A stretch of 64,000 nucleotides of DNA. It comes from an uncultured Bacteroidales bacterium (GTDB lineage Bacteria; Bacteroidota; Bacteroidia; Bacteroidales; Paludibacteraceae). A program made the translations under genes and the position numbers. The DNA is taken from NCBI GenBank assembly GCA_902800525.1, contig CADCEV010000002.1:31695-95694 (forward strand). Reading direction: 5' to 3'. The notes beneath the pieces are model-generated. The model saw only the letters and a program-made list of their open reading frames with translations. It ran no database searches and was not told where the DNA came from. Below are positions 1 to 64,000 of the stretch, piece by piece (the stretch's first letter is position 1; each line of letters begins with the position of its first letter).

Positions 1-291
1 CATGCTTGCCGCGTCATCCCGGTCTTTGGGCGGACGAGGCAGACCGATTTGCGAAGCTACTGCGTGCTGGCGGGATTGCAGGTCATTGAACTTGTCCTTG
101 TAACTGAACGTGCGCCCGGGGTACTTGACGAGGTTATCCTCGATGATGTCCGTTTGCACCGGAACCTGGCTCTCACCGCCGTGCGAACACTTGACAACAC
201 CGATGATCATAAACAACAAAAGGCACAGAGCGATGAGTACCATCACTCCGTGCTTTTCGTATTTATACCATAAGTCCTTTAGATACTCCAT
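1..291 (-). CDS. Membrane-anchored protein, DUF5715-like (partial, C-terminus off window)
   Basis: 97 codons are visible; the protein runs off the left edge. It starts ATG and overlaps the 3' end of cysS by 13 bases, so the two are probably translated together. A short charged N-terminus ([15 protein letters not shown]) precedes one hydrophobic span (about residues 15-33), then a periplasmic stretch with [20 protein letters not shown]. The single anchor and this F-x-D-L-x-x-x-Q-x-x-A-x-x-x-G pattern resemble the DUF5715 family of Bacteroidales, whose function is unknown to me. The family assignment is from memory and tentative; that it is a real gene is supported by the coupled start and coding-like composition. 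Confidence 0.6.
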
Positions 292-1769
292 TCGAATCCG
301 TCTTTGGTGTCTTTGATCTGGAAACCGAGCGCGGTCAGCTCATTGCGGATCTTGTCGGAAGTGGTCCAGTCCTTGTTCTGCTTTGCTTGCAGACGAATAC
401 CGAGCAGCAGGTCGATAGCGCCACTAAAAGCAGCGTATTTTCCGTTGTTTTCGTTGTTTCCGTAATTTTCGTTGTTTTCTTCCAAACGCAAGCCTAAGAT
501 ATCGATCGCGAAAGTCTTCCACACTTCTTTGAGTTCCGCGAGATCGGCTTCGGAGATAGTACCTTTACCATCCCAAACGGTATTGATCGCCTTTGCAGAA
601 TCAAAGAGTGCCGCAATCACAAACGGTGTGTTCAGGTCATCATCCATTGCTTCGGTACAACGGTTCCGAAGGTTTGAGATGGTTTGAAGATCGTTTGAGG
701 TTGTTTGACTTGGTTTGATCTTCAAAAGTCGTGCGTACGCTTCTTGCAGGCGAATGAGGCCTTTTTCTGCCGCTTCGAGGGCTTCGGAAGAGAAATCCAC
801 CGTCGAACGATAGTGGGCTTGCAGGATAAAGAGACGGATGACCATCGGACCGAAAGGCTTTGACAGCAACTCATGTTTGCCTGAGAAGAACTGCTCAAGG
901 GTAATGAAGTTGTTGTAACTCTTGCCCATCTTTTTGCCGGCGATGGTGATCATGTTGTTATGCATCCAGTAATGTACGGACTCGTGTCCGAGCGCCGCGC
1001 ACGACTGAGCAATCTCCGCCTCGTGGTGAGGGAAAATCAGATCCAGACCGCCGCCGTGGATGTCAAACTGCTCACCAAGGTACTTGGTTCCCATCGTGGA
1101 GCACTCCATATGCCATCCGGGGAAACCTTCGCTCCACGGGCTCGGCCAGTGCATGATGTGTTCCGGGCTCGCTTTCTTCCACAACGCAAAATCGTAACTG
1201 TGTTTCTTCTCGCTCTGTCCGTCCAACTCACGCGTATCGGTCACAATATCGTTGAGATTACGGCCGGAGAGCTTGCCGTAAGGAAAATCCTTGGCGTATT
1301 TCTCCACGTCCATATATACCGAACCGTTGGACACATAGGCATAGCCTTTGTCCAAGATCTTCTGCACGAACGCAATCTGCTCGATGATGTGTCCCGAAGC
1401 GTGCGGCTCGATGGAAGGCGGCAGGACGTTCAGCGCTGCCATGTCGCGGTGGTAGCGGTTGGTGTAGTACTGCACTACTTCCATCGGCTCCAACTGCTCC
1501 AAACGCGCTTTCTTGGCGATCTTGTCTTCGCCCTCGTCTGCATCGTGCTCCAGGTGTCCCACATCCGTGATATTGCGCACGTAGCGCACCTTATAACCCA
1601 AATACTGCAAATAGCGATACAGCACGTCAAACGTGATCGCCGGGCGTGCATGACCCAAATGGGCATCGCCGTACACCGTTGGTCCGCAGACATACATACC
1701 CACATGTCCTTCGTGGAGAGGTTTGAATGTCTCCTTGAAGCGTGTTAATGAATTATAAATCTCCAACAT
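279..1769 (-). CDS. cysS: Cysteinyl-tRNA synthetase
   Basis: Class I aminoacyl-tRNA synthetase that charges tRNA-Cys in the cytoplasm. 496 aa, slightly longer than the usual 460-470. The HIGH signature is HLGH at residues 37-40 and the KMSKS loop is KKMGKS near residue 275. Zinc ligands are visible as Cys28, the Cys of HMECSTMG and the His pair of [11 protein letters not shown]. Two low-complexity stretches explain the extra length: a [12 protein letters not shown] segment around 350-375 and an Asn/Glu/Gly run ([16 protein letters not shown]) near 430. A strong promoter lies directly upstream at 1817-1848. The next gene starts inside the 3' end of cysS. Confidence 0.98.
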
Positions 1770-1816
1770 AATTCTATTTTTTGTTCATTTATTCTTGTCA
1801 AAAACCTTTGCGGGTG

Positions 1817-1848
1817 CAAAGGTACACAAAAAAAATGACATACACAAG
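1817..1848 (-). promoter_or_regulatory. Promoter of cysS
   Basis: Read on the minus strand: a -33 element CTTGTGTATGTCA, then a T-rich stretch, then the -7 box TACCTTTG followed by CA. The gap between the boxes is 20 bp, as at every other promoter in the window. The -33 half lies inside the hairpin that ends nagB transcription. Confidence 0.85.
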
Positions 1849-1866
1849 TTTGTATGTCATTTTTTT
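1829..1866 (-). terminator. Terminator of nagB, overlapping the cysS promoter
   Basis: Perfect inverted repeat TGACATACA / TGTATGTCA extended by flanking A and T runs (about 16 bp of stem, 6-nt loop) with a T tract on the minus-strand exit side. It follows the nagB stop. Its promoter-proximal arm is the -33 element of cysS. Confidence 0.75.
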
Positions 1867-1882
1867 GCAATTTTACTATTCT

Positions 1883-2692
1883 TTACAGTAAAGTTTGCGG
1901 GTCGAGGTTGTTTTTCTCGATGTCTTTGAAGTATTTGAACGTACCGAGTTTGAGTTCTTCGCAGGCAGCTTCGTCACAAACGATGATACCGTGCTGATGC
2001 ATCTGGAGCATCGAAACGGTCCACATGTGGCTGATCGGCTCCTCGATAGCGTGTTGCAGCGCGCGGGCTTTGTTATGGCCGTTCACCATGATCAACACCT
2101 CTTTGGCATCCATCACTGTTCCGACACCCACGGTCAGAGCAGTCTTCGGCACTTTGTTCACATCGTTTTCGAAGAAACGGCTGTTGGCGATGATCGTGTC
2201 GGTCGTCAGCTCTTTCTTACGCGTGCGGCTTGTCAGGGACGAACCCGGTTCGTTGAAAGCAATGTGACCGTCAGGACCGATACCGCCGAGGAACAGGTGA
2301 ATACCGCCGATATTCTTGATTTTCTCCTCATAACGTGCGCACTCGGCTACCAAGTCGGGCGCGTTGCCGTTGAGGATGTTCACGTTCTCTTTGCGGATGT
2401 CGATGTGGCTGAAGAAGTTGTTCCACATGAAGCTGTGATAGCTCTCCGGGTGTTCTTCCGGCAGGTTCACATACTCGTCCATGTTGAACGTTACGACATT
2501 GCGGAAAGATACTTTGCCTGCTTTGTTGAGTTCGATCAGGGCTTTGTACATGCCTAACGGTGAACTGCCGGTCGGAAGACCCAACACAAACGGCTTGCCC
2601 TCTTTCGGACCAAACTCGTTAATTCGTTTTGCTACATAGTTCGCTGCCCACTGGCTCAGCAGGTCATACGAAGGTTCAATAATTACTCGCAT
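1883..2692 (-). CDS. nagB: Glucosamine-6-phosphate deaminase
   Basis: Converts glucosamine-6-phosphate to fructose-6-phosphate and ammonia in amino-sugar use. 269 aa against 266 in E. coli NagB, with homology over the full length. Visible motifs are the phosphate-binding [10 protein letters not shown] near residue 40, the [20 protein letters not shown] segment near 70, and [18 protein letters not shown] near 137-152, which holds the catalytic Asp and His. It stands as a single transcription unit with its own promoter at 2798-2829 and a hairpin terminator after the stop. A 7-bp periodic A/T array sits just upstream of the ATG. Confidence 0.97.
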
Positions 2693-2694
2693 TG

Positions 2695-2738
2695 TTTTTT
2701 CCTTTTAACTATAAACTATAAACTTTAAACTACATTCA
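2695..2738 (-). repeat. 7-bp periodic array before nagB
   Basis: On the minus strand, units of the type GTTTATA/GTTTAAA repeat about four times and end a few bases before the nagB ATG. One of the family of start-codon-proximal arrays described in the findings. Confidence 0.6.
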
Positions 2739-2797
2739 CCCTTGTTTGCCGATAACTACTGCCTAACGGCGAGACGCGGTTTGAATATTTTCGGCTA

Positions 2798-2829
2798 CAA
2801 AATTACAACAATTTTGCGACATACGCAAA
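2798..2829 (-). promoter_or_regulatory. Promoter of nagB
   Basis: Minus strand: -33 TTTGCGTATGTCG, then 20 bp after TTTG, the -7 box TAATTTTG followed by TA. Same architecture and spacing as the other promoters. Confidence 0.85.
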
Positions 2830-2870
2830 TATTTGACCTAAAAAAACGAATTATTTATTCATTTTGTGCG

Positions 2871-3551
2871 TCAAAAGATATAACTTACACCCGCTTGGAG
2901 GGTTATAGTGGTGTTATATCGGTTGTCTTGAATGATCATATACGGCTTTGTCTGGCTGATAAAACTGTAGTAGCATCGTCCCTCGATATGAATTGCCCAA
3001 TGCTCTGCCGGGAGGTACTCTATTCCGACACCGCCGGCCAAGCCGAAATCACCACGCTGGTTTTTCTCCTTGTTGAACACATAGGCGGCATCAAGCGGAA
3101 TGACATTGCCGTTTCGCGGATCCGTGAATGTACCTTTTTGACGACCGGCAACCCAGTAACCCGCATACACACCGGCATTCAGAAAACCATGCACTTTCTC
3201 GCCTCCAAAACGGAACTGTGTCATTACCGGCAACTTCAGATACGTGTTATGCGTGATATAATTCGTGCCGGAAAGGTAACTCGTTCGGTAAAAACGGTAG
3301 TTTACCTCCGAAGCCTCGATCTCCGCCCGCAGACCGACCCACGACAGGAAATCGTACTGCGTGAAGATGGCGGCATTCCAACCCCAAGCACCGTCATAAC
3401 GGTAATCTGTCTGATAATTGGTATTGATGGAATACCAGTTATAATCCGCTCCGCCGGAGACACCTATTTTCCATTGCGCAGAAACCGGAGAAACCTGAAA
3501 AACGAATAGCGTCAAAAAGACAATACATAATAACTTATAGCTGTTTTTCAT
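2871..3551 (-). CDS. Outer-membrane beta-barrel protein, porin/PorT-like
   Basis: 226 aa. It has a Sec signal peptide (MKNSYKLLCIVFLTLFVFQVSPVSAQ) followed by alternating amphipathic strands such as WKIGVSGGADYNWYS and ending in an aromatic-terminal strand, LQAGVSYIF, typical of barrels inserted by the BAM complex. The family is the outer-membrane beta-barrel domain group common in Bacteroidetes; substrate or function cannot be told. The gene begins 18 bp after the stop of the S41 lipoprotein gene, so the two are probably co-transcribed and may act together at the outer membrane. No separate promoter is seen. Confidence 0.85.
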   Translation of the reverse strand: MKNSYKLLCIVFLTLFVFQVSPVSAQWKIGVSGGADYNWYSINTNYQTDYRYDGAWGWNAAIFTQYDFLSWVGLRAEIEASEVNYRFYRTSYLSGTNYITHNTYLKLPVMTQFRFGGEKVHGFLNAGVYAGYWVAGRQKGTFTDPRNGNVIPLDAAYVFNKEKNQRGDFGLAGGVGIEYLPAEHWAIHIEGRCYYSFISQTKPYMIIQDNRYNTTITLQAGVSYIF

Positions 3552-3569
3552 ATCTTCTTTCCTTTCTCA

Positions 3570-5171
3570 TTATTGTTGGTTAATATACCGGATAGCGGCT
3601 TCAAGCTGGTTATCCGTACTGTCTTTTTGATAGCTTGCCAAGTCAAACGGCACTTCTTTGGTCGGAGTGATACCGATACCTTCCAAGGGCTTGTATTCGC
3701 CGTTTTTCTCCACATCAAACATAGCAACATACTTAGGTATATATCCCCATATAGCGGTCGAATTGCGCACACCGAACGCACCGGAATACGTATCGCTGTA
3801 GTTCGCCGGATCGGTATTAAGCATGCTTAAACCACCGAATGTCCGTGTGCCGATCAAGGCGCCGTTAGGCAGGGTCTTGACGCTCCAGGACGTGTTCTCC
3901 GACATACTGATCGAACGCACATTAGATATTACCACAATCGGCTCTTTGCTAATCACAGCGTGTTTGTCAGCATATGTCGGCATTGTGAGCGGAAGAAGCG
4001 GAGAAAAGTCGTACCGACCCGAACCGTTCTTGACTCGCATCATACAGGGCACATAGCCTCCGGAAGGCAGCAACGCGCCCAAAACATACTGATAATCATT
4101 CACATACCCGCCACCGTTATTACGCACATCGATAATCACGCCGCCTAAGTTCCCTGCCGCATGATATTGCTGAATACCGTCGAACCAGTATTGCCAAACA
4201 CGACGGACTTCTTTCTGATACGCATAATAGAACGAAGTCGTATCTGAGGATAAACTTCCTTCATACAAGTGAGCGCTCAGACCGAAACCACCGAAACGTA
4301 TATACATGATATTGCCTTTGAAACGCGCTACCGTAATGAATCCCAAGCGGTCTCCGATTACCGAATTGTCTATAGGCATTAATGGCCAATCTATAACCGT
4401 CGCCAATGAGGCATATAGTCCGCAAAGGTTGTTATACATGGACATATCCTGATCCCCTGCTTGCGACTTTTTATCACGTGCATTTTTAGCCATTTGCAGC
4501 AAATCCGACACTTCTTTATAGATTTTCGCTACACCCTCATTCGTCTTGACCGGCTCTAACTCTGCCAAATATTTCTCACAACGCGGAATAATCGAATCCA
4601 ATTGTTCGTACATAAACTTACGGGAGAAATCAGTAGCATCCACTTCCTCTAATTGCTCGATATGAAACTCTCCGCTTCGGTTCAGATAGCAATCCGGCTC
4701 GGTGTGATATTTTTTTGTGATATCATATTCCTCGCCGCGCTCACGCGTCGCACGTACCATACTGGGAACAAAAGTGAGAGGCTTTGCCATATAATTCATC
4801 TTAACTTCTATCGCCGCATGACCGTCGTGCAGCGAATCCAGGAACGACGAATAGAGCTTGTACAACTCTGCATCCGTCGGGTTAAATTGGTTTTTGGAAG
4901 TGTCATCCAATGCCTCAAACTTAGGCAGATACTCACGATAAACAGCATCCCAATCAAGACCATGCTCCGCCTCATAATCCCAGATACAGTAGTTCTCATT
5001 CATCGCAGTCCAGAGTGCCTTGAAAGTTTTGGCATGACTTCTTCCCGTTTCATCATATGCTTGCATATCGTACTGACCATACGACAGCAGATCGTCGCCC
5101 ATAGGACGACATGAAGCCATTACCAACATCGTAACGGCTACATAACTAAACAGACTAATCTTTATATTCAT
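3570..5171 (-). CDS. S41-family peptidase lipoprotein
   Basis: 533 aa. A lipoprotein signal peptide ends in the lipobox LVMASC (Cys at about residue 21), so the protein is membrane-anchored outside the cytoplasm. The C-terminal half has the S41 (tail-specific protease / tricorn-like) core: DVRNNGGGYVNDY, then NVRSISMSENTSW with the expected nucleophile Ser, then GTRTFGG. The position that carries the catalytic Lys in CtpA-type enzymes appears to be Arg here, so a tricorn-like triad is more likely than a Ser-Lys dyad. The N-terminal half (about 30-290) is mostly helical. Probable operon partner of the downstream beta-barrel gene. Confidence 0.85.
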   Translation of the reverse strand: MNIKISLFSYVAVTMLVMASCRPMGDDLLSYGQYDMQAYDETGRSHAKTFKALWTAMNENYCIWDYEAEHGLDWDAVYREYLPKFEALDDTSKNQFNPTDAELYKLYSSFLDSLHDGHAAIEVKMNYMAKPLTFVPSMVRATRERGEEYDITKKYHTEPDCYLNRSGEFHIEQLEEVDATDFSRKFMYEQLDSIIPRCEKYLAELEPVKTNEGVAKIYKEVSDLLQMAKNARDKKSQAGDQDMSMYNNLCGLYASLATVIDWPLMPIDNSVIGDRLGFITVARFKGNIMYIRFGGFGLSAHLYEGSLSSDTTSFYYAYQKEVRRVWQYWFDGIQQYHAAGNLGGVIIDVRNNGGGYVNDYQYVLGALLPSGGYVPCMMRVKNGSGRYDFSPLLPLTMPTYADKHAVISKEPIVVISNVRSISMSENTSWSVKTLPNGALIGTRTFGGLSMLNTDPANYSDTYSGAFGVRNSTAIWGYIPKYVAMFDVEKNGEYKPLEGIGITPTKEVPFDLASYQKDSTDNQLEAAIRYINQQ

Positions 5172-5202
5172 ATATATAATATATTATAAGGTATATATTG
5201 AT

Positions 5203-5232
5203 ATATGGTCAAACGGTTAAGAATGACCATAT
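5203..5232 (-). terminator. Hairpin downstream of the TlpA-like gene
   Basis: Inverted repeat ATATGGTCA / TGACCATAT, 9 bp with a 12-nt loop, between the TlpA-like stop and the S41 start. There is no strong T run after it on the minus strand, so it could be a weak terminator or a leader structure of the S41 operon. Confidence 0.4.
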
Positions 5233-5264
5233 ACCCTTTCAAACGCATTACTAACAGTGTATCA

Positions 5265-5804
5265 TTATTCAGCGAAGAGCACTTGCTCGATCTGTGCTTC
5301 GTCCAAGTTCACGCCAACAATCATTCCCTCGCTGTCAATGAGGACGGTATGAGGGATGAACTGCACGTCATACTTGTCCGCACAGAGATGATTCTCATCC
5401 TCGCGCATCTGCGGCCAAGGCATCAACTCTTCGTCCAACGCTTGTCGCCATGCGCCTTCTTCCTGATCTACCGAGCAGGAGAGAATCTGCAACTTGCCTT
5501 CCGGCAGACCGGCGTAGATCTCTTTGAGTACCGGCACAAAACGGCGGCAGGGACCACACCACGATGCCCAGAAATCCACTAACACATAATCGGTCTGACC
5601 CACCAGTTCGGAGAGCGATAACTCGTCTCCTTCCGGCGTGACACCGGTAATGTCCGTAAAATAAGCGCCTTTGGTATTACCCACCGGAACTTGCACTTCT
5701 TCCACTACTACAACCGTGTCTTTGGTCTCCTCTGAGCCTTTGTTCTGCTTTCCGCAACCAACCATTACCAAAGCTGCGAAAATAAATAATAAGGTCTTTT
5801 TCAT
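5265..5804 (-). CDS. TlpA-like thioredoxin-fold lipoprotein
   Basis: 179 aa. Lipobox VMVGC puts the lipidated Cys at 17, so the protein is anchored facing the periplasm. A short acidic/Val-rich linker (about 20-42) leads into a TlpA/ResA-type thioredoxin domain with the redox motif WCGPC at 82-86 and the cis-Pro region FIPHTVLID. Such proteins exchange disulfides in the cell envelope; the partner is unknown here. The gene is followed by a hairpin. An 8-bp periodic array lies upstream of the ATG, before glgB's stop. Confidence 0.93.
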   Translation of the reverse strand: MKKTLLFIFAALVMVGCGKQNKGSEETKDTVVVVEEVQVPVGNTKGAYFTDITGVTPEGDELSLSELVGQTDYVLVDFWASWCGPCRRFVPVLKEIYAGLPEGKLQILSCSVDQEEGAWRQALDEELMPWPQMREDENHLCADKYDVQFIPHTVLIDSEGMIVGVNLDEAQIEQVLFAE

Positions 5805-5825
5805 TGTTCTTTATTTTTATTTTTT

Positions 5826-5866
5826 TTCGAAATCTCGTCGTCACGAGATCACGAAATCACGAAACC
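5826..5866 (-). repeat. 8-bp periodic array upstream of the TlpA-like gene
   Basis: Minus-strand units of the type TTTCGTGA repeat about four times (two exact, then TCTCGTGA and a decayed copy) between the glgB stop and the TlpA-like start. Confidence 0.6.
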
Positions 5867-5867
5867 T

Positions 5868-7955
5868 TTAACATCTCTTCAGCACAACTGCGCTGCGTGC
5901 CGGCAGATACATCTTCAGCCAGCCTTTGCCGTCTTCTGCATAAAGCTCATCGTGCTCCGTGAAATGCTCTACGCTGTCGTCCGCCAGACCGAAACCGGCA
6001 AACTCCTTCGCGTCGGTATTGAGCACTACTTTGTATTTGCCTTCAGGAACCAGCATGCCATAATCGCTGAACGACTTCTGACCGTTCCAGTTGAAGATGA
6101 ACAGCAAATCGCCGCGTGAGTATGCCACTACCTGGTCGCCCTCGTTGTCCCACCATTTCATTACCCAGGGCAGGTGTTGGCCGATGTGGTATTTCTTCTC
6201 ATCTGCGGTCGGGTCTTGTACACGCACATTCTCCTTGAGCAGATGAACCATTGCCTCGTCAAAGCGGTTCAAGTCCGCAAAGTAGAAATTAGGATTATCC
6301 ACGAGTTGCCACTGGCGACGGGCGTATTTATAACTCCAACCGTTACCTTCGCGCGGGAAATCAATCCACTCCGGATGTCCGAACTCATTGCCCATGAACG
6401 TCAGGTAGCCGCCGTTGATGGTGGATGCCGTTACCAGACGGATCATCTTATGAAGCGCAATACCGCGATCTACCATATACGTTGAGTGCCCGTGCTCGAA
6501 ATGCCAGTACATGTCGGCATCCACGAGGCGGAAGATGATGGTCTTGTCACCCACCAACGCTTGGTCATGGCTCTCTGCGTAAGAGATCGTCTTCTCGTCT
6601 TCGCGCCTGTTCGTCATCTCGAACAGAATATGCCCGGCTTTCCAATCCTCGTCTTTCTGCTCTTTGATGTACTTGATCCAGAAATCAGGAATACCCATCG
6701 CCAAACGATAATCGAAGCCCACACCGCCGTCTTCTATCTTCGCTGCCAAGCCCGGCATGCCGCTCATCTCTTCCGCAATAGTGATTGCATCCGGCTTCAC
6801 CTCATGGATCACTTTGTTCGCTAACGTCAAATACATGATCGCATCGCCGTCTTCGTTGCCGTTGAAATAAGAGCCGTAACCGTTGAAGTCCTCGCCTAAA
6901 CCGTGTGAACGGTAGATCATCGAAGTCACGCCGTCAAAGCGGTAACCGTCGAAATCGTATTCGTCAAGCCAGAACTTGCAGTTACTCAGCAGGAAGTGCA
7001 ACACTTCGTTCTTGCCGTAATTGAAGCACAGACTGTCCCAAGCCGGATGTTCGCGACGCGGACCGTCGTGGAAATACTGATAACCCGTTCCGTCGAAATT
7101 GCCTAAACCTTCCAACTCGTTCTTCACCGCGTGGCTGTGAACAAGGTCCATAATCACTTTCATGCCATGGCCGTGTGCGTCATCAATCAACGCTTTCAAC
7201 TCGTTCGGCGTACCGAAACGACTGCTGGCGGCAAAGAAATTCGATACATGGTATCCGAAACTTCCGTAATACGGGTGTTCCTGAATAGCCATGATCTGGA
7301 TGCAGTTATAGCCCAACTTGGCGATTCTCGGTAGTACATCGCGGCGGAACTCCTCATACGAGTTCACTTTCTCTTCCGCCGAACTCATACCGATATGGCA
7401 CTCATAAATGAACAGAGCTTCCTTCTCCCTTCCCTTTAGGGAGGGGTCGGGGGTAGGCTTTTTGTTCTTCCACTCATATTCCGGCTCATCCCACACTTGC
7501 GCGGAGAAGATCTTCGTCTGTTCGTCCTGCACTACGCGGCGTACATAACTCGGAATACGTTCGCCGTAACCGCCTTGCCATTCCACCAACAGCTTGTACA
7601 ACTGCTCATGCTGAATCGCTTCTTCCGGCATTTTGGCTTCCCAGACGCCGTTTCCGATCGGCTGCAAACGGTATTTCTCATCCTTTTGCCAACCGTTCAT
7701 GTCTCCTTTTATATATATCGCGGTCGCGTTAGGCGCCCACTCGCGCATGATCCACTGTTTGTTCTTGCGGTCATGGTGTAAGCCAAAATACAGGTATCCA
7801 GATGCCCACTGGTCAAGGGCTTGACCACCGGTGATTTCTGCCTCTTTATTTTTTGCATACTCGGCGCGAGCCTTCAAAGCGCCCTCGTAAGGCTCCAAAT
7901 ATGGATCACGTGCCACAATCGGCAGTTTGCTCGTTTCAATGTCTTTCATTGCCAT
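5868..7955 (-). CDS. glgB: 1,4-alpha-glucan branching enzyme (GH13)
   Basis: Forms alpha-1,6 branches in glycogen. 695 aa, the shorter eukaryote-like GlgB form. An N-terminal CBM48 domain (about 45-150, with YFGLHHDRKNKQWIMREWAPNA) is followed by the GH13 barrel: DLVHSHAVKN, the nucleophile in DGYRFDGVTSMIY, the acid/base in TIAEEMSGMPG and YAESHDQALVGDKT, then an all-beta C-terminal domain. Between CBM48 and the barrel is a short insert, PTPDPSLKGREK, encoded by a GC-rich palindromic element (7421-7458) that also occurs in yidD. No canonical promoter is seen in the 119-bp upstream gap. Confidence 0.96.
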   Translation of the reverse strand: MAMKDIETSKLPIVARDPYLEPYEGALKARAEYAKNKEAEITGGQALDQWASGYLYFGLHHDRKNKQWIMREWAPNATAIYIKGDMNGWQKDEKYRLQPIGNGVWEAKMPEEAIQHEQLYKLLVEWQGGYGERIPSYVRRVVQDEQTKIFSAQVWDEPEYEWKNKKPTPDPSLKGREKEALFIYECHIGMSSAEEKVNSYEEFRRDVLPRIAKLGYNCIQIMAIQEHPYYGSFGYHVSNFFAASSRFGTPNELKALIDDAHGHGMKVIMDLVHSHAVKNELEGLGNFDGTGYQYFHDGPRREHPAWDSLCFNYGKNEVLHFLLSNCKFWLDEYDFDGYRFDGVTSMIYRSHGLGEDFNGYGSYFNGNEDGDAIMYLTLANKVIHEVKPDAITIAEEMSGMPGLAAKIEDGGVGFDYRLAMGIPDFWIKYIKEQKDEDWKAGHILFEMTNRREDEKTISYAESHDQALVGDKTIIFRLVDADMYWHFEHGHSTYMVDRGIALHKMIRLVTASTINGGYLTFMGNEFGHPEWIDFPREGNGWSYKYARRQWQLVDNPNFYFADLNRFDEAMVHLLKENVRVQDPTADEKKYHIGQHLPWVMKWWDNEGDQVVAYSRGDLLFIFNWNGQKSFSDYGMLVPEGKYKVVLNTDAKEFAGFGLADDSVEHFTEHDELYAEDGKGWLKMYLPARSAVVLKRC
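7421..7458. repeat. GC-rich palindromic element inside glgB
   Basis: CCCTTCCCTTTAGGGAGGG core followed by GTCGGGGG. It adds about 12 in-frame residues (PTPDPSLKGREK) in the linker between CBM48 and the catalytic barrel. A second copy lies in yidD at 49166-49203. Confidence 0.75.
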
Positions 7956-8074
7956 AATATAAGTATTTATAAGTTAAGTAAATGATAAGTACACATCCGG
8001 TACTTGTTAAGTAGTTAATTACTGATTGAAGGGGGTGATTCACGGTATCTTACCACGACTTTACCCTCGTCCTC

Positions 8075-8530
8075 TTAACCGTTTACCCGTGCTTTGACGA
8101 TCAGCTTGCGGTACTCTTTGCCCGGTGCAATTCCAGGTTGGTGGGCGTCCTCAGGGAAGAAAACGGCAAAATGACCTGCCGGAACGGTAAACTTTGCCGT
8201 AGCTTTATCGCCGTAGAACTCTACATCCTTGCCCTCATCGTATTCCTGGGTCACATCCTGGCAATCCACCTGTGCTTTCCAGCCCATTTCCTCGTCGTCA
8301 CCGAGAGGAATTTGGATATCCAAGTAGTCCTTGTGTGCCTCCATGCGGCATTTGGACTCCTCTTTGCCCTTAAAATCGTTGATGTTTACGAAGAGATTTT
8401 TACCATCGAGGTAGATCTTGCACGCCGGCATTTCCTCAAGGTCGTTTTCGTTGTAGAATTTCATGAATTGCTCAAAGCCCGGTACGCAATCGAAGTACCT
8501 GTCGGCATTCTCTAATTTGTCAAGAATCAT
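8075..8530 (-). CDS. YhcH/YjgK/YiaL (TabA) family protein
   Basis: 151 aa, the typical length of the family (DUF386, cupin-like fold). Recognisable features are EAHKDYLDIQIPLGDDEEMGW in the middle and the metal-site region FAVFFPEDAHQPGIAPGKEYRKLIVK near the C-terminus. Relatives include TabA, linked to biofilm formation in E. coli, and sialic-acid pathway proteins; the role here is not determined. It has its own strong promoter at 8585-8616. Confidence 0.93.
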   Translation of the reverse strand: MILDKLENADRYFDCVPGFEQFMKFYNENDLEEMPACKIYLDGKNLFVNINDFKGKEESKCRMEAHKDYLDIQIPLGDDEEMGWKAQVDCQDVTQEYDEGKDVEFYGDKATAKFTVPAGHFAVFFPEDAHQPGIAPGKEYRKLIVKARVNG

Positions 8531-8584
8531 AATATTTTAGTATTTGTATATTTTCGCATTTTCGCGTTTTTACCAATTTGGGTG

Positions 8585-8616
8585 CAAAGTTACAACTTTT
8601 TTCGCATATATGCAAT
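8585..8616 (-). promoter_or_regulatory. Promoter of the YhcH-family gene
   Basis: Minus strand: -33 ATTGCATATATGCG, 20-bp gap, -7 TAACTTTG followed by CA. The rest of the 8531-8879 gap (349 bp) is A/T-rich, shows no ORF, and ends with the tRNA promoter at 8796-8827. Confidence 0.85.
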
Positions 8617-8795
8617 ACCTGCAAGAAAAAAAATCAAATTTCTCTACATTTTTATAACCGATGACACACCTCTTATTACCCCCACTAAAACTCCAAAAAC
8701 ATACGTAATAAAGAGTTATAAAAATACTATTTAATGTCGTAAATGCCCACATTTTGAAAAAAAAAGCATTTTTTTTGCATTTTTTTGCTGAAAAA

Positions 8796-8827
8796 TTTGG
8801 TCATGTCAAAAAAAAGCAGTACTTTTG
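8796..8827 (+). promoter_or_regulatory. Promoter of the tRNA-Gly/Leu/Leu operon
   Basis: -33 TTTGGTCATGTCA, A-tract, then GCAG and the -7 box TACTTTTG followed by CA. Spacing is 20 bp. The first tRNA starts about 50 bp downstream. Confidence 0.88.
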
Positions 8828-8879
8828 CACCCGCTTTCGAAAAGAAGCGATGCTCTTTAACTTAATTGAAGAAGAGAAT

Positions 8880-8952
<73 letters not shown>

Positions 8953-8991
8953 CCTTTTTTTTTGCTATTAGGCATAATTGCCGAACGTGAA

Positions 8992-9073
8992 GCCCAGATG
9001 GCGGAATTGGTAGACGCGTGCGTTTCAGGTGCGCATGCCGCGAGGTGTGCAGGTTCGAGTCCTGTTCTGGGCA
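8992..9073 (+). tRNA. tRNA-Leu (CAG)
   Basis: 82-nt class II tRNA with a long variable arm. The acceptor stem GCCCAGA pairs with TCTGGGC, the anticodon loop is TTCAGGT (CAG), and the T-arm is GCAGG-TTCGAGT-CCTGT. Confidence 0.96.
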
Positions 9074-9101
9074 CACGATTTGCTCTTTTGCCGAACGCGA
9101 C

Positions 9102-9185
9102 GCGCAGGTGGTGAAATTGGTATACACGCTACTTTGAGGGGGTAGTGGTCGCAAGATCGTGTGAGTTCGAGTCTCATCCTGCGCA
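9102..9185 (+). tRNA. tRNA-Leu (GAG)
   Basis: 84-nt class II tRNA. The acceptor stem GCGCAGG pairs with CCTGCGC, the anticodon loop is TTGAGGG (GAG), and the T-arm is GTGAG-TTCGAGT-CTCAT. Followed at once by a hairpin terminator. Confidence 0.96.
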
Positions 9186-9192
9186 CTTAAAC

Positions 9193-9230
9193 AAAAAAAT
9201 GACATACAAATTTGCGTATGTCATTTTTTT
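9193..9230 (+). terminator. Terminator of the tRNA operon
   Basis: A-run plus TGACATAC pairs with GTATGTCA plus T-run (about 15-bp stem, 8-nt loop). The right arm is also the -33 element of the next promoter, the same arrangement seen between nagB and cysS. Confidence 0.8.
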
Positions 9231-9242
9231 TTTGTATCTTTG
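9211..9242 (+). promoter_or_regulatory. Promoter of the DUF2147-rdgB-porZ operon
   Basis: -33 TTTGCGTATGTCA, T-run, -7 TATCTTTG followed by CA, 20-bp gap. The -33 part overlaps the tRNA operon terminator. Confidence 0.86.
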
Positions 9243-9276
9243 CACCGTTTTTTATTTTAAAACTAAAATAAAGCGT

Positions 9277-9705
9277 ATGAAGAATTCTGTTTTGGCCCTT
9301 TTATTGCTTGTATCGGTGGCCGCAAGCGCACAAGTCGAGAACATCTTAGGTGACTGGAAAACGATAGATGACAAAACCGGTGAACGCCGTTCTGTCGTCG
9401 CAATCTATCAGGGATCTGATGGTCTGTACTATGGGAAGATTGCTAAGATGTTGGTTGGAGAACCCGGCTTGAAATGTACGACTTGCAAGGACGAGGACTA
9501 CAATGCGCCGCTCGAAGGGCTTGTAATCATTCGTGGCATGAAGTTTGACGCGAAAGCTAACGCCCTGACCGGAGGAAAAGTGTTAGACCCCGAATCCGGT
9601 AAATTCTATTACGGCAAGATCTATACAAAAGACGGCAAATTAGTTTTGCGCGGCTCTTTGGACAAGGCCGGATTGTTAGGCCGTAACCAAACTTGGGAAA
9701 GATAA
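9277..9705 (+). CDS. DUF2147 domain secreted protein
   Basis: 142 aa from the ATG at 9277, which sits 35 bp after the -7 box; the longer open frame upstream runs through the terminator and promoter and is not coding. A signal peptide (MKNSVLALLLLVSVAASAQ) precedes a small beta-rich domain with GDWKTIDDKTGERRSVVAIY, a Cys pair in KCTTCKDEDYNAPL, and GGKVLDPESGKFYYGKIY, which fit DUF2147. Function unknown; likely periplasmic. First gene of an operon with rdgB 2 bp downstream. Confidence 0.9.
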   Translation: MKNSVLALLLLVSVAASAQVENILGDWKTIDDKTGERRSVVAIYQGSDGLYYGKIAKMLVGEPGLKCTTCKDEDYNAPLEGLVIIRGMKFDAKANALTGGKVLDPESGKFYYGKIYTKDGKLVLRGSLDKAGLLGRNQTWER

Positions 9706-9707
9706 AG

Positions 9708-10325
9708 ATGAAACTGGTATTTGCCTCCAATAACGCGCATAAACTGTCGGAAGTGCGTGCAATCATGCCCGCCGGCGTGGAAGTGCTGAGTCTCCGAGAC
9801 ATCGGCTTTGTGCAAGAAATAGACGAAACGGGAACTACGCTCGCGCAAAACAGCTTGATCAAAGCGCAAGCCGTAATGGACTTCCTCAAGTGCCAAACAC
9901 TCAAGGACGTGGATGGCGTCTTTGCTGACGATACGGGCTTGGAAATTGACGCCCTCAACGGCGAGCCGGGCGTCTATACCGCACGGTGGGCGGAACGCGA
10001 AACAGGCATTCATCTCCCCGAAATGGAGACGTATGCCGCTAATCGCTCAAAAGCCTTGCGTGAACTGGAGGGCAAAGAGAATAGGGGATGCCAATTCAAA
10101 ACGGTCATAACCCTTATCTATACGCGCACGTACGCTGTCACGCAAGTAGAAGGTATCGTGCGCGGAGAAATAACACCTGTCGAACATGGAATAGGCGGAT
10201 TCGGGTATGACCCCGTTTTCAAACCCGAAGGATTTGATAAAACCTTCGGAGAACTGTCTCCTGAAATAAAAAATACTATTAGTCATCGCGCGCGTGCGTT
10301 GCAAGCGCTTATTGAAAAATTATGA
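9708..10325 (+). CDS. rdgB: XTP/dITP diphosphatase (RdgB/HAM1)
   Basis: Hydrolyses non-canonical purine nucleotides (ITP, XTP) to keep them out of DNA. 205 aa from the ATG at 9708; an upstream TTG inside the preceding gene is unlikely. The N-terminal FASNNAHKLSEVRAI, the DDTGLEIDALNGEPGVYTARWA core, and GIGGFGYDPVFKPEG with SHRARAL near the C-terminus are family signatures. The stop overlaps the porZ start by 4 bases (ATGA), indicating coupling. Confidence 0.96.
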   Translation: MKLVFASNNAHKLSEVRAIMPAGVEVLSLRDIGFVQEIDETGTTLAQNSLIKAQAVMDFLKCQTLKDVDGVFADDTGLEIDALNGEPGVYTARWAERETGIHLPEMETYAANRSKALRELEGKENRGCQFKTVITLIYTRTYAVTQVEGIVRGEITPVEHGIGGFGYDPVFKPEGFDKTFGELSPEIKNTISHRARALQALIEKL

Positions 10326-13300
10326 GAATGATTCGGTACATATCCGTTTGGGCATTGGGATTCCTGTGCGTGCTTCCCCTTGCAGCTGAGAATTGGGTAA
10401 CTCATTTCGCTTATAATAATGTGACACAGATTGCTATGTCGCAAGAAATGGTCTATGCCCTGTCCGATGGTAGTTTGTTCGGCGTAAACAAACAAAGCGA
10501 AAAAATAACGACCTATAACCGTTTGTCCGGATTGCATAGTACCGGCATCTCATGCATACACTATGACGAAAAAGGACAGCAACTGCTCATCGCCTATTCG
10601 AACGGAAAAATAGATATCCTGACCAAACAGGGAATGCGTTATATAAGCGATCTCTATAACAAAGATATGACGCAGCGGAAGGATATCTACAATGTCACTA
10701 TTCATGGCCGCATGGCGTACCTCTCTACCCATTTCGGAGTGCAGACATTCGACCTGCGCGAGAATAAACTGGTGGATAGTTACTGGCTTCGACCGGGCGG
10801 CTTGGAGACGCCGATTAAAGATGTAACCATCAAAGGAGACAGCATCTACGCCTTTTCAACGGATAGCCTGTATTGTGCTTCCATGAAAACCAACCTCTCC
10901 GACTACACCGTCTGGAAACGGGAACTCCGCAGTGGACGCATTGCACCGGATCCCGACAAAGGAGTACATTATAAGGACGCCAACAGCGAATGGTACGCCG
11001 GCGGAAGCGAGGGTATTATTCGTTTCAACGAATCTTCCCGTATTACCTATAAACCCCAAGGACCGGTTTCTAACGTCCCCTATCGTATTAACACGTTCGG
11101 TAAAGAAGTATGGGTGGTTCCCGGCGGAAGATGGGCTACGGAATATAAAAGATCCGGAGCTGTAATGCATTACGACGGATATAAATGGACAAACGTGGTG
11201 GCTGACAATATTAAAGCCAAAACGGGACTTCCTGTGAACGACTTCATGAATGTTGCTGTCGATCCCCGTGATCCGAAACATTATTATGTCTCCAGTTACG
11301 GTAACGGACTCTTCGAATTTCAAAACGATACGCTTGTGCGCCAATATCTTACGAATGATGGCGTGAGCACCTTGACTGCTGCGGCTCCGAACGATCCTAC
11401 AAACTACACACGTGTCGATTTGGCTCAATATGACAGCGAGAATAATCTCTGGATGTTAAACGCCGGTACAACTCCGCAAATACATTGCATCGACGTTGCC
11501 GGAAATTGGCATGCACTCCCTGAAATGCTTGATAATGCCCCCCTTAGAATGCCAACTCCAACTGGATTTATAATCGATATACATCAACCCTCCTATAAGT
11601 GGATTTCTATGGGAAGAAATAATACCGGAGTTTGCCGAATCAATGACAATGGAACAACTTGGGATAGTTCGGATGATGAAGTAATCTATCGTTCGCAATG
11701 GATTGATCAATACGGTAAAGAGTACAAACCGTTAGAGATCTATGACTTGAAGCAGGATAGCAAAGGGCGCATATGGATATGTACCAACTTGGGTTTGGCT
11801 TATCTGCCAATCAATTTGGATTTTGCCTTATCCGATGCAATCTTCTTGCCGCAAGTAATGGATAATAATGGCGAGAACCCCATGACTACAATGCCTGTAA
11901 AAACCATCTGTGAGGATAAGAACGGACAACTGTGGGTCGGAACGGATAATTTGGGTATTTATGTGCTCTCTTCGGAAGCTGATGAGATGGTGGCGCATTA
12001 CACAACCGATAACTCCGCTATGCCGGGCAATGGAATTCTTTCTTTAGCTAAAGATGAGCAAGGAATCATGTATGTCGGCACATCGGAAGGCCTCGTAAGT
12101 TATGATGAGAGTGCCTTGCCGACGGAAGATTCACGTGCTTCAAGCAAAGAGAACACTAATTATGGCAGCATGCAGCAGTGGCGGTTGCATTTCTCATATT
12201 CTGATGCTGCACAAATAGTTGGAACCGCCAAAACAATTTACGCGCGAACCAACGGGGGAGCTTTGTGGAGTTTGGATAGAGCTGATGATGCAATCACCTA
12301 TTGGAATAAAGCCAACGGCTTGAACGGATCTGCAATCTCTCAAATTGAGTATGATCAGGCCTCAGGAAAACTGATTATCGGCTATGAAAGTGGCATGATT
12401 GATCTCTTGGACGATGATTCTAAAACGGTTACTTCTATCCCCGATCTGTATGTGAAGTCCGGCTCTATCAACCGAACGATCAACAGCATTTATGCCGGCA
12501 GGAAATATACCTATATGGCTATGCCGTTTGGTATAATCGCGCTTAATGTGAAGAAAGCAGAGATAACAGATACCTATTATATCGGCTCGGAAGCTGCTTC
12601 TGTGAATGTGGAGCAAATCCTCGAATTAGGCGATTCAATCTATGCTTTTGGGGAGAATAAGATGTTCAGCGCTTCATCCAAAGACAACTTGGTGGATTAT
12701 TCCTATTGGCATCAATCATCCGTTCTCACGGACAGACTGCAAAAGGCAGTTGTGTATCGCAATGCAATTTATACCCTGCAACATGATTCGCTCTATCGCT
12801 GGGAGAATAACAAGTGGAATTTGGTTCGAACGGAAGCCTTTTCTTGGATCCATAGCAGCAACAATAAGCTGTTGCTTTGTAACGAACACCATAAGTTATT
12901 CCAACTTACAGACGATAATCAATTGGCAGGTTTGAGTGATCGTTATTATATCAATGATGCGGTTTATACCGAAGGTGAGTACTGGCTTGCTGAATCACGA
13001 TTTGGCTTGATACGCCTCAATACACAGGGGGATAACTATTATCATCCCAGTGGCCCGAATAGTAATGTCGGTTATTCGATGCACGCTGCGCATGGTCAGA
13101 TTTATTCCGCTATTGGAGGACGATGGGCTACCGAATATATCAACGATGCGCGTTTCAATATTTATGATGGAACTAATTGGCGGGGAATATCCGAGACGGA
13201 TATAGAGCCTCATATTGGTCAACGAGCTCTTGATCCGGTTTCCATTGCTGTGGACCCGAAGGATGCCGGACATTTCTATGTGGCTACGTATGGAACAGGT

Positions 13301-14398
13301 GTGTTAGAGTTCAAAGACTATCTCTTCTATAAACAACACACCTTCAGCAATAGTACTTTGCAGCCGGCTAACGCAAATGTTCCTGCTATCTATTTTACCC
13401 GAACGGACGGAGCATTAACAGACGAACAAGGTAATCTATGGGTACTCAATGTTACCGAAATTGGAAAACCTATTCACATCCTTTCGCCCGACGGAAACTG
13501 GCATGCTTCTGCTCCCACTGTAAATGGAAAACCTTTGCGCTTCTACACTCCCGGATGCACTACTATAGACCGCAGAAATAGTGAGTACAAATGGTTTCTG
13601 GATCACCGTGTGGAGACAGGTGTACTCCTCTTCCACGATAAAGGAACGCCAACTTACGGCGGCGATGACCGTTGCGTGAAACGTTCCTCTTTTGTGGACC
13701 AGGAAAATAAAACAGTTACGCCGATTTGTTTCAGAAGTTTGGTACAAGACCATGCTAATCGGGTTTGGATCGGAACGGAAAAGGGTATTATTATCATCCC
13801 TGCCGAGGTGGATTTCTTTACATCCAATCAATGCCGCCGGATTATTATTCCGCGTAATGATGGCTCTAATCTGGGCGATTATCTCTTGGGAGAAGAGCAG
13901 ATCAATTGTATGGCGGTTGACGGTGGAGACCGGATATGGATCGGAACTGAGAATTCGGGCTTGTATTTGATAGAAGACGACACCATTACCGTAGCTCATT
14001 TTACGGAGAATAACAGCCTCTTGCCGTCTAACAAAATCTTGTCTATCGCAATAGAACCGACTACAGGTGAAGTGTTTGTGGGAACGGGAAAAGGTATTGC
14101 CTCTTATCGCAGCGACGCCAGTGAACCGCAAAAGACGATGGAGAGTGCCTATGCTTATCCGAATCCGGTGCGCCCCGGATATGATGGCGTAATCAGTATT
14201 GCCGGATTGATGGATAACACTACGGTAAACATCATCGATGCTGGAGGCAACCTCGTTTGTAAGACCAAAAGCCATGGTGGAACTGCCATTTGGGACGGTA
14301 AACTGTCGGACGGACGTAAAGCTACGCCGGGCGTTTATACAGCCCTCTGCAATGCAAACGGCGGACATACTGTGGTTAAGATCTTAGTCATCCGATAA
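10322..14398 (+). CDS. porZ: PorZ-like T9SS protein, internally duplicated
   Basis: 1358 aa. After a signal peptide (residues 1-22) come two homologous halves, about 23-605 and 618-1270, each a run of beta-propeller blades. Paired landmarks are ENWVTHFAYNN / QQWRLHFSYSD, GGRWATEY in both, YGNGLFEF / YGTGVLEF, and IMYVGTSEGLVSY / EVFVGTGKGIASY. The end (about 1277-1358) is a single type IX C-terminal domain starting YAYPNPVRPGYDG. PorZ of Porphyromonas gingivalis, which acts with PorU/PorV/PorQ to attach anionic LPS to T9SS cargo, is about 780 aa with one such unit. The duplication is plain in the sequence; the name rests on the propeller-plus-CTD plan. Confidence 0.85.
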   Translation: MRMIRYISVWALGFLCVLPLAAENWVTHFAYNNVTQIAMSQEMVYALSDGSLFGVNKQSEKITTYNRLSGLHSTGISCIHYDEKGQQLLIAYSNGKIDILTKQGMRYISDLYNKDMTQRKDIYNVTIHGRMAYLSTHFGVQTFDLRENKLVDSYWLRPGGLETPIKDVTIKGDSIYAFSTDSLYCASMKTNLSDYTVWKRELRSGRIAPDPDKGVHYKDANSEWYAGGSEGIIRFNESSRITYKPQGPVSNVPYRINTFGKEVWVVPGGRWATEYKRSGAVMHYDGYKWTNVVADNIKAKTGLPVNDFMNVAVDPRDPKHYYVSSYGNGLFEFQNDTLVRQYLTNDGVSTLTAAAPNDPTNYTRVDLAQYDSENNLWMLNAGTTPQIHCIDVAGNWHALPEMLDNAPLRMPTPTGFIIDIHQPSYKWISMGRNNTGVCRINDNGTTWDSSDDEVIYRSQWIDQYGKEYKPLEIYDLKQDSKGRIWICTNLGLAYLPINLDFALSDAIFLPQVMDNNGENPMTTMPVKTICEDKNGQLWVGTDNLGIYVLSSEADEMVAHYTTDNSAMPGNGILSLAKDEQGIMYVGTSEGLVSYDESALPTEDSRASSKENTNYGSMQQWRLHFSYSDAAQIVGTAKTIYARTNGGALWSLDRADDAITYWNKANGLNGSAISQIEYDQASGKLIIGYESGMIDLLDDDSKTVTSIPDLYVKSGSINRTINSIYAGRKYTYMAMPFGIIALNVKKAEITDTYYIGSEAASVNVEQILELGDSIYAFGENKMFSASSKDNLVDYSYWHQSSVLTDRLQKAVVYRNAIYTLQHDSLYRWENNKWNLVRTEAFSWIHSSNNKLLLCNEHHKLFQLTDDNQLAGLSDRYYINDAVYTEGEYWLAESRFGLIRLNTQGDNYYHPSGPNSNVGYSMHAAHGQIYSAIGGRWATEYINDARFNIYDGTNWRGISETDIEPHIGQRALDPVSIAVDPKDAGHFYVATYGTGVLEFKDYLFYKQHTFSNSTLQPANANVPAIYFTRTDGALTDEQGNLWVLNVTEIGKPIHILSPDGNWHASAPTVNGKPLRFYTPGCTTIDRRNSEYKWFLDHRVETGVLLFHDKGTPTYGGDDRCVKRSSFVDQENKTVTPICFRSLVQDHANRVWIGTEKGIIIIPAEVDFFTSNQCRRIIIPRNDGSNLGDYLLGEEQINCMAVDGGDRIWIGTENSGLYLIEDDTITVAHFTENNSLLPSNKILSIAIEPTTGEVFVGTGKGIASYRSDASEPQKTMESAYAYPNPVRPGYDGVISIAGLMDNTTVNIIDAGGNLVCKTKSHGGTAIWDGKLSDGRKATPGVYTALCNANGGHTVVKILVIR

Positions 14399-14411
14399 TT
14401 GAAAAAGAAAG

Positions 14412-15926
14412 ATGTTTAGGAAATTTGGTCAGACATATCTCTTCTGGAGTCTGTGTGCTGCCTTATGGTCCACATTGTGTTTCGTTATACCGGACTTTGT
14501 CGATAACCCCGTCGGAAATTGGATTTCTCTATTTTCCGTCGCGGCGTATATTGTTTCCGTGGGAATCTTTCATTTATTGGTTTTATATGTGATAGGGTTC
14601 TACCGCTATGCTTGCGCGGTTCTTTTGCCCCTATATGCTATAGCTGGAGCGGTTTGCTCGTATTATCGTCTTATCTATCATGTCAGTATTACTCCCTTGC
14701 TCTTGGATGCTGCGCTACACACACATGCTCGGGAGGCTGCCGGCGTGGTGTCTGTGTGGCTTGTATTGTGGCTGATTCTAAATTTAGGAATAAGTATTCT
14801 GCTGATAAGGGCGCGTTTTCGCAGAGTAGCACAACCTGTTCCTTTTTGGCACTTCTGCCTCGGCCTGCTGCTTGTCTTTGCATACATGAATGCTATACCT
14901 CGCTTGAAGTCGGCATTGATCATGCGCTATCCCTTGAATATTACTTATAGCATTGCGGAGTATATTGCCGATTTGAATAGGCCTCTTCCTGTCCGTACTT
15001 ATCCCGCACTCGTGGCTGATAACTCGCCGGACTCGATTTTCGTTATCGCTGTCTTAGGGGAAGCTACAAGAGCGGATCATCTGCATCTCAATGGATACGA
15101 TAGGGAAACAACCCCATGTTTGAGCAGAAGGAATGATGTGGTTTCTCTGCCGCATGTCTATTCGCAATACACGCATACAATCGGTAGTATTCCGCATATT
15201 ATAACGCGCGCTGATAGTGCGAATGTAGACGTGGCAAACTCCGAGCATTCATTCGTGTCTCTCTTTGGACAAGCTGGATTTAACACTATTTGGCTCTCTA
15301 ACAAGAATCAAACGAAACCTTTCTGGGCCTTTATGGACGAATCGGATACTGTCTTATATACCGATGCGGCTCGTAAGCAAGCTCTATATGCCAAGTGGTT
15401 AGATGAAGATTTGCTTCCTTTGGTGGATACGTTTATTGCTCAATCGCCGAAACAGTTGTATGTGCTTCATACTATGGGCTCGCATTGGATGTACGATACG
15501 CATGTCTCGGATGACTTGTTCACATTTACACCAACTACTTCTAATCGCGATATCCGGCAAAACACAAAGGAGCAGATCATCAACTCCTATGACAATACGG
15601 TTGTCTATTTGGATGCCTTTATTCAGGCCATTATTAACCGTTTTGAACACTATCCGGCAATTATCTTGTATATCTCCGACCATGGAGAGTCTCTTGGAGA
15701 AGGAGGACGCTATCTGCATGCACAAGAGGACGCCGAGGAGGAAAAGTACCCGGCTGCAATTATATGGTATTCCGATAAATATGCTTCCTTGTATCCTGAT
15801 AAAATAAAAGCGCTTATCCAAAACAAGGACAAGCGCTATCGTACGGATTATTATTTCTATTCCATCTTGTATGCCGCTGGAATGGAAGCGGAAGGAGATT
15901 GCCCGGAAATGAATATTTTCCGTTAA
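14412..15926 (+). CDS. Phosphoethanolamine transferase-like membrane sulfatase-fold enzyme
   Basis: 504 aa. Five membrane segments fill residues 1-165, followed by a periplasmic alkaline-phosphatase-superfamily domain (about 210-490). EptA-type motifs are present: [35 protein letters not shown], and [16 protein letters not shown]. In EptA homologues I know, the residue after GE is the Thr/Ser nucleophile; here it is Ala, with Thr one position later. Members decorate lipid A or surface sugars with phosphoethanolamine. It lies 13 bp after porZ in the same operon, which points to envelope or LPS modification. The 3' end overlaps folE (convergent) by 4 bases. Confidence 0.82.
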
Positions 15927-16507
15927 CCCTTAATCAGTTTCAAAAACTCTTCGCGGGTCTCTTGGCGGTTGAAAGCCCCGGTAAAATCAGAGGTCACGGT
16001 CATAGCGTGCTGTTTCTGCACGCCCCGCATCTGCATACACAGGTGCTCCGCCTCAATAACCACCATCACACCTAACGGATTAAGCGTATTCTGAATACAA
16101 TCCTTGATCTGTGTCGTCAGTCGCTCTTGTACCTGTAGCCGGCGCGCATACACATCTACCACGCGCGCAATCTTGCTCAGACCCGTTATACGGCCGTTAG
16201 GAATATACGCCACATGCACTTTTCCGAAAAACGGTAGCATATGATGCTCGCAAAGCGAGTAGAAATCAATATCTTTGACCACTACCATCTGACGGTAGTC
16301 CTCCTCAAAAAGCGCTGAACGAAGAATCGCTTCTGCGTCCTCATGATAACCCTTGCAAAGGAACTGCAACGCCTTACCCACACGCTCCGGCGTCTTCAAC
16401 AAACCCTCACGCTTTGGGTCTTCGCCTATCTGAGCCAGCGTCGCTTCTACGGACTGAGCTATCGCGGCGGTTACTTCCGCTTTCGGTTCAAAATCTTGCA
16501 AACTCAT
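15923..16507 (-). CDS. folE: GTP cyclohydrolase I
   Basis: Catalyses GTP to 7,8-dihydroneopterin triphosphate, the first step of folate synthesis. 194 aa, family-typical. The zinc and active-site segment [22 protein letters not shown] and the RLQVQERLT helix are present, with [14 protein letters not shown] near the C-terminus supplying the later Cys/His region. The start overlaps the SPOR gene stop by 4 bases. Last gene of the kdsA-kinase-SPOR-folE run. Confidence 0.97.
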
Positions 16508-16995
16508 TGTATTACTTGTATTTTGTCCCGTACAATATAGGTATCTCCCATCATATTCGGGAACATCTTTACGAACAGTTTCTTGTATTCGCGCGCTTCC
16601 TCATACGTCCGGAAATCGCCCACACGCACTTTCCAGAACGGCGGCAAATACTGCACATAGATTGTGTGCGTCACTTTCTCTTTCAGTTGTGCCTCTAACT
16701 CCAATGCTTCCATCTTAGCTGCTTGTTGCTGGTTAGACGAATAGACCTGCACGCGGAAACCGTCTATCTCCACCAACTCACGCTTGCCGTTGATCGCTAA
16801 ATCTAATAGCACGCCGACAGCCGAATCTTGTACAACTTCCACACCTTTCATCTCGTCCAATAAGTTCGGACGTGTTGCAACCACTGCCGCCGAATCAACA
16901 GCCGCTATGGTATCCATTCTCGCCGCAATCGTATCTTCAGACCACATCTGGACAGCGGCTATCAATACGCAAAATATAACTATTACTCGTTTCAT
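16504..16995 (-). CDS. SPOR-domain protein
   Basis: 163 aa from the ATG at 16995; a TTG 12 bp upstream would add four residues but breaks a clean signal peptide ([19 protein letters not shown]). After an Ala/Val-rich linker, a C-terminal SPOR domain (about 85-163) is recognised by [35 protein letters not shown] and [19 protein letters not shown] domains bind denuded septal peptidoglycan, so a periplasmic role at the division site or in wall upkeep is likely. Coupled by 4-base overlap to folE. Confidence 0.9.
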
Positions 16996-17012
16996 CCCAA
17001 TTGTCAATTATC

Positions 17013-18710
17013 TTAGTATCTGAACGAACTACCACCGACGAACTCACGCAGGAACGATGTGGGCGGTATCTCGCGCTCGGGTATTGGCACGAAATACTGC
17101 AGGAACTTCAGCAATCTGTGTGCTTCCGTGTATTCCTCGCAGAACTTCGGTACTTCCTGCAAAATCGGTTCGGCATGCCTTTTCAATACCGCAAACTCAA
17201 AGATCAGCGCGGAGTTGAACATCACATCCGCCTCTTCCTGGAACGGATAGACCCATTTCATCTCGCCGCGGATGACCGATGGGCAGCGGGCTATCGTCTC
17301 GCGTGCCGAGAATCCGCGGTACTTGTAATCGCGCACTACCCGGCGCAACAAACGGATATCCGTCGTTGGTATCCAGTTGTGGTTATCAATATTGATGGTC
17401 GTCAACGCCGAAACGAAGATCTTGAATGTCAGGCTCTTATCTACATCCGGCAATACACAAGGGTTCAATGCGTGCAGACCCTCGATCACCAATACCGAAT
17501 CTTTCTGCAACTTCAACTTGCGACCCTTGAACACGCGCTCGCCGATAGTAAAATCGTACGTCGGCAGATCCACTTCCTTGCCGTCTAACAGGTCATGCAT
17601 CTGTTTCTGGAAGAACGGCAGATCTACGGCATGTACGGTCTCAAAATCATATTCTCCGTGCTCATCCTTCGGCGTGTCTACGCGGTTTACAAAATAATCG
17701 TCCATCGACAACACTTCCGGCTTGATTCCATCTACCAATAACTGAATCTGCAATCGTTTGGAGAATGTCGTCTTTCCGGACGAAGAAGGACCGCTGATAA
17801 ACACAATCTTCGGGCGCTTTTCTGCGATAGCATCCGCCGTCTGAGCTATCTTCTTCTCGTGCAACGCCTCGGCTAACTTGATCAACTCAAACGATTTCTT
17901 CGCGTTACATGCAATATTGAAGTCGTTTACATTATTGATTCTCAGCAGTTTGTTCCAACGGTTGTATTCTTGGAAAATGGAGAACATCTTCTCCTGCGGG
18001 ATCGAATCCTCCAAAATAAGCGGGTTGGAGCGGTTCGGAATGCGTACCAACATACCGTCTTTGAACGGCTCAATATCAAACAGCGTGATATATCCGGAAC
18101 TCGGAAGCAGCACATTCGTGTAGTAATCAATGAAATCGCCCATACGGAAATAGCGGCAATATGGGTTTCCGAGCGTCTCAAAGATCGAACTCTCGTTGTT
18201 AAACCGCGCGGCGAACATCTTGATCACCTCTTTTGTCTGCTTCTCTTCCTCATAAATAGGACGGTTTTCTGCGATGATCTGCTCCATTCGTTGCTTGATC
18301 TGTTGAACCATCTCCGGCGTCACCAACGGCGGCTCGGCGGTTGCCAGACACTCATCCGCATCCTTGCTCATATGCCACTGGAGCGTGCAGTAATAGCCCT
18401 TGCTGATCGGATGCTCTACACGTAAGTCCATGCGGGGATATAGTTCATTCACCGCACAAGCCAACACCATGCCTAATGTACGCACGTAAGCACGCATGCC
18501 GCTCGGAGAACTGGCATCCAAAAACTCCACATCTTTGGGCTTGTACAGCAAGAAATCCAAGTTCTCCACTTTGTAATTAACATGCGCCGCAATAATCGGA
18601 TAAGGCAGCTGAATGTGCAGTAGATCTTTCAACTCAATGAGAGATATACCGCGTGGCACCTCATGATAAGTGCGGGTGTTTTTGCAATAAACGGTAATTG
18701 TTGCTTCCAT
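17013..18710 (-). CDS. TGS-domain nucleoside (uridine) kinase
   Basis: 565 aa. The N-terminus has a TGS-like fold (1-60) and a threonyl-tRNA-synthetase-like second domain (about 70-230) without an aminoacylation core, followed by a P-loop uridine-kinase domain from about 290: FISGPSSSGKTTFSKRL (Walker A), SMDDYFVNR, and VLVIEGLHALNP. This fusion is conserved in Bacteroidetes and Firmicutes and is annotated as nucleoside kinase. It probably phosphorylates uridine/cytidine for salvage; the role of the synthetase-like part is unknown to me. It lies 13 bp after kdsA. Confidence 0.92.
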   Translation of the reverse strand: MEATITVYCKNTRTYHEVPRGISLIELKDLLHIQLPYPIIAAHVNYKVENLDFLLYKPKDVEFLDASSPSGMRAYVRTLGMVLACAVNELYPRMDLRVEHPISKGYYCTLQWHMSKDADECLATAEPPLVTPEMVQQIKQRMEQIIAENRPIYEEEKQTKEVIKMFAARFNNESSIFETLGNPYCRYFRMGDFIDYYTNVLLPSSGYITLFDIEPFKDGMLVRIPNRSNPLILEDSIPQEKMFSIFQEYNRWNKLLRINNVNDFNIACNAKKSFELIKLAEALHEKKIAQTADAIAEKRPKIVFISGPSSSGKTTFSKRLQIQLLVDGIKPEVLSMDDYFVNRVDTPKDEHGEYDFETVHAVDLPFFQKQMHDLLDGKEVDLPTYDFTIGERVFKGRKLKLQKDSVLVIEGLHALNPCVLPDVDKSLTFKIFVSALTTINIDNHNWIPTTDIRLLRRVVRDYKYRGFSARETIARCPSVIRGEMKWVYPFQEEADVMFNSALIFEFAVLKRHAEPILQEVPKFCEEYTEAHRLLKFLQYFVPIPEREIPPTSFLREFVGGSSFRY

Positions 18711-18723
18711 CTATATCCTCCTT

Positions 18724-19509
18724 TTATCTGTTCTTCAAACACTGGTCTATCTTCAATGCCTCTTCCAACAACTGCCTCATGTCCGCCAAACGCACTTGAT
18801 TAGCTGCATCGGAAATTGCTTTTTCTGGTTCGGGATGCGTCTCTATGAACAATCCATCTACTCCCACTGCCAACGCCGCACGCATCAAATAGGGTACCAT
18901 CTCTCTGTTTCCGCCGGTTATTCCGGCCTGTGAAGAAGGCTGTTGAACCGAATGAGTCGCGTCAAACACCACCGGACAACCGAAGCGCCTCATCTCTACC
19001 AAAGATGTCATATCGACCACTAATCGTCCGTAGCCGAAAGACGATCCCCGTTCGGTCAGCCATACATGCCCGTTCTTCGCGGCATCCGCTGACACTTGTT
19101 CTATCTTCTCGATAGCGCCTTTCAGGTCCCAAGGTGCCATGAACTGACCTTTCTTCACGTTCACAACACGTCCTGTCATAGCAGCGGCTTGCAGCAAATC
19201 CGTCTGACGGCTCAGAAATGCCGGTATCTGCAACACATCCGCCACTTCGGCTGCTGCCTTGCATTGCCAACTCTCATGCACGTCCGTCACTATCGGCAGA
19301 CCAAACTGCTCCTTCACTTCCTGCAAGATCCTGAGCCCCTCTTCCATGCCGACACCACGGTCAGATGCTGAAGTCCGATTCGCTTTGTCGTACGAAGATT
19401 TAAAATAGAGCTTCACTCCCTTCTCTTCGCAAAGACCGCAGAGCACTTCTGCCGTCTTCATGACCACATCTCTATTTTCTATGGCGCATGGCCCCGCTAT
19501 CAAAAACAT
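18724..19509 (-). CDS. kdsA: 3-deoxy-8-phosphooctulonate synthase
   Basis: Condenses arabinose-5-phosphate with phosphoenolpyruvate to Kdo-8-phosphate for the LPS inner core. 261 aa, slightly shorter than the 284 of E. coli because the N-terminus begins directly at FLIAGPCAIEN. The segments YFKSSYDKANRTS, PIVTDVHESWQ, VNVKKGQFMAPWD and VFDATHSVQQP are family hallmarks. The ATG at 19509 follows an array of 8-bp repeats (19510-19562). Neighbour of kinase, SPOR and folE genes on the same strand. Confidence 0.97.
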   Translation of the reverse strand: MFLIAGPCAIENRDVVMKTAEVLCGLCEEKGVKLYFKSSYDKANRTSASDRGVGMEEGLRILQEVKEQFGLPIVTDVHESWQCKAAAEVADVLQIPAFLSRQTDLLQAAAMTGRVVNVKKGQFMAPWDLKGAIEKIEQVSADAAKNGHVWLTERGSSFGYGRLVVDMTSLVEMRRFGCPVVFDATHSVQQPSSQAGITGGNREMVPYLMRAALAVGVDGLFIETHPEPEKAISDAANQVRLADMRQLLEEALKIDQCLKNR

Positions 19510-19563
19510 AACAATTTATCAGCTTAACAGCTTAACGGTTTAACAGCTTAACAGTTTAACGGT
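19510..19563 (-). repeat. 8-bp periodic array before kdsA
   Basis: Minus-strand units of the type CTGTTAAG/CCGTTAAA repeat about six times and end directly at the kdsA ATG. Sister arrays lie at 20880-20936, 25441-25488 and 49441-49490. Confidence 0.75.
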
Positions 19564-19565
19564 TT

Positions 19566-20873
19566 TTAATCGACAGATTTAAAAACCCTCAGCCATTGTG
19601 TTTTGAGTTTTCCTGTTCCGCCTGCTTCATTGCCCGGCAGCCAACTCTGTGCTAAGAAGAACATCGGCTCCTTCGGCAGCGTGTTCGGCATACGCAGTAC
19701 TTCCATGTTGTTCACGTACCAAATCAGCTCTGTCTTCGTCCAGCGGAACGTATATACGTGGTACAACGAACGAAGCATACCCGTCAGATCAACCATCTTC
19801 GTGTGAGCGCCATCTACCAATCCCAACTGGTGTACATTGCCGTTAAAATGATACAAAGCTACCATCGGCTTGCCTTGCTTGCCTGTCGTCAGACCGAAGA
19901 AATGGTGACCGATGCCCTGACTACGCACTTTCGCCATGAACATACCGGACTCCTGCATGAACACCTCTTTGGTATTCATCACATCCGATGTGTAGTTGAA
20001 TACATGCTCCACAAAGCCTTTCTTCTCGTCCCAAGCCACGGCTTTCTTGCTCTCCTCGCGCGTCTCTAAGTCCATACGACCCTCGGCAAAGAACGTGTTC
20101 TTGCCGCCGTTATAGGCCTGCAACTCACTCGTGCGTGAGTGACCGTCCTTCATCGCTGGATTGGCATATCCGTAGCCCGGCTTCCAGTTCTTTGAACTCG
20201 ACATATCGTCCTCAAAAGAAGGACGGAACAGCTCAGCCCAATCTATCTTCTCCTCGCGGGACTCGAAATAGAACTTGATATCTTCCGAGTTCGCCAGCTC
20301 CTGATAGCGGTTGTACGTCTTGTACTCCTCCGAGTGCTCCCAGCGTTTGGCATCTGCCCAAAAAGCATTCCGTTTCTGGAAATCCTCCGTCGAGGTCTCC
20401 TTCTCCAGCTCCATCAAATGCTTCAATTCCGGCGAATTAGCCACTTTCTGGTAGTTCTTGTAGAATGCAGAACGGTAGATCATGTTGAACATCCTGCGCT
20501 CGCTCGCGGAAATGGAGTTATCCTCGCGGTTCTGCAGAACGCCGTTTTCTTGCGACTTCAGGAAAGCTTGGAAGGTCTCGTTCTCCAACGCGTACTTATA
20601 TCCTTTCATACGCAATGTGGAACTCAGACGGTCCAAGGTCTTCATCTTGCGGCCTTCATCGGTATCCGAGTACTTGCGGTTCTTCATCTCGCTCATCTTT
20701 TCCTGGAAATTTGATTGCTCGATGATTGCTTTTAACTCTTTGTACTCTGCCAATTCAGGCGATTTCTCTATGGCTCGCCAACGCTTGACACGTTCCTGCA
20801 TGTCGTGAATGTTCTTTTCAAACTGCTCTGCTGAGAGCATTTTTCCGGTCAGTCGGGCTGTAAATAGATTCAT
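19566..20873 (-). CDS. Helical-repeat protein with degenerate GH16-like domain
   Basis: 435 aa with no signal peptide, so probably cytoplasmic. Residues 1-215 are charged and helical, with a recurring pattern such as SPELAEYKELKAIIEQS, SPELKHLMELEKETS and SEDIKFYFESREE. Residues about 220-435 look like a concanavalin-A-type GH16 sandwich: SGMFMAKVRSQGIGHHFFGLTTG, then HVYTFRWTKTELIWYVNNMEVLRMP, then MFFLAQSWLPGN. The GH16 catalytic signature ExDxxE is not found where it should lie; that stretch reads MVALYHFNGN. It is therefore likely a non-catalytic carbohydrate- or protein-binding domain. Between kdsA and LOG in a codirectional run. Confidence 0.7.
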   Translation of the reverse strand: MNLFTARLTGKMLSAEQFEKNIHDMQERVKRWRAIEKSPELAEYKELKAIIEQSNFQEKMSEMKNRKYSDTDEGRKMKTLDRLSSTLRMKGYKYALENETFQAFLKSQENGVLQNREDNSISASERRMFNMIYRSAFYKNYQKVANSPELKHLMELEKETSTEDFQKRNAFWADAKRWEHSEEYKTYNRYQELANSEDIKFYFESREEKIDWAELFRPSFEDDMSSSKNWKPGYGYANPAMKDGHSRTSELQAYNGGKNTFFAEGRMDLETREESKKAVAWDEKKGFVEHVFNYTSDVMNTKEVFMQESGMFMAKVRSQGIGHHFFGLTTGKQGKPMVALYHFNGNVHQLGLVDGAHTKMVDLTGMLRSLYHVYTFRWTKTELIWYVNNMEVLRMPNTLPKEPMFFLAQSWLPGNEAGGTGKLKTQWLRVFKSVD

Positions 20874-20879
20874 ATAATA

Positions 20880-20936
20880 TAACGATTTAACAATTTAACA
20901 AATTAACGGTTTAACGGCTTAACAGTTTAACGAGTT
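20880..20936 (-). repeat. 8-bp periodic array before the GH16-like gene
   Basis: Minus-strand units of the type CTGTTAAG/CCGTTAAA/TTGTTAAA, about six, running from the last codons of the LOG gene to a few bases before the ATG at 20873. Confidence 0.7.
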
Positions 20937-21451
20937 GAATAACTCCTCAAGTGTGTCAACAAAAACAGGCTTGTATGCTTCTTGTTCGGGAATGAAATGC
21001 AGGCCTCGCATCAGTTCGATCTGCTGTTTCAAGGGCTCATAAAAGCCTTTGTAGTTCAGCACATATGTCGGTTTGTGGTGTTCGCCCACGATTGCGGATG
21101 ACACAACATCCATCATCTCGTCCAATGTACCGTAACTGCCCGGCAGACATACCACCACATCCGCCATGTCGCGCATGGCTTGTTTGCGTTCGGACATGCT
21201 CCGGACGCGGTACATCTCGTCGCAGTTATTGGCTTTCCGACCGCAGGAGATGATCCGCGGAGGAATTACTCCGATCACATATCCGCCGGCTGCTTTGGCG
21301 GAATCACTCACGCGGGACATCAGTCCTCCGGTCGCGCCGCCATAAATCAGCACATAGCCGTTCTCGCCGAGCCATGTCCCTAACGCATCCCCAAGTCCCA
21401 AATACTCCTCAGGGATAGCATCCTTTGCCGAACAATATACTGCTACTTTCA

Positions 21452-21452
<1 letters not shown>
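20919..21452 (-). CDS. LOG-family protein
   Basis: 177 aa, Rossmann-like LOG (lysine decarboxylase-like) fold. Nucleotide-binding signatures are YGGATGGLM near residue 38 and PGSYGTLDEMMDV near 105, the latter a variant of PGGxGTxxE with Ser for the second Gly. Characterised relatives are phosphoribohydrolases that cleave nucleoside 5'-monophosphates such as cytokinin ribotides or AMP. The start overlaps the gyrB stop by 1 base. The last codons run into the 8-bp array that precedes the next gene. Confidence 0.9.
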
Positions 21453-23507
<2,055 letters not shown>

Positions 23508-23508
<1 letters not shown>

Positions 23509-25007
23509 CAATTCTTCTTGATTTTGGCTTCTCCGGCGATCACCTGGCTGTTGTTTTGCATGATCGACGCCATATCAACGCCGGTCGCCTCTTTGATCAC
23601 CTCCATCGTCTGCCGCATTACCACAGGCACGTTTCCGCTGATACCCGCAGCCTCGGAGCCGCTCGTACCATACACATGCACGTCATTGATGCTCGTCAAC
23701 GGCTCTGCCACTTTCGCTGCTACTTCCGGCAGAATCTTCACCATCATCTCTGCGATCGCAGCTCCGTTGTATTTCTTGTAAGCCTCGGCTTTCTTATCCA
23801 TCGCAACTGCCTCTGCCTCACCTTTCGCCTTGATTGCAGCTGCTTCCGCTTCTCCGACAGCCTTGATACCCGCTGCCTCTTGCTGTTTAGCGAACAACTC
23901 CGCCTCCGCCTGTGCTTTGATAGCCGCCGCTTTCTGCTCCGCCTCATAACGCTCAGCCTCTGCTTTGCGCTTACGTTGCTCTAATTCTGCCGCTGCGTCG
24001 ATCTCTTTCTGGTACTTGTCCGCATCTGCTTGCTTGTTGATTTTCGCCTCCAACAGTTTCTCCTGGATTGCAATCTCCTGCTCACGGAGTATCTGCTCTT
24101 GTTTGGCTTTCTCCACCTCAGCCTCCACGCTCAGACGGTTGATCTCTTTCTGCCTCTCTTGCTGACGAATCGACTTGGCGGCCTCTGCCTCCACCGTCTT
24201 GACATTGATCTCGCGAGCCTGCTCCTGACGCTGAATCTCGTACGCCGCATCAGCTATCGCCGACTGCGTATCCGCCTGTTTCTTCAGATCTGCCTGCTTA
24301 ACCGCCAACTCGGTATTCTTGATCGCTATCTCTGTCTCAGCTGCCACACGCGCATCATTCGCCTCTTTCGACGCCAATGCCCGAGCTATCGCCACGTCAC
24401 GCTCCGCATTCGCCTTGTTGATCGAAGCCTCTTTCGTGATCTTACACGTGTTATCGGCTCCCAAAGCATGAATCAAACCCTCTCCGTCCGTGATCGACTG
24501 TATGTTACAACTCAGAATCTCAATACCTAATTTCGCCATATCCGGAGCGGCTTTCTCTTGAATCTGGTTCGAGAACCCGTCGCGGTCCACGTTCAACGAA
24601 CGCAGATCCTGCGTTCCGATGATCTCACGCATGTTTCCTTGCAGCGAATCACGGATCTCGGAAGCAATCTGCTCGCGCGTCTTACCTAAGAAGTTCGCAG
24701 CTGCCGTCGCTATCAACTCCGGAGCAATGCGCACTTTCGCTACTGCATCTACATCCACATTGATGAAGTCCGATGTCGGAACGGGTGAATCGGTCTTTAT
24801 ATCCACACTCAACTGACCCAAATACAATTTATCCACCTTCTGTAGTCCCGGAATACGCAGACCACCGGTTCCGATCAGAAATTTCGGCTTGCGACGAGGC
24901 CAACCGGATATTACTAACGCCTGATTCGGAGACGTCTTGACATACGAAAGCACCAGAAGAAGCACTAAGGCTACTACGATGGCAATAATGATTGCGTTCT
25001 CTGACAT
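23508..25007 (-). CDS. Flotillin-family SPFH protein
   Basis: 499 aa from the ATG at 25007; the longer open frame upstream crosses the promoter and is rejected. One N-terminal membrane segment (about 4-24) is followed by an SPFH/band-7 domain (about 30-200: SPNQALVISGWPRRKPKFLIG and GREQ-like KTREQIASEIRDSLQGNMREIIG), then a long Ala/Glu/Lys/Gln coiled coil (about 210-430) with EAxAIKAxGEAE repeats and a flotillin C-terminus. Flotillins scaffold membrane microdomains. No NfeD partner is adjacent. Own promoter at 25093-25124. Confidence 0.94.
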
Positions 25008-25092
25008 AATGGTATCTGTTTTTATGGGTTTATTCCTTATATTATTACGTCCGCGCACAGACATGTTGTACGCGCGCACACGAAATTCGGCA

Positions 25093-25124
25093 CAAAGGTA
25101 CGAAAAAATTTTGACATATGCAAA
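25093..25124 (-). promoter_or_regulatory. Promoter of the flotillin gene
   Basis: Minus strand: -33 TTTGCATATGTCA, 20-bp gap, -7 TACCTTTG followed by TG. Divergent from the tRNA-Glu promoter about 50 bp away. Confidence 0.87.
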
Positions 25125-25170
25125 AAAAATTACAAAAAAATGCAAAAAATGCAAAAAAAATGCTAAAATA

Positions 25171-25202
25171 TTTGCGTATGTCAAGAAAAAGTAGTACCTT
25201 TG
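25171..25202 (+). promoter_or_regulatory. Promoter of tRNA-Glu
   Basis: -33 TTTGCGTATGTCA, A-rich gap, GTAG then -7 TACCTTTG followed by CA; 20-bp spacing. rpsT downstream may be read from it too, since no terminator is seen between. Confidence 0.88.
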
Positions 25203-25244
25203 CACCCGCTTTCCGAAAATTCTTATTTCCGGAGACAAAAGACA

Positions 25245-25286
25245 AATGTCAATTGTCAATTATCAATTGTCAATTATCAATTGTCG
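25245..25286 (+). repeat. 7-bp periodic array before tRNA-Glu
   Basis: Alternating TCAATTG and TCAATTA units, about five, end four bases before the tRNA 5' end. Same type as the array before birA. Confidence 0.7.
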
Positions 25287-25289
25287 CGA

Positions 25290-25361
25290 GGTGCCATCGT
25301 ATAACGGTTAGTACTCAAGATTTTCATTCTTGCAATAGGGGTTCGATTCCCCTTGGCACTA
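25290..25361 (+). tRNA. tRNA-Glu (TTC)
   Basis: 72 nt. The acceptor stem GGTGCCA pairs with TGGCACT (one G-T), the anticodon loop TTTTCAT gives TTC with stem CAAGA/TCTTG, and the T-arm is GGGG-TTCGATT-CCCC. CCA is not encoded. Confidence 0.97.
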
Positions 25362-25440
25362 CAAAGACCTTCCCTAAAGTCAAGTCCAATGGCAAATCCT
25401 CTCAATGCCTACGGATAGTAACTAATGAGTGTTTCGCCTC

Positions 25441-25488
25441 TTAACGTTTTAACAGCTTAACAATTTAACAGCTTAACGTTTTAAAGTG
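25441..25488 (+). repeat. 8-bp periodic array upstream of rpsT
   Basis: Units of the type TTAACAGC/TTAACGTT/TTAACAAT repeat about five times and stop about 27 bp before the rpsT ATG. Confidence 0.7.
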
Positions 25489-25515
25489 CGAAGCACATAA
25501 AAACTAAAAAACAAG

Positions 25516-25770
25516 ATGGCAAATCACAAATCATCTTTGAAGCGTATCCGCCAAACGGCCGCTCGCAAAGCTCACAATCATTACTACGCTAAAACAGCGC
25601 GTAACGCTGTGCGCGACCTTCGTAAAACCACTGACAAAGCTGCAGCAGCTGCTGCCCTGCCTAAAGTAAGTTCTATGTTGGACAAACTGGCTAAGCGTCA
25701 CATCATTCACACGAACAAAGCTGCGAACCTCAAATCAAAGCTCGCTCGTATGATCAACAAATTGGCGTAA
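25516..25770 (+). CDS. rpsT: 30S ribosomal protein S20
   Basis: 84 aa, the standard length. Begins [24 protein letters not shown] and is Lys/Arg/Ala-rich throughout, as expected for this small-subunit protein that binds 16S rRNA helices 9 and 44. The A-rich leader lacks a Shine-Dalgarno site, normal for this phylum. Followed by a strong terminator at 25791-25820. Confidence 0.98.
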
Positions 25771-25790
25771 TCAGATACGCAAAGGTCAAA

Positions 25791-25820
25791 AGAAGAACCC
25801 CCGTGGTTCTTCTTTTTTTT
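25791..25820 (+). terminator. Terminator of rpsT
   Basis: AGAAGAACC pairs with GGTTCTTCT (9 bp, 4-nt loop) followed by eight T residues. Confidence 0.92.
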
Positions 25821-25874
25821 ATCTCCCCCTTTTTGTCATAAAAGCACTATCCTTGCAAGAAAAATGCACTTTTA

Positions 25875-25906
25875 TTTGCATAATTCAAAAAAAAGTACTA
25901 CCTTTG
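25875..25906 (+). promoter_or_regulatory. Promoter of the AraC-family gene
   Basis: -33 TTTGCATAATTCA, A-tract, -7 TACCTTTG followed by CA; 20-bp gap. The start codon is 27 bp downstream of the box. Confidence 0.87.
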
Positions 25907-25932
25907 CACCGAATTTCAATACTTTTATTAAG

Positions 25933-26778
25933 ATGAAAGAGAATAATATACCTATTGTTGATTGCCCGTATGGCGATTACATGATCGGAGATGCCAGTGG
26001 TAAACTCATGAATGAATACGGCCGTTACCCCTGTAAAATCACCTGCGGTGTCTATGCGCTCCTGGTCCGCGGAACAGCGCACGCTACCATCAACGTCACC
26101 GAGTACGACTTCAAGCAAAACGACGTACTGCTCCTCGAACCCGGCAGTTTCCTCCTGATCCGCGAGTTCTCCGAAGATGCACTCGTCTATTGGATCGTCT
26201 TTGGCAGCAAGTTCCTCGAGAAATATACGGTTAATAACCGCATGTCCCTCTCCTCGTTACAGCTCCATTCGCCCAAAGTCTCCATCAGCGAAAACCACGC
26301 ACAAGTCATGCACAAGATGTACGACACCATCGTCGCTGCCTTGAATGCCACTCCTTCCATGCTCGACACCGAGAAAATGGTACATATCTTCAATCTTCTA
26401 CGCACCTCGTACGCCAAGTACGCACACGAACAGGACGAATACCTCGTCAAACCCCTTGACCGCAAAACGGAGATCTACCAGGACTACTGCCAACTCGTTC
26501 TGCAACATTACCACGAATGGCATCATGTCAGCCAGTATGCGGACGCCATGCGTCTCACATTGCCTCACCTCTGTTCCACTATCAAATCCGTTGGAGAACG
26601 AACAGCCGGTGACATCATCATCGAAGCCATCATCACGGACGCCAAGAGCCAGCTGAAGATCACCAACCGACAGATCAAAGAGATTGCCCTCAATCTCGGT
26701 TTTGACAACGTAGCGTTCTTCAACCGTTTCTTCAAATCCCACGTCGGCGTAACACCCAAATCCTACCGTAACGCGTGA
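25933..26778 (+). CDS. AraC-family transcriptional regulator
   Basis: 281 aa from the ATG at 25933; upstream codons in the same frame cross the promoter. The N-terminal half (about 20-110) is a cupin-like sensor domain (GVYALLVRGTAHATINVTEYDFKQNDVLLLEPGSFLLI). The C-terminal 95 residues are an AraC/XylS double helix-turn-helix: HHVSQYADAMRLTLPHLCSTIKSVGERTAGDIIIEA for the first and QIKEIALNLGFDNVAFFNRFFKSHVGVTPKSYRN for the second. The inducer and targets are unknown; it stands alone with its own promoter, so regulation may be at a distance. Confidence 0.95.
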   Translation: MKENNIPIVDCPYGDYMIGDASGKLMNEYGRYPCKITCGVYALLVRGTAHATINVTEYDFKQNDVLLLEPGSFLLIREFSEDALVYWIVFGSKFLEKYTVNNRMSLSSLQLHSPKVSISENHAQVMHKMYDTIVAALNATPSMLDTEKMVHIFNLLRTSYAKYAHEQDEYLVKPLDRKTEIYQDYCQLVLQHYHEWHHVSQYADAMRLTLPHLCSTIKSVGERTAGDIIIEAIITDAKSQLKITNRQIKEIALNLGFDNVAFFNRFFKSHVGVTPKSYRNA

Positions 26779-26826
26779 TAAGCCGGGTAATACGATAGTT
26801 TCCCAACATTTTTCCCAACTCATAAA

Positions 26827-26858
26827 TTTGCACATATCACTAAAAAGCAGTACCTTTG
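26827..26858 (+). promoter_or_regulatory. Promoter of the lipoprotein at 26918
   Basis: -33 TTTGCACATATCA, A-rich gap, GCAG then -7 TACCTTTG followed by TG; 20-bp spacing. Confidence 0.87.
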
Positions 26859-26917
26859 TGCCGTCAAATCAAACTGGTTTGATGGCACTTATTTTACAAC
26901 TTTATAAATTTACTATT

Positions 26918-27445
26918 ATGAAAAAGAGATTCTTATTTTTATTACTCACGTGTGCGGCTCTGTTTGCTTGCAAACCCGCTGAAGAACCACAAACTAACAC
27001 CATCAGCGAGGAATTGCTGAAGAGTTATTTCCCTTATCAAGAAACGGATAGGATAGCGTTTTTTAACGATCTCATCGGCGATATGAATTATACGGTGGTT
27101 AAAACTTCGTTCTTAAACGAGGAAGGCCAAATGATTCTTACAGTTGTCATGGAAGGTGCAAATATCCGCGGCGATAAATTATGTCATCTCTCACTGCAAG
27201 CAATAGTTACTGATAATCATATCTTAAACATAGGATACAATCAAGCATTGATAAGCGACGATATGATAAACGCGAATAATATTTCATCTTATGCAAGTGG
27301 GACTTTTGTTTATGACGTGCAAAAAGACGGAAATTTGCCCCAAACCATCAAACTATCCAACGAAAGCATCATCAAACAACAGGAAGGCCTGACTTATTTC
27401 CTGGATTATGATTCGGAAAAGTGGTATTTCAAAAAGAGATTGTAA
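26918..27445 (+). CDS. Lipoprotein of unknown function
   Basis: 175 aa from the ATG at 26918. A lipoprotein signal MKKRFLFLLLTCAALFAC places the lipidated Cys at 18, so it is anchored in the envelope. The remainder is a mixed alpha/beta domain with no family I recognise; two stretches, NYTVVKTSFLNEEGQMILTVVMEG and SNESIIKQQEGLTYFLDYDSEKWYFKKRL, look like beta-hairpin-rich segments. It has its own promoter and a terminator directly after the stop, so it is monocistronic and close to the divergent-orientation end of the rfbB operon. Confidence 0.85.
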   Translation: MKKRFLFLLLTCAALFACKPAEEPQTNTISEELLKSYFPYQETDRIAFFNDLIGDMNYTVVKTSFLNEEGQMILTVVMEGANIRGDKLCHLSLQAIVTDNHILNIGYNQALISDDMINANNISSYASGTFVYDVQKDGNLPQTIKLSNESIIKQQEGLTYFLDYDSEKWYFKKRL

Positions 27446-27459
27446 ATAAGCACACATCA

Positions 27460-27490
27460 AAAAAACGCTCACGAAGAGCGTTTTTTTTGT
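27460..27490. terminator. Bidirectional terminator between lipoprotein and rfbB
   Basis: A-run, CGCTC, 5-nt loop, GAGCG, then eight T residues. The A and T runs allow function on both strands for the two convergent genes. Confidence 0.88.
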
Positions 27491-27516
27491 GCTTACGGAC
27501 GATTTCTATAGGTTCA

Positions 27517-28650
27517 TTAACGGTTCTTATACATATCGTCATAATACTTCTCATAATCGCCGGAAGTGATGTTGTCGAGCCATTCCTGATTGTCCAAATA
27601 CCATTGAACGGTCTTCTCGATTCCCTCCTCGAACTGCAAACTCGGCTCCCAGCCAAGTTCTTTTTGCAGCTTCGTCGAGTCGATTGCATAGCGCATATCG
27701 TGTCCCGCACGGTCCGTAACATATGTAATAAGGTCCAAATCTGCTCCTTCAGGACGACCCAATAATTTATCAACCGTCTTGATAATCGTCTTGATAATAT
27801 CGATATTCTTCCACTCGTTAAAACCGCCGATATTATAGGTCTCAGCTATCGTACCTTTATGGAAAATCAAATCAATCGCCCGCGCATGATCCACTACATA
27901 CAACCAATCGCGCACGTTCTCACCCTTGCCATATACAGGCAGCGGCTTGCGATGACGGATATTATTGATAAACAGCGGGATCAACTTCTCCGGAAACTGA
28001 TAAGGACCATAGTTATTCGAGCAGTTGGTTACGATCGTCGGCATGCCATATGTATCATGGAAAGCACGTACGAAATGATCCGAAGAGGCCTTTGAAGCCG
28101 AATACGGCGAGTGAGGATTGTATTTCGTGGTCTCATAGAAGAAATCCTCTCCGTACGCCAAATGATGCTCCGCAGACGAAGCCGTAGTGGTAAACGGCGG
28201 CTCAATACCTTCGGGGTGCGTCAGTTTCAATGCGCCATAGACCTCATCCGTGGAGATGTGATAGAAACGCTTGCCCTCAAACTTCTCCGGCAATGACTCC
28301 CAATACAGTTTCGCAGCCTGCAACATACTCAACGTACCCATTACGTTCGTACGCGCAAAAGTGAACGGATCTTTGATCGAACGGTCCACATGGCTCTCTG
28401 CCGCCAAATGAATAACACCGGTTACGTGCTCTTCTTGCATCAGCGCATAAATCGTGTCAAAATCGCAGATGTCCGCACGTACGAAACGATAATTCGGCTT
28501 GTCCTCAATGTCTTTGAGGTTTGCCAAGTTACCGGCATAAGTCAGTTTGTCCACATTGATAATTCGGTACTCAGGGTACTTGTTCACGAACAGCCGTACT
28601 ACATGGCTTCCGATAAATCCGGCTCCGCCGGTAATAATAATACTTTGCAT
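27517..28650 (-). CDS. rfbB: dTDP-glucose 4,6-dehydratase
   Basis: Second step of dTDP-rhamnose synthesis; NAD-dependent short-chain dehydrogenase fold. 377 aa from the ATG at 28650; codons upstream are A/T repeat. The Rossmann glycine motif is ITGGAGFIGSHVVRLF at the N-terminus, the substrate loop is HLAAESHVDRSI, and the catalytic YxxxK is YSASK with the following SSDHFVRAFHDTYG. The other rml/rfb genes are not adjacent. A 7-bp periodic array lies directly upstream of the start. Confidence 0.97.
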   Translation of the reverse strand: MQSIIITGGAGFIGSHVVRLFVNKYPEYRIINVDKLTYAGNLANLKDIEDKPNYRFVRADICDFDTIYALMQEEHVTGVIHLAAESHVDRSIKDPFTFARTNVMGTLSMLQAAKLYWESLPEKFEGKRFYHISTDEVYGALKLTHPEGIEPPFTTTASSAEHHLAYGEDFFYETTKYNPHSPYSASKASSDHFVRAFHDTYGMPTIVTNCSNNYGPYQFPEKLIPLFINNIRHRKPLPVYGKGENVRDWLYVVDHARAIDLIFHKGTIAETYNIGGFNEWKNIDIIKTIIKTVDKLLGRPEGADLDLITYVTDRAGHDMRYAIDSTKLQKELGWEPSLQFEEGIEKTVQWYLDNQEWLDNITSGDYEKYYDDMYKNR

Positions 28651-28700
28651 ATAATTATGAATTGTAAATTGTTCATTAATTGTAAATTGTGCATTGTGAA
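28651..28700 (-). repeat. 7-bp periodic array before rfbB
   Basis: Minus-strand units ACAATGC, ACAATTT, ACAATTA, ACAATTC in imperfect 7-bp register, ending just before the ATG. Confidence 0.65.
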
Positions 28701-30203
28701 TTACCAATATATCGACGCTGCTTTTGTACGGAAATAATTACTGAAAGCACTTCCATCGTTGCCGCCGGTCAGCAGGCAATACTCTTTATCTCCGTCGTCT
28801 CTTCTTGTCTGGTCAGTAATCGTCATTTCCGTTCCGGTGTCATTGCGTACATAATCCTTCACCAAGTTCTGCAGCGTCTGAATGCGCGCTATCGCAGCGT
28901 CCGGCTCCATATACTCCGGATCTGTGACAATCGTCTTCAGGTAACTCTTATAAGTCTCTTCATACGCCGGAATACTCAGCACTTTTCGTACTAACAACCG
29001 GTCTCCTCCACGGCTTCCCCAATTCAGCGGATCTTGCTTTCCCGAGTCCTGCATACCATTGATCGGCTTGCTCGTTCCAAGCGTGTTATCATAGTCGTAC
29101 GGAATGAAGTAGAACCGATGGTTTTGATCAAAATAGAAATAGTAGTTATTGGCATTCACCCAATAATCATCCCACATTCCAACTGCCACGTTTACAGCCA
29201 AATAGCGCAGGAACAAGTCCACATCCATATGTTCCTCCAAATAACTCTTCAATGCGTCACTACCGCTTGGCAACGGGCGCATCTGTTCCATGAAATCCAC
29301 TAACTCCTGTTGGGCGGCACTCAGGTTCTTCTTATTGGTCTTGAGCGCGTATGAATAAGCATGCTCATCATCCGCCACACCCATTTTGTTGATTCCCCCA
29401 GCATTGAAATCACTCAAGTCCGCCGGACCATTTGAGTTATACGCCGCTTTCCATAGATTGCCTGTTTTGTCCGGCAGTTTACCGTCTTTGTATCTTCCGT
29501 CCCGCCATCCGTTACGCACACCCTCTATCATGGCATACACACCGAAATAAGCCGGTTTGGCATCGCCCTGCACATGGATATACAGCCGGCAATAACTGGC
29601 TCGCGGAGCTGACCACACGCCGAAACGGCGAAAGAGATCATAGCAGAAAATCTCACGGCAGTAAGCCGGATCGCCGTTGAAATACTTGAGTACCACCCGG
29701 TCGCTTCCGAAGAAACGTTCCCCCGAAGCGTACTCCGTGAACTTGACACCGAAATGGCAATGATGCCAATCCGTGTTTTCCGCGTTATGTTTCTGCCCGT
29801 ATTCGCCTTCAGGACGATGTCTGCTGGTGTTTCCACGTGGACGCACTCCCACACTGTCACGCACAAACGTCTGACCGTCTTTCGTGAACGAAAAAGCAGC
29901 AGGCACATAAATGGTGTTGTCCTTGTTCTTGTCGTAGTTGCTCAGATAAGTATTCCAGTCCTCTTCCGTGAAAGTCAGCCGAATCTCCGGAACCGCTGCC
30001 AAATCATATAAATATTCCTGATCGCGATGCTGCGAAGGATTAGTATTGTCTGTCGGATGATTAGTCAGCGAATCTGTCGGATGATTAGTTAGCGAATCTT
30101 TCGGAGTATCAGTCGGCGTGTTGGTCGGAGCGTTATACGGACTACATCCCGCTAACACTACTGCCAGCAGAAACAAGACGCTATAACGAATTTTCTCTTT
30201 CAT
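28701..30203 (-). CDS. CotH-family kinase-like lipoprotein
   Basis: 500 aa. Lipobox LAGC near residue 19, then a Pro/Thr/Asn linker with tandem 8-residue copies SLTNHPTD (24-bp DNA repeats), then a CotH domain: VGVRPRGNTSRH, FFGSDRVVLKYFNGDPAYCREIFCYDLFRRFG, YFGVYAMIEGV, and YYFYFDQNHRFYFIPYDYDNTLG. CotH proteins are atypical protein kinases in spore coats; in Bacteroidetes they are surface lipoproteins with unclear substrates. The start overlaps the birA stop by 4 bases, so both are on one transcript. Confidence 0.9.
   Translation of the reverse strand: MKEKIRYSVLFLLAVVLAGCSPYNAPTNTPTDTPKDSLTNHPTDSLTNHPTDNTNPSQHRDQEYLYDLAAVPEIRLTFTEEDWNTYLSNYDKNKDNTIYVPAAFSFTKDGQTFVRDSVGVRPRGNTSRHRPEGEYGQKHNAENTDWHHCHFGVKFTEYASGERFFGSDRVVLKYFNGDPAYCREIFCYDLFRRFGVWSAPRASYCRLYIHVQGDAKPAYFGVYAMIEGVRNGWRDGRYKDGKLPDKTGNLWKAAYNSNGPADLSDFNAGGINKMGVADDEHAYSYALKTNKKNLSAAQQELVDFMEQMRPLPSGSDALKSYLEEHMDVDLFLRYLAVNVAVGMWDDYWVNANNYYFYFDQNHRFYFIPYDYDNTLGTSKPINGMQDSGKQDPLNWGSRGGDRLLVRKVLSIPAYEETYKSYLKTIVTDPEYMEPDAAIARIQTLQNLVKDYVRNDTGTEMTITDQTRRDDGDKEYCLLTGGNDGSAFSNYFRTKAASIYW
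30047..30120 (-). repeat. 24-bp tandem repeats in the CotH linker
   Basis: Two full and further partial copies of a unit encoding SLTNHPTD / TNTPTDTP in the spacer between the lipid anchor and the CotH domain. The unit is a multiple of 3, so length changes keep the frame. Confidence 0.7.
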
Positions 30204-30943
30204 ATTACAAACCGTATTTCCTTAAAATGATATTTTTTGCTTATGCCTTTTTGGTCTTCTAAAACTATCTCGCCGGTGGGACATATATCCGCTATTCGTG
30301 CCATAAAAACCTTCCTTCCTTGCACTTCGTCCCTTTGTACATTCATCGTGGGCTCGAGGCTCACTTCCCGCTCCACAAACGGCCAAAAGCCCTCGCGGCG
30401 GTATAAATGTGCGCGGTAATATGCCCGAATATCCTCTTTTACGGCACTTTGCACTTCCTTTAACAGCCTCTCCGCTACTTCTTCCACATCAAAATCTATG
30501 CCATAAATCTGTTTGAGCGAGACCGGATTCGGCGCATTGGAGCACCACTCTATTTGGTTCACATTCAAACCTATGCCCGCTATCGAATACTTCACATCAT
30601 TCCCGATAATCGCGTTCTCTATCAGTATTCCGGCTACTTTCTTGTCCCGCCAATAAATATCGTTCGGCCACTTGATGGTTAACTCACTAATCCCTAACTT
30701 GCTAATCATCCGGTGTACCGCCACACCGGTAATTACATTGAGTTCAAACAAATTCTGTCTCGGCGGTAACAAGATGGAGCACAGCAGGTTCTTTCCCTCT
30801 TCGCTTTCCCATCTGTTGCCGGTCTGGCCTCTTCCGGCAGTCTGAAAGTCCGTCCGCAGAAAGCACTCGCCTTCCGGCCACTCCCCTTTTGCAATCATCT
30901 CACGCATCAGGGTGTTCGTACTATTCGTCCGCTCAATAAACAA
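30200..30943 (-). CDS. birA: Biotin--[acetyl-CoA-carboxylase] ligase
   Basis: Activates biotin and attaches it to carrier proteins. 247 aa, the short form without a DNA-binding domain. The N-terminal ERTNSTN, the biotinyl-AMP loop TAGRGQTGNRW (GRGRxG variant), and KWPNDIYWRDKKVAGILIEN define the family. There is no ATG: an in-frame TAA immediately precedes a TTG at 30943, so TTG (or a nearby ATT) must start translation. That TTG lies in the last unit of a 7-bp TAATTGA array. Overlaps the CotH gene by 4 bases. Confidence 0.94.
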   Translation of the reverse strand: MFIERTNSTNTLMREMIAKGEWPEGECFLRTDFQTAGRGQTGNRWESEEGKNLLCSILLPPRQNLFELNVITGVAVHRMISKLGISELTIKWPNDIYWRDKKVAGILIENAIIGNDVKYSIAGIGLNVNQIEWCSNAPNPVSLKQIYGIDFDVEEVAERLLKEVQSAVKEDIRAYYRAHLYRREGFWPFVEREVSLEPTMNVQRDEVQGRKVFMARIADICPTGEIVLEDQKGISKKYHFKEIRFVI

Positions 30944-30965
30944 TTATCAATTATCAATTGTCAAT
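30944..30965 (-). repeat. 7-bp periodic array overlapping the birA start
   Basis: Minus-strand TAATTGA-type units (three) whose last copy supplies the TTG start codon of birA. Same unit family as the array before tRNA-Glu. Confidence 0.65.
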
Positions 30966-32340
30966 TCTCTTTTGTGAGGTCCAGCAAGTATTGTTGGATC
31001 ACATATTGTATATTCTTCGCTTTGCCCGGCGCGGAGTTGATCAGAATAGCAAAAACCCAGGTATCGCCGTTCGGCATGTCTATGTAGCCGGCGAAGTTCT
31101 TTGTACCGGCAATTGTACCGCTTTTGGCGTGAATACGTCCTTCCAAAGCCGTTCCGGGGCAAAGCGATTTGAGTGTGCCTGTCTTTCCGCTGACGGGTAA
31201 AGAAGCAATCCATGCTTCCTGGTTCTTACTGCGGGACATGATGGTCAGTAATTGCACAAAAGCCTTTGCGCTGATGGCATCCTGCGGCGCCAAACCGCAA
31301 CCGTCTTTGATGATGGCGTTTTGTACCGCCACTCCTCTGCGGCGCCAGTAGTCGCGTAGCAAGTCCTGACTGTTATGAATCGTGCCCGGCAGCGTGTAAC
31401 GCGTACCTAAATAACGGAACAACGCCTCTGCATACAAGTTATTGCTGTTGATGTTCGTTTCCTTGATCAACTCCGAGAGCGGCTCCGAGTAATGGATATA
31501 CAACTCATGCCGTTTGGGTAGCAAAGGATTGTAGTCCGGCAGGTAGTCCGCCTCACGCGCTACCGTTATTCCCGCTTCACGCAGTTTCGCCGTAAAATGC
31601 CGCGCCAAGAGCAAACCCGGATTAGGCAAATCACCTTTGACGCCGAATGTGCCCAAGTTGGAAGGAACGGCTCCGGTCAAATAGCGCTCGTTGCTGTACG
31701 GCAAACCGCTCACAAAAGCGCCATCGTACTGAATGCGGTCACAGCGGACGCGGTTGATAAACCGAATATCGTCCACTTGCGGCTCCGTTTTCATCACCGT
31801 AGCCACCGTTCCGGGCTCTCCGCTTTTGAGCACAATATTCATGGTGTTGCCATAATAATTGAGCGCGAATATGCCGGGTGCATAGTAGTTTCCCGCATCT
31901 TCGCAAAGCCAGCCGGGGTTTTGCGCTTCACCGTCCAACATCGTCATGTCGGCGATAATAGCGCCCTCAATGCGTTTGATCCCTGCCGCACGAACCGCTT
32001 TGATCCATTGCGTGAAGAATGCCGTTTTGCCTTGCCAGCCCAACGAAGGGTCACATCCTCCATGGACGTACAAATCACCATACAACACACCGTTTTCTAT
32101 GGATCCGGTGTATTCCAATATGGTGGGAAAACGAAAACCCGGTCCCATGGTCTCCAGACAAGCCGCTGTGGTGAGTAACTTCATCACGCTGGCAGGAGGC
32201 ACTACTTTGTCCGAACGATACTCATCAATTACCTCACCTGTCGTCATGTTTTGTACCAGCACAGACATATTCGCCTGTCCGGTAATAGGATGCGTGGTGA
32301 GGAAATTGATGGATAATAATATACTTACTAAAAATGTCAA
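30961..32340 (-). CDS. dacB: D-alanyl-D-alanine carboxypeptidase/endopeptidase (S13, PBP4-like)
   Basis: Periplasmic penicillin-binding protein that trims or cleaves peptidoglycan cross-links. 459 aa with a signal peptide in the first 22 residues. Active-site motifs are SVMK (SxxK, in VPPASVMKLLTTAA), SNN (in NINSNNLYAEALF), and KTG (in PVSGKTGTLKS). An in-frame TAA lies 9 bp before the TTG at 32340 and the signal peptide begins at that TTG, so the start is TTG rather than ATG. A degenerate 7-bp array precedes it. 17 bp separate its stop from birA. Confidence 0.94.
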   Translation of the reverse strand: MTFLVSILLSINFLTTHPITGQANMSVLVQNMTTGEVIDEYRSDKVVPPASVMKLLTTAACLETMGPGFRFPTILEYTGSIENGVLYGDLYVHGGCDPSLGWQGKTAFFTQWIKAVRAAGIKRIEGAIIADMTMLDGEAQNPGWLCEDAGNYYAPGIFALNYYGNTMNIVLKSGEPGTVATVMKTEPQVDDIRFINRVRCDRIQYDGAFVSGLPYSNERYLTGAVPSNLGTFGVKGDLPNPGLLLARHFTAKLREAGITVAREADYLPDYNPLLPKRHELYIHYSEPLSELIKETNINSNNLYAEALFRYLGTRYTLPGTIHNSQDLLRDYWRRRGVAVQNAIIKDGCGLAPQDAISAKAFVQLLTIMSRSKNQEAWIASLPVSGKTGTLKSLCPGTALEGRIHAKSGTIAGTKNFAGYIDMPNGDTWVFAILINSAPGKAKNIQYVIQQYLLDLTKEN

Positions 32341-32397
32341 CTCTCTACTTTAAACTTTTATACTTTCTACTAGAATACTTCTATAAACTATCAACTC
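32341..32397 (-). repeat. Degenerate 7-bp periodic array before dacB
   Basis: On the minus strand, about nine 7-bp units (GTTGAGA, GTTGATA, GTTTATA and diverged copies) stretch from the stop codon of the upstream gene to the TTG start of dacB. Confidence 0.5.
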
Positions 32398-34740
32398 TCA
32401 ACTAAGATACTCATGCATCGCGGCAGCGGCTTTGCGTCCGTCGCTCATGGCCAAGATTACCGTAGCGCCTCCGCGTACGATGTCTCCACCGGCAAAGAGC
32501 GTCGGAATAGCTGATTGCATGGACTCGTTCACCACGATCGTACCTTTCTTGCTGATTTCCAAGCCTTCTACGGAAGAAGGAATAAGCGGATTCGGGGATA
32601 CACCGACAGCCACAATCACCAAATCTACAGGGATAGTAACCGTCTTACCCTCTACCGGAACCGGTGAACGACGTCCCGACTCATCCGGCTCGCCCAATTC
32701 CATCACTTGCAGGACTGCTTCGGAGACACGTCCGTTCTCATCGGCATGGTACTCAATGGGATTATGAAGGGTCATAAACTCAATGCCCTCTTCTTTGGCA
32801 TGATGCACTTCCTCCACACGCGCCGGCATCTCCTCTTCGCTACGGCGATAGATGATCATTGCGCGCTCAGCGCCTAAGCGTTTTGCCGTACGAACCGCAT
32901 CCATGGCGGTGTTACCACCACCGATAACCGCTACGTTCTTGCCATACAATAACGGCGTGTCGGTCGCCTCGTTGGAAGCGTCCATTAAGTTCACACGCGT
33001 CAGGTACTCATTGCAGGAGAGCACACCGTTCAAGTTCTCGCCCGGGATATTCATAAAGCGCGGCAGACCTGCTCCCGAGCCCACAAAGAAGCCCTTGAAG
33101 CCTTGCTCCTCCAGCTCTTTGACACTAATGGTCTTACCGATGATCGTGTCTGTATGGAACTGCACGCCGAGTTTGCGAAGACCGTCAATTTCAATATCAA
33201 CGATGCTGTTCGGTAAACGGAACTCCGGAATACCATACTTGAGCACACCGCCTATTTCGTGCAAAGCTTCGAATACATGTACCTCGTAGCCGTACTTGGC
33301 GGCATCTCCGGCAAAGGTCAAACCGGCAGGACCGCTACCCACTACGGCAATCTTCGTTGCCGGTTTATTGCAAGCTTTGCTTGCGTTTGCGGCTTCGCCT
33401 GTTTGAGGGTTGGAAATTGTTTGCGCATTGGCATAATCGGCGCAGAAACGCTCGAGGTAACCGATAGCTACCGGCTCATGCTTCATCTTATGGTGGATAC
33501 AGTTCGCCTCGCATTGTTTCTCCTGCGGGCAGACACGTCCGCAGACAGCAGGCAGCGAAGACGACTCCTTGATGATAGCCGCTGCGCCGAGCACGTCGCC
33601 GGATTCGAGTTTCTTGATGAAGCCCGGGATATTGATATTAACAGGGCAACCCTGCACACAAGTCGGGTTCTTGCAGTTGAGGCAACGATGGCTCTCGGTA
33701 ATCGCTTGCTCGAAGGTCAGACCTTGGTTCACTTCCTCATGCAGGCTCTTCACACGCACTTCCGGACGCAGTTCCGGCATCTTCACACGCGGTATTGCCA
33801 CACGGTCTTTTGGATTTCCCTCAAAGGGTTTTACCTCGGTTTGCCCCTGAGATACCTCCGATTTACCCCCGATTCGATTCTCTCTCGATAGTGTCTCGCT
33901 AGTCTGATTTGGCTTTCCGACGTGCTGCTTATAGGCTTCCAAAGCGGCGGTTTCTTCCGCTTTGTATGATTTCATGCGGCTGAGCATCTCATTCCAGTCC
34001 ACTCCGTGTGCGTCAAACTCGGGTCCATCGACGCAGACGAACTTCGTTTTGCCTCCCACGGTGACACGGCATGCACCGCACATACCTGTTCCATCCACCA
34101 TGATCGTGTTGAGCGATGCTTCGGTGGGGATATTGTATTTGGCGGTGGTGAGGGAAACGAATTTCATCATGATCGCCGGGCCGATGGTGATACATTTGTC
34201 CACTTTCTCGCGGTTGATCACTTCTTCCACGCCGAGGGTAACAACACCTTGTTTTCCCATCGAACCGTCATCGGTCATAACGATCAGTTCGTCCGACCAT
34301 TGTGCCAGTTCGTCTTTGAGGATGATGAGGTCTTTGTTGCGTGCAGCGAGGACGGTGATCACTTTGTTACCGGCTTTTTTGAGCGCCTCTGCAATCGGTA
34401 ACATAGGCGCGGCTCCTACGCCTCCGCACGCGCACACGACCGTTCCATAATTCTCTATGCGCGTAGCGCGCCCGAGCGGACCCACGATGTCATGGAGAGA
34501 TTCGCCCGGCTCCATAGCCAGCAGTTTATGGGTAGAAACACCTATTTGCTGCACTACGAGGGTGATGGTTCCTTTTTCAATATCTGCGCCGGCGATGGTC
34601 AATGGGACACGCTCTGACTGAGCGTCCACACGGATGATGACAAAATGTCCGGCTCTACGGCTACGCGCAATGAGCGGAGCTTCGACTACGAGCTCCGCTA
34701 CATTAGGCGAGAAAAATCTTTTGGAAATGATCTTATTCAT
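32398..34740 (-). CDS. Fused NfnA/NfnB-like oxidoreductase (PyrK-like + GltD-like)
   Basis: 780 aa. Residues 1-285 are a ferredoxin-NADP reductase/PyrK-like domain with FAD and NAD sites and a Cys cluster DGTGMCGACRV for a [2Fe-2S] centre. Residues about 310-780 match the glutamate-synthase small chain: a ferredoxin-like CxxCxxxC region (HRCLNCKNPTCVQGCPVNI and PAVCGRVCPQEKQCEANC), FAD motif VGSGPAGLTFAGDAAKYG and NADPH motif VIGGGNTAMDAVRTAKRLGA. Such fusions are annotated as sulfide dehydrogenase/NADPH-dependent glutamate synthase and resemble bifurcating NfnAB, which links NADH, NADPH and ferredoxin. No large GltB subunit is nearby, favouring an Nfn role. Confidence 0.9.
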   Translation of the reverse strand: MNKIISKRFFSPNVAELVVEAPLIARSRRAGHFVIIRVDAQSERVPLTIAGADIEKGTITLVVQQIGVSTHKLLAMEPGESLHDIVGPLGRATRIENYGTVVCACGGVGAAPMLPIAEALKKAGNKVITVLAARNKDLIILKDELAQWSDELIVMTDDGSMGKQGVVTLGVEEVINREKVDKCITIGPAIMMKFVSLTTAKYNIPTEASLNTIMVDGTGMCGACRVTVGGKTKFVCVDGPEFDAHGVDWNEMLSRMKSYKAEETAALEAYKQHVGKPNQTSETLSRENRIGGKSEVSQGQTEVKPFEGNPKDRVAIPRVKMPELRPEVRVKSLHEEVNQGLTFEQAITESHRCLNCKNPTCVQGCPVNINIPGFIKKLESGDVLGAAAIIKESSSLPAVCGRVCPQEKQCEANCIHHKMKHEPVAIGYLERFCADYANAQTISNPQTGEAANASKACNKPATKIAVVGSGPAGLTFAGDAAKYGYEVHVFEALHEIGGVLKYGIPEFRLPNSIVDIEIDGLRKLGVQFHTDTIIGKTISVKELEEQGFKGFFVGSGAGLPRFMNIPGENLNGVLSCNEYLTRVNLMDASNEATDTPLLYGKNVAVIGGGNTAMDAVRTAKRLGAERAMIIYRRSEEEMPARVEEVHHAKEEGIEFMTLHNPIEYHADENGRVSEAVLQVMELGEPDESGRRSPVPVEGKTVTIPVDLVIVAVGVSPNPLIPSSVEGLEISKKGTIVVNESMQSAIPTLFAGGDIVRGGATVILAMSDGRKAAAAMHEYLS

Positions 34741-34888
34741 AAAGATATTTACGATTTAACGATTGACGATTGACGATTTATGTACGATTAGCCGCTTCGC
34801 GGGATTTACGATTTACGCTACTGACAATCGTCAATAATAATCAATCGTAAATAACTCGTACCTCGTCAATCGTCTAATCGTCAATTAA
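34741..34888 (-). repeat. 7-bp periodic arrays before the Nfn-like gene
   Basis: Minus-strand ATCGTCA, ATCGTTA and AATCGTA units fill much of this 148-bp gap, ending at the ATG. The last segment before the start, AAATCGTAAATATC, is nearly identical to that before deoC. Confidence 0.7.
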
Positions 34889-35770
34889 TTAGAAATACTT
34901 TGTCTCTTTTCCGACGATAGAGGAAAGGAGGTTGTTTGCCAGACGTGAAGCGCCGAAACGGAAGGATTCGTTGTTAAGCCATTCTTGTCCGAGGATTTCC
35001 TTCACGAGCGTATAGTGTTGAACCGCCTCTTCGGTGGTAGAAACGCCGCCGGCAGGTTTGTAACCCATCTTAATGCCCGTCTTCTCGCGCCAAGCCTTGA
35101 TAGCGTTGCACATGATGAACGTAGCTTCCGGAGTAGCGTTCACAGCGATCTTGCCGGTAGAGGTCTTGATGAAATCGCAACCTGCCGCCATAGCGAGGAT
35201 AGAAGCCTTCCAGATGTTCTCTGCGCTTTTCAAAAGACCCGTTTCGAGGATCACTTTGAGGTGCTTGTCGCCACAAACGGCTTTGAGTTCAGCAATTTCA
35301 TCGAAGCAGTCCTGATAGCGGCCTTCGAGGAATTTACCCACGGAAAGGACGATATCAATCTCCGTCGCGCCGGCTCTGAGCGCCAGCGCGGTCTCGGCGA
35401 TCTTGACCTCCAGGAAACTCTGCGAGCTGGGGAACACACCACTTACGCAAGCGATATTGAATTTCGGATCGTTCAGCGCTTTGCGTACATATTCCGCCAT
35501 AGCGGGATAGACGCAGATAGCCGCTACGTTCGGAATACCCGGGAAATCTTTCTCAAAGTTATTCACCGCGTTCGCCATTTTCTCCACTTTCGCGATGGTG
35601 TCATCGGCACTCAGGGTAGTGTAGTCTATCTGATGGAGACATTGTTTCCACACTTCCACATTGTTGTTCTCGGCAAAATGTTTTGCTTCGATTTCTTCCA
35701 CTTGAGCTTTTACTTGCTCATCCGTAAACGGGCAGGGATACTGCGCGAATAATTCTTCAAACTTATCCAT
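34889..35770 (-). CDS. deoC: Deoxyribose-phosphate aldolase
   Basis: Cleaves 2-deoxyribose-5-phosphate to glyceraldehyde-3-phosphate and acetaldehyde in deoxynucleoside breakdown. 293 aa, the longer DeoC class. The Schiff-base Lys lies in CDFIKTSTGK (about residue 205), with VLSVGKFLEG, LKVILETGLL and KPAGGVSTTEEA as further barrel motifs. It lies between psd and the Nfn-like gene on the same strand, separated from both by A/T repeats. Confidence 0.97.
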   Translation of the reverse strand: MDKFEELFAQYPCPFTDEQVKAQVEEIEAKHFAENNNVEVWKQCLHQIDYTTLSADDTIAKVEKMANAVNNFEKDFPGIPNVAAICVYPAMAEYVRKALNDPKFNIACVSGVFPSSQSFLEVKIAETALALRAGATEIDIVLSVGKFLEGRYQDCFDEIAELKAVCGDKHLKVILETGLLKSAENIWKASILAMAAGCDFIKTSTGKIAVNATPEATFIMCNAIKAWREKTGIKMGYKPAGGVSTTEEAVQHYTLVKEILGQEWLNNESFRFGASRLANNLLSSIVGKETKYF

Positions 35771-35799
35771 AATGATATTTACGATTTGACGATTTACAA
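35771..35799 (-). repeat. 7/8-bp periodic array before deoC
   Basis: Minus-strand AATCGTCA and AATCGTAA units end at the deoC ATG. Related to the array at 34741-34888. Confidence 0.6.
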
Positions 35800-35800
35800 T

Positions 35801-36484
35801 TTATTCATTGGCGAGACGGCCGATGATGGTTTCGTTGCCACGGACGGCTTCTCCCACGGCTACGAACATCTCCGTGTCCAGCGGCAGGTACATATCCACG
35901 CGCGAGCCGAGTTTGATGAATCCGAGGTGGGTGTTCCTGTGCGCTTCATGTCCGGGCTTGGCGTACGTCACAATGCGTCTTGCCATCGCTCCGGCGATCT
36001 GACGAACAGCTATCTGCACTTTCGAAGGCGTCTCAATAACCACGAGCGAACGCTCGTTCTCTGTGGATGATTTAGGAAGCCAAGCGCCTTTGTGGCGGCC
36101 TTTCTGATGCTCGGAAACGAGCACTTTGCCCTCAATAGGATACCAGTTGGCATGTACGTTAAACGGAGACATGAAGATAGAAACTTGCAGTTTCTTCTCA
36201 TGGAAATACTCGTTTTCTTCGGTCGGCTCCACCACTACCACGCGTCCGTCCGCCGGAGCGATGATGAAATTAGGGTCATCGATCTCCAGGATTCGTACCG
36301 GATTGCGGAAGAAATAGGTCACGAAGACCAACAAAACCGCTGTCAAAGCCAACGAAATAGCCAAAATCCACTCCGCCGGATGGAGTAAGTAGAGCGATAA
36401 ATTCAAGATAAAAAGCACCAAAACGGTGATACAGATCAGGTTTCTGCCCTCTCTGTGAATGCGGGGATGTCTCATTATTGCCAT
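35801..36484 (-). CDS. psd: Phosphatidylserine decarboxylase family protein
   Basis: Makes phosphatidylethanolamine from phosphatidylserine at the inner membrane. 227 aa, the short Psd type. Two hydrophobic spans near the N-terminus (about 15-65) precede the catalytic domain: FIIAPADGRVVVVEP, FMSPFNVHANWYPIEG with the catalytic His, and the pyruvoyl self-cleavage site FIKLGSRVD (LGS form), where the Ser becomes the pyruvoyl group. The start overlaps the SRPBCC gene stop by 10 bases. Confidence 0.95.
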   Translation of the reverse strand: MAIMRHPRIHREGRNLICITVLVLFILNLSLYLLHPAEWILAISLALTAVLLVFVTYFFRNPVRILEIDDPNFIIAPADGRVVVVEPTEENEYFHEKKLQVSIFMSPFNVHANWYPIEGKVLVSEHQKGRHKGAWLPKSSTENERSLVVIETPSKVQIAVRQIAGAMARRIVTYAKPGHEAHRNTHLGFIKLGSRVDMYLPLDTEMFVAVGEAVRGNETIIGRLANE

Positions 36485-36906
36485 TGATTATAAGGGAACT
36501 GAGCCAGCATGTCGGCTGCTTGGTCCAATCCGGTTTGCAGTTTCTTTTCCACCATCATTTTGAACATAAAAGGAATGTCCGCCTTGACGGTCAGTTTCAG
36601 CCTCGTGTCGGTCGGGCTCACTTCTTTCATCTGGATCCACATGTTCGCATCCATCGGAATACCTTCCATACCGAACTTAACGGTGTCATTCTCGATGCGA
36701 TCGACGATGGCGATAGTGAATTTCTGCGCCAAACCGTCCACTTTGATACGTACACGGTCCGGCTCAATCTCCATTTCCTGGATCTTGTCCTTCGGCATTA
36801 GGTCTTTGACCCGTTCCAAACTTTGCATGTCGCTCAACACACGATAAATCTGCGCGGCAGAATACGGCGCAGAAGTGATTTTACTTTCGTATTTCGACTG
36901 AGACAT
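36475..36906 (-). CDS. SRPBCC (START-like) family protein
   Basis: 143 aa, a polyketide-cyclase/START-like helix-grip fold. It opens SKYESKITSAPYSAAQIYRVLSDMQSLERVKDL and ends with an amphipathic helix LQTGLDQAADMLAQFPY, with TDTRLKLTVKADIPFMFKMM in between. Such small single-domain proteins bind hydrophobic ligands; the ligand here is unknown. It overlaps psd by 10 bases and is the first gene of that transcript, with a strong promoter at 36953-36984, so a link to phospholipid metabolism is plausible but inferred. Confidence 0.85.
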   Translation of the reverse strand: MSQSKYESKITSAPYSAAQIYRVLSDMQSLERVKDLMPKDKIQEMEIEPDRVRIKVDGLAQKFTIAIVDRIENDTVKFGMEGIPMDANMWIQMKEVSPTDTRLKLTVKADIPFMFKMMVEKKLQTGLDQAADMLAQFPYNQWQ

Positions 36907-36952
36907 TGGTCTATTTTGTTTTTAATTTGTAAACAATATATTGATTTGGGTG

Positions 36953-36984
36953 CAAAGGTAACACTTTTTTTGCATATATGCAAA
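36953..36984 (-). promoter_or_regulatory. Promoter of the SRPBCC-psd transcript
   Basis: Minus strand: -33 TTTGCATATATGCA (a perfect palindrome TTGCATATATGCAA), 20-bp gap, -7 TACCTTTG followed by CA. Confidence 0.88.
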
Positions 36985-36988
36985 TAAA

Positions 36989-37450
36989 TTATTGCTTTTG
37001 TAAGCGTTTTTGGTATTTTTGCACCTCCAAAGAGGTTCTTGCAATCCTTTTTTCCAGTTCTTTGATGTCAGAAATGACAATTTGCAGATGTCTGGCGGTC
37101 TCTGTTTTGGGGTCGTCGGAGTGCTCTATGCGTTTGCCATTCTGGTATAAAAGCAGTTCTTTGCCGTCATCCCGAACAAGAATCCGCAGGCCATTTTTGC
37201 CGTTGAGGACATAGTTGCCGTGGTCCTGGTACTTCTCGTTGCGCTCGTATTTGAAGAAGTGCAACAACGAATCGGAAACAGGAAGAAGCGAGTCCAGTTG
37301 GGCTTGGAAATAAGTAAGGGTCCGCTGTTGGTCAATGAGCGCAACAGAATCCCGAAGGTGCTTATCCGCCTTGTATTGTTCCGCCTTCGACGGACGGTTG
37401 CATGCCACGCACGCTAACGCGCATACACATATGATAAGGAGTTTTTTCAT
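36989..37450 (-). CDS. Small lipoprotein with helical ends
   Basis: 153 aa. Signal MKKLLIICVCALACVAC puts the lipidated Cys at 17. Two charged helical stretches, about 22-60 (KAEQYKADKHLRDSVALIDQQRTLTYFQAQLDSLLP) and 118-153 (LQIVISDIKELEKRIARTSLEVQKYQKRLQKQ), flank a short beta region NYVLNGKNGLRILVRDDGKELLLYQNGKRIE. No known family recognised. It overlaps the prsW stop by 4 bases and so is translated with it. Confidence 0.82.
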   Translation of the reverse strand: MKKLLIICVCALACVACNRPSKAEQYKADKHLRDSVALIDQQRTLTYFQAQLDSLLPVSDSLLHFFKYERNEKYQDHGNYVLNGKNGLRILVRDDGKELLLYQNGKRIEHSDDPKTETARHLQIVISDIKELEKRIARTSLEVQKYQKRLQKQ

Positions 37451-38148
37451 GCTAATCCTGCCTTGTAGTCATCGCGAAGCGCATAGACTTTCTGCTGGGC
37501 TGCTTTTTGAAGTTTAAAACAGAAATAGAAGAGAACCAACGTACTCAAGCCGGCGGCAACCGGATCGACAGAGCCCGACATAGCTATCGAGTCATACACG
37601 CCGTGCGCCATAACGGGCACTAACAGGGTCTTTACGGCATAGCCGGGCGTGTGTTTGATGAAATGGAAGACCGAGAAGTAATAGCCCATCATGATGGCGA
37701 AAGCATAGTGTCCGGGAACCGCCAGAAGCGCACGCATAGCGGCTACCGTGATCCATCCTTCGCCGCTTTGGAACACATAGAACACATTCTCGATGGCAGC
37801 AAATCCCAAACCCACACAAACGGCATAGACGATTCCGTCAAAACGTTCGTCGAAATAGGGGTTTTTGCGCAACACAAGCCAGAGCGCCAACAGTTTGGCG
37901 GTTTCTTCGGGCAAAGCGGCTACCAGAAACGCCTCTATCGTCGTGCCGAAAAGGGTGGTCGGACCGCCGGAGGGAAAGAGCACGTGCATGATCTGTTGCT
38001 CCACAAGCGCCACGGGAACACAGATAAGTACTCCGGCTAACACCGCGCGGAAGATCCATTTGCCCGGTTCCGGCTGAGGATCCTTCTTCCAAATATAAAT
38101 TCCTAATAGTACAGCAGGCAGTAACGCCGCAATAAGCATGAGGTACAT
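37447..38148 (-). CDS. prsW: PrsW-family intramembrane metalloprotease
   Basis: 233 aa, about seven membrane segments. Family motifs are in order: ALPEETAKLLALW (EExxK, about residue 79), GLGFAAIENVFYV (ExxxN, about 114), and VPGHYAFAI plus MAHGVYD for the metal-binding His residues. PrsW cleaves membrane-bound anti-sigma factors in Bacillus; relatives in Bacteroidetes have unknown substrates. Start could be the first ATG or one three codons later. It heads a two-gene transcript with the small lipoprotein; promoter at 38184-38215. Confidence 0.92.
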   Translation of the reverse strand: MYLMLIAALLPAVLLGIYIWKKDPQPEPGKWIFRAVLAGVLICVPVALVEQQIMHVLFPSGGPTTLFGTTIEAFLVAALPEETAKLLALWLVLRKNPYFDERFDGIVYAVCVGLGFAAIENVFYVFQSGEGWITVAAMRALLAVPGHYAFAIMMGYYFSVFHFIKHTPGYAVKTLLVPVMAHGVYDSIAMSGSVDPVAAGLSTLVLFYFCFKLQKAAQQKVYALRDDYKAGLA

Positions 38149-38183
38149 TGTGATTGGTTATTGGTTGTTTTCAAAATCGCGTG

Positions 38184-38215
38184 CAAAGTTACTGCTTTTT
38201 TTGCATATGTGCAAA
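38184..38215 (-). promoter_or_regulatory. Promoter of prsW
   Basis: Minus strand: -33 TTTGCACATATGCA, A-rich gap, GCAG then -7 TAACTTTG followed by CA; 20-bp spacing. Confidence 0.88.
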
Positions 38216-38253
38216 TATAAAGCCTGAAAAAGCGCATTTTTTGTGCATTTTCT

Positions 38254-38330
38254 TAAAAAACGGGACTGGTGTCCCTGCTTATCAGGCCATAGGATAACTA
38301 TCCGTGAGCAAGCTCCCGATAGCCGCTCAG
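38254..38330 (-). ncRNA. Candidate structured small RNA (minus strand)
   Basis: Read on the minus strand, the stretch has three consecutive stem-loops: CTATC-gg-GAG / CTC-acg-GATAG, TTATC / GATAA around a 9-nt loop, and GGGAC-acca-GTCCC followed by G and six T residues, an intrinsic terminator. It lies in the 306-bp gap between the divergent prsW and 38461 promoters and holds no ORF of note. A weak promoter-like pair (TTTG, 19 bp, CGAATTTG) precedes it. Not matched to any RNA family I know. It could instead be the remnant end of a lost gene. Confidence 0.35.
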
Positions 38331-38382
38331 TACGCACAAATTCGCGATAAATCGCTTTTTTTTCAAAAAAAATGCCCGAATG

Positions 38383-38414
38383 TTTGCATATGTGAAAAAT
38401 TTGTAGTAACTTTG
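38383..38414 (+). promoter_or_regulatory. Promoter of the OmpA/TPR lipoprotein gene
   Basis: -33 TTTGCATATGTGA, GTAG then -7 TAACTTTG followed by CA; 20-bp gap. Confidence 0.88.
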
Positions 38415-38460
38415 CAGCCGAATTGTGTAAATTACCTAATTTAACAAAAATTATATGCAT

Positions 38461-40146
38461 ATGAAAAAAGGTTTATTTCTGAGCCTCATTGCTGCTGCAG
38501 TAATGTTGGCATCTTGTAACAACACGTTACAGAACCCGGAGCAAATCAACGTAAACCCGAGTCCGCTGACTAAGGTGGGCAACAAGGTAAATGCTGAGAT
38601 TACCGGAACATTCCCCGCAAAGAAATTCGCTAAAAAAGGCGTGCTGGTTGTAACCCCTGTATTGAAATACGAGGGCAAAGAGGCATTAGGCGAGCCTGTT
38701 ACTTACGTTGGTGAGAAAGCGAAAGAGAACGGAACTACCGTTAATTACGCAAACGGCGGTAAGTACACCCAGAGCTGCTCGTTCAACTACGTTCCCGAGA
38801 TGAAGAAATCGGAGTTGTACCTGCGCTTTAAAGCAACCGTTGGTAAGAAAGAGATCGAGATTCCTGATCTGAAGATCGCTGACGGTGTAGTAGCTACTTC
38901 TGAGTTGGCATCTGCAAAAGACAACAAGACCGCAACTACTCCGGACAAGTTCCAACGCGTTATTCAGGAGTTGACCGAGGCAGACATCAAGTTCCTCATC
39001 CAGAGCGCTAATCTTCGTTCATCGGAGACCAAGTCTGACGCTGTCAAGGCATTGCAGGCTGCTATCAAGGACGCAAACGATGCTGAGCGCAAAGAGATCA
39101 ACAAATTAGAGGTTGCCGGCTACGCATCTCCTGATGGTGGCATGGATCTGAACGAGAAACTGGCTAAGAACCGTCAGAAAGTAGCAGCTGATTTCCTCAA
39201 GAAAGGTCTGAAGAAAGACAAAGTGAAAGCTAACGTCGAGTCCAACATCACCGCAGAGGACTGGGAAGGTTTCCAGAAAGCAATGGAGCAGAGCAACATG
39301 CAGGACAAAGACCTGGTATTGCGTGTTCTGTCGATGTACAGCGATCCTGAGGAGCGCGAGGCACAAATCAAGAACCTGAGTTCTGTATATGGCACTATCG
39401 CCAATGAGATCCTGCCGGCTCTCCGTCGCAGCCGCCTGATTTTGACGACTGACCTGATTGGTAAGAGCGATGCTGAGATCCGCGACTTGGCAAAGAAAGA
39501 TCCGGCTCAACTGAGCGTTGAGGAGTTGCTCTATGCTGTAACGCTGACCAACGACAAAGCTGAGAAGATGGAGCTCCTGTCAAAGGCTGCAAATATCTAC
39601 AATGACTACCGCGCATGGAATGGTCTGGGCCAACTCTATTTCGAGGATGGTAACATCGCTGAGGCTCGCCGTTGCTACGGTCACGCATTGAGCATTGAGC
39701 CGAATAACCCGGATGTAAACTACAACGCAGGTCTTGCAGCTATGGCTGACGGCGACCTGAAGAAAGCAGAGGAGTACCTCGGTAAAGCAGCCGGCACCAA
39801 GGGTAACTTGGACGCAGCTCTCGGTACACTCTATACGCAGAAGGGTGAGTACGCAGCAGCTAAGAAAGCATATGGCAGCAAGGCTACCAACAACGCAGCT
39901 GTTCAGCAGATCCTCAACGAGGATTATGCAGGTGCTTCCAAGACTTTGGCAGCCGTTAAGGAGCCGAACGCAACTACCGCTTATCTGAAAGCTGTTGTAG
40001 GCGCTCGCACCAACGACAAAGCAGCTGTTATCGGCAACCTCAAAGAGGCTGTGGCTAAAGACAGCAACCTCAAAGCTCGCGCCGCTAAGGATATCGAGTT
40101 CGCTAAGTTTGCAGAGGACGCTGAGTTCCAAGCAATTGTGAAGTAA
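38461..40146 (+). CDS. Lipoprotein with OmpA-like and TPR domains
   Basis: 561 aa from the ATG at 38461 (a second ATG lies two codons upstream; the shorter form gives a cleaner signal, lipobox LASC). After a beta-rich N-terminal part (about 20-150), an OmpA-C-like peptidoglycan-binding segment shows VAGYASPDGGMDLNEKLAKNRQKVAADFLKKGL (about 215-250). Residues 365-460 are tetratricopeptide repeats (WNGLGQLYFEDGNIAEARRCYGHALSIEPNNPDVNYNAGLAAMADGDLKKAEEYL). Codon use is strongly biased (GAG, AAA, GCA), suggesting high expression. Likely a peptidoglycan-linked structural lipoprotein. The stop overlaps the next start by 1 base. Confidence 0.88.
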   Translation: MKKGLFLSLIAAAVMLASCNNTLQNPEQINVNPSPLTKVGNKVNAEITGTFPAKKFAKKGVLVVTPVLKYEGKEALGEPVTYVGEKAKENGTTVNYANGGKYTQSCSFNYVPEMKKSELYLRFKATVGKKEIEIPDLKIADGVVATSELASAKDNKTATTPDKFQRVIQELTEADIKFLIQSANLRSSETKSDAVKALQAAIKDANDAERKEINKLEVAGYASPDGGMDLNEKLAKNRQKVAADFLKKGLKKDKVKANVESNITAEDWEGFQKAMEQSNMQDKDLVLRVLSMYSDPEEREAQIKNLSSVYGTIANEILPALRRSRLILTTDLIGKSDAEIRDLAKKDPAQLSVEELLYAVTLTNDKAEKMELLSKAANIYNDYRAWNGLGQLYFEDGNIAEARRCYGHALSIEPNNPDVNYNAGLAAMADGDLKKAEEYLGKAAGTKGNLDAALGTLYTQKGEYAAAKKAYGSKATNNAAVQQILNEDYAGASKTLAAVKEPNATTAYLKAVVGARTNDKAAVIGNLKEAVAKDSNLKARAAKDIEFAKFAEDAEFQAIVK

Positions 40147-40382
40147 TGTCAGTATTATTTCCGAAAGTAAATAAACCCCGTGAGTGGGACTACCGCCCCA
40201 TTTACTTCGACCCGGAAAAGGAGGCGCGCAAGGATAAAAAACTTGCGCGTCTTCGTCGCGGGGCTTTTCGGGAAGAGCACGAGAAAAATATGTCCGAAAT
40301 GCGTCGTAAGAGGCCTTCCAAATTAGCATTTTGGATCGTTCTGATCGTGTTACTGCTCTTCTCCTTCTATTTCTTGTTCTAA
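40146..40382 (+). CDS. Small single-span membrane protein
   Basis: 78 aa. A very basic and acidic N-terminal part (YFDPEKEARKDKKLARLRRGAFREEHEKNMSEMRRKRP) is followed by one membrane helix at the C-terminus (LAFWIVLIVLLLFSFYFLF), a tail-anchored layout. TAATG overlap with the preceding lipoprotein gene indicates translational coupling. Similar small proteins are common next to such lipoproteins in Bacteroidales; function unknown to me. Confidence 0.8.
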   Translation: MSVLFPKVNKPREWDYRPIYFDPEKEARKDKKLARLRRGAFREEHEKNMSEMRRKRPSKLAFWIVLIVLLLFSFYFLF

Positions 40383-40412
40383 TATAATAAGGAGTAGTTT
40401 CCTTTTCCGAGT

Positions 40413-42233
40413 ATGGATATCATTCATTTATTACCGGACAGCGTAGCTAACCAGATAGCGGCAGGCGAGGTCATTCAACGGCCGGCGTCTTGTCTGAAAG
40501 AGTTAGTGGAAAACAGCTTGGATGCGGGAGCCAAACGCATTCAGGTGATTGTTCGCGACGCCGGACGGACCTTGCTGCAAGTAATAGATGACGGTATCGG
40601 CATGAGCGAAATGGACGCGCGTCTGGCGTTCGAACGGCATGCCACCAGTAAGATCCGCGAGGCGCAAGATCTGTTCACGCTTCGCACAATGGGTTTCCGC
40701 GGCGAGGCATTGGCATCTATCTGCGCAGTGGCGCAAGTGGAAATGACCACGCGGCGTGCAGAGGACGAGACGGGTACACTATTGGAGATCCACGGCTCGG
40801 ACGTTATTCGCCAAGAGGTTTGCAGCTGCCCTGTGGGTACGAATATCAAGGTCAGCAACCTCTTTTTCAATGTGCCGGTACGCCGTAAGTTCCTCAAAAC
40901 CGACCAAACAGAGTTGCGCAACCTGCTCACCGAGTTCTACCACATCGTGTTAGTCTATCCGAAAGTCAGTTTCACTTTCGTGCATAACGATGAGATTCTT
41001 TTGGAATTGCCCGCCGGCAGCGAGAAACAGCGCATAGAGGCGGTATTCGGCAATCCCAAACGAAATGTCTATACCTCTGCTTTTGTGGAGATTAAGACGG
41101 ATACGGAGTTGGTCAATATCCATGGATTTATCGTCAAACCCGAAAATGCAACCCGCAAGGCGGAGCAGTATTTCTTCGTTAACGGGCGGTATATGCGTCA
41201 TCCGTATTTCCAGAAGGCTGTGATGACCGCGTATTCGGGTATGTTGCCCAACGATTATCAGCCTTCATTCTTTATCTATTTTGATATCTCGCCGGAAGCG
41301 ATTGATGTCAATATTCATCCTACCAAAACCGAGATCAAGTTCGCCGACGAGCAGATGATTTTCCAAATTCTCATGGCGTGTGTGCGTGAGGGTTTGGGTA
41401 AGTTCACGCTTGCTCCGACGATTGATTTCGATAATCCTTCCACAATCGACATTCCTCTGCCGAGCAACGGACCTGTCTCTCGTCCGCAGGTGGCAGTTGA
41501 TCCGACCTATAACCCTTTCCATACTCGTAACACGATTTATCCGGACAAAGTGCCGACCCATTGGGAGAGCCTGTATGAGGGTTTGCAAGGCGAGAAACCA
41601 GCGCCGAACGTTCCGGTTTTTCGGGAAGATCCGCTCTTCGTAGAACCGGAGGTACTCAAATCGGAAGATGTCGAATCCTGTCCGTTATGGCAATATAACG
41701 GCAAATACATCCTTGTCCCAAGTGCGAACGGGCTTGTGCTGATAAACCAGCATCGCGCGCATTCGGCGGTTTTGTATGCGCAGTTCATGGAGCAGCTGAC
41801 GCATACTCAAGGAGCTTCCCAGCAGTTGCTTTTTCCGGAAGTGCTGGAATTGTCTCGGGAGGAAATGATTCTGATGAGCCAGATGCAGGGGGACTTGCAT
41901 GCCATCGGTTTTGATATAGCGCAACTGAGCCCGGACAGTTTCTCTATTCAGGGTATTCCTGCGCAGTTAGCGAATCAGTCGGCTATTCCTGTGCTCCAGC
42001 ATATAGTGCAGCAGGTGCGCGAGCGCGAGGCGGATACCCAACGCGAATGGCAGGAGCAGATAGCCCGTGCGTTGGCGCAAAGCGCAGCTATTCCTTACGG
42101 TCAGACACTGACAGAGCAAGAGATGCGCGACTTGGTCACCCGCCTTGTCCAGTTAGACCATTACCGCCGCACGCCGGAAGGAAAAATTATCCTTTCGCTC
42201 CTCGGCGACGAAGAGATAGCCAAGAGGTTTTAA
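40413..42233 (+). CDS. mutL: DNA mismatch repair protein MutL
   Basis: 606 aa. The N-terminal GHKL ATPase shows ELVENSLDAGAKRIQV, DDGIGMSEMD, and FRGEALASI, with FVNGRYMRHP and DVNIHPTKTEIKF in the second domain. The C-terminal dimerisation domain (about 425-606) lacks the DQHAxxER endonuclease motif; the equivalent reads NQHRAHSAVLY. The end ACAQSAAIPYGQ-like region carries no zinc-site Cys. Endonuclease activity is therefore doubtful, although most non-enteric MutL proteins have it. It couples mismatch recognition by MutS to strand repair. Confidence 0.95.
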   Translation: MDIIHLLPDSVANQIAAGEVIQRPASCLKELVENSLDAGAKRIQVIVRDAGRTLLQVIDDGIGMSEMDARLAFERHATSKIREAQDLFTLRTMGFRGEALASICAVAQVEMTTRRAEDETGTLLEIHGSDVIRQEVCSCPVGTNIKVSNLFFNVPVRRKFLKTDQTELRNLLTEFYHIVLVYPKVSFTFVHNDEILLELPAGSEKQRIEAVFGNPKRNVYTSAFVEIKTDTELVNIHGFIVKPENATRKAEQYFFVNGRYMRHPYFQKAVMTAYSGMLPNDYQPSFFIYFDISPEAIDVNIHPTKTEIKFADEQMIFQILMACVREGLGKFTLAPTIDFDNPSTIDIPLPSNGPVSRPQVAVDPTYNPFHTRNTIYPDKVPTHWESLYEGLQGEKPAPNVPVFREDPLFVEPEVLKSEDVESCPLWQYNGKYILVPSANGLVLINQHRAHSAVLYAQFMEQLTHTQGASQQLLFPEVLELSREEMILMSQMQGDLHAIGFDIAQLSPDSFSIQGIPAQLANQSAIPVLQHIVQQVREREADTQREWQEQIARALAQSAAIPYGQTLTEQEMRDLVTRLVQLDHYRRTPEGKIILSLLGDEEIAKRF

Positions 42234-42246
42234 AAAATTAGATACT

Positions 42247-43077
42247 ATGAGAAATTATACTTTGTACATTGTACTTTGTTTCTTTGTCCTTTTGTCGGCA
42301 TGTACGCCGCAAGACCATTTGACCATTCTGCACACCAACGATACGCACTCGCAGATCGAGCCCAAGAGCAACGGGCAGTGCGGCTATGCGCGCCGTATGG
42401 GCATGATAGCGCAGGAACGCAAGGCGGATAAGAACCTGCTTTTAGTGGATGCGGGCGATTTTTGCCAGGGCACTCCTTATTTTAATATATATCGCGGGCG
42501 CGTGGAGATAGACGCGATGAACAGAATGCGTTATAACGCCACCACGCTCGGAAACCACGAGTTTGACAATGGTCTGGACACCTTGGCGGAAGTGCTCAAA
42601 GGCGCGCAGTTCCCGGTCGTTTGTGCGAATTATGATTTTACCGGCACGGCGATGGAAGGTGTAACCAGACCCTTTGTGATTGTTCGCAAAGGTCAGCTCA
42701 AAGTGGGTATTTTCGGATTAGGATGCGACCCCAAAGGCCTGATAGCCGATAAGAATTTCCTGCCGGCGCAATTTCTCGCGCCTTATCCCATTGCCCAGCA
42801 GATGGCGGACACGCTGCGTCAACAAGGGTGCGATGTGGTGGTTTGTCTGAGCCATATGGGTACATACGGCAAAGCCAAAGAGGATATCTGCGATGTGGAA
42901 ATGGTCAAAAACACCCGCGGAATAGATGTGGTGATCGGCGGACATACCCATCAATTATACGATCATCTGAGGGTCGCCAATTTGGACGGAGACAGCGTTC
43001 CTTTGTGCCAAATGAGCAAAGGAGGAGCCTATTTAGGCAAAATAATGCTACTTTTAAGTGACAAAAACGAAAAATAA
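42247..43077 (+). CDS. Metallophosphatase lipoprotein (5'-nucleotidase N-domain type)
   Basis: 276 aa. Lipobox LSAC at about 19 anchors it. The calcineurin-like domain of UshA-type enzymes is complete: ILHTNDTHSQIEP, DAGDFCQGTPYF, TTLGNHEFDNG, CLSHMGTYG, and IGGHTHQLYDH, which give the two-metal site. The C-terminal substrate domain of 5'-nucleotidases is absent, as in many Bacteroidales proteins where the two domains are separate genes. The usual partner gene is not adjacent here. Short 13-bp gap after mutL suggests the same transcript. Confidence 0.92.
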   Translation: MRNYTLYIVLCFFVLLSACTPQDHLTILHTNDTHSQIEPKSNGQCGYARRMGMIAQERKADKNLLLVDAGDFCQGTPYFNIYRGRVEIDAMNRMRYNATTLGNHEFDNGLDTLAEVLKGAQFPVVCANYDFTGTAMEGVTRPFVIVRKGQLKVGIFGLGCDPKGLIADKNFLPAQFLAPYPIAQQMADTLRQQGCDVVVCLSHMGTYGKAKEDICDVEMVKNTRGIDVVIGGHTHQLYDHLRVANLDGDSVPLCQMSKGGAYLGKIMLLLSDKNEK

Positions 43078-43087
43078 TAAAAAAAAA

Positions 43088-43119
43088 TTTGCTCATGTCA
43101 AAAAAAAGCAGTAATTTTG
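43088..43119 (+). promoter_or_regulatory. Promoter of acpP
   Basis: -33 TTTGCTCATGTCA, A-tract, GCAG then -7 TAATTTTG followed by CA; 20-bp spacing. Confidence 0.87.
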
Positions 43120-43196
43120 CAACGTTTTTCCAAAATAGGCAAAAAAAATATCGTAAATTAAAGAAAACACATATATTAACTTAAAGATTTAGTATT

Positions 43197-43433
43197 ATGG
43201 CTGAAATTGAAGCAAAAGTAAAAGCAATCATCGTTGATAAGCTTGGCGTAGAGGAGTCTCAAGTAACTAAAGAGGCTAATTTCCAAACTGATCTTGGTGC
43301 AGATTCTCTGGACACCGTTGAGATGATCATGGAGTTCGAGAAAGAGTTCGGTATTTCTATTCCGGATGAGGACACCCAGAAGATTGCAACCGTGGGTGAC
43401 GCGATTGCTTACGTTGAAAACGCAACGAAGTAA
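43197..43433 (+). CDS. acpP: Acyl carrier protein
   Basis: 78 aa, standard length. The phosphopantetheine site is Ser in [21 protein letters not shown] (about residue 38), with the acidic helix following. Carries growing fatty-acyl chains between enzymes. Followed 76 bp later by fabF; this acpP-fabF pairing is widespread, and both are probably read from the promoter at 43088-43119. Confidence 0.98.
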
Positions 43434-43509
43434 TTCCGTCTTTACGGGGGTTTTACGAGTTTACGGGAGACTGTAAACTCGTATGCTATATCTATACAGT
43501 ATTACATTT

Positions 43510-44769
43510 ATGGAACTAAAACGAGTAGTAATAACAGGCCTTGGAGCGATCACGCCGTTAGGCAATACGGCGCCGGGAACATGGACTGCATTGGTGAACG
43601 GAGTCAGTGGAATTGCGCCTATTACGGCGTTTGATGCCACTAATTTCAAGACTCAGTTTGCCGGCGAAGTGAAAGGCTTTGATCCCACTGCGGTGATCGA
43701 TAAGAAAGAGGCGCGCAAGATGGATCGTTATTCCCAATTCTCCGTTTGCGTAGCTGAGGAAGCGATGCGAGACAGCGGATTGGATTTGGAGAAGGAAGAC
43801 CGAAGCCGTGTGGGTGTGATCTGGGGTAGCGGTATGGGAGGATTGCAGACGATGGAGTCGGAGATTATCGACTTTGCCAAAGGCGACAGCGTACCGCGCT
43901 TTAATCCGTTTATGATCCCGAAAGCTATTCCCAGTATTGCTGCCGGACAGATTTCCATCCGTTTAGGGCTTGGTGGACCCAGTTTCTCCGTTAGTACCGC
44001 ATGTTCCTCTTCTTCTCACGCAGTGGGTTCGGCGTTTGACCAGATCCGTCTGGGGCATGCCGATGTGTTGCTCACAGGCGGCGCAGATGCTGATATTACG
44101 TTCACCGGTATAGGTGGTTTCAATTCGCTCCATGCCCTCTCTACCCGCAATGACTCGCCGGCTACCGCCAGCAGGCCTTTCTCCAAATCCCGCGACGGGT
44201 TTGTGTTGGGCGAAGGAGCGGCTTGTTTGATCCTTGAGGAGTATGAGCATGCCAAAGCGCGCGGAGCGAAGATCTACGCGGAGATTATCGGTGAGGGAAT
44301 GACTTCGGACGCGTACCATATGACCGCTCCGGATCCCGAAGGCAAAGGTGCCGAGCGGGTGATGCGTTCTGCCCTGCGCGATGCAGGTGTTGAGCCTGAG
44401 CAGGTGGATTTCATCAATACGCACGGTACATCCACGCCGTTGGGCGACGTGACGGAGCTGTTAGCTATCAAGCGCGTCTTCGGAGAACATGTGTATGACA
44501 TGAATCTGGATTCTACCAAATCCATGACCGGACATCTCATCGGGGCTACCGGCGCTGTGGAGGCTATGGCGTGCGTCATGGCGCTCAAGGAAGGAATTAT
44601 TCCGCCGACGATCAATCATGACCCCGAGGACGTGGATGAGAATATAGATTATCGCATCAATTTTACATTCGATAAAGCCCAGAAACGGGATATCCGCTAT
44701 GCGCTGAGTAACACATTCGGTTTCGGCGGACATAACGCGTGTCTGGTCTTCAAAAAATGGGAAGAGTGA
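43510..44769 (+). CDS. fabF: Beta-ketoacyl-ACP synthase II
   Basis: Condenses malonyl-ACP with acyl-ACP. 419 aa from the ATG at 43510; the open frame extends 27 bp upstream but homology starts at MELKRVVITGLGAITPLGN. The catalytic triad is visible: Cys in SVSTACSSSSHAVG, His in NTHGTSTPLGD, and His in KSMTGHLIGATGAVEAM. Ends in the typical NTFGFGGHNACLVFKKW. Acts with acpP upstream in type II fatty-acid synthesis. Confidence 0.97.
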   Translation: MELKRVVITGLGAITPLGNTAPGTWTALVNGVSGIAPITAFDATNFKTQFAGEVKGFDPTAVIDKKEARKMDRYSQFSVCVAEEAMRDSGLDLEKEDRSRVGVIWGSGMGGLQTMESEIIDFAKGDSVPRFNPFMIPKAIPSIAAGQISIRLGLGGPSFSVSTACSSSSHAVGSAFDQIRLGHADVLLTGGADADITFTGIGGFNSLHALSTRNDSPATASRPFSKSRDGFVLGEGAACLILEEYEHAKARGAKIYAEIIGEGMTSDAYHMTAPDPEGKGAERVMRSALRDAGVEPEQVDFINTHGTSTPLGDVTELLAIKRVFGEHVYDMNLDSTKSMTGHLIGATGAVEAMACVMALKEGIIPPTINHDPEDVDENIDYRINFTFDKAQKRDIRYALSNTFGFGGHNACLVFKKWEE

Positions 44770-44814
44770 CCCATATAGTTCACTCCAATTAGTCACTTTA
44801 AAATTTAAGGTATT

Positions 44815-45009
44815 ATGATTACAAAAATCGGTGAGAACGCAGGCCTCGTATGGGGTGCTCTGCAAAATGGCGCACAAGGTCTGAAAGCGCTCAAGAAAGC
44901 AACCAAACTGAAAAATGAGGAGCTTTATCTGGCTCTTGGTTGGCTCGCACGCGAGGGTAAACTGACCTTCGAAGAGACTGAGGCTGAGACCATTATTGCG
45001 CTCGCATAA
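44815..45009 (+). CDS. Winged-helix domain protein (DUF2582-like)
   Basis: 64 aa, a single winged-helix domain: [49 protein letters not shown]. This matches the short DUF2582-type proteins of Bacteroidetes. It could bind DNA, but no target is known. The start follows fabF by 45 bp and asd begins 2 bp after its stop, so it is in an operon with asd. Confidence 0.85.
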
Positions 45010-45011
45010 GT

Positions 45012-46016
45012 ATGGTTATCGCTATTGTAGGCGCTTCGGGCGCCGTCGGACAGGAGTTGCTGGCTGTCCTTGAACAGCGGCAATTTCCTGTGTCCGAACT
45101 AAGGCTCTTCGGGTCTGAACGGAGTGCCGGAACGAAGTATCTATTCTGCGGCAAAGAGTACGAAGTACAGTTGCTGCAACATGACGACGCTTTCAAGGGC
45201 GTCGATATTGCTTTTGTCTCCGCGGGCGCAGGTGTGTCACGCGCATATGCGGAGGACATCACCCGCTTCGGAACGATCATGATTGATAACTCATCCGCTT
45301 TCCGTATGGATGAGGATGTACCCTTGGTAGTGCCCGAAGTGAATGCGCAGGACGCGTTGAACCGTCCGCGTAACATCATCGCCAACCCCAACTGCACGAC
45401 AATCCAGATGGTCGTTGCCCTGCAAGCTATCGAGCAGCTGAGCCATATCCGCCGCGTGCATGTGTCCACCTATCAGGCGGCTTCCGGAGCCGGAGCACAG
45501 GCGATGAAAGAGTTGGAGACCCAATACCGCCAAGTCCTTAACGGAGAGGAAGTGACGGTCAATAAGTTTGCTTACCAGTTGGCATATAACCTCATCCCTC
45601 ATATCGATGTCTTCACCGAAAACGGCTACACCAAAGAGGAGATGAAGATGTTCAACGAGACGCGCAAAATCATGCACTCGGATATCAAAGTGAGTGCCAC
45701 CTGTGTCCGTGTACCGTCCCTCAGAGCACATAGCGAGAGCATCTGGGTAGAGACGGAACAGCCTGTTTCCGTAGAGCAAGCCAAAGAGGCGTTTGCGAAC
45801 GCCACCGGCTGTGTGCTCATGGACGAGCCGGAAAACAAAGTGTATCCTATGCCGCTTTTCCTGAGCGGAAAGGACGAAGTGTTCATCGGACGTGTCCGCA
45901 AAGACCTCACGGACGAGAACGGACTGAGTTTCTGGTGTGTGGGCGACCAGATCCGCAAAGGAGCAGCGCTCAATGCCGTACAAATAGCCGAATGGCTAAT
46001 GACGAATGACAAATGA
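45012..46016 (+). CDS. asd: Aspartate-semialdehyde dehydrogenase
   Basis: Reduces aspartyl-phosphate to aspartate semialdehyde in lysine/DAP, threonine and methionine synthesis. 334 aa. The NADP loop is [15 protein letters not shown], the catalytic Cys is in [11 protein letters not shown] (about 130), the GQ-type loop is [13 protein letters not shown], and [15 protein letters not shown] holds the catalytic His. The C-terminal residues LMTNDK come from a 7-bp AATGACN repeat that also contains the ATG of the next gene, giving a 4-base overlap. Confidence 0.96.
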
Positions 46017-46019
46017 CCA
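45998..46019 (+). repeat. Three 7-bp AATGACN units at the asd/U32 junction
   Basis: AATGACG, AATGACA, AATGACC. Each unit carries an ATG in a different frame; the third supplies the U32 gene start and the array encodes the last residues of Asd. Confidence 0.65.
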
Positions 46020-47278
46020 ATAAGCCACAAATAGAGATCATGGCTCCCGTGGGATGCTGGGAGAGTCTGGCGGCGGCTATTCAAGCCGGTGCTACTTCGG
46101 TTTATTTCGGCATCGAGCATCTGAACATGCGGGCGCGCTCGTCGGTCAATTTCACGACCGATGACATGGCAACCATCGTGGCTACCTGCCGCGAAGCGGG
46201 GGTTAAGACGTACCTGACGGTCAATACGGTCATGTACCCGGAGGACCTGCCGCTGATGCGTGAGATCGTCGATAAGGCGCATCAGGTCGGCGTGGATGCA
46301 ATCATCGCTTCCGACATCGCCGTGATGCAGTATGCGAACGCCATCGGGCAGGAGGTGCACCTCTCCACGCAACTCAATATCGCCAACACCGAGGCGCTCA
46401 AGTTCTATGCCCAGTTTGCCGATGTGGTCGTTCTGGCGCGAGAACTGAATATGTCCCAAGTGGCGTCTATCTATCGCGACATTGAGGAGCAGCATATATG
46501 CGGCAAGAACGGCGAACCGATTCGTATTGAGATGTTCTGCCACGGCGCTTTGTGTATGGCTGTCAGCGGCAAATGTTACCTCTCCCTCAATAACTACGGC
46601 CTTTCGGCTAACCGCGGAGCGTGCGTGCAGATCTGTCGGCGCGGTTATACGGTCAAAGATAAGTCTTCCGACCTCGAACTGGATATTGACAACCAGTATA
46701 TCATGAGTCCGAAAGACCTGAAAACCATTCATTTCCTCAACAAGATGCTGGATGCCGGCGTGCGTGTGCTCAAGATAGAAGGTCGTGCCCGCGGGGCGGA
46801 ATATGTATCGACGGTCGTGTCTTGTTACAAAGAGGCGGTGGAGGCTTGGCAAAGAGGGGAGTACAGCGACAATAGCATCATTGAGCCTAAGATAGCGGAT
46901 TGGAACGAGCGCCTTGCCCGTGTCTTCAACCGAGGCTTCTGGGACGGTTATTACCAGGGGCAGAAATTAGGCGAATGGACGCACGAGTACGGCAACCGCG
47001 CTACCCGCAAGAAGATTTATGCCGCCAAATGCACCAATTTCTTCAAGAATATCAGTGTGGCGGAGTTCCTTGTGGAGGCGGTAGAGGCAATAGAGGAAGG
47101 ACAAGACCTGCTCATCACCGGCGAGACAACCGGTGTCTATGAGTGTCAAGCCAAGGACTTGCACGATACGCACGGCAAGCCGACCAAACGCGTAGAGAAA
47201 GGTCAGTTCTTCTCCCTCAAAACCGATACAATCATCCGCCGCGGAGACAAACTGTTCCTCTGGGAAACGGAAAAATAA
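46013..47278 (+). CDS. U32-family (TrhP/YegQ-like) protein
   Basis: 421 aa. Opens [29 protein letters not shown], the TIM-barrel start of U32 proteins, and carries the Cys-rich signature [19 protein letters not shown] followed by [13 protein letters not shown], which binds an iron-sulfur cluster in TrhP. TrhP makes 5-hydroxyuridine at tRNA position 34 from prephenate. Older annotation calls it collagenase-like peptidase. The tRNA role is inferred from the family; substrate choice cannot be told. Start overlaps asd by 4 bases. Confidence 0.92.
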
Positions 47279-47298
47279 AACGGAATACAGACAACTGA

Positions 47299-47955
47299 AT
47301 GCTGAACGCTGTGGATCATATTATCTCTCCTGCTAACGCACTCTGGTGCGGCTGGACGATGCTGTTCCTGCTCCTCTGTGCGGTTTTCGCGGAGGCGTTT
47401 CAGCCGGGTGTCATCAGCAGGGTTCATGTCTCGCTCTTTGCTAAGTCTGATCGTACGTACAAAGAGTCGCCTATGAACTTCTACGGCCAATTTTTTGTGA
47501 ACCTCTTCCGTATCGGAACAATCGCCATGGCGCTCTGCGCGTGTCTCTATTCCGGACGACCGTTCACGTTTGTTGCTTATGCCGCCGTGTGCGGCTTGGT
47601 GATGGCGGTAATGCTCATCAAAATGCTTTGTAATGTGTTGATTGGCTATGCTTTCGATCTGCGCAATGCAGTTGTTGTTGCCTATGAGCATTATGCCAAT
47701 ATATCTACCCTGGCGATTGCGCTGCTTTACCTCGTCTTGTTGGCGATGATGCGGTTCGCCTCGCAAGAAGTGCTCTTTTGGGCGCTTGTGGGTATTGCCT
47801 GTCTTTTTGTGGCCATATGGATGTTCCGCGGGTGGAAACTGTTTGTCAGTTCCCCTATGGCGATACTCTATTTGGTTATTTATATAGCTACCTTGGAGGT
47901 CCTGCCCTTAGTCGGCCTCTATTATTTGTCGGATAAAACGATTTCTATTCTATGA
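47299..47955 (+). CDS. DUF4271 membrane protein
   Basis: 218 aa with about six membrane helices and the segment MNFYGQFFVNLFRIGTIAMALC plus GYAFDLRNAVVVAYEHYANISTLAIALLYL. The family (DUF4271) is restricted to Bacteroidetes and sits directly upstream of hemD, as here (4-base overlap). Function unknown; the constant pairing with uroporphyrinogen-III synthase hints at an envelope or haem-related role, which is inference. Confidence 0.85.
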   Translation: MLNAVDHIISPANALWCGWTMLFLLLCAVFAEAFQPGVISRVHVSLFAKSDRTYKESPMNFYGQFFVNLFRIGTIAMALCACLYSGRPFTFVAYAAVCGLVMAVMLIKMLCNVLIGYAFDLRNAVVVAYEHYANISTLAIALLYLVLLAMMRFASQEVLFWALVGIACLFVAIWMFRGWKLFVSSPMAILYLVIYIATLEVLPLVGLYYLSDKTISIL

Positions 47956-48695
47956 TAAAGAAGATTCTCTTTTCTCAACCTCGACCGGAGTCGCAACATA
48001 ATCCGTACACCCGTCTGGAGGAGATGTACAATGTACAATGTGATTTTTATCAGTTCATTCATATTGAAGGACTGAGTGCGAAGGAGTTTCGTTTGCAGCG
48101 AATTAACCCCATGGATTACACGGCGGTTATTCTGAACTCACGCCTTGGAGCGGAGCATTATTTCCGTTTGTGCGAGGAGATGAGGCTGACGGTGCCCGAG
48201 TCGATGCACTATTATTGTAACTCGGAGCAAGTAGGACTCTATCTGCAGAAGTTTATCAATTATCGCAAACGCAAGGTGTTCTTCCCGGAAACCGGTAATA
48301 AGTTCGAAGACCTTCTGCCGGCTATGCACCGTCGTCCGAACGAGAAATACCTCATGGTTTTCTCGGATATTCATACCGACGACCAGATCAATATGTTTGC
48401 CGAGAACGGCATTGAGGTCACGCCGGCTATTATGTACCGCACCGTGACCACACCATGGCCTGCTGACAAACCCTTTGACTATGATATAGTAGCGATCTTC
48501 ACGCCCGCCGGTGTGACATCTCTGCGTGAGAACTTCCCCGATTGGAAACAGGGCAAAACGCTCATCGCGGCGTTCGGAGAAGGAACGATCCGTGCGTTGG
48601 AGGATGCCGGTTACCGCGTGGATATAGAGGCAGGACAGGGCAAAGCCTTTGCTTCGCTCCCTATGGCTATTGCCGATTATCTGGACAAAGAATAA
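47952..48695 (+). CDS. hemD: Uroporphyrinogen-III synthase
   Basis: Closes hydroxymethylbilane to uroporphyrinogen III in tetrapyrrole synthesis. 247 aa. HemD proteins are poorly conserved, but the two-domain pattern is present: VILNSRLGAEHYF in domain 1 and AIFTPAGVTSLRENF with IAAFGEGTIRALEDAGY in the C-terminal part. Overlaps DUF4271 by 4 bases. Other haem genes are not adjacent; downstream are rnpA and yidD, an arrangement common in Bacteroidales. Confidence 0.88.
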   Translation: MIKKILFSQPRPESQHNPYTRLEEMYNVQCDFYQFIHIEGLSAKEFRLQRINPMDYTAVILNSRLGAEHYFRLCEEMRLTVPESMHYYCNSEQVGLYLQKFINYRKRKVFFPETGNKFEDLLPAMHRRPNEKYLMVFSDIHTDDQINMFAENGIEVTPAIMYRTVTTPWPADKPFDYDIVAIFTPAGVTSLRENFPDWKQGKTLIAAFGEGTIRALEDAGYRVDIEAGQGKAFASLPMAIADYLDKE

Positions 48696-48698
48696 ATT

Positions 48699-48806
48699 GT
48701 GCATTGTAAATTGTGCATTGTGCATTGTGAAAATTTGGCTTGCCAAATAATCGTGCCCTTTAGGGCTAAGAATTGTGAATTGTGCATTGTGAATTGTGAA
48801 TTGAAA
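48699..48806 (+). repeat. 7-bp array and AATAATCGTGCCC repeat upstream of rnpA
   Basis: TTGTGCA and TTGTGAA units in 7-bp register, interrupted by AATTTGGCTTGCCAAATAAT (palindromic) and GCCCTTTAGGGC (palindromic). The same composite recurs at 49496-49603. The array runs into the TTG start of rnpA. Confidence 0.75.
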
Positions 48807-49139
48807 AAGCATAGCAAACTATGCGGACAGATGCGTATTGCGGCACTCTATAAAGAGGGTAAACGCTTCACGTCCTGGCCGCTGCGGGTCACTTTTCAGC
48901 CTACTGAAGAGGAGACTCAGGTGCTTGTCTGGGCGCCTAAATCGCTCTTCAAGAGAGCGGTTAAGCGCAACCATCTCAGGCGGCTTATGCGTGAGGCGTA
49001 CAGGCTTCATCAGGACCTCTTGGGAGACAAGAATTACCTCTTGGCGTTCAATTATATGGATAAGGAGGAACAATCCTTTGCAGTTGTCGAAAAAGCCGTT
49101 GTAAAAGCCTTAAAAAAGATAACAAGCGATGGAAAATGA
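48801..49139 (+). CDS. rnpA: Ribonuclease P protein component
   Basis: Protein subunit of RNase P, which matures tRNA 5' ends. 113 aa from a TTG at 48801. The core PLRVTFQ...[34 protein letters not shown] is the family signature (RNR helix). Homology with other RnpA proteins begins about at this TTG ([20 protein letters not shown]); an ATG at 48831 would lose the first 10 of these residues. Upstream in-frame codons are repeat sequence. The TTG lies in the last unit of the array. yidD starts inside its 3' end. Confidence 0.92.
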
Positions 49140-49434
49140 CCAATCACCAATAACCAATCACCAATCCCCTCTCTCCCCCTCTAAGAGGGGGTCGGGGGGT
49201 GTCCTTGGACGGGGACGGCTTCTCCTCAGGAAGTTTTTCCTCCTCCCGGTCTATTTCTACCGCGTCTTTATCTCGCCTTTGACGCCGCCTTCATGCCGCT
49301 ATACACCGACGTGCAGTCAGTACATGGTCGAAGCCGTCCTTAAATACGGTATTTTCAAAGGAGGCTGGCTTGGCATTAAGCGCATTCTCCGCTGTCATCC
49401 ATGGGGAGGCTCCGGCTATGACCCTGTGCCGTGA
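49129..49434 (+). CDS. yidD: Membrane protein insertion efficiency factor YidD
   Basis: 101 aa. The conserved part starts near residue 30: [70 protein letters not shown], with the three conserved Cys. YidD aids YidC-dependent insertion at the inner membrane. The first 28 residues ([27 protein letters not shown]) are not part of the family. They are encoded by a CACCAAT-type 7-bp array and by the GC-rich palindromic element. No other start is available in frame before the conserved part, so the extension is probably translated. Confidence 0.93.
49138..49203 (+). repeat. 7-bp CACCAAT array and GC-rich palindromic element in yidD
   Basis: 49138-49165 repeats CACCAAT/AACCAAT units. 49166-49203 is CCCTCTAAGAGGG flanked by C and G runs, then GTCGGGGGG, the second copy of the element found in glgB. 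Confidence 0.75.
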
Positions 49435-49440
49435 TGGTGA

Positions 49441-49603
49441 CTGTGTCACGTTAAACCGTTAAACCGGTAAACTGTTAAATCGTTAAATTTCGTTTTTGCC
49501 AAATAATCGTGCCCTTTAGGGTTAAGAATTGTGAATTGTGAATTGTGAGAATTTGGCTCTGCCAAATAATCGTGCCCTTTAGGGCTAAGAATTGTAAATT
49601 GTC
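49441..49603 (+). repeat. 8-bp array plus two AATAATCGTGCCC repeats before trmD
   Basis: 49441-49490 is GTTAAACC/GTTAAATC in 8-bp register. 49496-49545 and 49558-49603 are two copies of TGCCAAATAATCGTGCC followed by CTTTAGGG and a 7-bp AATTGTG run. The rest of the gap holds no gene. Confidence 0.78.
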
Positions 49604-50284
49604 ATGCGTATCGATATCATCACATGTTGTCCCGAATTATTGGAGTCGCCGCTTAATCATTCCATTATTCAGCGTGCAAAGAACAAAGGTCTTTGCGAAA
49701 TCTACGTCCATAATCTCCGTGATTGGACGCTTGACAAGCACCGTAAGGTGGATGATTATGCTTTTGGTTTTGGTGCAGGTATGGTGCTTCAGATCGAGCC
49801 TATTGACCGTCTGATCACCCATCTTACTTCTGAGCGTCATTACGATGAGATCATCTTCACCGCGCCGGACGGTGAGCGCTTTGACCAGAAAGCAGCGAAC
49901 GCACTCTCCCTCAAAGAGAACATCATCATCCTCTGCGGTCATTACAAGGGGGTGGACCAACGCGTGCGCGATCATCTTATTACGCGCGAGTATAGCATCG
50001 GCGATTTTGTCCTCACCGGTGGCGAAATGCCGGCGGCTATGATGACGGATGCGATAGTACGCCTTCTCCCCGGCGCACTGGGAGATGTCGAGTCAGCTCT
50101 CAATGACTCGTTCCAGGACGGACTTCTCGAAGCCGGTGTCTATACGCGTCCTGCGGAATACAAAGGCTGGAAAGTGCCTGAAATACTCCTCTCCGGCCAC
50201 CAAGCCAAGGTCGAAGAATGGCTCTACGAACAATCCCTCGCCCACACCCGCGATCGCCGCCCGGACTTATTGGACGAAAAATAG
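49604..50284 (+). CDS. trmD: tRNA (guanine37-N1)-methyltransferase
   Basis: Methylates G37 of tRNAs read by CNN codons, preventing frameshifts. 226 aa, family-typical. The SPOUT trefoil-knot motifs are [12 protein letters not shown] and [17 protein letters not shown]; the Asp-rich start is [12 protein letters not shown] (commonly DYxxGGGAGM; here GFG). The gene is followed by a terminator hairpin at 50307-50336 that is duplicated after the next gene. Confidence 0.97.
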
Positions 50285-50306
50285 CAAAAAAGCAATTACC
50301 TTCCAT

Positions 50307-50336
50307 AAATCTGCATCCTAAGTGCAGATTTTTTTT
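50307..50336 (+). terminator. Terminator of trmD (copy A)
   Basis: AAATCTGCA pairs with TGCAGATTT around a short loop, then a T run. Nearly the same hairpin recurs at 51851-51879. Confidence 0.88.
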
Positions 50337-50363
50337 GTTTCAGCGCGAAAAAAGAGAGAATTA

Positions 50364-50395
50364 TTTGCATATATCAGAAAAAAGTAGTACCTTTG
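50364..50395 (+). promoter_or_regulatory. Promoter of the AAA/DUF4143 gene
   Basis: -33 TTTGCATATATCA, A-tract, GTAG then -7 TACCTTTG followed by CA; 20-bp gap. The predicted 5' end is near 50401. Confidence 0.88.
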
Positions 50396-50422
50396 CATCC
50401 GAAAAAGTGTAAAGTTGCATCC

Positions 50423-50480
50423 AAAACTCACCCGATAAAATGTAATCGCGTGAATAAAACTCGCCCGATAAAATGTAATA
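50423..50480 (+). repeat. Two 22-bp direct repeats in the AAA/DUF4143 leader
   Basis: AACTCaCCCGATAAAATGTA and a second copy with G for the variable base, about 35 bp apart, between the promoter and the start codon. Position suits an operator or RNA-level control. Confidence 0.75.
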
Positions 50481-50497
50481 AGCAAAAAAACGATAGT

Positions 50498-51826
50498 ATG
50501 TACAAACGTAAAATTGAAGAGGTATTACTTAGCTGGAAAAACAATCCACGCCATAAACCGCTTGTGATAAAAGGTGTCAGACAGTGTGGCAAGACCAGTT
50601 CCGTTAAGCAATTTGCACAACACCATTATGAGCATGTTGTGTACCTTGATTTTCGCGAGGATCCTAAACTCATTTCTCTTTTCGACGATTCACTCAAAGT
50701 GGACTATCTGACGATGGCTCTTACTGCTGCTATTCCGGATTCGCACTTTGTACCGGGGAAAACGTGCCTTATATTGGATGAAATACAAGATTGTCCTCGA
50801 GCTCGCGGAGCTCTGAAATTCTTTTGTATGGACGGACGATATGATGTCATTTGCACAGGTTCACTATTAGGCGTAAATGGCTATCAAACACCCGAACAAA
50901 AGAAACGCTCCGAGTTGTCGTCTATTCCGGTTGGATTTGAAGATATTCGTGAAATGTACCCTATGGACTTTGAGGAATGGCTTTGGGCGAACGGAATCAA
51001 TGATGATGTAACTCAGTATTTGCGCGGCCAAATGGAAAATGAGCAACCTGTAATGCAGGGTATTCACTTACGTTTGCGCCAACTGCTTCTGGAGTATGTT
51101 ATTGTCGGCGGCATGCCGGAAGCTGTTCAAACATTCCTTCTCACCCATGATGTCAACGAACTCAAACGAGTTCAACGTGCTATCTTAGATGAATATAAAG
51201 GCGATATGATTAAGTATGCACGTACGGAAGACAAATCCCGCATTCGCGAGTGCTTTGAGTCTATTCCTCGCCAATTGGCGCGCGAGAACAAGAAATTTAC
51301 CTATTCGTTGGTACGCTCAGGAGGACGAAGCAAAGAGTATGCAGGTAGTCTGCAATGGATCGAAGATGCTGGGATTATTCAGCGCTGTTACAACTTGCAA
51401 ATCACTGAGTTGCCTTTGGACGGGAATGCTATACAAGATCATTTCAAAGTTTATATGGCAGACACTGGACTCTATGTTAGCATGTTGGAAGAGCATACAC
51501 AATCGGACATCCTGCAAGGCAATCTCCTTAGTTACAAAGGTGCAATTTTTGAGAACCTAATGGCTGATTTCTTAGGAAAGAAGGGATATAAACTTTATTT
51601 CTATCACAAACCGGATAGCATCGAACTGGATTTCCTAATGAGATTCCATGATGAATGTACGGTTATTGAATGCAAGGCTACTACGGGCAACGCCAAATCT
51701 TTGAAGACTGTTTTGAGCCATCCTGAAAAATATCATGTCTTCCACGCATTAAAGTTTGGTGATTATAATATTGGTCGGAATGGAGCAATACTCACGCTAC
51801 CGTTCTATATGGCTTACCTCATATAG
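50498..51826 (+). CDS. AAA ATPase with DUF4143 nuclease-like domain
   Basis: 442 aa from the ATG at 50498; the upstream in-frame ATG lies within the promoter. Walker A is GVRQCGKTSSVKQF (about residue 23-36), Walker B is CLILDEIQDCPRA, followed by a sensor segment DVICTGSLLGV. The C-terminal DUF4143 domain (about 200-440) includes a PD-(D/E)xK-like stretch ELDFLMRFHDECTVIECKATTG. Such orphan ATPases are common in Bacteroidetes accessory DNA; their substrate is unknown. The gene is bounded by duplicated terminator-promoter segments. Confidence 0.93.
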   Translation: MYKRKIEEVLLSWKNNPRHKPLVIKGVRQCGKTSSVKQFAQHHYEHVVYLDFREDPKLISLFDDSLKVDYLTMALTAAIPDSHFVPGKTCLILDEIQDCPRARGALKFFCMDGRYDVICTGSLLGVNGYQTPEQKKRSELSSIPVGFEDIREMYPMDFEEWLWANGINDDVTQYLRGQMENEQPVMQGIHLRLRQLLLEYVIVGGMPEAVQTFLLTHDVNELKRVQRAILDEYKGDMIKYARTEDKSRIRECFESIPRQLARENKKFTYSLVRSGGRSKEYAGSLQWIEDAGIIQRCYNLQITELPLDGNAIQDHFKVYMADTGLYVSMLEEHTQSDILQGNLLSYKGAIFENLMADFLGKKGYKLYFYHKPDSIELDFLMRFHDECTVIECKATTGNAKSLKTVLSHPEKYHVFHALKFGDYNIGRNGAILTLPFYMAYLI

Positions 51827-51850
51827 TTTTTTGTTCCGTCACTTATAAAC

Positions 51851-51879
51851 AAATCTGCATCACAAGTGCAGATTTGTTT
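51851..51879 (+). terminator. Terminator of the AAA/DUF4143 gene (copy B)
   Basis: AAATCTGCA / TGCAGATTT hairpin followed by GTTTTG, matching copy A at 50307. The match continues through a decayed promoter copy to about 51939. Confidence 0.8.
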
Positions 51880-52073
51880 TGTGTCTGTCGGAAAAAGAGC
51901 GATTTATTCGCATATATCAGAAAAAGGCAGTGATTTTTTCAGTCTAATGCAACAATTCTTGTGTTATTAGAGTGTATAAATCATAAGTAAAAGTATGTTT
52001 TTCGAAAAATTTGTTCTTTTTTGTTAACTCGGTTTTGCAAAAATATGTTTTTTAACACTTTTTTTGCAAAATA

Positions 52074-52105
52074 TTTGGTCAGTTCGTAAAAAAGCAGTAC
52101 CTTTG
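52074..52105 (+). promoter_or_regulatory. Promoter of a short transcript
   Basis: -33 TTTGGTCAGTTCG, A-rich gap, GCAG then -7 TACCTTTG followed by CA; 20-bp spacing. No annotated gene starts within 500 bp; a terminator lies 50-75 bp downstream. Confidence 0.86.
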
Positions 52106-52111
52106 CACCGT

Positions 52112-52184
52112 GTTTTTCATGGTATTAGATTTAAGGTTAAGTAAAAAGATTGGGATGTCGGGAGACATCCTTCTTTGTTTTTAG
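52112..52184 (+). ncRNA. Candidate small RNA or leader peptide, about 70 nt
   Basis: It runs from the expected 5' end (7 nt after the -7 box at 52098) to a hairpin GGATGTC-ggga-GACATCC with a T-rich tail. A 21-codon ORF (ATG at 52119, MVLDLRLSKKIGMSGDILLCF) spans it and stops in the terminator, so a tiny peptide is an alternative. I do not recognise either. The rest of the 51940-52440 gap holds A/T-rich sequence and simple repeats (52250-52310). Confidence 0.5.
52156..52184 (+). terminator. Terminator of the short transcript
   Basis: GGATGTC / GACATCC, 7-bp stem, 4-nt loop, then TTCTTTGTTTTT. Confidence 0.8.
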
Positions 52185-52249
52185 TCGTTCCCCTTTTTCA
52201 TATACTATCCTGTTCAGAAGTCATTCTGTCATCCCGCAGCGGTTGATCA

Positions 52250-52310
52250 GCCACTCTCGCGCCACTCTCACGCCACTCATTGTGCATTGTGCATTGTGCA
52301 TTGTGCATTG
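52250..52310 (+). repeat. 11-bp array followed by 7-bp array
   Basis: Three 11-bp units of GCCACTCTCGC type (52250-52282), then about four TGTGCAT-type 7-bp units (to 52310). Intergenic. Confidence 0.75.
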
Positions 52311-52440
52311 TTTTCGCCCCTCTTTCGCGGGTCTTTCGGGATGTCAAATCATTTTTTGAAACATTTTTCCTCATTTTATGGAGACAAATTGACGGAAATA
52401 TGCAACAAACTGCCAAAATACCCATTTTTGCTAACTCAAA

Positions 52441-52472
52441 TTTGCATATTTAAAATAAATTTTATATCTTTG
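52441..52472 (+). promoter_or_regulatory. Promoter of the surface-protein operon
   Basis: -33 TTTGCATATTTAA, T/A-rich gap, -7 TATCTTTG followed by CA; 20-bp spacing. About 150 bp of leader follow before the first ATG at 52622. No other promoter is seen before 62676, so the DUF1016 gene and the large surface protein may be read from here. Confidence 0.82.
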
Positions 52473-52621
52473 CACCCGAATTTGGATAATTTAGCGATAT
52501 AATCTCAAAAGATTCAGGTAAGCGTTATGGACTAAATGACATCCGTGATGCGAGAAGAAACTGAAACTGAAACACACAAACAGGCTAATAACCAATTTAA
52601 TAACCTAAAAAATTTACTAAT

Positions 52622-53058
52622 ATGAAAAACATTTTGACTTCGATTGCCCGTGAGGGTAATGCGGAGGGATTTTCAAACACAAGGGAGGGTATTTCGCAGC
52701 ATGAAGCCTTGATTATTGCAGAGCAATTTTCGCAAGTACGCGCATCGCGATTGGATGGTGTGCCCGTAACAAATGGTTGGATGCTCACACCGAGCGAAGA
52801 CCGAGCGAAGACCGAGAGAAAAGCAACGGTCGCGTATACCTTTGCAATAACCTTGGTGTGGTAAATGATTTGAGTTAGGAGATGCGGCAAGAGTTGGATA
52901 ATATCTACAATGCAATTGGGGCATTGAGTATCAAATATCAAGAGCCGCCAAAGAAAGACAAACCGAATCCTGTAGGTTTTGCTGCAACCGAGACGGAGTT
53001 GGAGTTGAACTTTGCGGTACTAAAGGTTAAACATACCATCAAACGCAAAAAGAAATAA
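52622..53058 (+). pseudogene. Broken small gene with 11-bp frame-switching repeat
   Basis: An ORF of 80 codons (MKNILTSIAREGNAEGFSN...) ends at 52864. A second open stretch in another frame, 58 codons from ATG 52882, ends at 53058 (MRQELDNIYNAIGALSIKYQEPP...FAVLKVKHTIKRKKK). Between them is an 11-bp array (52790-52822). Deleting one 11-bp unit joins the first frame to SNGRVYLCNNLGVVNDLS, which runs to a TAG at 52876, six bases before the second ORF and in its frame. So this looks like one gene of about 145 codons, broken by an extra repeat unit and a nonsense codon. The family is not recognised. Confidence 0.55.
52790..52822 (+). repeat. 11-bp array at the frame break
   Basis: CCGAGCGAAGA twice exactly, then CCGAGAGAAAA. 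The 11-bp unit is not a multiple of 3, so each gain or loss changes the frame. Confidence 0.85.
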
Positions 53059-53081
53059 CATAAAAAACACAAAGATAGAAA
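53057..53081 (+). repeat. 25-bp direct repeat, left of the DUF1016 gene
   Basis: AACATAAAAA followed by ACACAAAGATAGAAA, directly before the DUF1016 start. The right copy is at 54208-54231. Confidence 0.8.
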
Positions 53082-54209
53082 ATGGCAGAAGAGATAGAGA
53101 AATATAGTAAAGACGAGAAGCAATTTATCGCTGAGGTAAAGCGAATAGTTGCTTTTGCGCGTGATGCTGCTTACCGTGCTGCGAATCTGATGCAGATTGC
53201 AAGCAATTGGATGGTAGGTAAACGCATAGTTGAGCAAGAGCAAAATGGAGCAACTCGCGCTGATTATGGAAAACGAGTTATAGAGATGCTTTCCATAGAA
53301 CTGACGGCGGAGTATGGCGAAGGTTACTCGGCGACAAACCTGCGCAATATGCGTAAATTCTATCTCACATTTGGCAATTTGGAGATTCAGCAGACGCTGC
53401 CTGCTGAATTCCGAACATTGGTTGAAAAAAATCAGCAGACGGTGTCTGCTAAATTCGCAGAGCACACGATTCCTGTTTTTCCGCAGTTGTCATGGTCGCA
53501 CTACGAGCGTTTGATGCGGGTGGAAAATGAAGAAGCAAGACTATGGTATCTAAAAGAAGCGGCACAGCAGATGTGGGCAGTCCGCACATTAGATAGGAAC
53601 ATAAGTACGCAATATTATGAAAGGTTAATGCTTTCAAGCGATAAAGAGCCCGTTGTGCGCGAAATGCAGCAAAAAACCGAGGCCTACCAAAAAGATGTGA
53701 GAGCATACATAAAAAATCCTGTAATAGCAGAATTCTTGGGGCTAAAAGAACATCCGTCGCTTCACGAATCTACTATTGAGGAGGCGATATTATCCAATAT
53801 GCAGCAATTTTTAATGGAGTTGGGCAAAGGATTTGCATTTGTAGCGCGTCAACAACACATTAAGACAGAAGAGAACGATTATTACATAGACTTGGTGTTC
53901 TATAATTATATACTCAAATGCTTCGTTTTGGTGGATTTGAAAGCCAATAAATTGAGTTATCAAGACGTTGGGCAAATGGATATGTATCTGCAAATGTATG
54001 ATGAGTTGCGCAAACAGCCAGATGACAATCCTACGATAGGCATTATACTATGCTCGGATACAGATGGAGATGTAGTTCGCTATTCATCGCTGTCAAAAAA
54101 CGATCAATTATATGCATCTAAATATAAACTCTACCTGCCGTCAGAGGAAGAATTGAGAAGAGAGATAGAGAAACAGAAAGAAATTTATCAATTACAACAC
54201 GAAAAATAA
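53082..54209 (+). CDS. DUF1016 (YhcG-type) PD-(D/E)xK nuclease protein
   Basis: 375 aa. The N-terminal DUF1016 winged-helix-like part (about 5-170) contains NWMVGKRIVEQEQNGATRADYGKRVIEML and LSWSHYERLMRVENEEARLWYLKEA. The C-terminal nuclease domain (about 200-360) shows HIKTEENDYYIDLVFYNYILKCFVLVDLKANKLSYQDVGQMDMYL, with the Asp and DxK catalytic residues of the PD-(D/E)xK fold. No restriction-modification or transposase gene is beside it. A QQT-L/V-x-A repeat lies between the halves. The gene sits between 25-bp direct repeats. Confidence 0.92.
   Translation: MAEEIEKYSKDEKQFIAEVKRIVAFARDAAYRAANLMQIASNWMVGKRIVEQEQNGATRADYGKRVIEMLSIELTAEYGEGYSATNLRNMRKFYLTFGNLEIQQTLPAEFRTLVEKNQQTVSAKFAEHTIPVFPQLSWSHYERLMRVENEEARLWYLKEAAQQMWAVRTLDRNISTQYYERLMLSSDKEPVVREMQQKTEAYQKDVRAYIKNPVIAEFLGLKEHPSLHESTIEEAILSNMQQFLMELGKGFAFVARQQHIKTEENDYYIDLVFYNYILKCFVLVDLKANKLSYQDVGQMDMYLQMYDELRKQPDDNPTIGIILCSDTDGDVVRYSSLSKNDQLYASKYKLYLPSEEELRREIEKQKEIYQLQHEK
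53390..53456 (+). repeat. In-frame palindromic repeat pair in the DUF1016 gene
   Basis: ATTCAGCAG...CTGCTGAAT (53390-53414) and AGCAGAC...GTCTGCT (about 53433-53449), 48 bp apart, encoding QQTLPAEF and QQTVSAKF. Each copy can form a hairpin. Confidence 0.7.
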
Positions 54210-54231
54210 CATAAAAACACAAAGATAGAAA
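54208..54231 (+). repeat. 25-bp direct repeat, right of the DUF1016 gene
   Basis: AACATAAAAACACAAAGATA followed by GAAA; matches 53057-53081 with one A fewer. A shorter third copy (AACATAAAAACACAA) stands at 54306-54320 before the next start. A hairpin TCCCGAT/ATCGGGA lies at 54266-54284. Confidence 0.8.
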
Positions 54232-54323
54232 TAATCGGTCCGGAGCCGAAGCAAAGCCGAGCCAATCCCGATCCATTATCGGGAGATAACGACCCAAAGA
54301 GAAAAACATAAAAACACAATATC

Positions 54324-57300
54324 ATGAAAAATTTATTTACCAATTTGATGAAAAACACAGCGAAGAGAACCCAAAATACAGGGGGGGGGGCTTCGCAATG
54401 TCAGACATCGCGATCTGAAGGTGCGCGGCAAATTACTGCGCGATTTGAAAGTGCGCAAATGAAAACCACATCTCTTATTTCGGGTTGTAGTGCCTTAGAT
54501 GTTCCGATGCCGTCATACGGAGCATCCGATGAGCATCCGATGAGCACCCGATCAGCATCCGATGGAAGAAGGTGGAACTCTCGTGGATGGAAGTATGTTG
54601 CCTGCATGCTGATGGTTCTTTTTATGGGTGTTGGTAATGTGTGGGGAACTCCTACAGGAGTAGATGCCTATTATAAATGTACCAAACCCTCTTCTGATGT
54701 GATTTCAAACGTTACTCCCACTACCGGAGATGGAACATATTTTTCCGCATATTCAGCGCCAACTAAGACTGCAGGGTCTTTTGCACAAAATGCTGATACA
54801 CTTCGATTGAATGTACCTGCATCTACCAATGCAACGCTGTCTTTTACTTATACCGCAAAACAAGCTATTAGTATATCATCTTTTCGTATTTATGCGACGA
54901 CGAGCTCTGATAAGATAAAGACAGCAAATATATCATATACAGGAAATAACACAGGAGTGTCTAAAACATTTTCTAAAGGCGCAAAGGATTTAAAAACGTC
55001 ATACATTGATGTCGAACCTGCAAGTGATATAGAAATTGCAAAAGACGGAACATTCACCATTAATATAAACTTGTCGAATACAGACGGATCGAATGAACGT
55101 AATTTGCGTATGTATCGCATAACACTTAATGTTTCGGCAGCAGGTGGTGGCGGTGGAGCGACGACATATGATGTGAATATTGCGGATCTATTGAACGGAA
55201 GTATAACCGCAAGTCCGACATCGCAGGAAGAAAGGGAAGATGTTACATTGACAGTTAGCCCTAGCACCGGATATGAGTTGAGTGGAGACATTTCAGTAAC
55301 AGGAGATGAGAGTGGCGATAATATTACTGCAACAGATAACGGTGATGGTACATGGACGTTTGAAATGCCGGGAGAAGATGTGACGGTTGATGCAAGTTTC
55401 TCCCTAATTGATTATAGTGTATCCAAGACACTGACTTACTGCGCAGTTAAAGACGGTAGCACAGCTATTCCTTTAACAATGAATTACGGTGGTGATCTTT
55501 CAACGACCATAGAACCGTTAAGTGGATATTTATTGCCGAGTTCTATTACCGTATCCGGAGTGACGAGTTACACATGGAACGCACTTACCGGTGCATTAAC
55601 GCTAACGGATGTAACAGGAAACGTATCTATTTCTATCGTAGCTGCGACTCCCCAAACGGGCTCTGGAGCTACGGTAACCTATGCAATGGTTACTTCCGGC
55701 TCAACGGCAGCCACTTATTCAACGGGAGTTTTCACCGGCATATTAAGTGGCGGCACTTCGAATAAAAATACGCTGGTGGCATCCAATACATTGAGTGGTG
55801 GTAATGGCGTTGGTGTGCAAAGTGATAAGACCACCCCAAAGAGTTCAAGAACGGCAGGTATTACCAGTAGCACAGGCGATTTTAGTGCCGGTTCGTCTCC
55901 GTACGCAGAATTTACGTTTGATGTGGTAGATGGATATACCTTTACGCCCACGGCGATAAGTGTGCCGGTATTGGCTATTACAAATAATGCTTATTTCACC
56001 GCAATAGTTACTGATGGTAGCAGCACATGGACATCAGCGACTTCAGAGTGTCCCCAAGGAGAACAAGCAACTATCAATGCAACTCCTTCAGGCGGTTCGG
56101 CACTGACAGGTACAGTTAATATTCGCGTGTTCTGTCATAACCAAGCAAAAGCAGCTAAAGGTTTCCGTATAGGAACAGGCAGTGTTACTATTACCGGAAC
56201 GGTGGCTGCGGAAACTCCCGCATGTTCAGCACCGACGAGTCCGAGTGTGACATCGACGAACTGGATTTATGTGCCGGGAGAGGGGATAGAGCTGACGGCA
56301 TCAGCAACAGAAACAGATGCTTCAACGACCTATACATGGTATAAGGGTGCGACATTAGAAACAGCAAAGGCAGCAGGTGCCATTCAAGCGGCAATGACTT
56401 CTGCGGAAGGCGGTACGACTTATTCGATTGCTTCATGTTCGGCAAGTGACGCGTATAGATATTGGTGTGTGATCAGTAACGGCACAGGATGTGAGGCTTC
56501 TGCTTCGTATGATATTAAGATATACAAGTTCTATTTGTATGATAATACCGGAGGCGATGTCAGCAACACAGCGTTTACAACTATAGATCGCACTAATAAA
56601 AAAATATCCGTAGATGTGGCACTTGCCAACGCTGCTTATACCTACCAATTCAAAGTAACAGACGGAATGGGAACATGGTACGGAAAAGATGAAACCACTA
56701 TCACAAGTGGTACTGCATATGCGGATGGTCTTACGTCTAGCGGAGCTAATGTTGGTTTGACAAGCACAGGCGGAGGTTGTGATTATACGATAGAATATTA
56801 TTACAACTCTAACAATGTAGTTGTGACCTATCCTGCTACCACCTACGATATCACGCATAGCGCTGCTAGTAATGGTTCATACACTATTCAGATAGGTTCG
56901 GGCGCTGCTGTTAGTACAGATACAAAATCGTGTGACGGTTCAACCATTACTTTAGCCGCAACACCAAATTCGGGATATAGTCTCAGCAGTTGGAGTGTAA
57001 CGGAGACAGACGGTGGTGATGATGTGGACATGGCTACAGCTAATACATTTATTATGCCAGCCAAAGATGTTACGGTAGGAGCAAGTTTTGCCTGCGTAAC
57101 TCCGACCTTTGGGACGAACTTGAGCACAAGTCAAGTGGATTATGATAAAAATGCATCGGCAAGTGCGTTGACAGTAGCAGCGACAGCAGGTGGTGGAACC
57201 GTGACATACCAGTGGTATAGCAACGATGAGAATAATACCGATTCTCCGACAACTTTGACTAATTGTACAACAGCTACTTACAATCCTTCGACGGCAGCAA

Positions 57301-60300
57301 CAGGTACAACCTATTACTACTGCGTTGCAACGAATAGTACGGCCGGTTGTTCTACAACAGCTACTTCCAATATCGCTAAGATTGTTGTTAGCGAAACATC
57401 TTATACGGTAACGTATGATGCGAATGGTGGAAGTAGTGCACCGAGTGATGGTACCGGCACAGACATCACACTGGATGATGGTAGTGGTATGACTCCTCCG
57501 AGCGGATATACATTTGCAGGATGGAACACCAATGCAACAGGAACCGGTACCGGTTATGCGGGCGGAACAACAAGCATCAATGCTAACCTTTCCTTGTACG
57601 CTATATGGAAACCGACAACAACTTGTGCGGACGGATACAGCCATGTATATAGTTACTATGACTCACGCCGTTTGGTGAATGGTAAGCGTTACAATGCTAT
57701 TGAGACCACCACTTGGGGTTCTATCTCTAATGGCACATCCCTTCCGCATACGGCTATTTCCGGTCTGACGAGCGTTGTACTTACGAAAGGCTGTCAAGCA
57801 GAAGATAAAATAGAAGCCGGTTATCCATGGATTAACTCCTATATCAAAGTGGATAAAAAATCCAATACAACCGGAGCCGGTATAACCATCACGGTAGCCA
57901 GTGGATATGTGGGAAAATTGAAAATCAGAGCCGGTGGCTATAGCGGAAATGCAAGCATCTGGAATAACGGTACACAAGTGGTAGGTGCTACTTCCGGAAA
58001 TGCGACAAGTCAAAATGCGTTCACTGAGCAAACGATAGATTTGGCAACAGGTGCTAACCTCATCCAGTTCGATGGAAATAACGCTTATGTCTCGCATATA
58101 GATGTGAAACTTACGCAACTATATACATTGACGTTGGATAAGAACAATAGTGATGCAAGTGGTTCGACGAGTGGTTCGGCATATGTGTCACCGAACGGTA
58201 CCTCCTTCGTAAGTGGTTTCACTGCTCCGACACGTACGGGTTATGATGTGGAGGGCTACTATGGTGAGGCAGGTTGCACAACCAAGATTGCTACCGCTGC
58301 CGGTGCTTTGCAGGCAAGTAAGTCTGTCAGTGAAGTTGAATACACTAACAGTAGCAGTCAATGGACCAAGGGTAGCGGTGCGACATTATATGCTAACTGG
58401 ACACCAGCAGTATATAATATTACGTACAAAGACTGTGGCGATGTTTCCTTCTCTGGTGTTCATGGAGATGGTTATCCAACCACGCATACCTATGGCACAG
58501 CAACTGCTTTAGTTGATCCGACAAAAGAAGGATGTGAGTTCCTCGGTTGGTTTACTGATGCAGCCGGAACATCTTCTGCAGGCGCTTCAATTGGAGAGAC
58601 TGCCAGAACAGCAGATTTTACACTTTATGCTAAATGGGGTGTAACGATAGATGAAAGTGACTTCTATCAGTTATATGCAATGGAAAGCAAGACCCGCGAT
58701 CAACTGATAACAGCGGCATCGCTTCCATCTTACATTTCTACAAATATTACAGCAGATGCGGCCAATAACACATTTGCATCCGCTCCAACGCTGACAACAC
58801 CACATGATTTCTCAGCTATCGGAACGACAAAGAACTATCATATTAAGACAGCTAATGCAAATACGATTACTATTACTGCTGTTGCTAATGTAAAGACTAT
58901 TCGCCTCTATGGTTACGGTTCAAGCAAAACTGTTACTGCAACGGCCATTAACCAGTCCGGTGGTAGCAATTTGAGCATATCAAACGGAACAATCAATGCC
59001 AGCAGTAATGTAGTTGAAGCATCGTTTAACATCTCCGGTGCAAGCGGATACTCATCATCCGCATATTACACAATTACATTAACATTCCCCGGTGATGTTC
59101 ATTTGTTTGGTGTTTATATAGAAACTGCTTCTGTATACCCTGTAACAGGTGTTTCGCTCAATAAGAGTTCGACGACACTGACAGAAGGTGACACAGAGCA
59201 ACTGACGGCGACGATAGCACCGGCTAATGCAACCAATAAGGGGCTGACTTGGACATCAAGTAACACCAGTGCTGCAACCGTTTCTTCTGCGGGTTTGATT
59301 ACTGCTAAGGCTGAAGGTGAAACAACTATCACCGTCACTACCTCCGACGGATCCTACACCGCAACCTGCGATGTAACCGTTGAAGCATTTAGTTGTGCTA
59401 AGTTTGCCGGTAAGATATTTGACTTAACGGTAACAACGTCAAGTGCCAGTTATACTATTGGTGGCGGAACGGAACAGAGTTTATCCAGCGATGCAACCAT
59501 CATGGACGATTGTAGTGCTTACATGGGTAAGTTAGGTAGTTCTACCAGTGCAGGTTGTATAAGTTCAACAAAACTGAAACTGGATGTAAGTAGCAATAAT
59601 GATAAATATGCTAAAATCACCCCCAAATGCGCATTGCGTAATGGAGATGTGATTAGTTGTACCGGTTCTTCTCAAGAGATAGCTTTCTCGACTACTAAGG
59701 GAAAAGTAACCGCTCCGAAGACAAGTAGTTATAGTTATACTGTTACTCCGGGTGATGGTTTGGCAGGTGCTACCACGATTTATGTTTGGGGAGCAACAAG
59801 CAGTGCAACAGTTGCTACATTGACCATCACTCGTCCGACATCCTATGTAATGACCTACAATCCGAATGGTGGTCGTGACGAGGTAGAAGCAGAACGTTTT
59901 GCAGCGGGCGCAAACACATTGACTACGGACGTGCCCACGCGCGCAGGTTATATATTCAAGGAGTGGAACACATCCGAGGGAGGAGATGGTACAGGCTATG
60001 CTCCGGGTGCAGCCTATACAATGGGATCTGCTGATGCAGAATTGTATGCTAAGTGGGTAGCACCAACTGCTGGTGAGATGGTTTATGCTTCTGTGATTAT
60101 GACCGGAAAAAATACAGCAACAACTGTAAATGGAACCGGTTTGGTTTCTAATGTTGGGCAAAATGACGATACTGATAATACCGGTTATAAACTGAACAGC
60201 ACGTCAAGTTGTTATTTCGGTATAACATTGACTAATGGTAATTTCAAAGAGAATGATAAGATTGTAGTAGATGTAGTAGCAAAAGGAACGACGTTGGATT

Positions 60301-62087
60301 TGTGCAAGGCAACGGATGGAGCATCGTTCTATCAATTCACAAGTCTCACAAACGGGACAGATTATAAGGGTGATAATGCACTACAAATGACGATTACTTC
60401 TGATATGGTTAATCCGAGTGGTTCAGTAAAACTTACAAACACGGTAGCCATTAAGCGTACAGGGTCAGCGCCGTTTAATATATCGCACTTTGTACGTTCC
60501 ATAAAAGTATATCGTGAGATATGTCCGGGCTGCATGGCTATAAAGAGCGGTGTAACCACATGGAGTACGACAGCAAGCGATTGGATTGGTCAGGATGGTA
60601 CGGCTGCGGCTATGCCAGGAATAGATGACGTGGTATATGTGGATAAGAATATAACTCTTTCGGATGCAGCGAAAGCAAAAGATGTCATCCTTGGTGATGG
60701 TGGGAGCCTGACGATTGAACCAACAGGAGGTTTGGTGGTAGCCGGAACGGTAACAAAGTCCGGCGGTTCTGCTACAACTCCGAGCGATCTGGTAATTGAG
60801 TCCTCCTCCGCCGGCACGGGTGCATTGATAACGGGCGAGCGGAGTACAACAACACAAGCAACGGTAGGATTCTACACAAAGGCTATCCAAGATGCGGAAC
60901 GCGGATATGTGAACCAATATATAGGTATTCCGTTCAGTGGTATTACTGCTTACGACAGATTCTATGACACGTATGTATATGAGTACATAGCATCTTCCAA
61001 TGCATGGTCGCCATTAACCAATAACGGTGAAATGAGTCCGTACACGGCTTACAACCTGATGCGTGACGAGGATACCGAAACGACGCTATATTCCGGCGGT
61101 ACGCTGGTATTACCGGGTACGGCTGCTGAGTACAAGGATCATGACTTGACGCTGACCTTGCGTAATGCTTCGGCAACGACGACGAACATGTTCGCTAACC
61201 CCTACACGGCCCCGATTGATATAAAGGCTATGGAGGAAGGTGACTTCACGGGTGTTGATGCGACGATCTATCTCTTCAATTCAGGATCGAAAGAAGATGT
61301 GAAAAACCGTGATAGACAAGACGGAAGTGGTGCAGGTCAATGGTTGGTACTGCCGGTAACATCGGTAGCTGAGACTCCGGAATATTATGCAGTGACAACT
61401 ATTCCTTCGCAACAGGCGTTTATGGTGAAGGGTAATAGCGGTAACGCAACGCATAAAGTGACGCTTGATTACAAAAAGCATGTCTATGACCCAGCGAAGA
61501 CAAGTGGTGCAACCATCAACCCTGCTCGTGCTCCGAAACGTGTTAGCGAAGAGACGACGTTGGAGACGATGAACCTAACCGTCCAAGGCTTAGGCGGTGC
61601 ATCCGACCGTGTACTGATGTTTATGCGCGAGGACTTCTCAATCGGCTTCGATAACGGTTGGGACGGACGCAAGATGAAGGGTAAGACCTATGCTCCATAC
61701 TTGTACGCCGCAACGGATGACGGCAAGATGGCGGTTAACTCGATTCCGACAGCCGAAGGAACGGTTCTGGGCTTCAAGGCCGGCACAGAGGATAACTACT
61801 ATACCTTCTCGTTTAATTATAATGGCGAAGATATCTGGTACCTCAATGACCTTAAGGAACAGAAGAGCACGCTTATCCATGCGGCTGAGACCTATGAGTT
61901 TGTGGCTGAACCCGGTGATACGGAGGCACGGTTCGTAATCTCGGCTACGCCTATTCATAAGATTACAACAGGCAATGAGAGTGCAAGCGCTGAGGCTGCA
62001 AAGGTACGCAAGCTCATTATTGATGATAAGGTATACATCATCCGCGGAGGACGTATGTATAGTGTAGATGGACAGATGATTAAGTGA
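54324..62087 (+). CDS. Giant T9SS-type surface protein with InlB/Listeria-Bacteroides repeats
   Basis: 2587 aa. The first 88 residues are polar and repeat-rich and are followed by the export signal GWKYVACMLMVLFMGVGNVWG (about 88-108). The body has divergent beta repeats (PGEDVTVDASFS near 355, PAKDVTVGASFA near 915), Listeria-Bacteroides repeats (VTYDANGGSSAP...GWNTNATGTGTGYAGG near 1027; GCEFLGWFTDAAG near 1410; MTYNPNGGRDEV...EWNTSEGG near 1843), and a BIG2 Ig-like domain (VTGVSLNKSSTTLTEGDTEQL, about 1605-1690). The last 40 residues (KVRKLIIDDKVYIIRGGRMYSVDGQMIK) look like a short type IX C-terminal signal. A G10 tract at codons 20-23 and an 11-bp array at codons 66-80 precede the signal. 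Probable adhesin. Confidence 0.88.
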   Translation: MKNLFTNLMKNTAKRTQNTGGGASQCQTSRSEGARQITARFESAQMKTTSLISGCSALDVPMPSYGASDEHPMSTRSASDGRRWNSRGWKYVACMLMVLFMGVGNVWGTPTGVDAYYKCTKPSSDVISNVTPTTGDGTYFSAYSAPTKTAGSFAQNADTLRLNVPASTNATLSFTYTAKQAISISSFRIYATTSSDKIKTANISYTGNNTGVSKTFSKGAKDLKTSYIDVEPASDIEIAKDGTFTININLSNTDGSNERNLRMYRITLNVSAAGGGGGATTYDVNIADLLNGSITASPTSQEEREDVTLTVSPSTGYELSGDISVTGDESGDNITATDNGDGTWTFEMPGEDVTVDASFSLIDYSVSKTLTYCAVKDGSTAIPLTMNYGGDLSTTIEPLSGYLLPSSITVSGVTSYTWNALTGALTLTDVTGNVSISIVAATPQTGSGATVTYAMVTSGSTAATYSTGVFTGILSGGTSNKNTLVASNTLSGGNGVGVQSDKTTPKSSRTAGITSSTGDFSAGSSPYAEFTFDVVDGYTFTPTAISVPVLAITNNAYFTAIVTDGSSTWTSATSECPQGEQATINATPSGGSALTGTVNIRVFCHNQAKAAKGFRIGTGSVTITGTVAAETPACSAPTSPSVTSTNWIYVPGEGIELTASATETDASTTYTWYKGATLETAKAAGAIQAAMTSAEGGTTYSIASCSASDAYRYWCVISNGTGCEASASYDIKIYKFYLYDNTGGDVSNTAFTTIDRTNKKISVDVALANAAYTYQFKVTDGMGTWYGKDETTITSGTAYADGLTSSGANVGLTSTGGGCDYTIEYYYNSNNVVVTYPATTYDITHSAASNGSYTIQIGSGAAVSTDTKSCDGSTITLAATPNSGYSLSSWSVTETDGGDDVDMATANTFIMPAKDVTVGASFACVTPTFGTNLSTSQVDYDKNASASALTVAATAGGGTVTYQWYSNDENNTDSPTTLTNCTTATYNPSTAATGTTYYYCVATNSTAGCSTTATSNIAKIVVSETSYTVTYDANGGSSAPSDGTGTDITLDDGSGMTPPSGYTFAGWNTNATGTGTGYAGGTTSINANLSLYAIWKPTTTCADGYSHVYSYYDSRRLVNGKRYNAIETTTWGSISNGTSLPHTAISGLTSVVLTKGCQAEDKIEAGYPWINSYIKVDKKSNTTGAGITITVASGYVGKLKIRAGGYSGNASIWNNGTQVVGATSGNATSQNAFTEQTIDLATGANLIQFDGNNAYVSHIDVKLTQLYTLTLDKNNSDASGSTSGSAYVSPNGTSFVSGFTAPTRTGYDVEGYYGEAGCTTKIATAAGALQASKSVSEVEYTNSSSQWTKGSGATLYANWTPAVYNITYKDCGDVSFSGVHGDGYPTTHTYGTATALVDPTKEGCEFLGWFTDAAGTSSAGASIGETARTADFTLYAKWGVTIDESDFYQLYAMESKTRDQLITAASLPSYISTNITADAANNTFASAPTLTTPHDFSAIGTTKNYHIKTANANTITITAVANVKTIRLYGYGSSKTVTATAINQSGGSNLSISNGTINASSNVVEASFNISGASGYSSSAYYTITLTFPGDVHLFGVYIETASVYPVTGVSLNKSSTTLTEGDTEQLTATIAPANATNKGLTWTSSNTSAATVSSAGLITAKAEGETTITVTTSDGSYTATCDVTVEAFSCAKFAGKIFDLTVTTSSASYTIGGGTEQSLSSDATIMDDCSAYMGKLGSSTSAGCISSTKLKLDVSSNNDKYAKITPKCALRNGDVISCTGSSQEIAFSTTKGKVTAPKTSSYSYTVTPGDGLAGATTIYVWGATSSATVATLTITRPTSYVMTYNPNGGRDEVEAERFAAGANTLTTDVPTRAGYIFKEWNTSEGGDGTGYAPGAAYTMGSADAELYAKWVAPTAGEMVYASVIMTGKNTATTVNGTGLVSNVGQNDDTDNTGYKLNSTSSCYFGITLTNGNFKENDKIVVDVVAKGTTLDLCKATDGASFYQFTSLTNGTDYKGDNALQMTITSDMVNPSGSVKLTNTVAIKRTGSAPFNISHFVRSIKVYREICPGCMAIKSGVTTWSTTASDWIGQDGTAAAMPGIDDVVYVDKNITLSDAAKAKDVILGDGGSLTIEPTGGLVVAGTVTKSGGSATTPSDLVIESSSAGTGALITGERSTTTQATVGFYTKAIQDAERGYVNQYIGIPFSGITAYDRFYDTYVYEYIASSNAWSPLTNNGEMSPYTAYNLMRDEDTETTLYSGGTLVLPGTAAEYKDHDLTLTLRNASATTTNMFANPYTAPIDIKAMEEGDFTGVDATIYLFNSGSKEDVKNRDRQDGSGAGQWLVLPVTSVAETPEYYAVTTIPSQQAFMVKGNSGNATHKVTLDYKKHVYDPAKTSGATINPARAPKRVSEETTLETMNLTVQGLGGASDRVLMFMREDFSIGFDNGWDGRKMKGKTYAPYLYAATDDGKMAVNSIPTAEGTVLGFKAGTEDNYYTFSFNYNGEDIWYLNDLKEQKSTLIHAAETYEFVAEPGDTEARFVISATPIHKITTGNESASAEAAKVRKLIIDDKVYIIRGGRMYSVDGQMIK
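54381..54390 (+). repeat. Ten-G homopolymer in the surface-protein gene
   Basis: Ten consecutive G residues, codons 20-23 (Gly-Gly-Gly-Ala), upstream of the export signal. In the present state the frame is open. Confidence 0.9.
54520..54563 (+). repeat. Four 11-bp units in the surface-protein gene
   Basis: GAGCATCCGAT twice, GAGCACCCGAT, CAGCATCCGAT. Encodes the ASDEHPMSTRSASD stretch and is read in three frames in turn. Confidence 0.88.
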
Positions 62088-62118
62088 GAAATGAAAAATG
62101 AAAAGTGAAAAAGGAAGG
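62088..62118 (+). repeat. 7-bp periodic array after the surface-protein gene
   Basis: ATGAAAA/GTGAAAA units, four, from the stop at 62087 to just before the downstream gene; the same units contain several ATG/GTG triplets. Confidence 0.65.
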
Positions 62119-62127
62119 AAACAAGTT

Positions 62128-62547
62128 ATGAAAGGACTGAATTTAATCATCGGAAAGATAGCGTTGATAGGACTGTTGGCGATAATGCCGATTGCAATGA
62201 GCGCAGTTGAATTTAAGAACACGTATCGTCCTATCGGATATGACCAGCAGCGAGCACGGGTTTATACAGAGGCGCCGGCAGCGGTGTTCCAATCGACCAG
62301 CACCTTAGCAGGATCGGGTAGCGCATGGAGCGCTACCCCGATGCTGAACGCAGACGGTACGGCATATGATCCTTCGGTTAGTCCAAGGGGCCCTCGGAGA
62401 ATGAAGATGGATGATGATGAGCCTGAAGTAATAGAAACACCGACAGGCAAGCAGCCCCTCGGTGATGCGGTGCTGCCGTTGATGCTGCTTGCGCTTGCAT
62501 ATGCGGGGTATAAGGTTCTCGCGCGGAGAAAAGCGTTAAAGGGTTAA
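62128..62547 (+). CDS. Small exported protein with PEP-CTERM-like C-terminus
   Basis: 139 aa from the ATG at 62128; an earlier ATG at 62098 lies in repeat sequence and gives a charged prefix. A signal peptide (MKGLNLIIGKIALIGLLAIMPIAMSA) precedes a polar segment (about 27-110) with EFKNTYRPIGYDQQ and a DDDEPE run. The C-terminus has three parts: PLGD, a hydrophobic helix AVLPLMLLALAYAGYKVL, and the basic end ARRKALKG. This is the layout of PEP-CTERM-like sorting tails. It sits directly after the giant surface protein, which suggests joint export or anchoring. Confidence 0.72.
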   Translation: MKGLNLIIGKIALIGLLAIMPIAMSAVEFKNTYRPIGYDQQRARVYTEAPAAVFQSTSTLAGSGSAWSATPMLNADGTAYDPSVSPRGPRRMKMDDDEPEVIETPTGKQPLGDAVLPLMLLALAYAGYKVLARRKALKG

Positions 62548-62575
62548 ATCGTTATAAAGGTTATAGCTTATAGTA

Positions 62576-62604
62576 ACAAGCGGGGCATTCGGTGCTCCGT
62601 TTGT
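62576..62604 (+). terminator. Hairpin after the surface-protein operon
   Basis: ACAAGCGGGGCA pairs with TGCTCCGTTTGT (12 bp, two G-T pairs) around TTCGG. No long T run follows, so termination may be partial. Confidence 0.6.
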
Positions 62605-62675
62605 TGTTGGATGGGTCTAAAATTACCAATAATGGTCCCAAAAATGAAGAAATTTTGTAAAAAGTGTTCACAAAA

Positions 62676-62707
62676 TTTGCGAATATAAAAAAATTGTAGT
62701 ACCTTTG
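62676..62707 (+). promoter_or_regulatory. Promoter of higBA
   Basis: -33 TTTGCGAATATAA, GTAG then -7 TACCTTTG followed by CA; 20-bp gap. The toxin ATG is 20 bp downstream of the box. Confidence 0.87.
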
Positions 62708-62726
62708 CACAAAATTTGCAGATAGT

Positions 62727-63038
62727 ATGGAAGTACAGTTCCAAAAAGATTACCTCAGCGACTTGTATTACACCGGTAAAACTAACGATAAACAACATCG
62801 TTTCCAACCGGAAGTTGTACGGAAATATGTGCGAGTAGTTGGAATATTAGATGCAGTAAATAGGATGGAAGATTTATTCCGCTTCAATTCCTTAAATTTC
62901 GAGGCAATAGGAAATGATGAGTATTCTGTCCGTATTGACTATCATTATCGGTTGGTTTTCCTAATGGAAGCGAGACCAGGAGAAACTATACTAACCATTT
63001 GCAAATTAGAAGACATTACTAACCATTATAAAGCATAA
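62727..63038 (+). CDS. higB: HigB-like toxin (RelE/ParE superfamily)
   Basis: 103 aa. A plasmid-maintenance killer-protein type RelE fold: MEVQFQKDYLSDLYY at the start, YHYRLVFLMEARPGETILTICKLEDITNHYKA at the end. Relatives are ribosome-dependent mRNA interferases. The toxin gene lies before the antitoxin, the order typical of higBA, with 3 bp between them. The pair has its own promoter and terminator. Confidence 0.9.
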   Translation: MEVQFQKDYLSDLYYTGKTNDKQHRFQPEVVRKYVRVVGILDAVNRMEDLFRFNSLNFEAIGNDEYSVRIDYHYRLVFLMEARPGETILTICKLEDITNHYKA

Positions 63039-63041
63039 GTT

Positions 63042-63353
63042 ATGGCAAATTTAGGTTATTCGTTCTACCCCGTTCATCCGGGAGAAGTGATTAAAGACGA
63101 GATGGAAGCACGCAAAATTTCGCAACGTGAATTTGCGCGTCAAGTTGATATGTCATATACAGTTCTCAATGAGTTACTGAACGGTAAACGATCCTTATCT
63201 CCGACGAATGCACTTATGTTTGAGGCGGCATTGGATATTCCGGCAGATGCATTGATGAATATCCAAACGAAATACACAATGCAAACCGCGCGCCAAGACC
63301 GCAAGGTATTATCTTGGCTTGCTAAAATCCCACGCGTAGCAGCTGTGCTGTAA
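63042..63353 (+). CDS. higA: HigA-like antitoxin
   Basis: 103 aa. Begins with the family motif YSFYPVHPGEVIKDEMEARKISQREFARQVDMSYTVLNELLNGKRSLSPTNALMFEAALDIPADALMNIQ, an Xre-type helix-turn-helix that should bind its own promoter and, with HigB, repress the operon. The C-terminus RKVLSWLAKIPRVAAVL is probably the toxin-binding part. Followed by a strong terminator. Confidence 0.94.
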   Translation: MANLGYSFYPVHPGEVIKDEMEARKISQREFARQVDMSYTVLNELLNGKRSLSPTNALMFEAALDIPADALMNIQTKYTMQTARQDRKVLSWLAKIPRVAAVL

Positions 63354-63380
63354 ATTCGTCCAAAAAGTAAGCAAAAATAG

Positions 63381-63421
63381 CAAGAAACCGCTCATAAGGG
63401 CGGTTTCTTGTATGCTTTTTT
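63381..63421 (+). terminator. Terminator of higBA
   Basis: CAAGAAACCGC pairs with GCGGTTTCTTG (11 bp, 8-nt loop), then a T run at 63415-63421. Confidence 0.9.
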
Positions 63422-63440
63422 TGAAAAAAATACGTTTATA

Positions 63441-63472
63441 TTTGCGTATGTGCGAATTTTGTAGTAACTTTG
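63441..63472 (+). promoter_or_regulatory. Promoter of murF
   Basis: -33 TTTGCGTATGTGC, GTAG then -7 TAACTTTG followed by TA; 20-bp gap. Confidence 0.87.
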
Positions 63473-63494
63473 TAGCCAATTTTGAAAAACAGGT

Positions 63495-64000
63495 ATGGAT
63501 TGGAGTTTCTTGATAGAAGGCAAAGAGGTAATGAACGTGACCACGGATAGCCGCAAGGTGTGTCCGGGATGCGTGTTCGTGGCACTCAAAGGTGAACATT
63601 TTGACGGCAATGATTTTGTGGATCAGGCCAAAGAGGCAGGAGCGGAATATATTATTTCGGGCGAGAACGCTTTGGCTGAATTGCAGGATCTGGCGCGCGC
63701 ATGGCGGCGTTACTTGGGGTTGCCGATACTCGGTATAACCGGTACAAACGGCAAGACGACGACCAAGGAACTCTGTGCGGCGGTATTGCGAACCAAGTAT
63801 AATCTCTATTACACGCAAGGCAACCTCAATAACCAGTTGGGCGTGCCTCTCACCTTATTATCTATCACGCGTGCGCATGAGATGGCGATAGTGGAGATGG
63901 GTGCTTCTCATCCCGGGGACATAAAGGAACTGGTAGAGATAGCCGAGCCGAACTATGGTCTGATCACGAATGTGGGCAGGGCGCACTTGCAGGGTTTCGG
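63495..64000 (+). CDS. murF: UDP-N-acetylmuramoyl-tripeptide--D-Ala-D-Ala ligase (partial)
   Basis: 168 codons are visible; the 3' part is beyond the window. MurF adds D-Ala-D-Ala to the muropeptide precursor. The N-terminal domain shows TTDSRKVCPGCVFVALKGEHFDGNDF, and the ATP-binding Mur loop is GITGTNGKTTTKEL, followed by GNLNNQLGVPLTLLSI and VEMGASHPGDIKEL, which separate MurF from MurC/D/E. The ATG at 63495 is 22 bp after the -7 box. Confidence 0.97.
   Translation, partial: MDWSFLIEGKEVMNVTTDSRKVCPGCVFVALKGEHFDGNDFVDQAKEAGAEYIISGENALAELQDLARAWRRYLGLPILGITGTNGKTTTKELCAAVLRTKYNLYYTQGNLNNQLGVPLTLLSITRAHEMAIVEMGASHPGDIKELVEIAEPNYGLITNVGRAHLQGF

Follow-up and report, generated by a model that had tools for sequence, protein, structure and literature searches.

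A poly-G tract between short inverted arms in the leader of a giant surface-protein gene: a probable contingency element nearly restricted to one Bacteroidales genus

The stretch of DNA analysed here (the window, 64,000 nucleotides) comes from the genome of an uncultured Bacteroidales bacterium, available as 33 contigs of 2.39 Mb, window included. It holds an open reading frame for a giant protein of 2,587 amino acids. Residues 1-90 of this protein are polar for the most part and are followed by a core resembling a signal peptide. An inverted-repeat poly-G element and an array of 11-bp units are located in this leader, and an apparent second leader, now decayed, lies upstream. The features are the following:

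54324..62087, plus strand: ORF of the giant surface protein, 2,587 amino acids, ON (in frame) in this assembly
54360..54396 (G000:C2:86054-86090), plus strand: inverted-repeat poly-G element of 37 bp, GCGAAG-N15-G10-CTTCGC, found by pattern search
54360..54365, plus strand: left arm, GCGAAG
54381..54390, plus strand: G10 tract, the proposed frame switch
54391..54396, plus strand: right arm, CTTCGC
54480..54602, plus strand: 123-bp stretch holding the array, with giant genes from two further species (G139, G103) matching it end to end at 95% and 93%
54520..54563, plus strand: four units of the 11-bp repeat GAGCAYCCGAT, GAGCATCCGAT / GAGCATCCGAT / GAGCACCCGAT / CAGCATCCGAT, a copy of a dispersed block
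54594..54647, plus strand: signal-peptide-like hydrophobic core YVACMLMVLFMGVGNVWG, ending in GVGNVWG, residues 91-108, judged from sequence
52622..52864, plus strand: apparent decayed second leader, an 80-codon ORF (MKNILTSIAREGNAEGF...) with the same module order as the giant-gene leader
52661..52697, plus strand: apparent relic of the element with an interrupted poly-G, recognized by eye
52789..52820, plus strand: 11-bp array ACCGAGCGAAG of the decayed leader

The giant protein carries Listeria-Bacteroides repeats (List_Bact_rpt, PF09479 / TIGR02543), which place it in the class of surface proteins with such repeats, together with Big_2, divergent InlB B-repeats and Ig_3 domains. A protein search of named genomes returned four distant matches, limited to the repeat domains, in one Atopobiaceae and one Collinsella genome. 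The window also encodes PorZ of the type IX secretion system (T9SS; 10322-14398), so that such a system is likely present, and the giant protein is probably exported through it. Because a profile search of the protein gave no match to the recognised T9SS sorting domain TIGR04183, this export route is one that we infer. PorZ, the List_Bact_rpt repeats and BspA-type matches together point to Bacteroidales. MutL is encoded in the window as well (40413-42233); mismatch repair is thus not obviously missing. The ORF of the decayed leader starts with MKN and stops without a signal peptide. Elsewhere in the window, largely between ORFs, short arrays are numerous; their units measure 7 bp (CAATTGT-like, CATTGTG) or 8 bp (TAACAGTT-like), and examples are found at these sites:

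25243-25285: short array
48770-48803: short array
52278-52311: short array
19509-19565: short array

A preliminary description of this DNA had placed the G10 run (codons 20-23) and the 11-bp array (codons 66-80) between the ATG at 54324 and the signal peptide, and had stated that a change of one G or of one 11-bp unit breaks the frame. Both positions are confirmed. Early stops in the other two frames bear out the second statement, since the first stop is met 8 and 22 codons past the G tract; past the array the distances are 23 and 14 codons. Such early termination is what is looked for in a contingency locus, as is a repeat unit not divisible by three in or near the 5´ coding region, which is also present. 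A run of at least eight G occurs once in the 64 kb, and 5 of 100 shuffled sequences reach as many matches. The G run alone is marginal by this comparison, and the argument therefore rests on recurrence.

The pattern used to find further elements, GCGAA-N(4-34)-G7+-N(0-14)-TTCGC, fixes the arms by its own definition. In the genus it gave 130 hits (counted by hand) at 129 places in 75 of 178 genomes, with one hit for the mirrored control. Among 180 genomes from 32 other genera of the family, three contain it (4 hits; control 1), and in the order outside the genus it is found in 7 of 390 genomes (8 hits, counted by hand; control 1). The element is nearly restricted to one genus. Besides the copy in the window, the genome of this bacterium has one at C7:46056-46096, where a protein with an AraC-type domain starts. 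Leaders carry the element in both orientations, with either the G-rich or the C-rich strand in sense, which points to a DNA element and not to a conserved Gly-Gly-Gly peptide. At single loci an assembly error may lie behind the poly-G tract, but against this the element recurs across many genomes.

The arms GCGAA/TTCGC surround 13 of the 16 listed G/C runs of at least eight, including all 10 in giant-gene leaders; the remaining three (L176, L177, L178) are poly-G without arms. L216, a leader without the element, matches L239 at 90% identity as far as GCGAAT and is still open. In predicted folds the arms, which the search required, pair in 71 of 81 distinct elements, and the bases beside them show no covariation of the kind that a hairpin predicts. 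As the arms are imposed by the search and adjacent bases do not covary, we make no claim of an RNA hairpin. Three further tracts of the window's own genome were noticed. A G11 run without arms (L025:4159-4169 in G000:C3, minus strand) lies in frame in a type I restriction specificity ORF (PF01420) and is a candidate for another contingency locus. Two G9 tracts, L025:7718 (G000:C3) and L027:2167 (G000:C21), lie in a common context, ATGGGGGGGGGTAAAATTAGA, which may be one more repeated element.

For 82 of the 129 places the element was read in its genomic context. In 35 it is ON, with an in-frame ATG and a long ORF; in 14 it is OFF, that is, a long ORF follows but no in-frame ATG precedes the tract; in 33 no long ORF lies downstream. 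The 14 are an upper estimate, as L026, L279, L294 and probably L175 may start past the tract: an AraC-type domain is present in L026, whose relatives L277 and L295 can be aligned with L279 and L294, and L175 is similar to L026 by position. The elements without a long downstream ORF comprise 13 inside ORFs, mostly near the 3´ end (the class being defined by fewer than 150 remaining codons), and 20 intergenic ones, 16 of which have the 5´ end of a gene within 400 bp, a figure for which no random expectation is at hand.

The length of the element differs between these classes. It is exactly 37 bp in 26 of the 35 ON cases, versus 1 of 14 OFF and 2 of the remaining 33; OFF elements and those lacking a long ORF range from 35 to 42 bp. 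The 26 ON elements of 37 bp contain G7 (1), G8 (22), G9 (1) or G10 (2), and they occur in both orientations and in two reading phases. When the ON element lies at most 60 codons from the first ATG, 25 of 31 measure exactly 37 bp and 24 of 31 have exactly G8.

A Pfam-type scan covered 17 of the 49 proteins adjoining ON or OFF elements, in addition to the window's own. It revealed InlB-type repeats, BspA-type LRR_5, fn3, MBOAT, Acyl_transf_3, GNAT, Gate and AraC-type regulators, and one protein (L315) is a type I restriction specificity subunit (hsdS); the proteins of L276, L298, L319 and L320 had no Pfam match. Phase variation commonly affects genes for surface proteins, acyltransferases and restriction, and less often those of the Gate, GNAT and AraC types.

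Between alignable element loci, the number of G is unequal in 15 of 29 pairs (a hand count in which loci are shared among pairs). The clearest pair is L300/L329, both MBOAT acyltransferase genes: the tract is the sole gap of the aligned 440-bp window, and one gene is ON (G9), the other OFF (G10). The elements of L306 (OFF) and L336 (ON) are identical save one tract base, with 440-bp windows just 56% alike, and the two may be paralogs. Two further OFF leaders retain G8 and differ by one base next to the tract: L337, compared with L338, L339 and L239 (all G8), and the giant-gene relative L151/L087, compared with its own relatives. The window's own tract can be aligned across species with a single relative, L135, which has G8 versus G10 here, both elements being 37 bp long. 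The giant gene of the window itself is ON in the one assembly.

Whether the tract can act on the frame depends on where translation starts. GVGNVWG at the end of the core served as a handle for related leaders, through a degenerate pattern that describes the DNA of the signal-peptide end and in which the leader itself plays no part. This pattern matched in 78 of 178 genus genomes (reversed control 0) and yielded 113 leader sites, of which 110 were analysed; L153 and L259, whose frame is fused with an upstream ORF, and L209, which contains Ns, were set aside. In 106 of the 110, the window's included, an in-frame ATG is located 16 to 158 codons ahead of the core end. The first residues are MK or MR in 71 of these 106 leaders and MKN or MRN in 22. 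In 37 leader pairs, which are non-independent and include the core, substitutions at codon positions 1, 2 and 3 number 209, 178 and 299, and pN/pS amounts to 0.58 in prefixes versus 0.26 in the few alignable mature parts (again non-independent pairs). The third-position excess and the ATG kept in nearly all leaders favour translation from before both tracts. The prefix thus appears to be read, yet loosely constrained, and in some relatives it is almost absent. The possibility that translation starts past the tracts, at ATG 54459, 54507 or 54540, leaving the prefix untranslated and the tracts without effect, would draw on three in-frame ATGs (residues 46, 62 and 73), of which the third is inside the array. 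Given the ATG and codon-position data we give it very little credence.

The four OFF leaders in this set are L143, L151, L204 and L218. A G or C run of at least eight lies between ATG and signal peptide in L151 and L204, and an 11-bp array in L143 and L218; L151 has an array too, and its ATG frame terminates right after the tract. In L204 (G014) the signal-peptide leader is out of frame past a C9 run beside GCGAAT, possibly a further OFF element outside the strict pattern. In the pairs L179/L224, L161/L265 and L156/L250, leader and signal peptide are 89-98% identical, with mature parts at about 40% that are seemingly unrelated. By this comparison leaders look like exchangeable cassettes.

The 11-bp array has a different character. 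A 15-mer of its unit gave 21 genome matches with up to 2 mismatches, several of them in the same arrays, versus 1 for the reversed control, and is thus well beyond what chance would give. A search with the leader DNA gave matches in 57 of 151 genus genomes, mostly at the array and mostly in intergenic positions. The own genome has arrays at three further places, and its copies of the window's block count 4, 5, 4 and 2 units. We read 39 array copies, located by similarity to the window and hence biased toward similar ones. Four units are present in 33 of them, and 2, 3 or 5 in the rest; the four-unit form makes up 25 of 30 copies outside open frames and 8 of 9 inside them, and 12 copies share an identical 44 bp. 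Among 107 leader-region alignments there are 9-nt gaps and no 11-nt gap, local alignments being liable to stop at a long gap. The number of units is therefore not variable between copies in the manner of a contingency locus, and the hypermutability that the preliminary description attributed to the array finds no support. It looks like an inherited dispersed block that happens to be translated within the leader, and is probably no switch here. The four-unit block is also found at L023:6839-6939, L032, L035, L042 and L047. It adjoins an ORF that may encode a REP-associated Y1-type transposase, and in several species it directly follows a small conserved ORF (KKAKAEHPTAKAFAELMAE...).

Arrays of this period are nevertheless a feature of leaders at large. 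Leaders contain tandem arrays (95 in 17.3 kb) at about 19 times the density of the mature parts (5). Of the 95, 62 have period 11 and 4 more have period 22; upstream, period 11 makes up 6 of 35 arrays, and in mature parts none of 5 (leader versus upstream: Fisher p about 1e-6, relatedness ignored). Sixty of the units, transcribed manually, group into 24 sequence families, and leaders such as L228, L206 and L211 display many different unit sequences. Since 11 is not a multiple of 3, a cause at the protein level is unlikely. Could the array, then, be a second, independent hypermutable switch whose slippage also toggles the frame, as was first proposed? Its unit does shift the frame into the stops noted above, period-11 arrays cluster in leaders, the own-genome copies show that length is not absolutely fixed, and L143 and L218, half of the OFF leaders, have an array and, by eye, no G/C run of at least eight there. 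Against this stand the nearly constant four units, also outside open coding frames, the identical 44-bp copies and the alignments free of 11-nt gaps. Moreover, a period-11 or -22 array is present in 52 of 106 leaders (of 110, those shorter than 40 nt were left out), so that two OFF leaders of four with an array are no excess. We regard two independent switches as quite unlikely.

Two other explanations concern the G run itself. It might encode an invariable Gly-Gly-Gly linker in the leader peptide: several giant proteins contain peptides of the type T-GGG-[NA]-S, and most leader tracts are G8. But the element is also read in the C-rich sense (N-T-P-P) and in other frames, lies between genes and in hsdS and MBOAT genes, differs in tract length in about half of the alignable pairs and occurs in out-of-frame states, all of which makes a linker very unlikely. 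A more serious competitor is a binding or recombination site with half-sites about three DNA turns apart, in which the poly-G would be a length-tuned spacer and effects on the frame secondary. Spacer sequence and position of the G run vary, and the total of 37 bp holds in most ON elements from G7 to G10, over both orientations and two reading phases. The missing covariation next to the arms and the closeness of intergenic elements to gene starts suit such a site as well. The tract of meningococcal nadA is a promoter tract, unlike the many elements here that lie in coding sequence. It offers a published parallel insofar as, in the accessible part of the report, a variable repeat lies between two sites in Neisseria meningitidis; these are operators bound by NadR, where we have candidate sites (PMC2791445). 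On the other side, the 35-42 bp of OFF or ORF-less elements speak for loose spacing, the arms are imposed by the search, and OFF frames tied to tract length directly fit frame switching. A protein site as the main function is, in our judgement, rather unlikely.

We consider it likely that the 37 bp form a contingency element nearly restricted to the genus, with the G10 as its variable part, and that the array is probably no switch. This reading draws on the anatomy of the element, its recurrence, unequal G numbers among relatives at other loci that carry it, the presence of both ON and OFF frames in assemblies, and the stops in the other frames. The element would sit in the translated leader of a giant surface protein, probably exported by type IX secretion. 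Strand slippage at the G run would alter tract length, presumably in a reversible manner, and length modulo 3 would set whether ATG 54324 shares its frame with the signal peptide and with a mature part of roughly 2,480 residues. At OFF lengths a stop would be met within 8 or 22 codons, and the G10 of this assembly would be ON. We infer in this way that the gene at 54324-62087 itself switches and that its product is displayed on the surface.

Several observations run counter to frame switching. Tracts of ON elements near the start are uniform, and with 4 OFF leaders among 110 found by their signal peptide, the set is more ON-biased than free switching predicts. At L151/L087 and L337 the OFF state goes with a base difference next to an unchanged G8, part of the OFF calls may be starts past the tract, the single G10 is not significant against shuffles, and poly-G without arms exists (L176-L178 and the hsdS G11). 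Still, comparison with relatives makes the switch at the G run appear well supported. The contingency design seen in the preliminary description thus finds support for the G run (recurrence, gene classes, length differences between relatives, ON and OFF states in assemblies) and none for the array. The same applies to its suggestion that the polar prefix acts as the switch: translation of the prefix is favoured and the role of the G run is backed by comparison, whereas the array's part is unsupported.

Intragenic poly-G/poly-C contingency loci are described, in the portions of the literature available here, from Campylobacter, Helicobacter and Neisseria, with the same in-frame G mononucleotide tract, ON/OFF frameshifting and host-interaction genes (PMC6321876, PMC4965091, PMC2823697, PMC3786947). 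Our tract differs from these proteobacterial loci in that it lies inside an inverted-repeat element of about 37 bp, used in both orientations in one Bacteroidales-type genus. We know of no comparable flanking arms around proteobacterial tracts. Gut Bacteroidales possess invertible promoters and within-gene inversions, which, as far as the main text describes them, likewise combine inverted repeats with phase-variable surface genes; the words 'slipped', 'homopolymer' and 'tandem repeat' are absent from that text (PMC12632263). Here the variable part is a homopolymer instead, and an unsystematic look noticed no invertible segment. The TMECO intrastrand-triplex repeats of Escherichia coli are also short, dispersed, G-rich and structured, with a consensus of 37 nt, but this consensus differs from ours and TMECO are, according to the accessible text, always intergenic (PMC4666352). 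Two reviews, in their accessible parts, present phase variation in Bacteroides and gut Bacteroidales as DNA inversion. A literature search of openly available main texts found no description of the poly-G element or of the 11-bp leader arrays. What is new are the arms around the G run and the near-constant distance between them in ON genes.

Tentatively, and leaning towards doubt, we may go one step further. GCGAA-polyG-TTCGC could be a dedicated contingency cassette of the genus, with a putative arm-binding protein that raises slippage or spreads the element. Many unrelated genes for surface proteins, acyltransferases and restriction would have received it, in one or the other orientation, at their starts, in their upstream regions or at their ends, and the outcome would be modular, genus-wide phase variation, unlike plain homopolymer tracts. 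The conserved arms raise the question of whether the sequence around a homopolymer controls its slippage frequency. One pattern would supply more than 100 candidate switchable loci, directly testable in existing metagenomic reads. If our reading is true, a poly-G cassette with fixed arms, matched in 75 of 178 genomes, would give these bacteria a switching system based on slippage, alongside the one based on inversion.
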